Shown: piece by piece, positions 1 to 39,357 of the stretch
Numbering within the stretch: the stretch's first letter is position 1
How the letters are laid out: each line of letters starts with the position of its first letter
Source of the DNA: a virus
IMG/VR virus record: IMGVR_UViG_3300025312_000138
Span: 1-39,357 of that record
DNA: 39,357 nucleotides
Direction: 5' to 3' (one strand)
Made by a program: the position numbers and the translations under genes
The notes under the pieces: generated by a model
Seen by the model: the letters and a program-made list of their open reading frames with translations, nothing else
Told to the model about the DNA's origin: nothing
Database searches by the model: none

Positions 1-1503
1 TTTTTCTGCTTCTGTTATTGCTCTTTGATTACCCTTCATGAATGTTTCTTTAGGCACATCAACCATGTCATCTGCATTATGTAATGTACTTAAACGAGCG
101 TCAGCCTCATCAGCCAATTGAATAGCGGGGTGGGGTTTTGTTTTAAATGGATCAGGATATTTAGATTCTATCTCTTGTATTTTTTCTCTTACTTTTGGAT
201 TTGGATTTTCAGGAGTATCAAGCCTATTCTTTTTAGTAATCATTCTTTTGACATCTTTTATTTCACTATGCTTAATGATCTTTGTGGGAGCATAAGCAGT
301 AGGTTCTATCATACCAAAATCTTTAGCAGTAAGTTCAAACTGATCTAACCTTGTCAATGGTGCTGGTTTAAAAGGTTCAATCCCAGTCTCAGCAAATCCA
401 GTAGGTTCTATAAATATTTTCTCAATTTCATCTGCCTTAACTATATTTATAGCATCAGATTGTTGCATAATAGGATGCAGTCCCTCCGGTAATATGACTT
501 TATTAGGGATAGGTGTTCTTTTAAATACTTTGGCGATTTTTCCAGCCTTAGTAAGTAAAGCTGCAACTGGTATGAAATTAGCCATCTCCCCCAAAGCCTC
601 AAAATTAGCAAACAATTCTTCTTTAAAAGCCTGTCTTTGTTTTTCTATAGTCCATTCCCCTTCTATCGTTGGTTTAGGATTTAAATAATTTTTTCTTAAA
701 TCATAAATAGATTCGATTGGATCAAATTCAGATAATGTACCGATAGCTGTATAAAGCAATCCCCCAGGAACAGAATAAGGCATTTCTTCTGCTAATTTTG
801 TTTTTATACTTTCTTTGTAATCCTTCCATCGTTTAGGCAAACTATTTTCAAGTGAATCATCTGCCATTTTTATTTCATCTCTTACATCTCCAGGTAAATT
901 TTCATTCAAATCTTCTCTACCAGCAGCATAGCGGACTTGTTCATAAAAAATATCTTCCTTACTAGCTTTTTGTACTTGAGCATAAATATCTTCCTGATTA
1001 TCCTGTGCTGCAATACCAGCAGCAGGAATAGCTCCTACACCAAACACCTTCCCTGCTAAATTACCATACACTTTCTCATCAGGGATTACAATAGGCTTAC
1101 TAAATTTCCCTTGTAACATAGGTATTACTTTTTCAGGATCACCAAATTGTTTAACACCAGCCTCTCCTATTGTACCAAATTCAAATGATACATAATCAGG
1201 AAATTCAGATATTCTACCAATATTAGGAGTCCGTTGGAATTTTTTTAATACTTCCCCTTTTGCTTCTTTTAATATTTCATCATGTGCCTGACCTGGTTTT
1301 CCAGAAGTAATAATCTCCCCCGTATCAGAATTTATCCAATGTGGTGTACGAACTTTCTTACTTACAGCTTCGGGTGCTGTTTTAGCTAATCCTATTTCAT
1401 ACTGTAATCCCAACTTAGGAGTTTCAGCAGAAACACCAGTTTCTCCAATACTTTTTAAATATTTTACTACTTTGGCGATCTCAGATGCTCTAGGCGTAAC
1501 CAT
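1..1503 (-). CDS. Large virion-associated protein, partial (candidate internal/ejected protein)
   Basis: An open frame of 501 codons begins at ATG 1503-1501 (overlapping the previous stop as TAATG) and runs without a stop off the left edge, so the C-terminus is missing. I do not recognise a catalytic domain. There is a short Gly/Ala-rich hydrophobic stretch near residues 150-165 and another near 300-312; the rest is charged and lysine/glutamate-rich with many prolines. It is the last visible gene of the structural block, following two other candidate internal virion proteins. That position and its size suggest a protein ejected with the DNA, as in T7/P22-type phages. This is inference from position; a polyvalent protein is an alternative. 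Confidence 0.8.
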   Translation of the reverse strand, partial: MVTPRASEIAKVVKYLKSIGETGVSAETPKLGLQYEIGLAKTAPEAVSKKVRTPHWINSDTGEIITSGKPGQAHDEILKEAKGEVLKKFQRTPNIGRISEFPDYVSFEFGTIGEAGVKQFGDPEKVIPMLQGKFSKPIVIPDEKVYGNLAGKVFGVGAIPAAGIAAQDNQEDIYAQVQKASKEDIFYEQVRYAAGREDLNENLPGDVRDEIKMADDSLENSLPKRWKDYKESIKTKLAEEMPYSVPGGLLYTAIGTLSEFDPIESIYDLRKNYLNPKPTIEGEWTIEKQRQAFKEELFANFEALGEMANFIPVAALLTKAGKIAKVFKRTPIPNKVILPEGLHPIMQQSDAINIVKADEIEKIFIEPTGFAETGIEPFKPAPLTRLDQFELTAKDFGMIEPTAYAPTKIIKHSEIKDVKRMITKKNRLDTPENPNPKVREKIQEIESKYPDPFKTKPHPAIQLADEADARLSTLHNADDMVDVPKETFMKGNQRAITEAEK

Positions 1504-2405
1504 TATTTAATCTCTATCCCTTCATTTTTTAATTTAGCTGCAATCTCTTTTGGAGTAATTTTAGGGTTTTCTTTCTTTATTTCATCTATTCTGGTTTTCC
1601 AATCTTTAGTAGGTTTAATGGGAGTTTCTTTTTTAGCCTCAATTTTTTTACCTTTCAATACTGGCTTTTTAACAGTTTCAGTACCAAATAATTTTTGATA
1701 CCATGCAGCAGGAGTATCTTCTTCTTCGATAGTAGCTAAACCAAGTGGAGGTAATTCTGCTTCTTCTCTCCATCTTTCTACTGTTGCAGCACTATTATTA
1801 ATTTGTTCTGAATATTCCAACATAGTTTGTTCTTTGGTTACGCCTCTCCGTTTTGGCTTGGCCATTTCACTTCTCATTGCTGCTATTGATCTATTATATG
1901 CTTCTTGCGCTTTTATAACTTCTGATGGAGCCTTTTTATTTTGCAAGTCTTTTTTAAATTCTTGTAATTGTTTAAATTTTTCTTGCTCAAATTGAAGTTT
2001 CTCTTGTTGTAATTTTAATCTTTCCTCTGCAAACTCTCCTGTTCCAGTGGCTTTTGTCTTATAAATAATATTTGCAACTTCAGGAGATATCCCTTCTTCT
2101 TCCATTAACTTCCCTATTGCCAAAGAGCGTTGTACTTGTTCAGGAGAATCTCCCAGTAAATCAGCATGTTTTTGAACACTGACCCCCAATTTTTTATAAC
2201 CCTGGATTTCTCTTTCTCTTTTTTCTTCTTCTGCTTTAGCAGTTTCTTCTATGGCCAACTGGCGCATTTTTCTCTCATTCTCAAATTGCATTTCAGACAT
2301 TTTGGTCTGTAATCGGATAGTTCTTTCTTCTTCTTGTTTGGCTCTCATAGATTCAACATATCCTCTTGAAATACCAGCAAGCATGTTCGATAAGTAATCA
2401 GCCAT
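1503..2405 (-). CDS. Coiled-coil protein, candidate internal virion protein
   Basis: A 300-residue protein made largely of charged helix: residues about 15-75 and 125-160 are rich in E, K, Q and R with heptad-like spacing, typical of long coiled coils. The C-terminal third is lysine-rich and ends in a small helical module (KKENPKITPKEIAAKLKNEG). No enzyme motif or membrane segment is seen. It sits between a hydrophobic/Gly-rich protein and a very large protein at the distal end of the tail genes, the usual place of ejection proteins in podoviruses. The start has an AAAGGGGTG ribosome-binding site. The role is inferred from position only. Confidence 0.75.
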   Translation of the reverse strand: MADYLSNMLAGISRGYVESMRAKQEEERTIRLQTKMSEMQFENERKMRQLAIEETAKAEEEKREREIQGYKKLGVSVQKHADLLGDSPEQVQRSLAIGKLMEEEGISPEVANIIYKTKATGTGEFAEERLKLQQEKLQFEQEKFKQLQEFKKDLQNKKAPSEVIKAQEAYNRSIAAMRSEMAKPKRRGVTKEQTMLEYSEQINNSAATVERWREEAELPPLGLATIEEEDTPAAWYQKLFGTETVKKPVLKGKKIEAKKETPIKPTKDWKTRIDEIKKENPKITPKEIAAKLKNEGIEIK

Positions 2406-2422
2406 TCTTATTCACCCCTTTC

Positions 2423-2911
2423 TTAGACATTAAAACTTGTAGGTTTAGGTTTTTTTAACCCCCACCAGTCCTCGCCCTTTCCTGCTACTAATTTTTCCAT
2501 TCCCATACCCATCATTTCTCCGCCCATTCCTCCGCCTCCGCCAGCCATCCTTGCCGCTTGACTGGATAATATTGGGTCGTATCCTTGGGCAACATCTAAT
2601 AATTGGCGAACCTGAGCATCTCTTAATCTTTGTTCCATCTGTGGCATAACCTCTCCTTCTTGTGCTGCTGAAACACCAGAAGAAAAAAGACCTCTTTCTG
2701 CTTGTCCTGCTCTAAATTGTTCTTTGTACTTGCCTAATTCAGCCAGATTTGCTTCTGATAGAGGCCCACCTTTTGCCATTTGTTCTGCTTCTCCTATTCT
2801 GGCCAACTGTGCGTCTTGCATTTGAGACATTCGTTTCTCTTGTTTACGTGCAGATATCATTCCTGGTATTTGCATTCCTATCATTGCCAGTGGTAATATT
2901 GCTTGTGGCAT
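2423..2911 (-). CDS. Candidate internal virion/DNA-transfer protein with hydrophobic N-terminus
   Basis: A 162-residue protein. Residues 1-20 are hydrophobic (AILPLAMIGMQIPGMIS), followed by a Gln/Met/Ala-rich helix and a Gly/Met-rich stretch near residues 121-138 (GGGGGMGGEMMGMGM). A hydrophobic start followed by an amphipathic Ala/Gln-rich helix resembles small podovirus ejection proteins (T7 gp14 or P22 gp7 type), but I see no diagnostic residue. Its neighbours downstream are the coiled-coil and very large proteins, so these three may form a DNA-injection set. The ribosome-binding site is AAGGAGTTG. Confidence 0.75.
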   Translation of the reverse strand: MPQAILPLAMIGMQIPGMISARKQEKRMSQMQDAQLARIGEAEQMAKGGPLSEANLAELGKYKEQFRAGQAERGLFSSGVSAAQEGEVMPQMEQRLRDAQVRQLLDVAQGYDPILSSQAARMAGGGGGMGGEMMGMGMEKLVAGKGEDWWGLKKPKPTSFNV

Positions 2912-3352
2912 TTAAATCAACTCCTTATATAACGTTATTTGTAATTCTTTAAATCCTTGTTTCTCGAAAAATATCTTGCCAGAATCAAGGAAAACACCAG
3001 CAAGAATTTTTACAACTTTGTTATCTTTACTCCATTTTTCAAACAGATTGTACAATTTTTTCCCCACTCCTTTTTCTTTATAATTATCATCAACATAAAG
3101 TGCTGCAATATAACTATCTGTTTCTTCAACATTATAAATATTTGGGGCCATACACCCTGCAATCATCCCAACAAAATTGTCTTCATCTTCAGCAACGTAG
3201 ATTACCCCTCTCCTTGAGTCAATCAATTTTTTCCATGTTTCGCTTCCATTCTTAGATTGGGTCAACATATTAAGTTTAGAATATGCAGTTTTTAATAACC
3301 ATTCTTCTAATTTTTTTAAAGTTTCCAATTTTTTAATTTCCAGAAATTTCAT
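2912..3352 (-). CDS. GNAT-family N-acetyltransferase
   Basis: A 146-residue protein of normal GNAT length. Motif A is clear at residues 82-100: beta-strand IAALYVDDNYKEKGVGKKL, with the acetyl-CoA pyrophosphate loop (K/R)xxGxG at 94-97. Motif B is at about 119-134, where FFEKQGF is the usual 'F-Y/F-E-K-x-GF' signature. Residues 50-70 supply the preceding strands. The substrate cannot be deduced. It is embedded in the tail/internal virion block, overlapping the upstream gene by about 20 bases, so it is made late. It may modify a virion or host protein during assembly (inference). Confidence 0.85.
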   Translation of the reverse strand: MKFLEIKKLETLKKLEEWLLKTAYSKLNMLTQSKNGSETWKKLIDSRRGVIYVAEDEDNFVGMIAGCMAPNIYNVEETDSYIAALYVDDNYKEKGVGKKLYNLFEKWSKDNKVVKILAGVFLDSGKIFFEKQGFKELQITLYKELI

Positions 3353-3746
3353 CTGTAACCTCTATGTCATTTTCTTCTTTAGGTTTAGTCCACCCCAAAC
3401 TATATCTCTGAATTTTAAAATTGTTTTCTGAAACAAAATTATCTATTTCATTTGTCATGAATAATATATATTCAGGATCAAACTCTTTCAATACTTTATT
3501 AAATAATGTTTGTTTTAATTTATCTGCTCCTGTTATTTTATGTATTGTTACAGCTTTATTATCAGCCCATCCTGTAACAACAGCTAAAACTTCATGATCT
3601 TTTACTATAACATAACTGAAGAATGAAGGATTATTTTTATTCAAGTATAGCCATTCCTGAAGTATCTGTTTCTGTTCTTCCTCGTCATCACTTAATACTT
3701 GTGTTGCCTTGTAAATATCTTGAAAATTAGGTTTACGAAGTATCAT
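3333..3746 (-). CDS. Hypothetical protein, possibly a degenerate GNAT-like domain
   Basis: A 137-residue protein. Predicted strands at 42-60 (SFFSYVIVKDHEVLAVVTGW) and 93-115 resemble the central strands of an acetyltransferase fold ('IVKDHEVLAVVTG' followed later by 'VSENNFKIQRYSLGW'). The CoA loop (Q/R-x-x-G-x-G/A) is missing; residues 64-80 (KAVTIHKITGADKLKQTLF) may stand in its place. It overlaps the true GNAT gene downstream. It could be a non-catalytic partner of that enzyme or an unrelated small virion protein. The function is not assigned. Confidence 0.7.
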   Translation of the reverse strand: MILRKPNFQDIYKATQVLSDDEEEQKQILQEWLYLNKNNPSFFSYVIVKDHEVLAVVTGWADNKAVTIHKITGADKLKQTLFNKVLKEFDPEYILFMTNEIDNFVSENNFKIQRYSLGWTKPKEENDIEVTDEISGN

Positions 3747-3758
3747 CTTTTTCTCCGT

Positions 3759-4919
3759 TTAAAATGGATCAGTTCCACCTGTGGCATACAGACCTAACAG
3801 TGGATCGCTTGCAAGTGTTAATGTTTCCCTATCTCTTTCATAAACATGAAAAAATATATTCATATTCCCTGAAGCGGTATTGTGATCTAGAAGTATTTGA
3901 TCTCCTGCTTCCATAATGGGTGAAGGAGAAGGATTTGTTATTGAATTAGTATAATCTGCCCAAGGACTATACATAAATTTAGAACTTCCAAGGAGTCCTA
4001 GTCCAGTCAAAGTTTTAGCATTTAGTCCAACTCTTTTATACATTAATGATGGCCCAGTTGTTGGCCCAATTCCATATACCCCAAAAAAAGTAGGATCAAC
4101 CCAAGCTACTTTTCCTGCTGGAACAGTATATACTAATAAATCCACACCAACCGTTATGGCAACATTTTTCAATCGAATAAATCTAATATTATTTATCCCT
4201 GGCCCTGTAGTTCCAAGATAAGGATTTGTTGCAGACATACCAGGAGTAGTTTCACCGTAAGGCCAACGAGCAAAAAATAAACATGAAACCCAACAACCAA
4301 AATTAAGACTAAGAGAATCGGGGGGATGAGTTGCATTATCTGTTACTTCAGCTTTAATTACTTCTCCTTCATTCATTAATAAATTTAATTTAGTTTGGCC
4401 GCCTGTTGCACTAAGATTAGCAATTGTATTTCCAGTAGAAGGAGTTTCTGCTGAATTAGCATCTAATAAATATGTTGCTGTTAAATGTAGAGCATTAGTC
4501 TCTTGCCTTTGTCCATATATACGTCCATAATAATTTTTTGGAACGGGGCCTCCTAAAGTAAATGATCCTGTAGTCCCTGTAACAAACGGGGAAATACCAT
4601 CCCATAATTCAGCATTGTAAAACCAACTAGAATATGATGGACTTAAAACATATGGAGCATTATCTGGATTTATCTTATATCCTATTCCCATTCTTGCAAA
4701 AATTTCCGGTGATGGAATATGCCCTATCATACCTCCTGGCCCCCCAGTAGCTCCATACCTACTTTCAAATGGTGATTCTCCACCACCAATCTGACCAGAA
4801 TATTGCTCTCTTTTATTATAAAGCGCATCCCATAACCGTCTAAATTCCTCATCTACCCAGTCCCACTGTTTATCTTTTAATTTTCTATTTATTCTTTTAG
4901 AGTATTCGTAAAGTTTCAT
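3759..4919 (-). CDS. Virion structural protein, candidate tail or head-decoration protein
   Basis: A 386-residue protein with a helical, charged N-terminus (residues 1-40, with repeated Arg/Lys/Trp) followed by a long Gly/Thr/Ser/Pro-rich beta-type region. There are several TGG/TTG clusters, aromatic residues throughout, and a C-terminal beta-sandwich-like part from about residue 240. Start and stop are coupled to the stabilisation protein gene (ATG at 4919 overlaps the previous stop region). The order adaptor, stabilisation protein, this gene suggests a protein attached to the tail hub or capsid surface. Receptor binding is possible but not shown by any motif. Confidence 0.75.
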   Translation of the reverse strand: MKLYEYSKRINRKLKDKQWDWVDEEFRRLWDALYNKREQYSGQIGGGESPFESRYGATGGPGGMIGHIPSPEIFARMGIGYKINPDNAPYVLSPSYSSWFYNAELWDGISPFVTGTTGSFTLGGPVPKNYYGRIYGQRQETNALHLTATYLLDANSAETPSTGNTIANLSATGGQTKLNLLMNEGEVIKAEVTDNATHPPDSLSLNFGCWVSCLFFARWPYGETTPGMSATNPYLGTTGPGINNIRFIRLKNVAITVGVDLLVYTVPAGKVAWVDPTFFGVYGIGPTTGPSLMYKRVGLNAKTLTGLGLLGSSKFMYSPWADYTNSITNPSPSPIMEAGDQILLDHNTASGNMNIFFHVYERDRETLTLASDPLLGLYATGGTDPF

Positions 4920-6679
4920 TAGTCTACCCTTGGTTGTATATTGTAATTATCACTAATATTTAATATGGCAAATCTTGTAGCATTAGATGATGGCTGAGTG
5001 TATTCAAGCCTGTATGATATAATAAGTCCTCTCGATAAATGTCTTAATGCTAAAAATTTCTTTCTATTAAATCCAGTAGCAGTAGGAGTGAATGTTAATG
5101 TTTCTACTAACATCCCATCCCCAAATATTTTTAATGTTAAAGCATTCGTAGTATTAGGAGCAAGAAATTCAACTGTTATAAAATTAACATTCTGTATTCT
5201 TGCTACTTTATTTTCTATATCCATAAAATCTTTAGTTTGTGCTACACACGCAATGTTAGTTTCAGCAGCACCAGATACCTGATCTAATTCAATAAAATAT
5301 CTATTAGTACCATCATCTTCCATAGCTTTTATTTTTTTAGCAAATGTGAGTGTTCCTTGATTTAAACAAAAGCATCCAATTGAAAGATTGGCTTGAAAAA
5401 CTACATTAGCTTCTTCGGTAGCCACGTCTACAGAATATACTCTATTATTTCTTACTTGGGTAGAATCAGAAAATGTACTGATTAATACTTGATCTTCTTT
5501 AAATGCTAAAACTGCTCCAGTATTTTGAAATCCTCGTAATTGATTCATTATTTGAAAAACAGTGGGGGTAACATATAATCCAGATATAGCTTGTATGCCA
5601 GCACTTGTACTATAAAGATATGTACCGAATGATCCCCAAATATGCCCTAGAGGAGAGATTGATCCTTTATACTGATCCCCTCTTAACATTGAAGAATCTG
5701 CCAATGCTGGAGCTAAGTAAAATCCCCATATACTTTTTTCTTTTATTACCACCAATCTTTCTAACTGATCTACTGCCGATGATATAGCATCGCCATGATC
5801 CCCACAAAGAAAATTATTAACCGCAGGAACCGTTTCCGCATTCCCTGTGCTACTTACCCATATTTGATTGGGGGCTTTATTAGTAACATCATTCAGGTAT
5901 ATCGCTTTATTTTTATGTTGTACTGCATACTTGGTAATAGTAGTAAAACCACTAACAACTTCATCTAACCCATTCCATCGCCTCCAAGCTAAAGCACCAT
6001 TAGTAAAATATAAATATTGTCCAAACAGTAAGAATGAACATATTCCGGTATCACTAGATGCCTGGGACTTAATTGTTATGGGAGATGTTTGCCCATCTCG
6101 AAGTGCTTTAACTACAAAATTGGCTGAACCATCCCATCCGCCAGTTACTAACCATTTAGTGCCCGATGGAGATACATTGACTATCCATTTATCTCCCAAT
6201 GTATGCCCATCTCCAGCAACAAACGTGATTGTAACACCTTCTGCTAATGTTTGTGCTACTCCCGCAGTAATAGAAACTCCTGTAGTGTATCCCCCTGCAT
6301 CTTTTCTCCATTTAAATGTATCAGGACTGGCAGCAGAACTGTCAATTTCTACTTCATAAGTAGATAATACAGTTGTTCCGGCATATGTCCCCCCAAATGT
6401 AGCATCATTTAATCCTGCTCCAGTAAAAGCAGTTGTTCCTACTCCGGTATTTGCCTGAACAAATTCTACAAGACTTTTAGGAGTTAGTCCTAAATCAGAT
6501 GAATTTAATCTCTTGTATGAAAACCTAGCTGTCAATGCTAAAAAAGATTTGTTATCCCCGACATTAGTGGGCCTGACTTCCATATTCTCCAATACCTGAC
6601 ATTCATTATCTGCTATCTTTGTGGGATGGAGAAAAAGATTTAAACCGCCAACTAATGTCGTTATTGTTCTATCTGGCAT
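4919..6679 (-). CDS. Tail stabilisation protein, P22 gp10-like
   Basis: A 586-residue beta-rich protein. Its N-terminus (TTLVGGLNLFLHPTKIADNE, then CQVLENMEVRP) matches the typical opening of podovirus stabilisation/tail nozzle-side proteins: 'GGLN...P..I.dNE...l.Nvev.p'. The middle, about residues 215-400, has repeated strand pairs with 'YFTNG', 'IWGFYL' and 'AGIQAISG', consistent with a beta-propeller-like body. A beta-sandwich insertion is likely near residues 90-180. In P22 the homologous protein closes the portal channel below the adaptor. Here it lies two genes after the adaptor candidate, which supports the call. Family recognition is by eye. Confidence 0.75.
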   Translation of the reverse strand: MPDRTITTLVGGLNLFLHPTKIADNECQVLENMEVRPTNVGDNKSFLALTARFSYKRLNSSDLGLTPKSLVEFVQANTGVGTTAFTGAGLNDATFGGTYAGTTVLSTYEVEIDSSAASPDTFKWRKDAGGYTTGVSITAGVAQTLAEGVTITFVAGDGHTLGDKWIVNVSPSGTKWLVTGGWDGSANFVVKALRDGQTSPITIKSQASSDTGICSFLLFGQYLYFTNGALAWRRWNGLDEVVSGFTTITKYAVQHKNKAIYLNDVTNKAPNQIWVSSTGNAETVPAVNNFLCGDHGDAISSAVDQLERLVVIKEKSIWGFYLAPALADSSMLRGDQYKGSISPLGHIWGSFGTYLYSTSAGIQAISGLYVTPTVFQIMNQLRGFQNTGAVLAFKEDQVLISTFSDSTQVRNNRVYSVDVATEEANVVFQANLSIGCFCLNQGTLTFAKKIKAMEDDGTNRYFIELDQVSGAAETNIACVAQTKDFMDIENKVARIQNVNFITVEFLAPNTTNALTLKIFGDGMLVETLTFTPTATGFNRKKFLALRHLSRGLIISYRLEYTQPSSNATRFAILNISDNYNIQPRVD

Positions 6680-6680
6680 A

Positions 6681-6878
6681 TTAATCCTTCTTTGCTAATT
6701 GAAATACATGGTCGGTTATTTGCCCCAACATAGAATTAATATGTTTGAGATCATTCGTTCTTAATAGTAATAATTCTTCTTTTACTTCTTTAATAGATTT
6801 ACATTGAACACGATGGTAAACATATAATTGTGCTGAAACCCCAACCAATATAGTAATTATACTTATAATTAAATCCAT
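6681..6878 (-). CDS. Small membrane protein, one N-terminal transmembrane helix
   Basis: A 65-residue protein. Residues 2-20 (DLIISIITILVGVSAQLYV) form one transmembrane helix; the rest is a charged helix with heptad character. I place the start at ATG 6878-6876 because it has an excellent AGGAGGTTA ribosome-binding site and begins just after the stop of the adaptor gene. A longer reading from 6968 would run 88 bases into that gene. It is flanked by adaptor and stabilisation genes. It could be a holin-like or spanin-like lysis protein or a minor virion membrane protein; nothing decides between these. Confidence 0.7.
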   Translation of the reverse strand: MDLIISIITILVGVSAQLYVYHRVQCKSIKEVKEELLLLRTNDLKHINSMLGQITDHVFQLAKKD

Positions 6879-6879
6879 A

Positions 6880-7584
6880 TTAACCTCCTGAGAGCCAAGG
6901 ATATGATTTGTTTCCACGCCCGAACATTCTACCATCCAATTTAGCTCTTTGTGGGAATATACCTTCATCAGATATATTTCTACGCATCCTGCCTGTTATT
7001 TTTTCTAACATTGCTGGATCATATGGGATTGCTATATCAGAACCATATCCCATACCTCTTAATTCATTAACAAGTAATTCCACCAATGTTTTTATATCAA
7101 GGAAGGCAGGGGCATTACCATCCGCCACATCATATATTTGAATAGCGTGATAATATAGTTTACCAGAATATGTTTGATTTGGAACGGGCCATACCGTACC
7201 AATTAATTGTATTTCCCCAGTAGTGTCCACTTGTCTATTAATATTTAATACTTGTGGTTGCCCTTGCTGGTTTATATCTCCTATCATTCCATAATTAATA
7301 AAAGATAATATTGGTAAAGTAAGTTCAGTTTGTGGAGAAGAATTAGGCACTATTAATTTACCAAACAGCCCTTTAACATAATCTGTAGGAACAGTCCATG
7401 TATTGAGACCAGCAGTCAAAGTAATAGAACCAGATTTTTGATTGCTAGGCCAAGAGAAATTTTCATATAATTGACCGACAATCAGATTTAATTTATCATC
7501 ACATATAGTATTTAATTCTGATCCTCTGCCTACAGTCTGTTGGGCAATACTGATTATAGCTGTTTTAGCTATTCTTACTGCCAT
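6880..7584 (-). CDS. Head-tail adaptor, P22 gp4 / tail tubular protein A-like
   Basis: A 234-residue protein. An N-terminal helical pair (residues 5-45, with 'ELNTICDDKLNLIVGQLYENFSW') is followed by a beta region with 'NTWTVPTDYVKGLFGKLI', where W-x-V-P-x-D-x-x-K is the usual signature of gp4/tail tubular A-type adaptors. A helix at 158-200 ('DIKTLVELLVNELRGMG') follows. These proteins form the dodecameric ring under the portal. The position between the capsid genes and the stabilisation protein supports it. Its last bases abut the ribosome-binding site of the next small gene. Confidence 0.65.
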   Translation of the reverse strand: MAVRIAKTAIISIAQQTVGRGSELNTICDDKLNLIVGQLYENFSWPSNQKSGSITLTAGLNTWTVPTDYVKGLFGKLIVPNSSPQTELTLPILSFINYGMIGDINQQGQPQVLNINRQVDTTGEIQLIGTVWPVPNQTYSGKLYYHAIQIYDVADGNAPAFLDIKTLVELLVNELRGMGYGSDIAIPYDPAMLEKITGRMRRNISDEGIFPQRAKLDGRMFGRGNKSYPWLSGG

Positions 7585-7599
7585 CTTTTAACACTTCCT

Positions 7600-7863
7600 T
7601 TACTTAATTTTCTTCATTTTTCTAAATTCAGATGTATCTTGAACATTATCTTCTTTTATTTCTTCTGTCATGCAACGCTGTGCTACCAAATTATTATCAA
7701 TAAGTCTCATTCTTAATGCTTCTCCTGCCTCGGACATGGCTTTGAAAATATCATTTCTATTTAATTTATAAGCATTAACTGTTACAGTTGTATTTTCCTC
7801 TGTTGCTGTTAAACGACTGATCTGGATTATAGCCACGGGCTTCTTACTGAAAAATTTAAACAT
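7600..7863 (-). CDS. Hypothetical virion-region protein
   Basis: An 87-residue protein with a basic N-terminus (MFKFFSKKP), a beta strand ('VAIIQISRLTATEENTTVTV'), a short amphipathic helix and a lysine-rich tail. I do not recognise it. It begins one base after the AT-hook gene ends and is followed closely by the adaptor gene, so it belongs to the head-completion cluster. The first residues resemble those of the capsid protein (MFKWLSNK), which may be chance. Confidence 0.65.
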   Translation of the reverse strand: MFKFFSKKPVAIIQISRLTATEENTTVTVNAYKLNRNDIFKAMSEAGEALRMRLIDNNLVAQRCMTEEIKEDNVQDTSEFRKMKKIK

Positions 7864-7864
7864 T

Positions 7865-8416
7865 TTAATTTCCTTTCAACACAGCCAATTCTAATATTGG
7901 ATGTTCTATATATTGTGTTTCTTTTAATTTAGCATCTTCCCTCGTTTGCATCATTCCTTTTAATCTGCTCGCTAGACTTTCAGGCACTAATACCTGCCCA
8001 CAGTATCTTACCCCATTAATCGTTATTTCTGGTCTTACATTTATCCTAACTTTTCTTTCATCAGTATTTTCTAATTTCTCTTGCACCGTTTTGGCTGTAT
8101 CTGCTAGTGCCTCTGCGTCTAATTTCTTTTGATCTACCAGTCCAGATACTATCTGAGCAAGAAGATTAATTGATCTTTCTAGTTTAGAAAATCTATCTTC
8201 TGAAATGGAGCCGGAAACTGGATTTGCACCAGCATCCTGAAGTTTACAAAACTCCTGCTCTACTATTGGAGCTACTCCGGCTTGATTCTTTTTATTTTTC
8301 GATCCTGGGGGCCTACCACGTTTCTTGATAGGGGCTATATATCCTGCTTTAACTTCCCCAGACTTAATTTCTATTATTGGATGTTGCGTAAAATCTAAAT
8401 CTAATTGGTCGGACAT
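7865..8416 (-). CDS. Small head-region protein with an AT-hook motif
   Basis: A 183-residue protein. Residues 31-43 (KKRGRPPGSKNKK) contain the AT-hook core R-G-R-P with basic flanks, a minor-groove AT-DNA-binding peptide. Residues 73-120 form a charged helix, possibly coiled coil. The C-terminal part 'ITINGVRYCGQVLVPESLASRLKGM' resembles short beta-hairpin segments in head-completion proteins. It lies directly after the capsid gene. It might contact packaged DNA or nucleate assembly on AT-rich DNA (inference). The ribosome-binding site is AGAGAGG. An early DNA-binding regulator would be odd at this late-gene position. Confidence 0.7.
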   Translation of the reverse strand: MSDQLDLDFTQHPIIEIKSGEVKAGYIAPIKKRGRPPGSKNKKNQAGVAPIVEQEFCKLQDAGANPVSGSISEDRFSKLERSINLLAQIVSGLVDQKKLDAEALADTAKTVQEKLENTDERKVRINVRPEITINGVRYCGQVLVPESLASRLKGMMQTREDAKLKETQYIEHPILELAVLKGN

Positions 8417-8504
8417 TTTATCCTCTCTTTTGAGTAATAACCCTCATCCTGCTCCCAGGATCATCCTCGACTATCAGATTGCTGATTGTCTACTCCACCC
8501 TTTT

Positions 8505-8545
8505 AGCCTATTCTACTATTTAGAACCGTAGATGGTTCATAGGCT
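8505..8545 (-). ncRNA. Pseudoknot-like structured element 3' of the capsid gene
   Basis: Read on the minus (mRNA) strand this is AGCCTAT, GAACC, A, TCTAC, GGTTC, TAAATA, GTAGA, ATAGGCT. GAACC pairs with GGTTC and TCTAC pairs with GTAGA, which interlock as an H-type pseudoknot (loops of 1, 0 and 6 bases, the last A-rich). The 7-bp stem AGCCTAT/ATAGGCT encloses it. It starts five bases after the capsid stop codon. It lacks a U-run, so it is not an ordinary terminator. The pairing is seen in the sequence; the role, such as an mRNA stability or translation control element, is inferred. Confidence 0.5.
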
Positions 8546-8549
8546 AATT

Positions 8550-9974
8550 TTAATCAAATGCTGATTCTGCTTCAACTCGACTGAAGAAGTTGTTGTTATT
8601 GATTACGCATTTGAACATTAATTTCCATCCAGCTTTACGTCTTAGTGCTAGAGGGTTACTATCACTTGCCCCTGGAGGAGTTAGTGTAGACATTAAGTTT
8701 TGTAGATCAACAACAGTGTATGCTTCCTTGCCGAATAAGAATCCAAGGTGAACCTTGGAACTAGCTGATGCCAATTCATCAAGTAAACTACCAGCAGTTG
8801 TACCAGAAGTAGCTATTGCGAAAATAGTAGTACCATTAGCATTAACGCTGTCTCCAATTTCAATACTTGCTGATGCAGCAAAATATTGATCTGAACCTTG
8901 AACATATTTAGTAATAGCTGCGTTTGCAGCAGTAGCAGCAGTAATATCTGCTGCGGATGTTGCCCAGTAAATCTTATATCGTAATGTACTTGTTGAAGGT
9001 AACACTACGGTAATAGAGTCATCAGTATCAGCAGCCCCAACATCCTCAGTTGAAACTTGGTATATCACACTAGGATAATTGAATGTAGTATCGAAACCTA
9101 CAACTAGAATCCTATGATAACGTAGTGCCAAATCTCCCCCACCCTCATTAATATTTGTGGTAGGTGCAGCAGCAGATGTCAAGGTTGGAAGTGAGTTAGA
9201 CCGTAAGAAACGAACCCCTAAGAATTCCCCGATCTCCCCATTCCATAGCCTTTTTGCAGCAGCATACTTAACTGAGTCAATAAAATCAGGATCAGATGAC
9301 ACATCGAATTCCATGAAAGAATCGAGAATTGCCACATAATGATCCCCTAATTCGGGATCGGCAACCCCTTTCGCCCTTTCCATTCCCATAGCACCATTAA
9401 ATCGTAGATTTGCTACCATCCTACGCCATGTATCAGAAGTAACTACATCGGTAGATGTTAGTGAAAATCTATTTGCTACAGTACCAGGATAAAAGAGAGA
9501 TGTTCCAGTTACGACAACATTAAAACATTCTCGTTCAACTGTTTCACCACTCTGAAACCCTAATAGTTGTAAAGCCTTTTGTAGAGGCTTGTGCTTAATT
9601 GTCAATTCAGCAACGTCTGTAATTGTAACGTATGCTCCCCACTGTTCCGCAGTCGCAGTAACAGTTGAAATACTCATTGTAGTAGAGCTACCTTCATTAC
9701 CTTCACTAATTGTAGTAAAAGGTAATGGCAAACGCTCATACCGAGTATATTGGAATGTCTTGGATGATTGTGAAGGCAACATTGCCTTATCAGCCATCTC
9801 ATAAAACCTTAGAATTTTGTGAGCAACCCTAAGAGTTTTCTCTGCAATATACTGGATAGCATCTGATCCACTTTGTACGGAGTAATTACCGAGAATAGTA
9901 GATGTGGTATCTGCTCCACCAGCCATCTTAGGCATAAACCATGAAGATAGCTTGTTTGATAACCACTTAAACAT
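8550..9974 (-). CDS. Major capsid protein, N4-gp56 family
   Basis: A 474-residue protein. Residues 70-90 (KTFQYTRYERLPLPFTTISEG) followed by 'WGAYVTITDVAEL' are the hallmark of N4 gp56-type HK97-fold capsid proteins. The C-terminus ('FGKEAYTVVDLQNL' and 'LRRKAGWKLMFKCVINNNNFFSRVE') also fits. Between about residues 265 and 400 lies a Thr/Ala/Ser/Asp-rich beta stretch with 'YPSVIYQVS' and 'RYKIYWATS', which looks like an inserted Ig/FnIII-type surface domain. The scaffold lies immediately upstream and a structured RNA element immediately downstream. The ribosome-binding site is AAGGAGAG. Confidence 0.9.
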   Translation of the reverse strand: MFKWLSNKLSSWFMPKMAGGADTTSTILGNYSVQSGSDAIQYIAEKTLRVAHKILRFYEMADKAMLPSQSSKTFQYTRYERLPLPFTTISEGNEGSSTTMSISTVTATAEQWGAYVTITDVAELTIKHKPLQKALQLLGFQSGETVERECFNVVVTGTSLFYPGTVANRFSLTSTDVVTSDTWRRMVANLRFNGAMGMERAKGVADPELGDHYVAILDSFMEFDVSSDPDFIDSVKYAAAKRLWNGEIGEFLGVRFLRSNSLPTLTSAAAPTTNINEGGGDLALRYHRILVVGFDTTFNYPSVIYQVSTEDVGAADTDDSITVVLPSTSTLRYKIYWATSAADITAATAANAAITKYVQGSDQYFAASASIEIGDSVNANGTTIFAIATSGTTAGSLLDELASASSKVHLGFLFGKEAYTVVDLQNLMSTLTPPGASDSNPLALRRKAGWKLMFKCVINNNNFFSRVEAESAFD

Positions 9975-9989
9975 TAAAAATCACTCTCC

Positions 9990-10664
9990 TTAAAATTTTA
10001 CATTATCCATGCTTGTTTCCAACTCTGTGTCAGACATATCTTGCACGGATTTCTTTACTTTATTCTTAGTAGAATTAAGATTGTTATTAGTCTTTTCCTT
10101 ACTAATTATTGGATTAGACTTACTAACAATAATTTTCCCAGTTGAAGTTTTCTTGACAAGCCCTCTAGTAACAGCAATTTCAAATGCCTGTTCCCTAGTC
10201 AAATATGCTCCTGAATTAGAGTATTCTTTACGAATACCATCTACTTCTTTAGCAAACTTTTTTATTTGGGGATTGGCAGAAGTAGCCTTCACTTCATCTA
10301 ACTTCTCTAAAACTGCTCCTAGAACTTGATCTAAGACAGCTTTTTCTTTACCAATATTCTGTTGATAATACTTTTCAACAGCATTCCTAGTATTAACATC
10401 CACATCTTCGGGCCATTCAAAAGCCTTATCTTGTGGTGTTAATCCTCTATTTTGAGAAACTAGATTAGATAATGTTTCTGTTAATCCTCTGAGTGTATTC
10501 TTTTCATCAACTACTTCCTTGAAACGCTCATAAGGAACATCATTTTCGTGTTTTGGTTCTTCTACTGCTTCTTCTTCAACTTCTTCTACTGCTTCCTCTG
10601 TTTCTTCTACTTGTTCCTCAGTATCTTTAACGTCTATCTGATCAGACGCTTCTTCATCAGCCAT
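9990..10664 (-). CDS. Capsid scaffolding protein
   Basis: A 224-residue protein. The first 40 residues are extremely acidic (runs of E, V and A: EEQVEETEEAVEEVEEEAVE), the middle is helical, and the C-terminus is basic and polar (KSNPIISKEK...NSTKNKVKK), ending in a short helix. Acidic N-terminus, helical body, basic C-terminus and the position directly before the major capsid gene are the standard picture of a phage scaffold. The basic end probably binds the capsid protein. No protease domain is present, so removal would need another protease or release without cleavage. Confidence 0.85.
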   Translation of the reverse strand: MADEEASDQIDVKDTEEQVEETEEAVEEVEEEAVEEPKHENDVPYERFKEVVDEKNTLRGLTETLSNLVSQNRGLTPQDKAFEWPEDVDVNTRNAVEKYYQQNIGKEKAVLDQVLGAVLEKLDEVKATSANPQIKKFAKEVDGIRKEYSNSGAYLTREQAFEIAVTRGLVKKTSTGKIIVSKSNPIISKEKTNNNLNSTKNKVKKSVQDMSDTELETSMDNVKF

Positions 10665-10695
10665 TTTTATCTCCTTATCCTTTTAACGTAGTGTT

Positions 10696-11043
10696 CTACG
10701 ATTTTATGGCACTCGTTTTTTCATGTAATTTCAAAAATGTCTTTAAGAAATTATCAGGAAAATTTATTAATTCATCAATCTGTTTATACATTGTATTAAA
10801 TTTACTCAATGTAATACAATCATCGAAGGTATTGATGGGTTTCCCCTTCAAATTCTGTTCCATAGAAAACTTTGTTCTAGTCATACAACCTTTAAAATAT
10901 CTCCAAAATTCTGTTTTCATTCCATCCATGAATATTTGTTTTACATGCTCTGGATTCTCTCTACATAATTTATCAAATTCCTCAGCGTCTTTTAAAGCTA
11001 TTGTTAATTTTTCATATTCTGCACTAAGATTTTGAAAGTCCAT
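10696..11043 (-). CDS. Hypothetical helical protein between portal and scaffold
   Basis: A 115-residue protein, mostly charged helix (residues 1-60 and 85-112) with no membrane segment. The start has an AAGGAG site nine bases upstream. The opposite strand is also open across this stretch, but the minus strand has the ribosome-binding site and the direction of all neighbours. No family is recognised. The location in the head-gene cluster suggests an assembly or minor head protein. Confidence 0.7.
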   Translation of the reverse strand: MDFQNLSAEYEKLTIALKDAEEFDKLCRENPEHVKQIFMDGMKTEFWRYFKGCMTRTKFSMEQNLKGKPINTFDDCITLSKFNTMYKQIDELINFPDNFLKTFLKLHEKTSAIKS

Positions 11044-11127
11044 CTATCATCTCCTTATTTACTTATTTTCTTTTTAGAAGTGTATATCGGTTTCTTACAT
11101 TCAGAATCTTTCCACGTTTTGCCCATC

Positions 11128-11310
11128 TTAAAATTTCTTCCCTCTTAATCGTTTTTCTCTCTTTTTACTTTCTTCCTCAGTAACTTTTTGTTCTTCTTCA
11201 TACCTATCCATATATTCTTTGCTTCCACCAGGGCCGGTTGCTGGACGTGGTAAAAAACCAATTTTTTGGAGAAATTTAACTCCCCTTTTCTTACCATTCT
11301 TTTTAGCCAT
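11128..11310 (-). CDS. Small basic head-region protein
   Basis: A 60-residue protein, strongly basic at both ends (MAKKNGKKRG... and KKREKRLRGKKF) with a central Gly/Pro-containing linker. Its ATG overlaps the stop of the upstream small basic gene (TAATG), indicating translational coupling. A GGAAGGGAAG ribosome-binding site lies inside that gene's end. The charge pattern suggests nucleic-acid or acidic-protein contact. Function not recognised. Confidence 0.7.
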   Translation of the reverse strand: MAKKNGKKRGVKFLQKIGFLPRPATGPGGSKEYMDRYEEEQKVTEEESKKREKRLRGKKF

Positions 11311-11477
11311 TAAAATGACTTCCCTTCCAAGTTTTCTTCTAATTGTTCCATTCTACTTTTACGTTTAAGTAATGCTTCTCCTGCTTTCCTTGCCATACCC
11401 TTACCAAGCATCTTGGGCATCATTTTTTTCATTTTCTTTTTCATTTCTTTCTTGTGTTCTGGTGTTCCATGTAGCAT
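11310..11477 (-). CDS. Very small Met/Lys-rich basic protein after the portal
   Basis: A 55-residue frame from ATG 11477-11475 to a TAA overlapping the next start. The sequence begins MLHGTPEHKKEMKKKMKKMM and continues with 'PKMLGKGMARKAGEALLKRK' and a short acidic end. Met/Lys content is striking. The ribosome-binding site GGGGGTAGAG overlaps the portal stop codon. Tight coupling on both sides and fill of an otherwise empty gap support a real gene. Similar short basic proteins often follow portal genes, but no function is known to me. Confidence 0.65.
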   Translation of the reverse strand: MLHGTPEHKKEMKKKMKKMMPKMLGKGMARKAGEALLKRKSRMEQLEENLEGKSF

Positions 11478-11483
11478 TATTCT

Positions 11484-13595
11484 CTACCCCCTATAATTCC
11501 CTGCTTCTTGATTACCTTCCATCATTCTTTCGCCTTCTACTTCTTGTCCTGCTCCCTCTGTCTGTTCTGGTGCAGGAGCAGCGACTTGTTGTTGCATCAA
11601 TTTCTGCATAGCTTCAAAATCCTTTTGATGTTTCTCCATGTGCATTTGAGCTATTTCCACAATTTCGGGCATTTCTGATTTTAATAGTGCTTGGTGTATC
11701 TGTACGTGTTCCTCATGATTATCTCCCCTGCTAGTTGGCAACGGTTTGCCTAATGCCATAATCATATTTTCTGTATCAGGAGGCAATGTTCTTTCATCCT
11801 GCATACTGATGAATAGTTTATCTTCACCATCCATAGCAAGACCATCTGACCAATATTCTTTTAATAACCATTCAATATTTGGCAATTTCTGTTGTTGCAT
11901 CATCAATTGTACCCACGGAGACATTGTATTTAAGAATTGTGCTATCTGTTGAGATTTAATATGTATATTTGTAGTTTGATTGGCCCCTCTCCAATAAAAA
12001 TTATAATCTCCTGCTAGATTTGTAGGATCAATTGTTCTCCAATATTTAAGTCCCTTTCTACCAGTTACTCGAACAACATCTTTTTTATTTAAAAACTGTT
12101 GTATTCTGGAATATGCTTTTTTCAACCAAGGGGACATTACGGTATCTTCTAAATTCTCAACAACTTGTTGTACAGGCAAGGAATACTCTTGCTGTAATGC
12201 TTGAATATGCAATGCAGCTTTTCTTCCTGTCATTGGGATATTCTGTAAACCAGGATATTCTTCGATCATTGCTTTAACTTGAGCCATGATACTAAATCCG
12301 ATACTGGCTACCTCTGGGGGTCTGATAATATCAGCAGCAGAAGGGTCGGCCAATGCCCACATAGCACCAGGAGCAAAAGCAATAGAAGCTATATTTACCA
12401 CACGACCTGGATCATACTTAACAATAGGGTTAAGAGAATAATAATTGCTATCAAATGTCTGATTTGCTGTATCATTCAAATAATATTGTAATTTGGCTAA
12501 TGGTTCGTAAAGACCAGATGAATAAATCTCATTCATCAATTCATTAATACGCCCAAGAACATATGGTTTTTCATTATCAAAATATTGGCATTTTCTTAAT
12601 TCGATACAAATTCTGCTACTAATAGTAGTGATTACTGTTTCATGTTCATCTGGTTCTTCTTCTGTTCCCCAATTATAAAGACCATGATATTTGACAAGAG
12701 TTACTCTAGGAAAAGTTTTATCTAATTCATTTGCGTTGGTCAAACCGTCAGTGGCTAATCTTGCCTCCATTGACCAATTCCACTGGTCATCTAAATCCCC
12801 CGATGACATTTCTGAAGATTCTATATTAACATAAACACCTTTTTTCTTTTGAGATAATAACCAATTTTTAGTTTGTTTACTTAATGTAATGACACCATGA
12901 ACTTCATCCATATCATTAGCTGTATGGGGCCACAAATATGTGGCAAAATTATCCTGTACATCAAATGTCGGATTGCGTTTCTTTACAATTTCCTTTACAG
13001 CTTCCTCAATAACAATATCTATTTCACCAGTTTCTTCATAATATTCATTTCCAGTTATGGGATCAACTCTTTTTTCTTTTGCTGGCACTCTCTTTTTTCT
13101 CAATCCTACAATCTTTTTAATATCTTCTTCCCATCCGCACTCGACTACCGCCCACCCAAACATAGCAAGTTGTCTTAAAAATCTATCAATTTTTTGCTTT
13201 AGTTTAACTCTCTTTTCTATTTGCCACTTCATGTAATCATAAATTACATCGGATTCATCATCCGTATCTTGATCTAAAGGTTCAACATCGAACACATCAT
13301 CAGTAGGGAATAATGCTCTTTTAACTCTGGAAACAAATTGTTCGGCTGCTTTTCTTAGGACAGGAATATAAACTTGTGCTTCACCATTATAAAATCTAAT
13401 ATCATGTACTGTGCGATATATATTATAATATTCCAAATATTTAGAATTTAAAGATGATCTATACATCTCTAATTCGGAGAATACTTTTTTAAGAAAGTCT
13501 AGCGCATCAGCAGCCTTATCTGCATCAGCAGCATAATTTTTATTATCAATCATAAATTCTTGGCTAGATTCTTCTGCTTCATATTCTGCTGGCAT
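11484..13595 (-). CDS. Portal protein
   Basis: A 703-residue protein, long as in P22/podovirus-type portals. The N-terminus has an acidic start then helical segments with 'YNGEAQVYIPVLRKAAEQFVSRVKRALFP', a typical portal clip/wing beginning. The middle includes 'FGWAVVECGWEEDIKK' and 'PTFDVQDNFATYLWP', and 'YEPLAKLQYYLNDTANQTFD' marks the helical stem region. The C-terminal 60 residues are Gln/Met/Glu-rich, with 'QKLMQQQ' and then a Pro/Ala/Gly linker, which could be a barrel or scaffold-binding tail. Terminase large subunit lies directly upstream with overlapping stop and start. Confidence 0.88.
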   Translation of the reverse strand: MPAEYEAEESSQEFMIDNKNYAADADKAADALDFLKKVFSELEMYRSSLNSKYLEYYNIYRTVHDIRFYNGEAQVYIPVLRKAAEQFVSRVKRALFPTDDVFDVEPLDQDTDDESDVIYDYMKWQIEKRVKLKQKIDRFLRQLAMFGWAVVECGWEEDIKKIVGLRKKRVPAKEKRVDPITGNEYYEETGEIDIVIEEAVKEIVKKRNPTFDVQDNFATYLWPHTANDMDEVHGVITLSKQTKNWLLSQKKKGVYVNIESSEMSSGDLDDQWNWSMEARLATDGLTNANELDKTFPRVTLVKYHGLYNWGTEEEPDEHETVITTISSRICIELRKCQYFDNEKPYVLGRINELMNEIYSSGLYEPLAKLQYYLNDTANQTFDSNYYSLNPIVKYDPGRVVNIASIAFAPGAMWALADPSAADIIRPPEVASIGFSIMAQVKAMIEEYPGLQNIPMTGRKAALHIQALQQEYSLPVQQVVENLEDTVMSPWLKKAYSRIQQFLNKKDVVRVTGRKGLKYWRTIDPTNLAGDYNFYWRGANQTTNIHIKSQQIAQFLNTMSPWVQLMMQQQKLPNIEWLLKEYWSDGLAMDGEDKLFISMQDERTLPPDTENMIMALGKPLPTSRGDNHEEHVQIHQALLKSEMPEIVEIAQMHMEKHQKDFEAMQKLMQQQVAAPAPEQTEGAGQEVEGERMMEGNQEAGNYRG

Positions 13596-15097
13596 TACAT
13601 TCCCTTCCTTGCATTCATTCTTATATTTACTGAATTATAAGAATTGGGTTGTCTGGCATTAAGTTTTGTACCGGTATTCATTCTATCTCCCTTATTCGTA
13701 TAAATATTCTGAAATTTATATCTTCGACAATCTTGAAGATGTTTGTAATAATCTTTTTCATTATTTTCTTTATCATCTTCGTCTTTCAAATCGCCTACAG
13801 GAGTTACTCCATCTCTGCCATAAACATATCCTGATAAAAACCCATCAATACTATTCACACAAGATGGGTGAATCTGATATGCTGGTCTATCACCAATCCA
13901 CATTACCATTTTCTTCCTAATCATTTCATGCCCATCTTCAATATTAAAATTAGGACGACTAATAGGATATTGTTTAATAAAATCTAGTAAAATTTGTACA
14001 GAAGTTTTCTTATTTTTATCTGATTTCTGTTCTCCAGCATAATCACAATAGTCTATAAAGGTAGCATTAGGATATCTTATATTGCTTTCTGCAATAATTC
14101 TGGGCGCAAAATTCTCTAAAATTTCATCATTTCCTAATACTTCATAAAGATCATTCCATCTATCTTGATCGTCTATCTGATTCCAAGAACACGCTGGACG
14201 ATGAAACCCAAAATCCCAGGAGCGTAATACAGGTTTTTCTTTTTGATACATCAACCCAGGATTAACGTGGCGGAGTTCACTAAAAGGCTCAAATATCCTT
14301 CTCTTTCCCGCTTCTAATTCAATCATTTCTTGTTCACGATTCCAGGCTTCTTCAGTATATCCCTTCCTAGCTTCTGCCTTCCAAATCTCGTTTTTATCAG
14401 GTCGTTTGCTGTAATGAATTTTAATCAATTTCCCTTTTGGCTCTTGAAATACAGGATTATGTAACCAGTGTTTCCTAAAGTTGGCTCTACCTTTTGGCCA
14501 TGTTGTTACAGCAACAAATTGTCCACCACCATCGACGGAAGGTTTAGAAGCACCAAATGTATCTTGTAACTGTTCTTGATACCCAAATTCATCAGAAAAT
14601 ATTACTGAAAACGTATACGATCTAATCTGATCTGGCCCTTGTGGAATGCCATATCCGTCAGAGTACATTTCAGGCACTTTAATTCTGGAATAACTAAATT
14701 CTGCCAATGGTTTCCATTTTGGGAGGTGATCATATATTACCTTCGCCCGTTGTACAAGAGCATCAGCATCATCACCTTTTTTACTTTGGAATGCTACCTT
14801 CTTTCCTTTATGAAATAATATAGTCCAAAGAAGGTACGATACTAGTTCCCATGTGGCCATCATCTGTCTTGACTTTAGAATAAACACCCAATGATGAGAA
14901 AGAAGGGCATCATCTAATTCATCCAAGTAGGGCCATGCTGGAAATTTCTTAATAGCATTCCCTGTTGTATCGTGTTCATCAAGAGTATAAACTAAATTCT
15001 TTCTGAACAATCTAAAGTCTTGTGCGTATATCTGTCGTAATGTTCCAATCTTAGATTCGGCTGACAATTCTTTTATTCTTTGTTCAGTAATTTCCAT
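13595..15097 (-). CDS. terL: Terminase large subunit
   Basis: A 500-residue protein of normal size. The ATPase domain has a Walker A-like segment at 75-83 (KSRQMMATW, the usual 'SRQ.G.S/T' variant with M-A replacing G), motif 'KVAFQSKK' near 100-107, and Walker B plus catalytic Glu at 164-170 (SVIFSDE). 'FVAVTTWPKGRANF' follows as the coupling motif C region. The C-terminal RNase H-like nuclease starts near 'LRSWDFGFHRPACSW' (first Asp) with a second acidic motif 'TFIDYCDYAG'. It cuts and pumps DNA through the portal encoded next. It is separated from the small-subunit candidate by the fiber genes. Confidence 0.9.
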   Translation of the reverse strand: MEITEQRIKELSAESKIGTLRQIYAQDFRLFRKNLVYTLDEHDTTGNAIKKFPAWPYLDELDDALLSHHWVFILKSRQMMATWELVSYLLWTILFHKGKKVAFQSKKGDDADALVQRAKVIYDHLPKWKPLAEFSYSRIKVPEMYSDGYGIPQGPDQIRSYTFSVIFSDEFGYQEQLQDTFGASKPSVDGGGQFVAVTTWPKGRANFRKHWLHNPVFQEPKGKLIKIHYSKRPDKNEIWKAEARKGYTEEAWNREQEMIELEAGKRRIFEPFSELRHVNPGLMYQKEKPVLRSWDFGFHRPACSWNQIDDQDRWNDLYEVLGNDEILENFAPRIIAESNIRYPNATFIDYCDYAGEQKSDKNKKTSVQILLDFIKQYPISRPNFNIEDGHEMIRKKMVMWIGDRPAYQIHPSCVNSIDGFLSGYVYGRDGVTPVGDLKDEDDKENNEKDYYKHLQDCRRYKFQNIYTNKGDRMNTGTKLNARQPNSYNSVNIRMNARKGM

Positions 15098-15175
15098 TGT
15101 TCATCTTCCGTGAACTGATATTGTTGTTGAACATTATCGTTACTTTTTCTACACATGGTAGATAAGCTAAAATTA

Positions 15176-15841
15176 TTATGCAGCCCTAGTAATAAGTTTC
15201 CAAGTTGGTGAGGCTTTTGTGTTAGCATTAAGATAGGCATTGCCATTTGTACGATCCAAATAAAGTGATCCAATTTCAGCAAATCCAGCACCCGTTACTG
15301 CATCTGTTGGTACACCTGCACCCTGGAAAACACATACTTCTTTACTTAAACGAACATCTGCGTTAAGTATAGGTAAATCAGGATATTCTGAACCCCCATC
15401 ATCGAATAAATCAACACCGTAAGTAAATCCAGACCCAGGTGTAGAATTTAATCCTTTTGCTTTAAATGCTGCATTGGCGATTGTTTGTGAACTATCTCCA
15501 TCGAGAACAGCAACTACAGCCCCATCAACATCTGTTACTCCATCTGCTACAATTCCTAAAACTCCACCAGCAGGATATGTGGTAGACTTACTCCCAGTTA
15601 TAGAAAATTTACCAGCAACACCAAAAAGATAATTACGAGTTTTGGTTAAAACATCACCAAGAAGATTTCCCATAATTACACCAATATGAGAAGTGTCTCC
15701 ACTGGTAGAAGTACCAACACCAGAACTTACTTCCAAATCGGTTGCGACTGTTTGGTGAGAATTTTCATCTTCATATTTATCTGCTTTTTTGCCTGATATT
15801 CTATCATTAAGTGTTTTAAATATTTTAAAATAACTTGCCAA
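15176..15841 (-). CDS. Structural protein, candidate fiber/decoration protein (TTG start)
   Basis: A 221-residue protein. A charged N-terminal 40 residues are followed by beta-rich Gly/Asp/Thr sequence: 'TYPAGGVLGIVADGVTDVDGAVVAVLDGD' and a C-terminal 'EIGSLYLDRTNGNAYLNAN..SPTWKLI', a motif often found at the ends of phage fiber or decoration proteins. No ATG is available; the start is TTG 15841-15839, which has an AAGGGGAG ribosome-binding site seven bases away. It lies in the fiber cassette between terminase and the C1q-like pair, so a capsid-surface or tail-fiber role is likely. Confidence 0.7.
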   Translation of the reverse strand: MASYFKIFKTLNDRISGKKADKYEDENSHQTVATDLEVSSGVGTSTSGDTSHIGVIMGNLLGDVLTKTRNYLFGVAGKFSITGSKSTTYPAGGVLGIVADGVTDVDGAVVAVLDGDSSQTIANAAFKAKGLNSTPGSGFTYGVDLFDDGGSEYPDLPILNADVRLSKEVCVFQGAGVPTDAVTGAGFAEIGSLYLDRTNGNAYLNANTKASPTWKLITRAA

Positions 15842-15863
15842 TTTAATCTCCCCTTACTTTATT

Positions 15864-16001
15864 TTAATTGTTTGGTACTTTGCCTTCCAACATTTCACTC
15901 AATCGTGTTTGTAATTTTATATTTTCACCAGTAATTTGTTCAATAGTTATTTGTTGACGACCAATCAATGTTACTAATTCTTCTATTGTAACTTTTATCA
16001 T
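15864..16001 (-). CDS. Small coiled-coil protein
   Basis: A 45-residue frame starting at ATG 16001-15999 with a TAGGAGAT ribosome-binding site six bases upstream. The protein is one continuous amphipathic helix (EELVTLIGRQQITIEQITGE) with isoleucine/leucine at heptad positions. It fills the gap between two larger genes. It may be a trimerisation or assembly peptide for the neighbouring fiber proteins; that is a guess from context. Confidence 0.6.
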   Translation of the reverse strand: MIKVTIEELVTLIGRQQITIEQITGENIKLQTRLSEMLEGKVPNN

Positions 16002-16013
16002 TTTAATCTCCTA

Positions 16014-16256
16014 TTATCCTAAAGCAAGTATGTCTGCTTTAAGTTCATCAAAAACTAGTTGTACATCTGGATCACCAAATATATTTCCATCTGGAATTTC
16101 GTTATTCAAAACTTTTGTTAACACTTCTCCATCAATAGTTTGGATAAAATTACCTTCTGGTTTAGAATAATGTAATTCATACTTACCATTATTTTTTTGT
16201 AAAACCACTTTTTCAGTAGCTTTATCTTGTGAATATTCATATAATGAATATGCCAT
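16014..16256 (-). CDS. Hypothetical small protein in the fiber cassette
   Basis: An 80-residue, mildly acidic protein with strands in the first half ('ATEKVVLQKNNGKYELHYS') and a helix at the end ('PDVQLVFDELKADILALG'). No signal or membrane segment. It has a GGAGAG ribosome-binding site. It lies directly downstream of the C1q-like pair and may be a chaperone or minor fiber component. Not recognised. Confidence 0.65.
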   Translation of the reverse strand: MAYSLYEYSQDKATEKVVLQKNNGKYELHYSKPEGNFIQTIDGEVLTKVLNNEIPDGNIFGDPDVQLVFDELKADILALG

Positions 16257-16266
16257 AATCTCTCCT

Positions 16267-16746
16267 TTATTCCTGAATTAATGTCATTTCAAATTCAGGT
16301 GAATCATTAGCTGAAGTTAGAACATTTAATGCTCCACCGCTAGTTTGGTAAGCTATTAATTCAACATAATCATTGATAACAAGGTGATAAATTGTTGAAA
16401 TACTTACGCTATGATTATTAGCACCTATATTCAAAACTTCATGTACATCAATATAGGTGGCTCCGTTTAACCTAACACCTATAAATCTTTGCCCTGTAGA
16501 ATTGGAGGCATAAGCCATACCACCAGAGATAATATATTTTCCAGCATGATTAGCAGTTAATCTTGACGTGTTTGAGGATGTACTGTGTATATTATCAGTA
16601 TCATATCTTTCAGAATCAAAAGTTATGGCAGTTAAAGTTGCGTTAGAGATAGATTCATTAGCTGAATTAAAAACCCTGGCCCCAATCTGACTTAAATCCT
16701 GCGGGTGTCTTATGGTACTCCCTGCAAATGATCTTATACCGGCCAT
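16267..16746 (-). CDS. C1q/TNF-like head or tail fiber protein, copy 2
   Basis: A 159-residue protein. After a conserved leader (STIRHPQDLSQIGARV) comes a jelly-roll-like pattern: 'TAITFDSERYDTD', 'AGKYIISGGMAYASN', 'FIGVRLNG', and a C-terminal 'YHLVINDYVELIAYQTSGGAL'. This is the order of strands in C1q-like domains, where 'aGkY.i.g....' and 'l..gDyVel' recur. Such domains form trimers on phage surfaces and bind receptors. It is a tandem paralogue of the gene just upstream, with identical leaders at the DNA level over 40 bases. Confidence 0.75.
   Translation of the reverse strand: MAGIRSFAGSTIRHPQDLSQIGARVFNSANESISNATLTAITFDSERYDTDNIHSTSSNTSRLTANHAGKYIISGGMAYASNSTGQRFIGVRLNGATYIDVHEVLNIGANNHSVSISTIYHLVINDYVELIAYQTSGGALNVLTSANDSPEFEMTLIQE
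16685..16724. repeat. 40-bp direct repeat, copy in second C1q-like gene
   Basis: Forty bases identical to 17180-17219, including the segment GGGTGTCTTATGGTACTCCC. They encode the N-terminal leader STIRHPQDLSQIG in both paralogues. Identity is higher here than in the rest of the genes, pointing to recent gene conversion, strong constraint, or use as a recombination site for exchanging the downstream receptor-binding part. Confidence 0.9.
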
Positions 16747-16761
16747 TTGATCTTCCTCTCC

Positions 16762-17241
16762 TTATTCTTGCATTAAAGTCATTCCAAATTCAGGACTATA
16801 ATTTCCTATAGTTTCTACATTCAAAGCTCCACCACTTGACTGTCTAGCAATACACTCAACATAATCTCCCACATCTAATTGATAAATTATAGTTGTAGTA
16901 AGAATCGTAACATTACTCGTAACAGCTTGGTCTCGATTATAACCTATAATAGTCGATCCATTAAGCTGAATAAAATTGTCTCGCAGACCAGTTGCATTTG
17001 AAGCATACCGTAAATTACTAAAAATAAGATATTTCCCTGCTCTTTGTGCAGTTAATCTTGAAGTATTAACAGATGTACTATGTATTCCATCAGTATCATA
17101 CCGTTCAGTATTAAAAGTTATAACTGTGTTTGTATTATTAGCAACACTTTGGTCGGCAGTATCTCTAACTCTGCACCCGATCTGACTTAAATCCTGCGGG
17201 TGTCTTATGGTACTCCCTGATTTTGACAAAATCCCTGCCAT
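16762..17241 (-). CDS. C1q/TNF-like head or tail fiber protein, copy 1
   Basis: A 159-residue paralogue of the next gene, of exactly equal length. The leader (STIRHPQDLSQIGCRV) and the C-terminal 'SPEFGMTLMQE' are nearly the same, while strand interiors differ ('NFIQLNGSTIIGYNRDQAV' against a different sequence in copy 2). The jelly-roll signature 'AGKYLIFSNLRYASN' and 'VGDYVECIARQSSGGAL' is present. Conserved ends with a diverged centre suggest two variants of one binding domain sharing an attachment mode. Confidence 0.75.
   Translation of the reverse strand: MAGILSKSGSTIRHPQDLSQIGCRVRDTADQSVANNTNTVITFNTERYDTDGIHSTSVNTSRLTAQRAGKYLIFSNLRYASNATGLRDNFIQLNGSTIIGYNRDQAVTSNVTILTTTIIYQLDVGDYVECIARQSSGGALNVETIGNYSPEFGMTLMQE
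17180..17219. repeat. 40-bp direct repeat, copy in first C1q-like gene
   Basis: Partner of the identical 40 bases at 16685-16724. It lies at the 5' end of the first C1q-like gene and encodes the shared leader peptide. Confidence 0.9.
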
Positions 17242-17243
17242 AA

Positions 17244-19397
17244 TTATCTCACCGCTAATAGTTGAATAGTAAGAGTATTTCCTGCCCCAACAGTTACTAC
17301 ATTATATCGCATATACTTTGAAGGAACATCGCTTGTGCTAATATATACTGGTTCAGTTGTAAGATCGGTTATCTGTGCAACCTGAACAAAGATTGTTCCA
17401 TCGAATGATGCTTCAACCCGAACATCCACTGTGTTAGTTGCTCCTGCTGTTCTATCTACAATCATCGCAAGTTTACTCATTGGAGTTGTAGTCATATTAA
17501 CTGCTGTTCCAGCAGCATTAGTTGTGATACCAGTAGTAGACTGACTGAATGACATTCTTACTCTATTTATTGTAGTTGATCCATCAGTATTATCTATTTC
17601 ATAAGAACCTATTACTCTATTTCCGTTTGGATTATCAGAACTAAATCCTTGAAGTCTTTGCCATTGTGATCCAGAACTATCAAAAAGCATAAGTGCTGAT
17701 ATGGTATTAATACTTATTGCAAAATTAGTATTCGCAAAGGTATCACTTGGGGTATCATCTGCACCTGTTACTCTTAAACTTCCATTTGAACTTATTCTTA
17801 CTCTATCCCATGTAGCCCCGTCATAACCATAAACTCCAGTCCCTAATAATCCTACTAAAGCGTTATCCCCTACTTCCACCGTTCTTAATCTATCGAAATT
17901 TGTGCCATCAAATCCATACATTGCAGTAGCAGGAATATCAGTAGAACCTACAAAACCATCGCCTGAAGCAAGTCTTGCAGGTCTCCAAGACCCTGCGCCA
18001 TCACTATAATGAACGCCATCAGCTAATACTCCATCATTGCCAGTGCCTACACCTAACGCTGCCCCATCTGTTCTAGCAAATCTTACGTTATTATAATTAC
18101 CCGCTACCTGGTCATAAGCATACATAGCTGTTTGGGTTTTTGTTGATCCAAGAGCAAAAGTGGCAGTAGAAATATCATCACCAAAAGCCCCTGATCTGAT
18201 TCTATCCCACGTAGTTCCATTGAATACTAAAAGAAAATCGGCTGTAGATAATTGAACAAAATTGTTGCTATTACCATCTGCTCCAAAATTGCCTGCGTGT
18301 AATCTAACCCATGTTGATCCTACTGATTCTGGCCCACCTGCCCATGCGTAAAGACCTTCTGCTAAAATTCCGTTAGTAGCAGTAGCCCCTACATCAGTTG
18401 TCTTTAATCTGTCCCAAGTAGCTCCATCCCATCCCATCAAGAATGATTGTGAAGGAACTGCATTCACAGGATTAGCAAAATTGTCTGAGGGAGTATTTGC
18501 TCCTGTTGCGGTAACAGTCCCATCAATTGTAAGACTTCCCCCATTATCATCAACTGATAAAACCCCTGTGCTATCATTGGCTATAGTAACTCGTAGAGCA
18601 GTAGCTTCCACCCCTCCCCCGACTACTGAAAGAGTAGAGTTGTCTACTGTAAGACTGCCTCCGCCATCTCCTACGATTTGAGTATCTGCGGGTTTAGTTC
18701 TTGTAGATAAAGCTACATCAATATTGTCTGTTTTAGCTTTTATCAAAGCAAGTGTCGCTTCTGTTGATATCGTAGATAGTGCTACATTAAGATTATCTGT
18801 ATTAGTTTTAATAAGAGCTAATGTTGTTTCTGTAGAAGCACCTGTTGGGAGCGGTAAACTTGCAGCATCAATTGTGATACTATTCCCACCATCTTGTATA
18901 AAAATACCGCTTGCATTTCCTCTCATTGCGAATGCTGTACCTGGGATAGTATCAGTAACCATCAGAAGTGTCCCCTGACTAGTTGTATCTATCACATCCC
19001 CATCGTCAAATTCTGTTCCTCCACCACCCCCGCCACCAGTAATAACATCTACTTGAAGTCTACCAGCATTAGCAACACTAACTCTATCCCATGTTGCGCC
19101 ATTCCATCCCAGTAAAAAACTACCTACACTTGGTATAGTAGGATTGGCTGTACCATCAGCTAATGCAACAGCAACAGGAAGTTCTGTATCAACTATCAAA
19201 TTGCCATTTGTATCTGTTTTAATTTTTCTATTAATTGTTCCATCAAAACCATAAACTAAAACATCATCATCAGCATTATCTAAATCTACAGATAATGTTG
19301 CTATTCCACCAACAATATTTACATCTTGTGTGCCAGAAGGAATATTTCTAACTATCTCGCCACTATCGGCTGCTTCTGGATTACTTTTTCGTCTCAT
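17244..19397 (-). CDS. Large repeat-containing fiber protein
   Basis: A 717-residue low-complexity fiber-type protein. Repeats of about 45-60 residues carry the core (Y/W/F)-(D/N)-G-x-x-W-D-R-(V/L/I): for example 'LLGWNGATWDRV', 'LMGWDGATWDRL', 'LVFNGTTWDRI', 'MYGFDGTNFDRL', 'VYGYDGATWDRV' and a looser 'MLFDSSGSQWQRL'. A second element near residues 190-235 repeats 'TLALIK(T/A)(N/K)TDN(L/I)(N/D)VALST', a trimeric coiled-coil-like spacer. The C-terminus (residues about 620-717) is a separate beta-sandwich. These features fit a trimeric head or tail fiber. The start overlaps the end of the terminase small-subunit candidate. Confidence 0.75.
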   Translation of the reverse strand: MRRKSNPEAADSGEIVRNIPSGTQDVNIVGGIATLSVDLDNADDDVLVYGFDGTINRKIKTDTNGNLIVDTELPVAVALADGTANPTIPSVGSFLLGWNGATWDRVSVANAGRLQVDVITGGGGGGGTEFDDGDVIDTTSQGTLLMVTDTIPGTAFAMRGNASGIFIQDGGNSITIDAASLPLPTGASTETTLALIKTNTDNLNVALSTISTEATLALIKAKTDNIDVALSTRTKPADTQIVGDGGGSLTVDNSTLSVVGGGVEATALRVTIANDSTGVLSVDDNGGSLTIDGTVTATGANTPSDNFANPVNAVPSQSFLMGWDGATWDRLKTTDVGATATNGILAEGLYAWAGGPESVGSTWVRLHAGNFGADGNSNNFVQLSTADFLLVFNGTTWDRIRSGAFGDDISTATFALGSTKTQTAMYAYDQVAGNYNNVRFARTDGAALGVGTGNDGVLADGVHYSDGAGSWRPARLASGDGFVGSTDIPATAMYGFDGTNFDRLRTVEVGDNALVGLLGTGVYGYDGATWDRVRISSNGSLRVTGADDTPSDTFANTNFAISINTISALMLFDSSGSQWQRLQGFSSDNPNGNRVIGSYEIDNTDGSTTINRVRMSFSQSTTGITTNAAGTAVNMTTTPMSKLAMIVDRTAGATNTVDVRVEASFDGTIFVQVAQITDLTTEPVYISTSDVPSKYMRYNVVTVGAGNTLTIQLLAVR

Positions 19398-20025
19398 TTA
19401 TTTCTTCAACTCCTTCAACATCTTTACTCAATTGTTCAACATCAATAACCTGTCCATCAATCTGTTTCATATTTTTATCTTGATTTATTCCACTGACTAA
19501 TTCAAGTAATTCTTTAGTCAATTCTTCTTCTTCTGGACTTTTATCAGTTTTAACTTTCAATTCAGCTATAAATCCAAAAATCTTTTCTCCTACATTTTTC
19601 CAATAATTAAATCTATCAGGATCATTACTATTCATCCGTTTAAGCCCTATTGATATCCATTCGCTCCGGTACTGCTCTATCCCTCTAAGAAAAGCCTTAT
19701 TCCACCATACTACAAACCCAGGATTACTGAGCCAATAATACCAACTATTTCTATTCAGTCCAGCAGCCCTGAACCATTCCCTGATAGAATCACCATGATC
19801 TAGGCTGAGTGCTATGGCCAAGATTTGTAATTGTGATACAGAAGGTATAAAACCAGGATGAATATCTTTTAAACTTTCAACATCTTTTTCACTAACAAGA
19901 ACAGGAAGATTATCAGGATTGTCTTTCAAGATGTTTCCAAACTTTGTTTCTCTATTTCTATTACGAGTGTTAAGACTCGCTTCCATAGCTTTTTTTCTTG
20001 TCTCTGGATTATTAAACCCGCCCAT
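19381..20025 (-). CDS. terS: Terminase small subunit candidate
   Basis: A 214-residue protein with a basic N-terminus (residues 1-30), a helix-turn-helix-like segment at 80-103 ('SIREWFRAAGLNRNSWYYWL' followed by 'SNPGF'), then 'VVWWNKAFLRGIEQYRSEWISIGLKRM', and an acidic C-terminus. 'AGLNR.SWYYWL..PGF..WW' is the pattern of several DNA-binding terminase small subunits. The acidic end could bind the large subunit. Unlike the common arrangement, 4.3 kb of fiber genes lie between it and the large subunit, so the call is based on motif more than on adjacency. Confidence 0.6.
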   Translation of the reverse strand: MGGFNNPETRKKAMEASLNTRNRNRETKFGNILKDNPDNLPVLVSEKDVESLKDIHPGFIPSVSQLQILAIALSLDHGDSIREWFRAAGLNRNSWYYWLSNPGFVVWWNKAFLRGIEQYRSEWISIGLKRMNSNDPDRFNYWKNVGEKIFGFIAELKVKTDKSPEEEELTKELLELVSGINQDKNMKQIDGQVIDVEQLSKDVEGVEEINETKK

Positions 20026-20486
20026 TATTTCCTCTTCAAAATATTTTTTACATGAACTCTTTTAATATAAAATTTAAAATCAAGTTTACAATATTCTGCT
20101 GTTAGGTTTACAATCTTGGTTATTTGCCATTTCTTAGCTTTCTTTGTGAAAAAAAATTCTAACCCAAGTATTTCTCTTTCATCCAGTTGTGGGAACAAGC
20201 TATGAAGTAATTCATGGATTAAAACTCCTGGTAATTCTGCCAATCTAATTCTTGGATCAATCAAAATCTCATCAGGTTTTCTATGTCCTTCATTATTCCT
20301 ACCAAGAACCCCCCCACATTTTGTGATATTAACTATAGGGCCAGATTTAATTACCTTGATCAATTCATTGAATAATTTTTGTGTGGTAAACTCTTTTTTT
20401 ATTTTATCAAATAAAATATTTGATTCAAATTTTTTAGTAGTAGCGTAAGGGATATCAAAAATATATCTATACAAAACCAACTCCAA
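20025..20486 (-). CDS. Small zinc metallopeptidase (HExxH), phage minigluzincin-like
   Basis: A 153-residue protein. Residues 91-95 are H-E-L-L-H with nearby acidic residues (FPQLDEREI, 98-106), giving the zinc-binding and catalytic site of a gluzincin. The preceding 'ILIDPRIRLAELPGVLI' is the usual edge strand plus active-site helix. There is no signal peptide. The first possible start is TTG 20486, since a stop directly precedes it. A second TTG at 20474 has a better GGAG site six bases away, so the true protein may be four residues shorter. Role unknown; it heads the late operon with a membrane protein and terminase. Confidence 0.75.
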   Translation of the reverse strand: MELVLYRYIFDIPYATTKKFESNILFDKIKKEFTTQKLFNELIKVIKSGPIVNITKCGGVLGRNNEGHRKPDEILIDPRIRLAELPGVLIHELLHSLFPQLDEREILGLEFFFTKKAKKWQITKIVNLTAEYCKLDFKFYIKRVHVKNILKRK

Positions 20487-20498
20487 TCATTTTTTATT

Positions 20499-20693
20499 TT
20501 ACCAATAAATAAACTTGATTAATGTAAGAATACCAGTAAGTAAATATAATACTGGATAGAATATAAATACGATCAATATAATATATAATATTAAATCAAT
20601 AAAATTAAAAGAATATATATTATTATATATATAACATAATTTATTATTTATTTTATTATTAATATAAAGAATTGTATTTAATATTATATGCAT
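20499..20693 (-). CDS. Small hydrophobic membrane protein
   Basis: A 64-residue protein, almost entirely Ile/Leu/Tyr/Asn, with a clear transmembrane helix at 31-60 (FIDLILYIILIVFIFYPVLY and beyond) and a weaker hydrophobic N-terminus. The DNA is extremely AT-rich. ATG 20693-20691 has a TAGGAGT ribosome-binding site. It is the first gene after the leftward promoter, whose leader would be about 77 bases. It might be an anti-host or holin-like protein; no specific family is seen. Confidence 0.6.
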   Translation of the reverse strand: MHIILNTILYINNKINNKLCYIYNNIYSFNFIDLILYIILIVFIFYPVLYLLTGILTLIKFIYW

Positions 20694-20776
20694 AAGAATA
20701 CTCCTAATAATATTATGTTATGTTATATGGAGGTTTTTTATATAGATAGAAAGGTATGATTAAAGTATATACTATA

Positions 20777-20806
20777 ATTATAACATATTGAAAGTGCCAA
20801 AGTCAA
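20777..20806 (-). promoter_or_regulatory. Leftward sigma70-type promoter for the structural block
   Basis: On the minus strand, TTGACT (20806-20801), an 18-bp spacer and TATAAT (20782-20777), with an extended -10 TG one base before it (TGTTATAAT). Predicted start is near 20770. It shares ACTTGACTTTGGC and ATATG-N-TATAATTA with two rightward promoters in the window. Two further TTGACT/CTGACT-like hexamers lie upstream at 20814-20819 and 20821-20826, 13 and 7 bp apart, possibly regulator half-sites. Confidence 0.8.
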
Positions 20807-20978
20807 GTATTTTAGTCAAAAGTCAGGATAAAAGTATCACAACCTTGTGGGATGTTATATTATTTTTAGTGTTGTAAAATTGCATAATATGTTCCTATGC
20901 AAAAGTATGTAGAAATTTCAGTCCCCAGTTCTACCTCCTCCCCCCCCATTGGGATGGGCTACCCTTGGGCAAGGGCAT

Positions 20979-20990
20979 TATAGCATAGCA
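20979..20990. repeat. Iteron-like 12-bp direct repeat, copy 1
   Basis: TATAGCATAGCA, exactly repeated at 21005-21016 and 21138-21149. Partial copies (CTATAGCGCTA at 20991-21001 and 'CTATAGTG' near 21190) lie between and after. The copies flank the DnaA boxes, as iterons do in replication origins. Confidence 0.7.
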
Positions 20991-21004
20991 CTATAGCGCT
21001 ACAC

Positions 21005-21016
21005 TATAGCATAGCA
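21005..21016. repeat. Iteron-like 12-bp direct repeat, copy 2
   Basis: TATAGCATAGCA immediately before the perfect DnaA box; 26 bp after copy 1 starts. Confidence 0.7.
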
Positions 21017-21020
21017 TAAG

Positions 21021-21040
21021 TTATCCACAGGTTATCAACA
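21021..21040 (+). promoter_or_regulatory. DnaA boxes in candidate origin
   Basis: TTATCCACA (21021-21029) is a perfect match to the bacterial DnaA box TTAT(A/C)CACA. Two bases later TTATCAACA (21032-21040) differs at one position. The same near-box TTATCAACA recurs at 21278-21286. Paired same-direction boxes 11 bp apart suggest host DnaA loads at the phage origin. Confidence 0.65.
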
Positions 21041-21137
21041 AGTAGTAGAATGTTATAGTAGCACACTACAATACCCCTGCTTGGGGACACACTTCCATCT
21101 ATTACACTATACTATTACATTCATTCAGTCTTAATAC

Positions 21138-21149
21138 TATAGCATAGCA
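21138..21149. repeat. Iteron-like 12-bp direct repeat, copy 3
   Basis: TATAGCATAGCA, 133 bp after copy 2 starts, followed by the related sequence TAGTATAGATAGCATTATA. Confidence 0.7.
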
Positions 21150-21364
21150 TAGTATAGATAGCATTATAAATGATGTAGTAATGTAATGTCTATAGTGTCA
21201 ATTATTGGCATAACATTGTGTACTTTACTTCTCATTTACTCAATATAACATGGTGTGTGATTATCACATCATTAATGTTATCAACATGTTGTATGTTAAA
21301 ATGTCATGGCACAGTCTATGCATTACTATGGGCGTATGAATCAAACAATAATGGGAGTATAACA

Positions 21365-21496
21365 ATGTATTTAACGCAAACAGAATTTAACTACATCTTA
21401 TCACAAGCTGAGTATCACAGCATATCTCTCGTTACATCACTTGAAGCGTATTTAAAGGAAGTTAATCAGATTGAAAACCAGATTGAATCACTATAA
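21365..21496 (+). CDS. Small hypothetical early protein
   Basis: A 43-residue protein from ATG 21365, which has a GGGAGT ribosome-binding site. An in-frame ATG at 21218 would add 49 residues of hydrophobic and Cys-containing sequence translated from the repeat/origin region with no ribosome-binding site, so I prefer the short form. The protein is polar and helical with an acidic, Gln/Glu-rich C-terminus. It is the first gene of the rightward block. No function recognised. Confidence 0.55.
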   Translation: MYLTQTEFNYILSQAEYHSISLVTSLEAYLKEVNQIENQIESL

Positions 21497-21513
21497 AAGA
21501 ATCGGAGGATAAA

Positions 21514-21663
21514 ATGAATATGTATATCCTAACATGCGAACGTTGTGGTGAAGATTTCAACGTACAATTTTCAGAATCAGACCTACTATGTCAAGGTTGT
21601 ATAGACTTGATTGAAAGTCGTGATAGTGAAATAGCAGCTAACCTAAACGATAGGAGAATATAA
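21514..21663 (+). CDS. Zinc-ribbon miniprotein (CxxC..CxxC)
   Basis: A 49-residue protein. C8-x2-C11 and C26-x2-C29 form a compact zinc ribbon (TCERCGEDF...LCQGCIDL), followed by a short acidic helix. The ribosome-binding site GGAGGAT is six bases before ATG. Four cysteines in so small a protein strongly suggest zinc binding. It may contact nucleic acid or a host protein such as RNA polymerase; that is speculative. Confidence 0.7.
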   Translation: MNMYILTCERCGEDFNVQFSESDLLCQGCIDLIESRDSEIAANLNDRRI

Positions 21664-21664
21664 A

Positions 21665-21862
21665 ATGACAAAAAAAGACTACATGAAATTGGCGGATGTT
21701 ATCGCAGATAGTATTTTCGATGTCAAAATTCATGGGGAATTAGATGGAGTGGCGTCTGTTTATGATAAACTGCTAACTTGCCTTGCGAATGATAACGCAA
21801 GATTTAATGAAAATGAATTTAGGGAATATGTTAGTAAACAGTTAAAAGAAAAGGGAATATAA
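21665..21862 (+). CDS. Small hypothetical early protein
   Basis: A 65-residue, mainly helical protein starting one base after the previous stop, with an AGGAG site inside that gene. Residues 5-45 form an amphipathic helix pair (KLADVIADSIFD, DGVASVYDKLLTCLA), then a charged helix ends 'KQLKEKGI'. Its TAA overlaps the next ATG. Not recognised. Confidence 0.65.
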   Translation: MTKKDYMKLADVIADSIFDVKIHGELDGVASVYDKLLTCLANDNARFNENEFREYVSKQLKEKGI

Positions 21863-22545
21863 TGAAGCTATTAAACATTGACAGTAATTATAAGACTGTC
21901 AAGGGACAAGCAAAGGGATATATGACAGCAATCCTTTACCTATCCCCTGCTAACACGAGCGGACATCAAGTATGCCCGTTCGCTAGTCCCGGGTGTATTG
22001 ATACGTGCTTGAATACTGCCGGACGTGGACAATTTAACAGTATTCAAGAGGCCCGTAAGCGAAAAACTGAATACTTCTTTAAAGACCGGGTAGGTTTTAT
22101 CAGTCAATTGAAACATGAGATTAAAAACTTTGAGAAGTACGCACACAAAAAGGGATTTATCCCTGTGGTAAGATTGAATGGAACCTCTGACCTAACAATA
22201 GAAACGTATGGGGTTATAGAAACATTCCCTGAGATACAATTCTATGACTATACGAAAAACTATCAAAGGATGGTTAAATTTCTTGATGGGGGACTGCCTG
22301 AAAACTATCACCTAACCTTTTCACGATCTGAAACTAATGAAATCCAGTCCCTAGACATTCTAAAAAGGCATGGGAATGTAGCAGTCTTATTTGAAAGTAT
22401 GCCTAACGAATGGCATGGATATGACGTGGTTAGTGGTGATGATAGCGATTTAAGGTTTTTAGATAAGGCAGGGACTATCATCGGATTAAAACCCAAAGGC
22501 AAGGCACGGAAGGATATTAGCGGTTTTGTGGTTAGAACAATATAA
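21862..22545 (+). CDS. GP88/DUF7227-like phage protein
   Basis: A 227-residue protein. The start 'MKLLNIDSNYKTVKGQAKGY', then 'LYLSPA', C38-P-x5-C45-x3-C49 and 'TAGRGQFNSIQEARKRKTEYFF' match by eye a phage/plasmid family usually annotated GP88 or DUF7227. Conserved 'VRLNGTSDLTIE' follows near residue 103. Biochemical role is not known to me. The three cysteines may bind metal or an Fe-S cluster. A 7-bp inverted repeat TTGACAG/CTGTCAA spaced by 11 lies in its first codons (21878-21902), related to the CTTGACA half-sites seen at promoters. Confidence 0.75.
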   Translation: MKLLNIDSNYKTVKGQAKGYMTAILYLSPANTSGHQVCPFASPGCIDTCLNTAGRGQFNSIQEARKRKTEYFFKDRVGFISQLKHEIKNFEKYAHKKGFIPVVRLNGTSDLTIETYGVIETFPEIQFYDYTKNYQRMVKFLDGGLPENYHLTFSRSETNEIQSLDILKRHGNVAVLFESMPNEWHGYDVVSGDDSDLRFLDKAGTIIGLKPKGKARKDISGFVVRTI

Positions 22546-22557
22546 AAGGATAAAACT

Positions 22558-22659
22558 ATGCACAAGCACAAAATAACATGGTATCACTTTTCAGAAATAA
22601 CATTAAAAGGAATATGTTTAATCTGTCAATGTATCTTTTACAAGGAAAGAGAGGGATAA
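22558..22659 (+). CDS. Tiny His/Cys-containing protein
   Basis: A 33-residue frame, ATG 22558, with an AAAGGAT ribosome-binding site. It begins MHKHKITWYHFSE and contains CLICQC in its second half. It is closely packed between two clear genes (12-base and 4-base gaps). His plus Cys could give one metal site. It is small enough to be doubtful, but spacing and ribosome-binding site are good. Confidence 0.5.
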   Translation: MHKHKITWYHFSEITLKGICLICQCIFYKEREG

Positions 22660-22663
22660 AATC

Positions 22664-22867
22664 ATGATGGGAATATACGGGTTTAAAACAAAAAAAGAAT
22701 TGAAACAAGCAATCGGGAAGGAACCTAGTTTTATAGAAACCAGTCTATTTGGGCCTGAATTTAAAGGTGATGGTAAATACGCTGTAGTGGGGCCTTGTCC
22801 TTATACTAAAAGGACATGGTATGCCACAATCATAGTTAAAAACGGATTGATAGACAAGGTAAGCTAA
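22664..22867 (+). CDS. Small hypothetical early protein
   Basis: A 67-residue protein; ATGATG gives two adjacent starts, with GAGAGGG upstream. The body is 'GFKTKKELKQAIG', then a strand region 'KYAVVGPCPYTKRTWYATII' and 'VKNGLIDKVS', suggesting a small alpha-beta fold in which the product is read off two C-terminal strands. The stop overlaps the start of the peptidase-like gene. Function unknown. Confidence 0.65.
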   Translation: MMGIYGFKTKKELKQAIGKEPSFIETSLFGPEFKGDGKYAVVGPCPYTKRTWYATIIVKNGLIDKVS

Positions 22868-23271
22868 TGCGACATATCAAACAAAAACCTAACCAATGCT
22901 GGTTGGCATCAATTTGTATGGTCGAAAATCTTGACTACAAACATTGGTCGAGATACTATCCTACAAAAAGAGGTAATATCTATACTGTCGAGTGGCAACA
23001 TAAACTGCTATCATCCCTTGCGGTATGGTATGATACCGAAAAATTTAGAGGGAAATATGGTAATACTCCATCGGATGATAGTCCTATAGATTTATCAGGG
23101 AAGGGTATAATAATAGTTGGTGATAGGTTCGGAAACCACGCTATAGCCTTTGAAAATGGGTTAATATACAATCCAAATCAAGACAAACCTTGCACCTGGA
23201 AAGAGTTCATGACGCATTCAAGAAGAATGGGGAGACGATGGCTTGTAAAAGATATTCAAAGGAAACCATAA
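22867..23271 (+). CDS. Cysteine-peptidase-like protein (papain/C39-type fold candidate)
   Basis: A 134-residue protein. 'QKPNQCWLASICMV' at 6-19 has the C39/papain-like signature with Cys11 at the start of a helix and Gln6 or Gln10 as an oxyanion residue. 'GNHAIAFENGLIYNPN' at 89-104 supplies His91 and Asn102 or Asn104 in the order expected for a catalytic triad. The intervening region is helical. It is cytoplasmic (no signal). Its position among early genes suggests it may process a host or phage protein, or act as a deubiquitinase/transglutaminase-like enzyme. Activity is inferred from motif order only. Confidence 0.6.
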   Translation: MRHIKQKPNQCWLASICMVENLDYKHWSRYYPTKRGNIYTVEWQHKLLSSLAVWYDTEKFRGKYGNTPSDDSPIDLSGKGIIIVGDRFGNHAIAFENGLIYNPNQDKPCTWKEFMTHSRRMGRRWLVKDIQRKP

Positions 23272-23291
23272 GGGAACCTTAAGGAAAACTA

Positions 23292-23480
23292 ATGCGATAC
23301 CGTGATCTCGAAAAATTGCTTGTCAATCGTGGGTGTGAGATTAGATATTGTAAAGGTTCGCATGTCATGGTTAAATATCAATCCTTGACATTCACCTTGA
23401 CAAGACATAACTCTCATGATATAATCCAAAGTAAAGAATTAAACAGACTGGTCAGAGCTAATCTGATAGAAAGAGAATAA
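23292..23480 (+). CDS. HicA-like mRNA interferase (dsRBD-fold toxin)
   Basis: A 62-residue protein of normal HicA length. It begins 'MRYRDLEKLLVNRGCEIRYC' and continues 'KGSHVMVKY', where His24 in G-S-H is the catalytic histidine of HicA/YcfA toxins. 'LTFTLTRHNSHDIIQSKELN' then corresponds to the strand-helix end. HicA cleaves mRNA and normally has a HicB antitoxin gene next to it; none is seen here. A consensus promoter lies inside the gene. It may act as a host-mRNA decay factor early in infection (inference). Confidence 0.7.
   Translation: MRYRDLEKLLVNRGCEIRYCKGSHVMVKYQSLTFTLTRHNSHDIIQSKELNRLVRANLIERE
23397..23425 (+). promoter_or_regulatory. Consensus promoter inside the hicA-like gene
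   Basis: TTGACA (23397-23402), a 17-bp spacer and TATAAT (23420-23425), with extended -10 TG (TGATATAAT). Both hexamers are perfect sigma70 consensus. A second TTGACA lies 13 bp upstream (23384-23389), the same spacing as the doubled TTGACT at the leftward promoter. The transcript would start near 23432 and serve the gene at 23482 onward. Confidence 0.6.
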
Positions 23481-23481
23481 G

Positions 23482-23790
23482 ATGTATAAGGAAATAGGAT
23501 TAAAAGTATTCAACAAAAAAACTGCGGAAGAGTGCAGAGTATTTCAAGGAACAGCAAGGGAAAGATGGAGCAAGCCAGGGGATTTTCTATTAGAACATCA
23601 AAAGAAAGGTAACTTTAAAGTTTTTGTTACTTGGTCGTTTTTATGCGACAGCAGTTTTTTCACAAGAGTGATAGATTTTCTTGACTGGGAATTAAAATGT
23701 CCCTATTGTGGAACGTGGTACACTTTCGAGTATTTTAAACAGTTACACACGATATGCGATCTATGTTTTAAAACTGGGAGGTTAGGATAA
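23482..23790 (+). CDS. Zinc-ribbon protein
   Basis: A 102-residue protein. The C-terminal third has C73-P-Y-C76-G and C92-D-L-C95, a zinc ribbon (KCPYCGTWYTF...ICDLCFKTG). The N-terminal 70 residues are mixed alpha-beta with several aromatic residues and no known signature. It follows directly on the hicA-like gene (1-base gap) and has its own internal promoter upstream. A nucleic-acid or protein-binding role is likely; no specific function seen. Confidence 0.65.
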   Translation: MYKEIGLKVFNKKTAEECRVFQGTARERWSKPGDFLLEHQKKGNFKVFVTWSFLCDSSFFTRVIDFLDWELKCPYCGTWYTFEYFKQLHTICDLCFKTGRLG

Positions 23791-23791
23791 A

Positions 23792-23923
23792 ATGAAAGTA
23801 TCTGATTTGTATTTCATCATGGAAGTATTCGTATGCAGATTGTGTTTGCTCAACTTTGATTATGTAACAGACTTTGAAGATCACCTTAGAAATAAACACG
23901 AAGTAAAAAACTTAGAAAGATAG
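23792..23923 (+). CDS. Single C2H2-type zinc finger miniprotein
   Basis: A 43-residue protein. 'CRLCLLNFDYVTDFEDHLRN' followed by K-H gives C15-x2-C18-x12-H31-x4-H36 with the central Phe/Tyr and the hydrophobic residue before the first His, a classical C2H2 finger pattern. Short acidic and basic flanks. The ribosome-binding site is GGAT/TAGGATA just before ATG. C2H2 fingers are uncommon in phages but occur as small DNA-binding proteins. Confidence 0.6.
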   Translation: MKVSDLYFIMEVFVCRLCLLNFDYVTDFEDHLRNKHEVKNLER

Positions 23924-23930
23924 GTGAAAA

Positions 23931-24068
23931 ATGAAGCTAACAGATTTTCAAGCTCTATCAAAAAAAGAAGCATTCAAGTTAGTGGAGTCGAAGATCAAGT
24001 TATCACCTAAGATCACTCCCCTTGACAGATTGTCAAGGATAGTGTATAATAAACTAATAGAAGGTTAA
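23931..24068 (+). CDS. Tiny basic helical protein overlapping a promoter
   Basis: A 45-residue frame (begins MKLTDFQALSKKEAFKLVES), helical and basic, with an AGGTG site. Its 3' half contains the perfect TTGACA-17-TATAAT promoter and dyad, and its stop lies in the second dyad. It is therefore either a real small gene carrying a promoter or a chance frame. Start spacing of seven bases from the previous stop favours a gene. Confidence 0.45.
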   Translation: MKLTDFQALSKKEAFKLVESKIKLSPKITPLDRLSRIVYNKLIEG

Positions 24069-24080
24069 CAAGTGTTAACC
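24020..24080 (+). promoter_or_regulatory. Consensus promoter bracketed by two operator-like dyads
   Basis: Dyad 1, CCTTGACA-GAT-TGTCAAGG (24020-24038), contains the -35 hexamer TTGACA (24022-24027). After a 17-bp spacer comes TATAAT (24045-24050), start near 24057. Dyad 2, GGTTAACA-AG-TGTTAACC (24063-24080), lies at about +7 to +24. Both dyads are perfect 8-bp arms. The placement, one over -35 and one just after the start, is classic for repression. The gene at 24098 follows with AAGGGG. The binding protein is not identified in the window. Confidence 0.65.
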
Positions 24081-24097
24081 AATTAAGGGGAATAAAA

Positions 24098-24277
24098 ATG
24101 ACATTCACACACATCGAGTTATTCAGACTTAAACAGGCACAAGAGATATTGAATCGAGCATTGAAGCAAACAGTGATAGATAGTGGGATGGAAAGTGATC
24201 TAGTGTCAGCGTTAAAATCACTTCAGACTTTGATAGATGATGTCAAGGTTAAACAAGATACGATAAGGAAAGGATAA
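24098..24277 (+). CDS. Small helical protein downstream of the operator-bracketed promoter
   Basis: A 59-residue protein, two amphipathic helices (IELFRLKQAQEILNRAL and SDLVSALKSLQTLIDD) separated by 'TVIDSGMES', and a basic tail. ATG 24098 has an AAGGGG ribosome-binding site and is the first start after the regulated promoter. It could be a small regulator feeding back on the dyads, but no helix-turn-helix is clear. Confidence 0.6.
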   Translation: MTFTHIELFRLKQAQEILNRALKQTVIDSGMESDLVSALKSLQTLIDDVKVKQDTIRKG

Positions 24278-24278
24278 T

Positions 24279-24686
24279 ATGAAAAGTAAAACTGTGCAGT
24301 TTGTTTGTGTGAAGTGTAATGAACCGGTCTATAGGTTAGGGGTGAAAGTCAATTTTGGTTTAAAACTTTGTGGGTATTGTAGTAAATTAAAGAAAAAGGG
24401 TAAGGTAGTCGATCAGGATGGGCCAGTAAAGGCCACCAAGTTACCCTCAGTTGAGACTTTTCCGACTAACCCTGATAAGATAACGGTGGATGATGTATTT
24501 AAGACACCGAACCCCTCAATGAGCATACCGGAAACGGGGGATAATACTAAGGATATAGTAGAAAGGATCAATCAATACCACAGTATATTGAGCAGAGTTA
24601 TTGAATCACTTCTTGAGTTAAAACCGGATCATGATGAAACATTCTTGAGTCTGTGGACTAAGGCAAAGCAAGATTTAATAAGTTAA
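24279..24686 (+). CDS. Zinc-ribbon plus helical protein
   Basis: A 135-residue protein. C10-x2-C13 (FVCVKCNEP) and C31-x2-C34 (LCGYCSK) form an N-terminal zinc ribbon followed by a basic stretch (KLKKKGK). A Pro/Thr-rich linker (residues 45-90) leads to a C-terminal coiled helix (IVERINQYHSILSRVIESLLELK). The pattern of ribbon, linker and helix suits a nucleic-acid-binding adaptor. Function unknown. Confidence 0.65.
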   Translation: MKSKTVQFVCVKCNEPVYRLGVKVNFGLKLCGYCSKLKKKGKVVDQDGPVKATKLPSVETFPTNPDKITVDDVFKTPNPSMSIPETGDNTKDIVERINQYHSILSRVIESLLELKPDHDETFLSLWTKAKQDLIS

Positions 24687-24690
24687 ATCA

Positions 24691-24714
24691 ATTATTGTGA
24701 AAAGACACAATAAT
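24691..24714 (+). promoter_or_regulatory. 9-bp hairpin before the pseudopilin gene
   Basis: ATTATTGTG-AAAAGA-CACAATAAT forms a perfect 9-bp stem with a 6-base loop, five bases after the previous stop and five bases before the AAAAGGGG ribosome-binding site of the pseudopilin gene. It is AT-rich and has no U-run, so it is more likely a transcript-stability or translation-control hairpin, or an operator, than a terminator. Confidence 0.5.
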
Positions 24715-24728
24715 AAAAGGGGAAAACT

Positions 24729-25145
24729 ATGAAAAAGATAATAGGTATGATTAAACAACACGGGAAAGCTGTAGGTAAAATTGTGAAGGACGACAAGAAA
24801 GGATTCACAATGGTAGAATTACTGGTAGTGATTGCCGGGTTCGGGCTGATATTTGTTCTACTTGTACTCCCGGCCTTACAAGGTTTTGTGAAAGCGGAAA
24901 CAAGATTGACATTACTTTCGCTTGACATGACGCTAGCAGAATATTACGGGGATAAAAGGAACACTCCCACAACATTGAGTGTACTTGTACCTGGTTTTAT
25001 CAGTTCGGTTCCAACCGATGCCTGGGAACAGGATTTTGAGTTTACCAGACTGTCAAAAACTCAGTACACTCTATATTCAATTGGATTAGATGGGATAGAT
25101 GATTTAGGACTTGGGGATGATATTAAGAGCAAAGGATCACAATAA
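24729..25145 (+). CDS. GspG-like pseudopilin with prepilin signal
   Basis: A 138-residue protein. A basic leader of 25 residues ends in K23-K24-G25, then F26-T-M-V-E30, the prepilin peptidase site with Glu at +5, and a hydrophobic helix to about residue 50 (MVELLVVIAGFGLIFVLLVL). The C-terminal part has 'PTDAWEQDFEF' at 95-105 and 'YSIGLDGIDDLGLGDDI' at 116-132, matching the GspG signatures 'P.DPWG..Y.Y' and 'S.G.DG..G......DI' that bind calcium. Known members are periplasmic pilus subunits. This phage copy would need the host prepilin peptidase. The gene has an AAAAGGGG site. Odd: a long leader and its presence among phage early genes. Confidence 0.8.
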   Translation: MKKIIGMIKQHGKAVGKIVKDDKKGFTMVELLVVIAGFGLIFVLLVLPALQGFVKAETRLTLLSLDMTLAEYYGDKRNTPTTLSVLVPGFISSVPTDAWEQDFEFTRLSKTQYTLYSIGLDGIDDLGLGDDIKSKGSQ

Positions 25146-25154
25146 GGGTACAAA

Positions 25155-25304
25155 ATGGATATCAAACTGAAAAAAGATTTTTGTATCAAGTGCGGGTGTG
25201 AGAAGTTTGTATATCAATTCAATATAGGGATAGGATGTAGAAATATATGTGAAAAATGTATCGTAGAATTAGTGAGGGCATGGCATGACAAAAAAGAACA
25301 ATAG
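25155..25304 (+). CDS. Cys-rich zinc-binding miniprotein
   Basis: A 49-residue protein. Cysteines C10, C13, C15, C28, C32 and C35 (FCIKCGC...GCRNICEKC) suggest one or two metal sites. The C-terminus is helical and ends 'RAWHDKKEQ'. Its end overlaps the next gene. Not recognised beyond being a zinc-ribbon-type protein. Confidence 0.65.
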   Translation: MDIKLKKDFCIKCGCEKFVYQFNIGIGCRNICEKCIVELVRAWHDKKEQ

Positions 25305-25440
25305 ACAAAAGATGGAAACGTACCGGAACATCTTGACAAAAGTGGTGAAGGATGCTAATATTAAACCAATGGACACTTTAAAGCGTATAAGGAAGGATAA
25401 CTCTCTAGACAGCACAGAATGGGAAAGAAAAATAAAATGA
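25285..25440 (+). CDS. Small basic helical protein
   Basis: A 51-residue protein starting MTKKNNRQKMETYRNILTKV, basic and helical with 'NIKPMDTLKRIRKDNSLD' near the centre. It overlaps the previous gene by 20 bases and its TGA overlaps the next ATG (ATGA). Lack of Cys distinguishes it from its neighbours. A weak TTGACA-17-TAATAT lies inside it (25335-25363). Function unknown. Confidence 0.55.
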   Translation: MTKKNNRQKMETYRNILTKVVKDANIKPMDTLKRIRKDNSLDSTEWERKIK

Positions 25441-25571
25441 GAATGAAACATTGCCAACTGTGTAACGGGACATTAAACTTTTTAGGCCAACTCGGAAAAC
25501 TGTTATGGTTTAGGTGTGCAAATTGTGGAATGGATTTTTCCAGAAAGGTAAAGATAAAAAATGATATATAA
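25437..25571 (+). CDS. Zinc-ribbon miniprotein
   Basis: A 44-residue protein. 'HCQLCNGTL' (C6, C9) and 'RCANCGMDF' (C27, C30) form a clean CxxC-CxxC zinc ribbon with basic ends. It is translationally coupled to its neighbours by an ATGA overlap at the start and an 11-base overlap at the end. It is probably a nucleic-acid or protein contact module. Confidence 0.65.
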   Translation: MRMKHCQLCNGTLNFLGQLGKLLWFRCANCGMDFSRKVKIKNDI

Positions 25572-25872
25572 ACTCTATATACCAAAACAATTTAAAGGGA
25601 ATAGAGTATGCCCTAGCATGGTAGAAGATACTAACTTCAATCATATCAGGGCAGAGTTAAAAAGATTTGCTATGGGGTGGACAGAATATGATGGGAGTGG
25701 GTTTTGGGTAAACTCTGAGGGAAAAGAATTTAGTGAACCTGTCAAGGTGTTTGAGATAGTAACAGATAATAATTTAACGGATATGTTGGAATTGACATTG
25801 AAATATTTTAAATCGTGGCTTAATCAAGAGAGTATGTTCTACGTTAAAGACAATATAGGAGTGTATATTTAA
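25561..25872 (+). CDS. Small alpha-beta protein of unknown function
   Basis: A 103-residue protein. Two strands at the start ('MIYKLYIPKQF'), a helix ('NHIRAELKRFAMG'), 'WTEYDGSGFWVNSEGKEFSE', then 'PVKVFEIVT' and a long helix 'LELTLKYFKSWLNQESMFYV' and a final strand. The order is reminiscent of the DUF3574 type (G-x-G-x-W plus a later Q before a strand), but I am not sure. It overlaps the previous gene by 11 bases. Confidence 0.65.
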   Translation: MIYKLYIPKQFKGNRVCPSMVEDTNFNHIRAELKRFAMGWTEYDGSGFWVNSEGKEFSEPVKVFEIVTDNNLTDMLELTLKYFKSWLNQESMFYVKDNIGVYI

Positions 25873-25875
25873 AAA

Positions 25876-26463
25876 ATGGAAAGATTAGATAGTTTTAATA
25901 TAAAAAAGCCAAAAGGCAAACCACACTTTCATATGGGTATTCATGGGAAACGGTGTTGTGAGCATAATTTCGGGGAGGGTGGGGAGTGTTGCCACCTGAA
26001 TGGTGTTGTACACCCGTGGAATAAACTCACAGAAGAAAACTCAAACCCTAAGACACTTACTGAAACAACACTTAATCCCATCGAGGTTTTTGAGTTAACT
26101 TCTGATACTATGAATAGTAACACACTAAGTAAAGATAATACTCCTACACCACCATTACAATTGATAACATTCTCCCCGGAAGAAATAACGATAGCTCCCA
26201 TCGTACCCGTAGACATCGTGCCCGTAGACATCGTGCCCGTAGAGATACCAAAAGAATTGCCTAAGAGAAAAGAACAAAAGAGAAAAAATCCTATCATATC
26301 TAGTTATAACTCTCAATTGAAAAAAATAGTTATACTAGAGAAGAAATTAAAAACTAATCTTAGCATGGTAAGCAAGATTAAGAAAAGAGTGGAAACAGAC
26401 TTGAGAGAAAATAGGAAGATATTGACTGCTTTTGGTGGGATATTGAGAAATGAAAAAAGGTAA
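25876..26463 (+). CDS. Cys/His-rich protein with PVDIV tandem repeats
   Basis: A 195-residue protein. N-terminal residues 15-47 are rich in Cys and His (HFHMGIHGKRCCEHN, ECCHLNGVVH), a likely metal site. A Thr/Asn/Pro-rich linker includes 'PVDIVPVDIVPVEIP' (about 112-126), coded by 15-base repeats. The C-terminus is a basic coiled coil (KKIVILEKKLKTNLSM). Its last 14 bases overlap the kinase-like gene. It may be the partner or substrate of the kinase-like protein because of coupling, but no evidence beyond that exists. Confidence 0.6.
   Translation: MERLDSFNIKKPKGKPHFHMGIHGKRCCEHNFGEGGECCHLNGVVHPWNKLTEENSNPKTLTETTLNPIEVFELTSDTMNSNTLSKDNTPTPPLQLITFSPEEITIAPIVPVDIVPVDIVPVEIPKELPKRKEQKRKNPIISSYNSQLKKIVILEKKLKTNLSMVSKIKKRVETDLRENRKILTAFGGILRNEKR
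26206..26241 (+). repeat. Short tandem repeat, 15-base unit
   Basis: CCCGTAGACATCGTG occurs at 26206-26220 and 26221-26235 and partly again from 26236 (CCCGTAGAGAT). It encodes the PVDIV repeats. Length may vary between relatives by slippage. Confidence 0.8.
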
Positions 26464-26905
26464 GCTGTATAAAAGAGCAAGATATATAGGTTGTGGGGAG
26501 GAAGGCGCAGTATACCGTGTAGGGGAACATCTTGTAAAAAAGATATGGCACAAAGATGCCTTTACGGATTTTTCAGAGGAAGGAATAATTATGAGAATAA
26601 AGACAGTGGAAAAGGTAGTTAAGCAAAAAACTCCCAGGAGATTTAAAAAATATGTAACTACACCAGAATTTGTAGGATTTGATAAAATGTCAAATTATAA
26701 AGTAACAACGTATCATGAATACATAAAATCGGAGCCTGTGCCGAAAGAGATGGAAGAAATTATAAAGGAACTGGAAGATACTAATTTTGCGAAAAACATC
26801 ATAGTAGATATGCAATTAGATTTTGTTCATGATAAATACCCGACTAATACAATTTACTCGAAAGGAAAACTCTATCTGGTAGATGTAGATGTGGATATAC
26901 ATTAA
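26450..26905 (+). CDS. Miniature protein-kinase-like protein
   Basis: A 151-residue protein. Glycine-rich loop G14-C-G16-E-E-G19-A-V21-Y, then K30/K31 as the ATP-binding lysine and an acidic helix (E43/E44). In the C-terminal half are H127-D128-x4-N133 (catalytic loop, FVHDKYPTNTIY) and D145-V-D147 (LYLVDVDVD) in place of DFG. All residues for phosphotransfer are present in order, but the C-lobe is only about 80 residues, much shorter than usual (about 150-180). The spacing resembles small APH/RIO-like kinases. It overlaps the preceding gene by 14 bases. The target is unknown. Confidence 0.7.
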   Translation: MKKGKLYKRARYIGCGEEGAVYRVGEHLVKKIWHKDAFTDFSEEGIIMRIKTVEKVVKQKTPRRFKKYVTTPEFVGFDKMSNYKVTTYHEYIKSEPVPKEMEEIIKELEDTNFAKNIIVDMQLDFVHDKYPTNTIYSKGKLYLVDVDVDIH

Positions 26906-27007
26906 GAATGGTATTTCTACGTGGGTACGTTGCCCCAGGATCGATTATTTTAAAGAAGTAAGGGAAAGGTATCAAAACAGTTTTTATTTAAAGATTGGGG
27001 GACAGTA

Positions 27008-27181
27008 ATGATAATCAAATTTACTCAAATAACTGCTAACAGTAATGACTTGTTTGCAATAGATCAGTATGGAAGAATCTGGAGATTTTTGATAAATGAC
27101 CATTCGTGGAGTTTAATCTTATCACCAGTTGAAGATGAAGCTCGGTATGTTTTTAAGGAGGATTGTAATGAATTGTCCTAA
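27008..27181 (+). CDS. Small hypothetical beta-type protein
   Basis: A 57-residue frame from ATG 27008 with a GGGGGACAG ribosome-binding site. Sequence 'IIKFTQITANSNDLFAIDQY' then 'GRIWRFLINDHSWSLI' reads like one propeller-blade-like hairpin set. It overlaps the next gene's start by 14 bases. The 102 bases before it (26906-27007) hold no convincing gene. No function recognised. Confidence 0.55.
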   Translation: MIIKFTQITANSNDLFAIDQYGRIWRFLINDHSWSLILSPVEDEARYVFKEDCNELS

Positions 27182-27419
27182 ATGTAATGGGTTTTTAAAA
27201 CCTCCATATTGGCTTAAAACTAGACAAGGGAAAATATACACCATAGAGTGTGTAAATTGTGGGTGGTTTTTACATCACCCTACTTTACTGGTGATATACA
27301 AACAAGACAAAGAAGAATTACAAGATAGGGGATATGATAGCTTACTGAAAAAAATCGTAGCACCACTTATAAAGAAAGAAGATGCTACAGTGGATATTGA
27401 TAAATATATATTCATATGA
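27168..27419 (+). CDS. Zinc-ribbon protein
   Basis: An 83-residue protein. 'MNCPKCNGFLKPPYW' (C3, C6) and 'IECVNCGWFLHH' (C22, C25) make a zinc ribbon followed by a charged helical tail. ATG 27168 is chosen because of the strong AAGGAGG site seven bases upstream; a longer reading from 27129 would add 13 residues without a site. Its TGA overlaps the next ATG. Confidence 0.7.
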   Translation: MNCPKCNGFLKPPYWLKTRQGKIYTIECVNCGWFLHHPTLLVIYKQDKEELQDRGYDSLLKKIVAPLIKKEDATVDIDKYIFI

Positions 27420-27499
27420 TAATCACATTACTAATAATAGGGGTATTCTGTATAGTATATTATACTAGTATATACTACTTGATAAGGAAACATAAATAA
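27416..27499 (+). CDS. 27-residue membrane peptide
   Basis: ATG 27416 overlaps the previous stop (ATGA). The peptide is one hydrophobic helix (IITLLIIGVFCIVYYTSIYY) with a basic end (LIRKHK). Coupling and the orientation of charges suggest a single-pass inner-membrane peptide. It and the next gene are both membrane proteins, so they could act as a pair, for example in superinfection exclusion; speculative. Confidence 0.5.
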   Translation: MIITLLIIGVFCIVYYTSIYYLIRKHK

Positions 27500-27500
27500 T

Positions 27501-27665
27501 ATGTATAACAGTATAAAAGAACATATATGTATATATATATATATTAATACAGTATTAGTTATAATATTATTATATGTAATATTATTACAGTGTTACATGA
27601 TAGATAGATTCTTTATCATGGTCAAGAAAGAGTTATGGCGAAAGTTGTTCAAAAATAAATATTGA
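27501..27665 (+). CDS. Small membrane protein
   Basis: A 54-residue frame beginning MYNSIKEHICIYIYINTVLV; residues 8-32 are strongly hydrophobic (a transmembrane helix) and the C-terminus is basic (KKELWRKLFKNKY). The DNA is extremely AT-rich, with TA runs, so part of it may be compositional. It starts two bases after the previous stop. No family recognised. Confidence 0.45.
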   Translation: MYNSIKEHICIYIYINTVLVIILLYVILLQCYMIDRFFIMVKKELWRKLFKNKY

Positions 27666-27681
27666 AAATAGCCCCAAAAAC

Positions 27682-27711
27682 TTGACATTGAGGGTTTGAA
27701 TATGGTATAAT
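27682..27711 (+). promoter_or_regulatory. Promoter of the replication genes
   Basis: TTGACA (27682-27687), an 18-bp spacer, TATAAT (27706-27711), with extended -10 TGG before TATAAT. The full stretch ACTTGACATTG...ATATGGTATAATTA matches the promoters at 20777-20806 (minus) and 32094-32123. The start is predicted near 27718, giving a 45-base leader to the TTG start of the primase-helicase. Confidence 0.8.
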
Positions 27712-27762
27712 TAAGTATAATGAATATATAACACAGGATAAAGATTACTTGGAGAAAAATAA

Positions 27763-29277
27763 TTGTCAGAAAACTATATCGAAAGATACAAAAACTTCGG
27801 ATGGAAATTAATTGCATTAAGAGGTAAAATACCTATAGAAAAAAATTGGAATAATGCAATCGCATATATTCCTGGTTTCGGATATACTCCCAATGAAGGT
27901 GTGAATATAGGGATTCAAACAGGCAAGGTATCTGGAATAATTGTAGTGGATGTAGACAAATTTGATAATTGGTTTTATACTTCCCATGATCCCACTTTTC
28001 ATACACCTATAGCTAGGACGGGAAAAGGATTGCACTATTATTTTAAATACCAGGAAGGAATTAAAAATTCTGTAGGAAAAATAGCAGATGGTGTGGATGT
28101 CAGGTCAGATAATGGGTATGTAGTTGCTCCCCCATCTATCCATCCTGATACTGGTAAACCTTACTCATGGAGTATAGCACCGTGGGAATGTCCTTTGGCA
28201 GAATTTCCTAAAGAATTAATGTGGAAGTTAGAAGAACCTATTATTCACTCTCCTAAAACTTATGATATACAAATGATTGGAGAAGGAAAGAGAAATGCTT
28301 ACCTAACATCCAGAGCAGGAATAATGAGAAATAAAGGGTTCGAGTATCCTGTTATACTTGCAGCGTTGAAAGAAGAAAATTTTATGAGTTGCAATCCACC
28401 ATTATCAGAGAAAGAAGTAGAAAGTATAGCAAAAAGTGTTTCAAGATATGAACCTAGCGGGGCACAGTCAATGGTAGACGATCAGTCTCATAAGCTGACA
28501 GATGGAGCTTCGATTCCTCCCCCCGCTACCAATATTCACAAATATTCTGAGATTAAAAAGATAGATTTTCCCCCGGTGGAAGTTATACCCACAGGCATAA
28601 AAAGTTTAGATCAGTACCTTGATGGTGGGTTAGGATTAAAAGAACTGAGTCTGTTTGTAGCAGAGCAGGAAACAGGGAAGTCGACTATTGCTTGCCAGAT
28701 AGGAGCTAATGCAGTTAAGAACGGGTACAATGTTCTACACGTTTTTTATGAAGATGAACTGAAATCGGTGAAAGAAAGATATGATGGGCATAACATTGAT
28801 CCAGAAGAATCCTTGACAGATGTTTTCTTGCTCGATGCTACATATCATCCTGCTACCGTAGAAAGTATAGAAAAAAAGATCAAAGAAATAAACCCAGGGC
28901 TAGTAATTGTGGATTATTTTGCCAGGATACCATCATCAAGAGGATTGAATGAAAATAGATTTGAGTTAAGGGACACGATGATGAAACTTGGGAATCTTGC
29001 AAGGCAGAATAACTGTCATGTTATGGTTTTAGATCACGTTACTATCACCTTCAAAGATTATTCTGATAGCAAGGAACCTTGGTGCTATAAAATGCGGGAG
29101 TATAGATTATCAGAGGCGAAGATGTTTAAATTGATGGTGATTAATCTCTGTATCGGGATGATAAAAGATAAGGATGAAATGACTGTTTGGTTCACCGGAA
29201 TGAAGAATAAAAGAAGGGCTAGAAAATTATTCAAACAGCTAACTGTTGATTGGGCGAAGGGGGTATTTAATGGATAG
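27763..29277 (+). CDS. Primase-polymerase/helicase fusion
   Basis: A 504-residue protein. The N-terminal archaeo-eukaryotic primase domain has 'VVDVD' (D63, D65), 'GKGLHYYF' (H91) and 'GVDVRSDNGYVVAPPS' (D112). A PriCT-like helical linker at 172-231 (GEGKRNAYLTSRAGIMRNKG) leads to a RecA-fold helicase: Walker A 300-308 (AEQETGKST, with Ala in place of the first Gly), 'YEDEL' near 329-333, Walker B VIVD (D384) and an arginine-rich C-terminus. It would prime and unwind DNA at the fork with the polymerase. Start is TTG 27763 with GGAGA nine bases upstream; no ATG is available. Confidence 0.88.
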   Translation: MSENYIERYKNFGWKLIALRGKIPIEKNWNNAIAYIPGFGYTPNEGVNIGIQTGKVSGIIVVDVDKFDNWFYTSHDPTFHTPIARTGKGLHYYFKYQEGIKNSVGKIADGVDVRSDNGYVVAPPSIHPDTGKPYSWSIAPWECPLAEFPKELMWKLEEPIIHSPKTYDIQMIGEGKRNAYLTSRAGIMRNKGFEYPVILAALKEENFMSCNPPLSEKEVESIAKSVSRYEPSGAQSMVDDQSHKLTDGASIPPPATNIHKYSEIKKIDFPPVEVIPTGIKSLDQYLDGGLGLKELSLFVAEQETGKSTIACQIGANAVKNGYNVLHVFYEDELKSVKERYDGHNIDPEESLTDVFLLDATYHPATVESIEKKIKEINPGLVIVDYFARIPSSRGLNENRFELRDTMMKLGNLARQNNCHVMVLDHVTITFKDYSDSKEPWCYKMREYRLSEAKMFKLMVINLCIGMIKDKDEMTVWFTGMKNKRRARKLFKQLTVDWAKGVFNG

Positions 29278-29656
29278 ATTATTTTTAGAAGATTTGAAAG
29301 ATTTAGATTTGAAAGAAATATACGATCACATTCGGGATCAATGGTATTCAGATAAGAATTTTGATGCAGATATAAGAGGAAAATATGATATTCTAATAGC
29401 GTATGAGTCTGTGGGCAGTTGGGGATGTGATTCTACTGGTTTCTTTTTACTGAGAGGAAAGAAGGATAAAAAATTGTATGAAGTTCATGGCAGTCATTGT
29501 TCTTGCAATGGATTTGAAGACCAATTTGAACCCGAAGAAACTTCTCTTGAATATCTCCAATCCGATAAATTTTCTGTAGGTTTTGGAGGGTATGACAGCA
29601 ATAGCGAAGAAAATCATAAAACTATTACAGAATATATTAAGAGGTTAAAAAAATAA
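29270..29656 (+). CDS. Conserved phage protein with SHCSCNGFE motif
   Basis: A 128-residue acidic protein. Residues 'SVGSWGCDSTGFFLLRGKKD' and 'LYEVHGSHCSCNGFEDQFEP' followed by 'EETSLEYL' make up a block seen in a widespread small phage/bacterial family of unknown function. Cys and His in SHCSC suggest metal binding. ATG 29270 lies inside the end of the helicase gene with an AAGGGGGT site. Its neighbours are replication genes, so an accessory replication role is possible. Confidence 0.65.
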   Translation: MDRLFLEDLKDLDLKEIYDHIRDQWYSDKNFDADIRGKYDILIAYESVGSWGCDSTGFFLLRGKKDKKLYEVHGSHCSCNGFEDQFEPEETSLEYLQSDKFSVGFGGYDSNSEENHKTITEYIKRLKK

Positions 29657-29973
29657 TGGATAGTATAAAAGTTCACTTATCGAATAAACATAAAAAAATT
29701 GGTTATAATATGATATATAGTGGGGTATGGGAAAGAGGATTATATTGTTGGGAATTTACATCGGATATACTAGAGCCAGATAAATTTTATTACAAAACCA
29801 AGAAAAGTCTGTATAGATTATTTCTGGATAGTAGGTACGGGTATTGGATTGGGAGAAGTTTTCTAATACCTAATAGTAAAACAGAATCTCATGAAGATTG
29901 TTGGTTTTCAGTCGAAAAAGAACTTGGTGCAGTTTACTGTGAAACGCTGAAAGGGAGATTTTATTGGAAATGA
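29656..29973 (+). CDS. Hypothetical protein in the replication cluster
   Basis: A 105-residue protein rich in Tyr, Trp and Lys with mixed strands ('YNMIYSGVWERGLYCWEFT', 'YGYWIGRSFLIP', 'EDCWFSVEKELGAVYCETLK'). No motif recognised. Its ATG overlaps the previous stop and its TGA overlaps the next ATG, so it is coupled in the replication operon. Confidence 0.65.
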   Translation: MDSIKVHLSNKHKKIGYNMIYSGVWERGLYCWEFTSDILEPDKFYYKTKKSLYRLFLDSRYGYWIGRSFLIPNSKTESHEDCWFSVEKELGAVYCETLKGRFYWK

Positions 29974-30260
29974 GTAAAATAATTATAGAAATAGAAACAA
30001 TAAGATCAGGACAGCCAAGAGCGTATGCTGATAGTGTATATGAATATCTCGTTACGGTAAAAAATTATTGGGATAGCACAACAGGATTACAAGAAGGGAA
30101 TTATAAACCAAAGGAAGAAGATATTAAAGAATTAGTGCAAAGATTTGGACATAGTTTTGTAAAAAATGCTACTTGTTGGTCGGGGCCACAGTTGAAAGAA
30201 TTTAAAGAAATAGATTACAGAACATATAAACTGAAAATTGTCGAGGCTTACACGGATTAG
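29970..30260 (+). CDS. Hypothetical protein before DNA polymerase
   Basis: A 96-residue protein from ATG 29970, overlapping the previous stop as ATGA; a TTG at 29964 in frame is closer to the AGGGAGA site and would add two residues. It contains two helices and short strands ('KIIIEIETIRSG', 'EDIKELVQRFGHSFVKNATCW', 'YRTYKLKIVEAYTD'). It ends two bases before the polymerase ATG. Possibly a polymerase-associated factor; no motif supports that. Confidence 0.65.
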   Translation: MSKIIIEIETIRSGQPRAYADSVYEYLVTVKNYWDSTTGLQEGNYKPKEEDIKELVQRFGHSFVKNATCWSGPQLKEFKEIDYRTYKLKIVEAYTD

Positions 30261-30261
30261 T

Positions 30262-31908
30262 ATGGAAATAACACTCGATTGCGAAACCATAGGGCTAGAC
30301 CACCACTCGCCAAAGTTTAAAGTGCTATTCAATGGTTTTTTAGACGAAGAAGGAATATCTCAAGACTTGGAATACCCTACTTTAAAAGGGTATGATTTTT
30401 TAATAGGGCATAATATCAAGTATGATCTGAAATGTTTGTTAAAACAATTTCCTGAATGGGATGAATGGCCTGAGAATTTATATGATACTCAAATAGCTGT
30501 CCATATTCTTCGAGAAGATTTAGACAGTCATGGTTATAAACTGGAAAATTTGGCAAAGTTACTATATCAATATCCTAATTACAAGAAGATGATAGACTTT
30601 GAAAGAGAAGAATATTGGAATGACGAAGATTGGCTGAAACTTTATAACAAACACGACTTAATATTCACTAAACAGTTAAAAGATTTAACAGAGTCGGCGT
30701 TAAAAAGAACTGGGAAGTGGACTCTATTTCAAATGATGATGGGGTATGTAAAACATTTAACCCCACTCGAAATGAGAGGAATAAAGATAGATGTCGATGA
30801 ATTAGATAGACAAGGAGCTATGTGGACAGCTAAGAGAAGCAAGACACTTGAAGAATTAAGAAATTATTCTAGCAAGTTAGATTGGGATAGTGATACATCG
30901 AAGTCTGTTAAGGAATATTTCCAAAAATATTTTAAAGTACCATTGACCGAAAAGAAGAATATAAAACTGAATGAACTTGTGTTAAAAGATTTAGCAGAGA
31001 ATCAAGAATCGAAAGAGGCAGCGTTATTATTAATACTAAGAGCATGTACAAAACAGATAGGGACATATAATGAAGGGTTCAGATCGAGGCTCACTGAGGG
31101 ATATTATTATCCTAATTATTCTTTTATCTCTACTGTTACTGGGAGATTATCTGAGCATTTTATTCAGGTGATGCCGAGGAAAGAAACGAGTGAATTTAAG
31201 AAGTGCATTATTTCTAAATTTCCTGATGGATATTTATTATCAAACGATTGGTCAAGGTTAGAAGCATTACTACAAGCGGAATTGGTATGGATTGTAACAG
31301 GGAAGCACAAGTTAGCAGATGATCTTATGTCGGGATATGACATTCATGATGCTACGCTAAAGAAATTTAAATTCTTACCGGACAGAACTAGAGCCAAGAA
31401 TGCTAATTTTAGTACGATATTTGGGGGCCGGGGGTATACCTTAGTACAAGAGTATGGGTTTACTTGGCCCCAGGCGAAGGAATTTGTACACGACCTAACA
31501 GTTGTTAGATATCCCGAATTATCTGAGTTATTTAGTATAATTGGAGCAAGAATTATGAATGAAAGGTATGTAGAGCATCCTTATACCCATAGAGGTAGAC
31601 ACACAGATAATTACAATGAAGGGCTGAATGCTCCGATACAAGGAATAGGCACAGATTATAACAAGATTATGACAATCGTGCTATCGGAAAAATTAGAAGG
31701 ATATCACAGTCATGTATGTTTAGATTGCCATGACGATCTCACTATTGACATACATCCAGAAGAAAAAGATGAGGTTATTCAGATAGTTAAGAAGGAGTAT
31801 GGTAACTTTGCTGAACATTTTCATAGGTTTTTTGGGGTAGAATTGAAAGTTAAGTACAATACTGAACACAAAATAGGGAGAAACTTGTACGAAATGGAGA
31901 AAATATGA
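30262..31908 (+). CDS. Family A DNA polymerase with 3'-5' exonuclease
   Basis: A 548-residue protein. The exonuclease domain (DEDDy) has D6-x-E8, 'GHNIKYD' (D55) and Y128-x3-D132. The polymerase core has motif A 'NDWSRLEALLQAEL' (D329), motif B 'DRTRAKNANFSTIFGG' (R375, K379) and motif C 'CHDDL' (H490-D491-D492). These differ from the commonest 'DYSQIE' and 'VHDE' but keep the catalytic Asp residues. No 5' nuclease domain is present, as in most phage Pol A. A longer start at TTG 30238 is possible; ATG 30262 is preferred as it follows the previous stop. It copies phage DNA with the primase-helicase. Confidence 0.92.
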   Translation: MEITLDCETIGLDHHSPKFKVLFNGFLDEEGISQDLEYPTLKGYDFLIGHNIKYDLKCLLKQFPEWDEWPENLYDTQIAVHILREDLDSHGYKLENLAKLLYQYPNYKKMIDFEREEYWNDEDWLKLYNKHDLIFTKQLKDLTESALKRTGKWTLFQMMMGYVKHLTPLEMRGIKIDVDELDRQGAMWTAKRSKTLEELRNYSSKLDWDSDTSKSVKEYFQKYFKVPLTEKKNIKLNELVLKDLAENQESKEAALLLILRACTKQIGTYNEGFRSRLTEGYYYPNYSFISTVTGRLSEHFIQVMPRKETSEFKKCIISKFPDGYLLSNDWSRLEALLQAELVWIVTGKHKLADDLMSGYDIHDATLKKFKFLPDRTRAKNANFSTIFGGRGYTLVQEYGFTWPQAKEFVHDLTVVRYPELSELFSIIGARIMNERYVEHPYTHRGRHTDNYNEGLNAPIQGIGTDYNKIMTIVLSEKLEGYHSHVCLDCHDDLTIDIHPEEKDEVIQIVKKEYGNFAEHFHRFFGVELKVKYNTEHKIGRNLYEMEKI

Positions 31909-32066
31909 TGAAGAATAGAGAGCCGAGATTAAAATGTCTCTTTGTAGTACCAGTGGGATATGATGATTATACAAATGTTTATACTGTTTATATGACGGAA
32001 TCTCAAATAGAAAGATTTTTGAGTACAGAAGATTCTGATTTTAAATGCGACCTGGCAGATGACTAA
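31905..32066 (+). CDS. Small acidic protein coupled to DNA polymerase
   Basis: A 53-residue protein whose ATG overlaps the polymerase stop (ATGA). 'RLKCLFVVPVGYDDYTNVYT' followed by an acidic helix and 'CDLADD' ends. No family recognised. Tight coupling suggests co-production with polymerase, perhaps as a small processivity or host-interaction factor (inference). Confidence 0.55.
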   Translation: MMKNREPRLKCLFVVPVGYDDYTNVYTVYMTESQIERFLSTEDSDFKCDLADD

Positions 32067-32093
32067 AATATTTTCAGAATTATATCGAAAAAC

Positions 32094-32123
32094 TTGACTT
32101 TGGCCTTTTGGATATGATATAAT
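32094..32123 (+). promoter_or_regulatory. Promoter of the ssDNA-binding candidate
   Basis: TTGACT (32094-32099), an 18-bp spacer, TATAAT (32118-32123), with extended -10 TGA. The flanks ACTTGACTTTGGCC and ATATGATATAATTA match the other two promoters of this class. Start near 32130; the 108-base leader reaches ATG 32238. Confidence 0.8.
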
Positions 32124-32237
32124 TAATATATGAAGGTCAGAGAATACATTCCATACCATGCAAACGGGTATATGTACAATTGGAATGTTTTTATTAATGG
32201 AATGCGGTTAATAAAATCACAAAGAGAGGGAAAATCA

Positions 32238-32759
32238 ATGCAAGGAATAGTAGAGAAGATTAATCAGAAGGTGGTAAATACAGCGAACGGGGCGAGGACA
32301 GCCCACTCACTATTAATCTCAGGAGCTTGGTATTCTTTAGGCTTTACCAATAAGCTGCTCACGGATTCAGGGGTAGTGGAGAAGGACACAGTAGAATTTG
32401 CATCCCACAAGAATGAAAAAGGGTACAACAACATAGATAGTTTAACCAAGATTGCTTCTGCGCCTCCTGCTCCGGCTGCTCCGGCTGGTACTCCCACAAC
32501 CAAATCATTTAGTAGTGCTGATTATAGCTCAGTTGATAGGCGTGAGGCTTTAAAGGTCTCTGGCGATCTTGTTCTAGGGTATTATAATCATCCTGCTTCC
32601 AAAAAGGTTACAAGTCTGGATGTTCTTCTGAACAAAACTGTATCATTGGCAGATCATCTATTCAGATATATCTCTACTGGGAATGTAGAGGTAGTAAACC
32701 AGGAAGATGCTGCTAAGGTAGAAGAAGTATTAAATCCAAATCCAGAAGCAACGGACTAA
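32238..32759 (+). CDS. Candidate single-stranded DNA-binding protein (OB-fold-like)
   Basis: A 173-residue protein. ATG 32238 with AGAGAGGG is chosen because an upstream ATG at 32130 coincides with the predicted transcription start. The N-terminal half has strands in OB-like order ('GIVEKINQKVVNTANG', 'SLLISGAWYSLGF', 'DTVEFASHKNEKGYNNIDSLTKI'); 'G.WY..GF' and 'G.Y.nI' recur in phage ssDNA-binding proteins. A Pro/Ala linker (PPAPAAPAGTP) follows, then a helical domain and a mildly acidic end (NPNPEATD). Own strong promoter and place beside polymerase and nuclease fit ssDNA binding; family match is not certain. Confidence 0.6.
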   Translation: MQGIVEKINQKVVNTANGARTAHSLLISGAWYSLGFTNKLLTDSGVVEKDTVEFASHKNEKGYNNIDSLTKIASAPPAPAAPAGTPTTKSFSSADYSSVDRREALKVSGDLVLGYYNHPASKKVTSLDVLLNKTVSLADHLFRYISTGNVEVVNQEDAAKVEEVLNPNPEATD

Positions 32760-32762
32760 ACA

Positions 32763-32955
32763 AAGATGACGGGTGCTGCTAAAAAGGGGTCGAATAGACA
32801 CCTACCTAGCTGTAGGGTATATAGCTGGAGCAGACAGAGGAAATGCTGTCGTAAGCCTCTAAAGATACAGCCACCTGTCTCAATATGTCAACAAGGTAAT
32901 AACAGAAAATGTAGGCACTTAGTTGTATGTGCCGACACTAAAAGAAGGAATGGGA
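32763..32955 (+). ncRNA. Candidate structured RNA region
   Basis: A gene-free gap of about 190 bases between the ssDNA-binding candidate and the nuclease. It is visibly richer in G+C than its surroundings and contains many short hairpins: CCTAC-CTAGCT-GTAGG (32803-32818 region), GACAG-AGGAAATG-CTGTC (about 32832-32850), ACAG-CCAC-CTGT (about 32867-32878) and TGT-A-GGCAC...GTGCC-G-ACA (32910-32937). No frame across it has coding character throughout. It could be an mRNA leader, a small phage RNA, or a remnant gene. Confidence 0.35.
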
Positions 32956-32961
32956 TGATTA

Positions 32962-33729
32962 ATGGCCAAACAAAAATTTTGGAGTCTCCTAGAACAGATA
33001 CTTGATGAAGCTATTAATTTAAGATATGAAGAAAGAAAAGCCAGAAGAAAAGATAAAGTAAAGTTTGCTGCTTCTAATGCTGGATTTTGTAAAAGAGCTA
33101 CCATACTAAACCGGATTAATGCTAAGGAAGATGATATTGACCCAAGAACTAAGCGTGTTTTCTGGATTGGAGAAATTTTCCATAACGCTATAGTAACTCT
33201 TTTAAGGACAGTAAGTGGTAGGTTAGTTGCAGCAGAAGAATATGTAAGTAAATATGATGATGATATAGGGGCAAAGTTTGATTTTATATTAAGGGATGAT
33301 AATGGTCTTAATGAATTAAACGAATTGAAAACTGTTACGGATGGTGGGATATGGAGCAAGATATTGAAATCAAAGAAACCCGATCATCACCATGTATTTC
33401 AGGCAATAACATATTGGATTAAAAATAAGAAGTACAGAGTAGATAAATTAGTGATAGCATATATCTCTAAAGAATCTGCCATCTTGAAAGTGTTTAGAGT
33501 AGCTGTAACAGAAGAATTATTGAAAGAAGTAAATGATTGGTGGGATGAAATAAGAAGACTTTTTAATAGAAAAGAATTACCCCCACCACTAGATACAGGA
33601 TCAGCCGAGTACAAGAAGTTTTGTAAGAGTTGTACTTTTAGAGATAAATATTGTTTTGGCGACCCAATTGAAATGGAAGAAAATATAAAAGAATTAGAGT
33701 GGGGAACAAAAAAAGATGCCATACAATAA
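32962..33729 (+). CDS. Cas4/RecB-like PD-(D/E)xK nuclease with Fe-S cysteines
   Basis: A 255-residue protein. H74, D107 ('AKFDFIL'), E121-x-K123 ('NELKTV') and Q147-x3-Y151 ('FQAITYW') make the RecB-type nuclease core. Cys43 near the N-terminus with C221, C224 and C231 ('FCKSCTFRDKYC') matches the Fe-S cluster arrangement of Cas4/AddB-type nucleases. Such phage enzymes act as 5'-3' exonucleases in recombination or DNA processing. ATG 32962 has AAGAAGGAATGGG before it. Next gene overlaps by 14 bases and encodes another nuclease. No CRISPR array or other cas gene is seen. Confidence 0.85.
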   Translation: MAKQKFWSLLEQILDEAINLRYEERKARRKDKVKFAASNAGFCKRATILNRINAKEDDIDPRTKRVFWIGEIFHNAIVTLLRTVSGRLVAAEEYVSKYDDDIGAKFDFILRDDNGLNELNELKTVTDGGIWSKILKSKKPDHHHVFQAITYWIKNKKYRVDKLVIAYISKESAILKVFRVAVTEELLKEVNDWWDEIRRLFNRKELPPPLDTGSAEYKKFCKSCTFRDKYCFGDPIEMEENIKELEWGTKKDAIQ

Positions 33730-34003
33730 TGCAGACAAGAAAAAAAACTGGACATTAAAAAAAAGGTATGCTATAAATTTAGTGCAGTTTAAAAAAATGT
33801 TATCTGCTCAGAAAAATTGTTGTGCAGTCTGTGGAATATTGTTTGAACATAGAAGGGTGAACGTAGACCACGATCATAAAAACAAAAGAGTAAGAGGGTT
33901 ACTTTGTTATCACTGTAACAATTTTAGAGTGGCAGGAAATACTTTAGAAACAGCTTTAAGTGTGGTAGAATATCTAAAAAGAGAGAGAGCATTGGGGTTA
34001 TAA
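33716..34003 (+). CDS. Endonuclease VII-like HNH nuclease
   Basis: A 95-residue protein. 'CAVCG' (C36, C39), 'VDHDHKNKRVRGLLCYHCN' (D51, H52, D53, H54 and C64, C67) is the betabetaalpha-metal motif of recombination endonuclease VII-like proteins. Basic N-terminus for DNA contact. It could resolve branched replication intermediates before packaging or be a homing-type nuclease; direct coupling to the Cas4-like nuclease favours a role in DNA processing. Confidence 0.85.
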   Translation: MPYNNADKKKNWTLKKRYAINLVQFKKMLSAQKNCCAVCGILFEHRRVNVDHDHKNKRVRGLLCYHCNNFRVAGNTLETALSVVEYLKRERALGL

Positions 34004-34004
34004 C

Positions 34005-34145
34005 ATGGATATATTGATGGACTCTGAGTTACTACAAGAATGGCGAGACACAATACAGAATTTCTTGGATTATGAGGGCACAGTTCCTCACCATGATTTT
34101 GAAAAGATTGTGGCAGAAATAGATGAGTTGATCGGTGAAAATTAA
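34005..34145 (+). CDS. Small acidic hypothetical protein
   Basis: A 46-residue acidic helical protein (MDILMDSELLQEWRDTIQNF and 'HHDFEKIVAEIDELIGEN') starting two bases after the HNH gene. It overlaps the lysozyme gene's GTG start by 11 bases. The ribosome-binding site is weak (GGGG eight bases upstream). Function unknown. Confidence 0.5.
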   Translation: MDILMDSELLQEWRDTIQNFLDYEGTVPHHDFEKIVAEIDELIGEN

Positions 34146-34677
34146 GATATTAATATTAATCATAGGAGTATTAATAATAATGAGTTTTGAAAAATGCTTT
34201 GCATTCACAATAGGAGAGGAAGGTGGGTATGCAAATCACCCTAAAGACAAGGGAGGCGAAACGAAATGGGGTATATCTAAGAATCAATACCCAAATCTCG
34301 ATATTCCCTCTCTCACGAAAGAAGATGCAAGAACCATTTATCTTAGAGATTACTGGGAACCGTCAGGTGCTAACCTTTTGCCCGATAAACTCTCGTTGGT
34401 TCACTTTGACTCAGCAATTAATCATGGAGTTCCCAGGGCAGTAAAGTTTCTTCAATCTATAGTTGGTGTTTTCCCTGATGGAATTATAGGCCCTAAAACA
34501 ATATTTGCTGTACAACATGATATAAAACACCGAGGGGAAAAACCATTAGTAATGACGTATTTACAAAAACGATATGAGTTTTATAAAGCGATAGTCAAAA
34601 CAAATCCAAGTCAGAAAGTTTTTCTACAAGGATGGTTAAACAGACTTGAAAAATTGAGACGAGAGGTACTTGAATGA
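34135..34677 (+). CDS. GH108-type lysozyme (endolysin), possibly with signal anchor
   Basis: From GTG 34135 a 180-residue protein. 'FAFTIGEEGGYANHPKDKGG' then 'ETKWGIS' is the glycosyl hydrolase 108 catalytic block (E29 by position), and 'DGIIGPKTI' the peptidoglycan-binding type 3 region. Residues 5-15 are a hydrophobic stretch (ILILIIGVLII), which would make a signal-anchor-release or exported endolysin. An internal ATG at 34180 starts MSFEKCFAF, the usual N-terminus of cytoplasmic members, with AGGAGT 11 bases away. Either one or both starts may be used. It cuts host murein at lysis. Confidence 0.85.
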   Translation: MKIKILILIIGVLIIMSFEKCFAFTIGEEGGYANHPKDKGGETKWGISKNQYPNLDIPSLTKEDARTIYLRDYWEPSGANLLPDKLSLVHFDSAINHGVPRAVKFLQSIVGVFPDGIIGPKTIFAVQHDIKHRGEKPLVMTYLQKRYEFYKAIVKTNPSQKVFLQGWLNRLEKLRREVLE

Positions 34678-34895
34678 AAAAATTATTGCTATTAGCTGTG
34701 TTTATTATGATGGGTTGTGGGGATGTTGATACCACAATTGTAGTACCAGGAGCAACTGAAATCATCATAACACCGGAGTCCGTTCTTTTGATTTACCCCG
34801 ATGGACACCAAGAAGAATTTGTTCTGCCGGTTATGGTAAAGTGTGAAAAAGGGGACAAAGACGATAAAGATGACAAGAAAAGAAGGGATGATTAA
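34674..34895 (+). CDS. Small lipoprotein, candidate o-spanin or exclusion protein
   Basis: A 73-residue protein with a type II signal peptide (KKLLLLAVFIMMGC, lipobox M-M-G-C15). The mature part has beta-type 'TTIVVPGATEIIITPESVLL' and a very charged tail (KGDKDDKDDKKRRDD). Its ATG overlaps the lysozyme stop (ATGA), so it is in the lysis-type cluster. O-spanins are usually proline-rich; this one is not, so an outer-membrane superinfection-exclusion protein is an alternative. Confidence 0.7.
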   Translation: MKKLLLLAVFIMMGCGDVDTTIVVPGATEIIITPESVLLIYPDGHQEEFVLPVMVKCEKGDKDDKDDKKRRDD

Positions 34896-34994
34896 ATGAA
34901 TGAAAATAATTTAATCATAATCAAGGAATGGCTAGAAGAAGGGTGGGAATTGAAAGAGGCAAATAGCAAGTTTAGTTTAAGGAAATCATTCTAA
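34896..34994 (+). CDS. 32-residue small protein
   Basis: ATG 34896 begins directly after the lipoprotein stop; its TAA overlaps the next ATG. The peptide (NLIIIKEWLEEGWELKEANS) is amphipathic with Trp/Glu and a basic end. Translational coupling on both sides is the main support. No function recognised. Confidence 0.45.
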   Translation: MNENNLIIIKEWLEEGWELKEANSKFSLRKSF

Positions 34995-35341
34995 TGAACT
35001 TTAATGATTATCAAGATAAGACAGAAGATACTGCTCAATATCCTGATTTTGCTATCGTACAACAACAGTATGAACATAGTCATGACTTTCAATTTTTTCC
35101 AGTATATACATTTTTATATCCAGCTTTGGGTTTGTCAGGAGAAACTGGAGAGGTATTGGAAATTATAAAAAAGATAGTTAGAGATAGAAGAATAGTAACA
35201 GAAGAAGATAGGAAGAAGATAGAGGGCGAATTAGGTGATGTATTGTGGTATATTGCTCAACTTGCTGAGAGGTTTAATTTACGTTTGGATGATGTTGCCA
35301 AAAATAATTTAAAGAAATTAGAAGAAAGGTATGCGAAATGA
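34994..35341 (+). CDS. MazG-like nucleotide pyrophosphohydrolase
   Basis: A 115-residue protein. 'GLSGETGEVLEIIKK' (E50, E53, E56) and 'EGELGDVLWYIAQLAERF' (E79, D82) supply the E-x-x-E and E-x-x-D magnesium-binding motifs of the MazG fold, on two helices. Such enzymes hydrolyse (d)NTPs to monophosphates. Phage versions may alter (p)ppGpp or dNTP pools. Next gene (deoxyribosyltransferase-like) overlaps by four bases, suggesting joint nucleotide metabolism. Confidence 0.85.
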   Translation: MNFNDYQDKTEDTAQYPDFAIVQQQYEHSHDFQFFPVYTFLYPALGLSGETGEVLEIIKKIVRDRRIVTEEDRKKIEGELGDVLWYIAQLAERFNLRLDDVAKNNLKKLEERYAK

Positions 35342-35751
35342 AAGTATATCTTTCAGCTAGTTTTACTAATAGATTAAAGATGCGTCCTATCAGAGATAAA
35401 TTATGGTCTATGGGACATACTATAGTTTCTTCTTGGATTGATGAAACTGTCAAGCCTGATTTTTTGACAGCATGTGAATGGGGCAGAAAATTAGCTGATA
35501 AAGATAGAGCCGAAGTATTATCTTGCGATTTATTTATAATGGATGCAGAAGGAATAAGTACAGGCAAAGCAGTAGAATTAGGATTGGCTCTAGGACAATT
35601 TCATCTTAAATTAGTATGGATTGTTGGTGATCCACAACATATCTTTCATCATTTAGTGGATGAAATACTCCCTGATTGGGAAAGTTGTTACAAAAAGTTA
35701 GAGCAAAAATTTACTACACAAGAATTAAAAGATGCAAAAGATTATAAATAG
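35338..35751 (+). CDS. Nucleoside 2-deoxyribosyltransferase-like protein
   Basis: A 137-residue Rossmann-like protein. 'VYLSASFTNRLKMRPIRDKL' opens with the substrate loop, 'GHTIVSSWIDE' follows, and 'DLFIMDAEGISTGKAVELGLALG' carries the catalytic-type Glu80 (G-K-A-V-E). This matches deoxyribosyltransferases that swap or hydrolyse nucleobases. It might also be a nucleotide hydrolase of the same fold. Coupled to the MazG-like gene upstream, it probably takes part in phage nucleotide remodelling. Confidence 0.75.
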   Translation: MKVYLSASFTNRLKMRPIRDKLWSMGHTIVSSWIDETVKPDFLTACEWGRKLADKDRAEVLSCDLFIMDAEGISTGKAVELGLALGQFHLKLVWIVGDPQHIFHHLVDEILPDWESCYKKLEQKFTTQELKDAKDYK

Positions 35752-35768
35752 ATAAGGTGGGGAATGAA

Positions 35769-36053
35769 ATGAGACAATTAGAATTGATTTTACAAGATCA
35801 AAAATATGCTTTCGTGTTTCACAAATCAGATCAGGCTCCTACAGTTTTTGTTCTTGATTTTGAAGAATTGTCTGCCTTAGATACACTGATTAATATACTT
35901 CAAAAGTCCGGTGGGCTACAGAAAGACCCAATAATTTATGAACAAAAATTTATGTTAAATATAGATAAACTGTTTGAGAAGATAGATAAATTTTTCCCTG
36001 GGGCATTAGATGAAAAGGAACCTTCCAGAGAGCCGGGGGGACATTATGTTTAA
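35769..36053 (+). CDS. Hypothetical protein in the nucleotide cluster
   Basis: A 94-residue protein; ATG 35769 is chosen for the AAGGTGGGGA site (a GTG at 35757 would overlap it). Beta start ('LELILQDQKYAFVFHKSD', 'TVFVLDFEELSALDTLINI') then helices and an acidic/proline C-terminus. Not recognised. It overlaps the next gene's start by eight bases. Confidence 0.6.
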   Translation: MRQLELILQDQKYAFVFHKSDQAPTVFVLDFEELSALDTLINILQKSGGLQKDPIIYEQKFMLNIDKLFEKIDKFFPGALDEKEPSREPGGHYV

Positions 36054-36453
36054 TCCAGATAAAACAAACCCAAAAGATTTATTGGGGGTTAAAAAAGTAC
36101 CTGTTAATTTAATTCCCCCTGTAGCCATCATTCAAGAAGCTATGGCTATGAAATTTGGAGCATATCTGACCAAAAGAGCGGATGGCACTACTGGATATGG
36201 CCCTTATAATTGGAGAGAAGGACAGATACAATTATCTATCTATCTAGCTGCTATAATGAGGCATTGGCTTGCTTATCTTGATGGGGAAGATTTGGCATCT
36301 GATAGTGGGATTCATCACTTAGCACATATTAGAGCAGGATGCGGGATTGTATTAGATGCTATTGCGAATGGTAATTTGATTGATGATAGGCCAACAAAAG
36401 GGAAGGCATCACAATTATTGGAGGCATTCAAAGAAGTAAATGAGCAATCGTGA
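36046..36453 (+). CDS. dATP/dGTP diphosphohydrolase-like protein (DUF5664 type)
   Basis: A 135-residue protein from ATG 36046 (GGGGGGA site). 'NPKDLLGVKKVPVNLIPP', 'YGPYNWREG', 'AAIMRHWLAYLDGEDLASDS' and 'GIHHLAHIRAGCGIVLDA' make up the conserved core of the phage family annotated DUF5664 or dATP/dGTP diphosphohydrolase N-terminal. The His/Glu/Asp residues would bind metal. With the MazG-like and deoxyribosyltransferase-like genes it suggests control of dNTP pools. A longer ORF from 36010 adds residues without a site. Confidence 0.8.
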   Translation: MFNPDKTNPKDLLGVKKVPVNLIPPVAIIQEAMAMKFGAYLTKRADGTTGYGPYNWREGQIQLSIYLAAIMRHWLAYLDGEDLASDSGIHHLAHIRAGCGIVLDAIANGNLIDDRPTKGKASQLLEAFKEVNEQS

Positions 36454-36616
36454 TAAAAAGAAATCAGATCATAGGAAACTCAGTCAAATAATTAAGGCAT
36501 TACATAAAAGCAGTCCTAAATTAATGGCAGAGGAACAAAGGGTATCTATAAAAAATGCAAAGAAAACTATACTACAAGTTGATTGGCGTGGTCGTAGGAA
36601 GTATATTTATTCTTAG
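36440..36616 (+). CDS. Small basic protein overlapping a lipoprotein gene
   Basis: A 58-residue, very basic protein (NRDKKKSDHRKLSQIIKALH ... DWRGRRKYIYS), starting inside the end of the preceding gene. Its last 62 bases overlap a lipoprotein gene in another frame. The ribosome-binding site (AAGAAG) is weak. Probably nucleic-acid binding if real. Confidence 0.45.
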   Translation: MSNRDKKKSDHRKLSQIIKALHKSSPKLMAEEQRVSIKNAKKTILQVDWRGRRKYIYS

Positions 36617-36716
36617 CTGTGCCCACAAACCAGACCTGATGAAGATGAGACGAGAGTGTGTTAAAATAAGGGCAGAAAAAGTATTGAATGTCTATGTTTG
36701 TGTGGAGGTCAGGTAA
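36555..36716 (+). CDS. Small lipoprotein, o-spanin candidate
   Basis: A 53-residue protein. A hydrophobic signal (LIGVVVGSIFILSC, lipobox I-L-S-C22) is followed by a short basic mature part (AHKPDLMKMRRECVKIRAEK) and a final strand. Its start overlaps the basic gene before it, and its stop overlaps the next ATG. Size and overlap recall Rz1-type o-spanins, which embed in a neighbouring gene in another frame, but the neighbour here has no membrane segment. Confidence 0.6.
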   Translation: MQRKLYYKLIGVVVGSIFILSCAHKPDLMKMRRECVKIRAEKVLNVYVCVEVR

Positions 36717-36910
36717 TGTTAAGAGTAAAAAATTTCAAATATTTGACTACTCATACTTACAGATATAAGAAGACCGACTATGTGAATTTTGGATTTGAAT
36801 TTTCCTACCATAAAATTAATAGGTGGATGTTAACATTCTATCTTGGGCACGTAACATTTAGAATATTAAAATTCGGGAGTTCAAATTATGAAAAAAATAA
36901 GCTCATTTAA
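36716..36910 (+). CDS. Hypothetical small protein
   Basis: A 64-residue basic, aromatic-rich protein (LRVKNFKYLTTHTYRYKKTD, then 'FGFEFSYHKINRWMLTFYLGHVTF'). ATG 36716 is used, overlapping the previous stop with GGAGGT upstream. All-beta character likely. No family recognised. It overlaps the next gene by 23 bases. Confidence 0.6.
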   Translation: MLRVKNFKYLTTHTYRYKKTDYVNFGFEFSYHKINRWMLTFYLGHVTFRILKFGSSNYEKNKLI

Positions 36911-37094
36911 TGTTATGGCGGAAGTAACAATAACTTGTAGTATTGTCATAGATGCAGAATCTTTATCAGGTGCTGTAGAAATGGCAAAAGACCTCAGATA
37001 TGATGATTTTGTTACTATAAAGGGAGAACATCTGATATGTCCGTTCGTTTACGGGCATCATGGTAATTTTAGAATAACGGGAGTGTATGAATGA
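36888..37094 (+). CDS. Hypothetical small protein
   Basis: A 68-residue alpha-beta protein ('FNVMAEVTITCSIVIDAESL', helix 'SGAVEMAKDL', then 'DFVTIKGEHLICP' and 'GNFRITGVYE'). The order beta-alpha-beta resembles a small ferredoxin-like module common among phage early proteins. ATGA overlap with the next gene. Confidence 0.6.
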   Translation: MKKISSFNVMAEVTITCSIVIDAESLSGAVEMAKDLRYDDFVTIKGEHLICPFVYGHHGNFRITGVYE

Positions 37095-37321
37095 AAAATT
37101 ATTATGTAATACCGTTGGGGGAATTAATTAACAATAGATTTAAATATCTATTGATAAGTTTAACATCATTCAAGAATCTTATGTTGATTGGGGTTACTAC
37201 ATTGTATTTAATTGATGGGTTAGATTCATGGCCCTTTGTTACATTCGCTGCATTCGTGTTGGGGGCTAGGGAGTTGAAAGAATGTTTGATAGCATGGAGG
37301 GGTAATGGGAAAGCCAGCTAA
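37091..37321 (+). CDS. Two-helix membrane protein, holin candidate
   Basis: A 76-residue protein with two transmembrane segments (about 27-43, 'FKNLMLIGVTTLYLIDGL', and 46-62, 'WPFVTFAAFVLGAREL') joined by a short loop and a basic C-terminal tail. Size, topology and charge are those of class II holins. It lies between the lysozyme (3 kb upstream) and the i-spanin candidate (0.7 kb downstream), not directly beside the endolysin, so the call is tentative. Confidence 0.6.
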   Translation: MKNYYVIPLGELINNRFKYLLISLTSFKNLMLIGVTTLYLIDGLDSWPFVTFAAFVLGARELKECLIAWRGNGKAS

Positions 37322-37499
37322 AAAATATCTGATGTATTTTAAAAAATATAGAGATGACCCTGAACAAAGTTTCTATAGTTTGTTTTCTGATATGAAAGAA
37401 TATACAAATTTTGTAAGTAAACCAGAAGCCAACTACCATAAAATAATGAAGCCTTGCCCATACATTGACTGCCCTTGGTGTGAGGGAGATATTGAATGA
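37305..37499 (+). CDS. Small protein with C-terminal Cys cluster
   Basis: A 64-residue protein, basic N-terminus (MGKPAKKYLMYFKKYRDDP) and 'PCPYIDCPWCEGDIE' at the end with C51, C56 and C59. The cysteines might form a metal site with a His ('NYHKIMK'). It overlaps the holin candidate by 17 bases and the next gene by ATGA. Function unknown. Confidence 0.6.
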   Translation: MGKPAKKYLMYFKKYRDDPEQSFYSLFSDMKEYTNFVSKPEANYHKIMKPCPYIDCPWCEGDIE

Positions 37500-37747
37500 G
37501 TGTAAATATACCTGTTGGAGAACATCATTCACCAGCTATACCGTTTGATAAGAAAATTACCATAAATATATTGAATGATCTTGAAAGTAAGATTACTGGT
37601 ATGTTATGGTTTAAATATAGTCTTAACACACCCCCTGATATGAAAGATATGTTTCAATGTTTAAGGGATCGTGTGGTATGTATGGAGGGCATCTTCATGG
37701 AAGGATTTCAGTTAGGATATATCTTATCTGAGAAGGGGAAAATATGA
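37496..37747 (+). CDS. Hypothetical small protein
   Basis: An 83-residue protein with helices 'ITINILNDLESKITGMLWFK' and 'DMKDMFQCLRDRVVCMEGIF'. It is coupled by ATGA overlaps to both neighbours. No motif recognised. Confidence 0.6.
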   Translation: MSVNIPVGEHHSPAIPFDKKITINILNDLESKITGMLWFKYSLNTPPDMKDMFQCLRDRVVCMEGIFMEGFQLGYILSEKGKI

Positions 37748-38172
37748 ATATATGGGATTTGTTAAAATTCAGGATCAAGTGGATTGTAGAACATTACTTT
37801 AGGTATACTATTTTACACACATGGGAATATAATTATGATCTTTCTAAATCATTTGAGGAAGGTTGCCAGAATAGAAAAGATTATATCCATCAAATATCTT
37901 CAATATTAACATTGGTGGAAAGGTTAGAAAGAAACGAACTGACATTAAACACTATTGCTGAAAATCAAAGGGGGGTGATTAGAAAATATGTTAAGTTTTT
38001 TAGAACTTTTGGTCTTTCTGAGGAAGTATTGGAAAAAGATTATAGTGGGACTGGGACTACTTTTAATCTGGTTGCGATTGATTTATCTGAAATCACAAAC
38101 AAGGAAGATGGAAAGGGAGTTGGGAATCAGGAGGAACAAGGAGAAGATACAAGAGAAACACCAGGAGATTGA
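37744..38172 (+). CDS. Hypothetical helical protein overlapping the i-spanin candidate
   Basis: A 142-residue protein. N-terminal 100 residues are helical with many aromatic residues (WDLLKFRIKWIVEHYFRYTI) and a coiled part ('ISSILTLVERLERNELTLN'). The last 60 residues turn Gly/Asp/Glu-rich and disordered (EDGKGVGNQEEQGEDTRETP), coded in the stretch that also encodes the i-spanin candidate in another frame. The disordered tail suggests the other frame is the constrained one there. Confidence 0.6.
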   Translation: MNIWDLLKFRIKWIVEHYFRYTILHTWEYNYDLSKSFEEGCQNRKDYIHQISSILTLVERLERNELTLNTIAENQRGVIRKYVKFFRTFGLSEEVLEKDYSGTGTTFNLVAIDLSEITNKEDGKGVGNQEEQGEDTRETPGD

Positions 38173-38266
38173 GAAGGATTACACCGAGAAATTTAAATCT
38201 GTAGAAGGAGCAAAAGAATCCAAGGATTTTAATGATGAATGGAAAAATCGTGGAGATCACTCTTAA
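37988..38266 (+). CDS. i-spanin-like protein (transmembrane plus coiled coil)
   Basis: A 92-residue protein. Residues 18-34 form one membrane helix (KIIVGLGLLLIWLRLIY), then a charged coiled coil (RKMERELGIRRNKEKIQEKH...EIEKDYTEKF) reaching into the periplasm, the layout of Rz-type inner spanins. It overlaps the upstream gene by 185 bases in another frame. GGGGGG lies 12-14 bases before ATG, further than usual. The matching o-spanin could be any of the three lipoproteins in the window. Confidence 0.6.
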   Translation: MLSFLELLVFLRKYWKKIIVGLGLLLIWLRLIYLKSQTRKMERELGIRRNKEKIQEKHQEIEKDYTEKFKSVEGAKESKDFNDEWKNRGDHS

Positions 38267-38451
38267 TGGAAAAAATTAGTATTCAATATTATGATACGGA
38301 AAAGGGTTTATTGTTTACCTATAATGGTAGTCTTACACCTGAATTTGCTGTTGTTAATTATCTCCCACATAGATTGGAAATTAGATTATTTATGGATTAT
38401 GTAAGACGATTAGCAGAAGAAAATTCATGGGATAGATATGAATTGGGGTAA
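38266..38451 (+). CDS. Hypothetical small protein
   Basis: A 61-residue protein; ATG 38266 overlaps the previous stop (TAATG), though an in-frame ATG at 38239 is possible. Strands 'KISIQYYDTEKGLLFTYNG' and a helix 'LEIRLFMDYVRRLAEENSW'. Similar to small phage proteins of unknown function. Confidence 0.55.
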   Translation: MEKISIQYYDTEKGLLFTYNGSLTPEFAVVNYLPHRLEIRLFMDYVRRLAEENSWDRYELG

Positions 38452-38454
38452 AAA

Positions 38455-38661
38455 ATGAGTAATGTAAATTTAAATAAGCCTATAGAAATAGCTTATATTT
38501 GTAGAACTTGCAAAAAAGTACATTACAGAAGCTACCATGTGAAAGAAATTATTGCCAAGAGATTAAGGAAAGGAAAGTTTCTTGATCTTGAGAATTTAAC
38601 TGTAGCAGGGTTAGGACTACCCAGAATATTATATTGTAGCCAAGAGTGTAGACATGGATAA
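38455..38661 (+). CDS. Zinc-ribbon protein
   Basis: A 68-residue protein. 'YICRTCKKVHYRS' (C16, C19) and 'LYCSQECRHG' (C61, C65) make a zinc ribbon spanning the whole protein, with a basic helix between. The second pair is CxxxC. It overlaps the next gene by eight bases. Confidence 0.65.
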   Translation: MSNVNLNKPIEIAYICRTCKKVHYRSYHVKEIIAKRLRKGKFLDLENLTVAGLGLPRILYCSQECRHG

Positions 38662-38878
38662 ACACATTTTAACTTGTTTTCAATTAGAAAAAAAATCTTG
38701 CCCTACTAATAAATCTTTGCATGGTGAAAATGCCGATGAACATTGGTGGAGCGGATGGCCTGGAGCATATTGTTTAAAGTGTGGGGATGAAGATAAAGAT
38801 GAATTATGTTTAGGAGGTTGTATTTGTCCATGCCACGATGAATTTTGGAATGAATATGCAAAAACAATGGAGAAGTAA
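38654..38878 (+). CDS. Cys-rich small protein
   Basis: A 74-residue protein with eight Cys, six of them in 'YCLKCGDEDKDELCLGGCIC' and the next P-C-H; likely one or two zinc sites. Trp-rich centre (EHWWSGWPGAY). It resembles small phage 'GxCxC' proteins of unknown role. Its stop precedes the next ATG directly. Confidence 0.65.
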   Translation: MDKHILTCFQLEKKSCPTNKSLHGENADEHWWSGWPGAYCLKCGDEDKDELCLGGCICPCHDEFWNEYAKTMEK

Positions 38879-39190
38879 ATGAAAGTATATATTGGGCCAC
38901 ACAGAAAAAACAGAGCAGTCAACGTCAGGATAGATAAGTATGATACATGGAATTTAGATCATACATTAGCATTAATTATTCTTCCTGCATTGAAACAGTT
39001 TAAGAAAAAACTTCATGGGTATCCTGGTGATTTATCAGAAAAGCAATGGGATGATGTCCTAAATAAAATGATATGGAGTTTTGAAGCTGTATTGGATGAA
39101 AAAGAGGGTGTAGATACAATAGAAGAAAATAATAGAATACAAGAAGGTTTAGAGTTGTTTGGTAAATATTATAGGAGCTTGTGGGATTAA
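38879..39190 (+). CDS. Conserved phage protein of unknown function (MKVYIGPxxx family)
   Basis: A 103-residue protein. 'KVYIGPHRKNRAVNVRIDKY', 'DTWNLDHTLALIILPALKQF', 'LHGYPGDLSEKQWDDVLNKM' and 'IWSFEAVLDEKEG' match a family common in tailed phages; 'WDxVLDEMIWAFE' is its most constant part. No biochemical role known to me. Starts immediately after the previous stop. Confidence 0.75.
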   Translation: MKVYIGPHRKNRAVNVRIDKYDTWNLDHTLALIILPALKQFKKKLHGYPGDLSEKQWDDVLNKMIWSFEAVLDEKEGVDTIEENNRIQEGLELFGKYYRSLWD

Positions 39191-39191
39191 A

Positions 39192-39357
39192 ATGAAAAAT
39201 TTTATAATAAGTTGTGTTTTAACTGGATTCGCACTTGCATTGCTGGTACTTTTAATTGGATGTTCTGGTGTTCAAGTAAAGTATACAGAGCCTATAATAC
39301 CAGTACGCCCCAATCTTACATTTAATGATTGCCAAATAATTCGAGTCAGTACGGATA
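39192..39357 (+). CDS. Lipoprotein, partial at right edge
   Basis: Open frame of 55 codons from ATG 39192 to the window end. A type II signal peptide (FALALLVLLIGC, lipobox L-I-G-C24) is followed by 'VKYTEPIIPVRPNLTFNDC', with prolines in the early mature part. Proline near the start of the mature chain and its place downstream of the i-spanin candidate fit an o-spanin. The C-terminus is not in the window. Confidence 0.6.
   Translation, partial: MKNFIISCVLTGFALALLVLLIGCSGVQVKYTEPIIPVRPNLTFNDCQIIRVSTD

Follow-up and report, generated by a model that had tools for sequence, protein, structure and literature searches.

A conserved RNA element, probably a pseudoknot, between the capsid and AT-hook genes of a small group of environmental phages

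Results and discussion

A knot-capable element directly past the capsid gene

We analysed a stretch of viral DNA of 39,357 nucleotides (IMG/VR record IMGVR_UViG_3300025312_000138, hereafter the window) and found that the major capsid gene is followed, within a limited group of environmental phages, by a genuine and conserved RNA element, which is probably, though not with certainty, a pseudoknot. The element is new as a sequence family and ordinary in kind. The explanation that we favour, tentatively and with somewhat less than even confidence, is that it acts in cis as a structured intercistronic leader of the downstream AT-hook gene on the late minus-strand mRNA. To our knowledge, few leaders with RNA structure have been documented in the late operons of phages other than the model ones; the present one is conserved, and its small size suits it to mutate-and-restore experiments. 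The features of the locus are the following.

8550-9974, minus strand: major capsid protein gene, 474 aa, stop codon TAA at 8552-8550 (PHROG 1357, major head protein, E 2.5e-36)
8503-8547, minus strand: knot-capable element with exact stems, kept in all ten close-relative contigs that hold the site
8547-8539 / 8511-8503, minus strand: outer stem P0, 9 bp
8538-8534 / 8527-8523, minus strand: stem S1, GAACC/GGUUC, exact pairing
8532-8528 / 8516-8512, minus strand: stem S2, UCUAC/GUAGA, exact pairing
8533 and 8522-8517, minus strand: loops L1 (A) and L3 (UAAAUA), read from the sequence
8469-8490, minus strand: hairpin P2, of variable length, 22 nt here (sequences and minimum-energy folds of lineages A, B and C)
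8446-8461, minus strand: hairpin AUCCUG-GGAG-CAGGAU (alignment; centroids of lineages B and C)
8432-8495, minus strand: possible long-range helix GAGUA (8495-8491) / UACUC (8436-8432) (minimum-energy fold of B, centroid of C)
8411-8428, minus strand: ribosome-binding site AGAGAGGAU (8428-8420) and start codon AUG (8416-8414)
7865-8416, minus strand: AT-hook protein gene (KKRGRPPGSKNK), 183 aa (open reading frame with the leader directly upstream)
8206-8281, minus strand: tRNA-Thr(UGU) gene with encoded CCA (ARAGORN; Rfam RF00005, 53.4 bits, E 2.5e-10)

The capsid gene is one of a series of minus-strand genes that includes portal and terminase, and its match to the Pfam family Phage_capsid_4 lies below the Pfam cut-off. 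The product of the next gene, which we take to carry an AT-hook motif, has no match in Pfam or PHROG.

The minus-strand sequence of the capsid gene ends in GAT TAA and is followed by AATT, AGCCTAT (8545-8539), GAACC, a single A, TCTAC, GGTTC, TAAATA, GTAGA and ATAGGCT (8511-8505); past the 3' strand of P0 it continues with AAGGG. The three complementarities that an initial annotation had read from these letters (GAACC/GGTTC, TCTAC/GTAGA and AGCCTAT/ATAGGCT) are all exact. The last of these, described there as a stem of 7 bp starting 5 bases past the capsid stop codon, turned out to be two pairs longer: P0 pairs TTAGCCTAT with ATAGGCTAA (inverted repeat I1; as RNA UUAGCCUAU/AUAGGCUAA) and starts only 2 nt past the stop codon, or 4 nt for the 7-bp version. 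Within P0, S1 interlocks with S2, and the statement that nearly every base is paired holds if the knot forms and fails otherwise.

Conservation among relatives

Relatives were sought among viral contigs by capsid, portal, AT-hook and pattern scans, which yielded only three close lineages. A capsid relative is encoded at 14 loci: two of these (L011 and L012) end inside the gene, two (L013 and L014) are distant, and the remaining ten hold the site. Together with the window these ten contigs represent only four distinct sequences, namely lineage A (L001-L003, identical to the window), lineage B (L010), lineage C (L004 and L006-L009) and an indel variant of C (L005). The distant loci L013 (capsid 34% identical) and L014 have no knot element past the capsid stop codon. 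The remote capsid matches L060-L063 showed 21-22% identity, and gene order was compared for L060, L061 and L063. The outer repeat is present in 10 of the 45 stretches that carry TTAGCCTATGAACC and absent from the other 35. One extra match to the knot pattern (L081) was taken as chance: it has no outer stem and falls within the coding sequence of a virus that appears to be unrelated. The genome contigs yielded no relative among 60 candidates and no pattern matches, and nothing in the phage records matched the leader DNA or the AT-hook protein; 17 phage records had a capsid match, all below 60% identity. The titles and abstract openings covered by a literature search held no description of the knot element or of an in-frame phage tRNA.

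P0 and S1 do not change in any of the three lineages. The sole change in the element in lineage C is in L3 (UAAAUA to UAAGUA), while lineage B has G instead of A in L1, CCAAUA as L3, two inserted bases and one pair of S2 changed on both sides, from C-G to U-A. The five substitutions between A and B thus fall in loops or form the one compensatory pair. When these five substitutions were placed at random, all 19 pairs were kept in 0.4% of the trials if G-U pairs were allowed and in 0.02% if only Watson-Crick pairs were counted; with P0 and S1 fixed, S2 survived by chance in 4.8%. The refuting outcome that had been named for this site, a lack of compensatory changes in relatives, therefore did not occur, with one compensatory change and retention in 10 of 10 contigs. 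As only three lineages are available, the covariation of S2 amounts to one event, and the support that this compensatory change lends to S2 is modest. For P0 and S1, conservation of the sequence is well supported; as neither ever varies, what is conserved could be the sequence as such or a DNA site. RNAalifold on a MAFFT alignment reported no pairs changed on both sides, partly because the alignment misplaces S1 in lineage B.

Chance expectation and folding

A scan for H-type knots of 5+5 bp (loops 1-2/0-1/3-8) enclosed by a stem of at least 7 bp found one case on both strands of the window and none in 40 dinucleotide shuffles of it. Knots of 5+5 bp without the outer stem are common, with 8 in the window (both strands) versus 4.8 per shuffle. 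The structure is real as pairing potential. Pseudoknots left aside, the best fold in all four distinct sequences combines the outer stem with S1. The alternative of the outer stem with S2, a 12-bp helix that had been likened to a tRNA acceptor, is disfavoured, because as a nested fold it is worse both in the window and in B (by 1.1 kcal/mol in A and C and 3.8 in B); moreover, its 3' end reads AAAAGG, with no CCA. In lineage B the best nested fold has a competitor 1.0 kcal/mol higher, with an additional hairpin UAUUGG/CCAAUA.

S1 and S2 are most likely satisfied together, as an H-type pseudoknot. The objection that full pairing might be sterically forbidden, since there are no linkers between P0 and the knot, was dropped after a coarse three-helix bead model with 9, 5 and 5 pairs (rigid helices, 14 starts per case) gave a clash-free solution, which is no proof of the knot. 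Nested folding of the sense strand is only moderately strong, with a z-score of -2.66 over 81 nt and of -3.50 for the 143-nt leader; in a scan of 2620 windows of 60 nt on the minus strand, the sense strand of the element stays outside the 15 most extreme. The antisense (plus) strand of 8503-8547 folds better than the sense strand, with a z-score of -4.24 (11th of 2620), and its strong hairpin is also retained in lineages B and C; there is no convincing plus-strand gene at this position.

A constrained leader up to the AT-hook start codon

The constrained leader as a whole is longer (8549-8417), and the element makes up its 5' portion. Downstream of the knot an invariant segment (...GGGUGGAGUA) is followed by P2, which ranges from the 22 nt of the window to about 70 nt and is present in each lineage's own minimum-energy fold. 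In all three lineages P2 sits exactly between GUA and GAGGAUG, and its closing pairs differ by lineage (GAC/GUC, GUUC/GAAC and GGU/ACC) and remain paired each time. The block that follows (8469-8428, CGAGG...ACUCAAAA) has no substitutions across the three lineages and one inserted T in B. At the site of the GGAG hairpin the RNAalifold consensus fold prefers an alternative, longer hairpin. The helix GAGUA/UACUC, which is absent from the minimum-energy fold of the window and, being invariant, shows no covariation, may close a three-way junction whose other arms are P2 and the GGAG hairpin, a suggestion from the predicted folds only. The region of the ribosome-binding site and start codon is predicted to be able to form a small hairpin, GGAUA/UGUCC. 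An upstream mini-ORF, from the AUG in GCAGGAUGAGG to a UAA just before the AT-hook start codon, was rejected because its frame is lost in lineage B through the inserted T.

The variable P2 apart, conservation thus runs as far as the AT-hook start codon. Between A and B, 26% of the fourfold sites differ in the capsid gene (56/219) and 37% in the AT-hook gene (18/49), while leader pieces of 34 and 41 nt have no substitution. Under neutral drift at the lower fourfold rate this has probabilities of 4e-5 and 4e-6, values that overstate the case because the pieces were chosen after the fact as invariant; recent exchange of DNA between the lineages could also be the source of the invariant blocks. 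The distance between the end of P0 and the start codon is not fixed (86, 104 and 132 nt in A, B and C).

Possible functions of the element

The leader reading is favoured because constraint, P2 apart, extends all the way along the leader to the start codon. The 9-bp stem just past the capsid stop codon would close a small domain holding S1 and S2 as a putative H-type knot, and a second domain, of P2 and the invariant block with the GGAG hairpin, would connect it to the AT-hook gene's ribosome-binding site. Such a fold would most likely govern how well ribosomes load on this gene; by analogy, the leader would perhaps be bound by the AT-hook protein itself, or by another phage or host protein. 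Of the two roles that had been proposed for the element, control of the AT-hook gene is thus the better supported one, and a block to 3' exonucleases is the main rival, and a close one. The latter would have the stem or knot past the stop codon protect the capsid mRNA from 3'-to-5' exonucleases, so that it outlives its neighbours once the transcript has been cut downstream, for instance by excision of the tRNA embedded in the AT-hook gene. It is in line with the start of the stem only 2 nt past the capsid stop codon and with the presence in the same transcript, about 270 nt past that stop codon, of a tRNA that might be excised by RNase P. Nevertheless, such a shield leaves the equal conservation from P2 to the start codon unexplained, and the 5' half of P0 would lie under any ribosome that terminates there. 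We consider the shield rather unlikely as the main role. The two roles can coexist.

The outer stem, with S1, might alone matter and S2 be coincidental, in which case there would be no pseudoknot. The best nested folds agree with this, knots of 5+5 bp that lack an outer stem often arise by chance, and S2 would be retained by chance in about 5% of cases given the other stems. We nevertheless regard it as doubtful: S2 was kept in B by a change on both sides, in surroundings where three of the seven adjacent loop bases changed and two bases were inserted. Clearly less probable is a site that acts at the level of DNA, either an inverted repeat to which, for instance, the AT-hook protein binds or a mark of the junction where gene modules recombine. 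The perfect conservation of the outer repeat, the adjoining AT-hook gene and the recombination of the region that a variable segment and an exchanged tRNA show would fit such a site, which would have no need of S2 or of the covarying closing pairs of P2.

Recoding, by frameshifting or stop codon readthrough, into a longer capsid protein is refuted by stop codons in all three frames, confirming from the sequence that, as had been argued before, a frameshift extension is excluded. The position of the knot, 11 nt past the stop codon, does resemble the spacing of known readthrough knots. Past the last capsid codon the mRNA reads UAA AAU UAG CCU AUG, so that frame 0 meets a second stop codon (TAG) one codon later; a stop codon at the border of P0 and S1 ends the +1 frame, and the -1 frame is shut by a TGA just before the capsid stop codon and by a TAA at the end of P0. 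We give recoding practically no chance. An intrinsic terminator was also rejected: none was found in 8350-8700, and the minus-strand stem has no U-run.

A tRNA gene inside the AT-hook gene

The tRNA-Thr(UGU) gene (8281-8206) lies wholly within the AT-hook gene on the same strand, about 270 nt downstream of the capsid stop codon on the same transcript, and the reading frame is open throughout. Its Rfam score is well above the gathering score (53.4 bits versus 29). At the same place in the AT-hook gene, lineages B and C have a different tRNA, with a CAU anticodon, an ACCA end and a different acceptor stem (L010:3404-3476, plus strand, and L004:4127-4199, plus strand), again with an intact reading frame in each. 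These CAU tRNAs reached 41.9 (B) and 46.6 bits (C) in Rfam, which was run per lineage on the window, L010 and L004, and were found by ARAGORN at a relaxed threshold only. The AT-hook protein of B is 73% and that of C 70% identical to that of the window, and outside the tRNA part the protein is conserved across the lineages.

An in-frame tRNA gene in a conserved gene of a structural operon poses the question of how one RNA segment can be both translated and processed, and the nesting and exchange of this tRNA make the locus more interesting. The combination of a structured leader with a gene that lends itself either to translation or to excision of its tRNA hints at a possible switch, by which one transcript would serve as mRNA or as tRNA precursor. 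When ribosomes load, the tRNA would be kept unfolded and AT-hook protein would be made; when the leader shuts the start site, the tRNA would fold and be excised, and the cut capsid message would keep the knot as a protected 3' end. We consider such a switch improbable.

Lineage C has a further tRNA, tRNA-Pro(UGG), between portal and capsid (L004:1080-1154; also in L006, L007, L008 and L009), which ARAGORN did not find in the window. Canonical tRNAs have a T-loop starting with UUC, with pseudouridine at the second base, and an elbow formed by G18-U55. In all four tRNAs seen here (window 8281-8206; L010:3404-3479; L004:4127-4202; L004:1080-1154) the T-loop begins with UGC, not UUC. The tRNA of the window has the T-loop UGCAAAU and a D-loop without GG and so lacks the canonical G18-U55 elbow (positions numbered by eye), and with the same numbering by eye all four have D-loops without GG and share the non-canonical elbow. 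Nothing on tRNAs with such an elbow came up in the titles and abstract openings of the literature search. In lineage B the 86-aa gene that follows the AT-hook gene is itself followed by an extra gene of 235 aa (L010:4110-4817), which is absent at that place in the window and in L004.

Comparison with known systems

The leader of T4 gene 32 is taken as the working analogue. Its pseudoknot is bound by the gene's own product and acts as an autogenous translational operator; it is located 67 nt upstream of the start codon (PMC3014915). As in T4 and T2 gene 32, a small (here putative) pseudoknot precedes the start of a gene for a nucleic-acid-binding protein, at 86 nt (end of P0 to start codon) in the window against the 67 nt of T4. 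Unlike the gene 32 knots, the present one sits inside a stem of 9 bp, directly adjoins the capsid gene and has more structure after it, and the downstream gene encodes an AT-hook protein and not a single-strand-binding protein.

Viral readthrough and -1 frameshift pseudoknots are H-type knots located shortly past a stop codon or slip site; unlike these, the present element has stop codons in all frames and no usable slip site. The preQ1-I riboswitch is an H-type knot with an A-rich third loop, to which the compact knot and A-rich loop of the window are similar. It differs in that there is no Rfam match up to E 5 and in that the third loop, CCAAUA in B, is not conserved. The first bases of the T-box sequence are similar to the invariant AGGGUGG downstream of the knot, and a tRNA gene lies a short way further downstream. 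Unlike in a T-box, no specifier stem was seen and there is no Rfam match; UGGA could pair with the UCCA of the tRNA of the window and not fully with the ACCA in B and C. A T-box identity of AGGGUGG, a resemblance only and without Rfam support, was rejected. Rfam 15 gave for 7800-9200 only the tRNA and sub-threshold chance matches, with none for the knot or leader up to E 5, and for lineages B and C likewise the tRNA, sub-threshold chance matches and nothing for the leader.

Elsewhere in the window, positions 24661-24750, at the junction of two plus-strand ORFs, have fold z-scores among the strongest on both strands.
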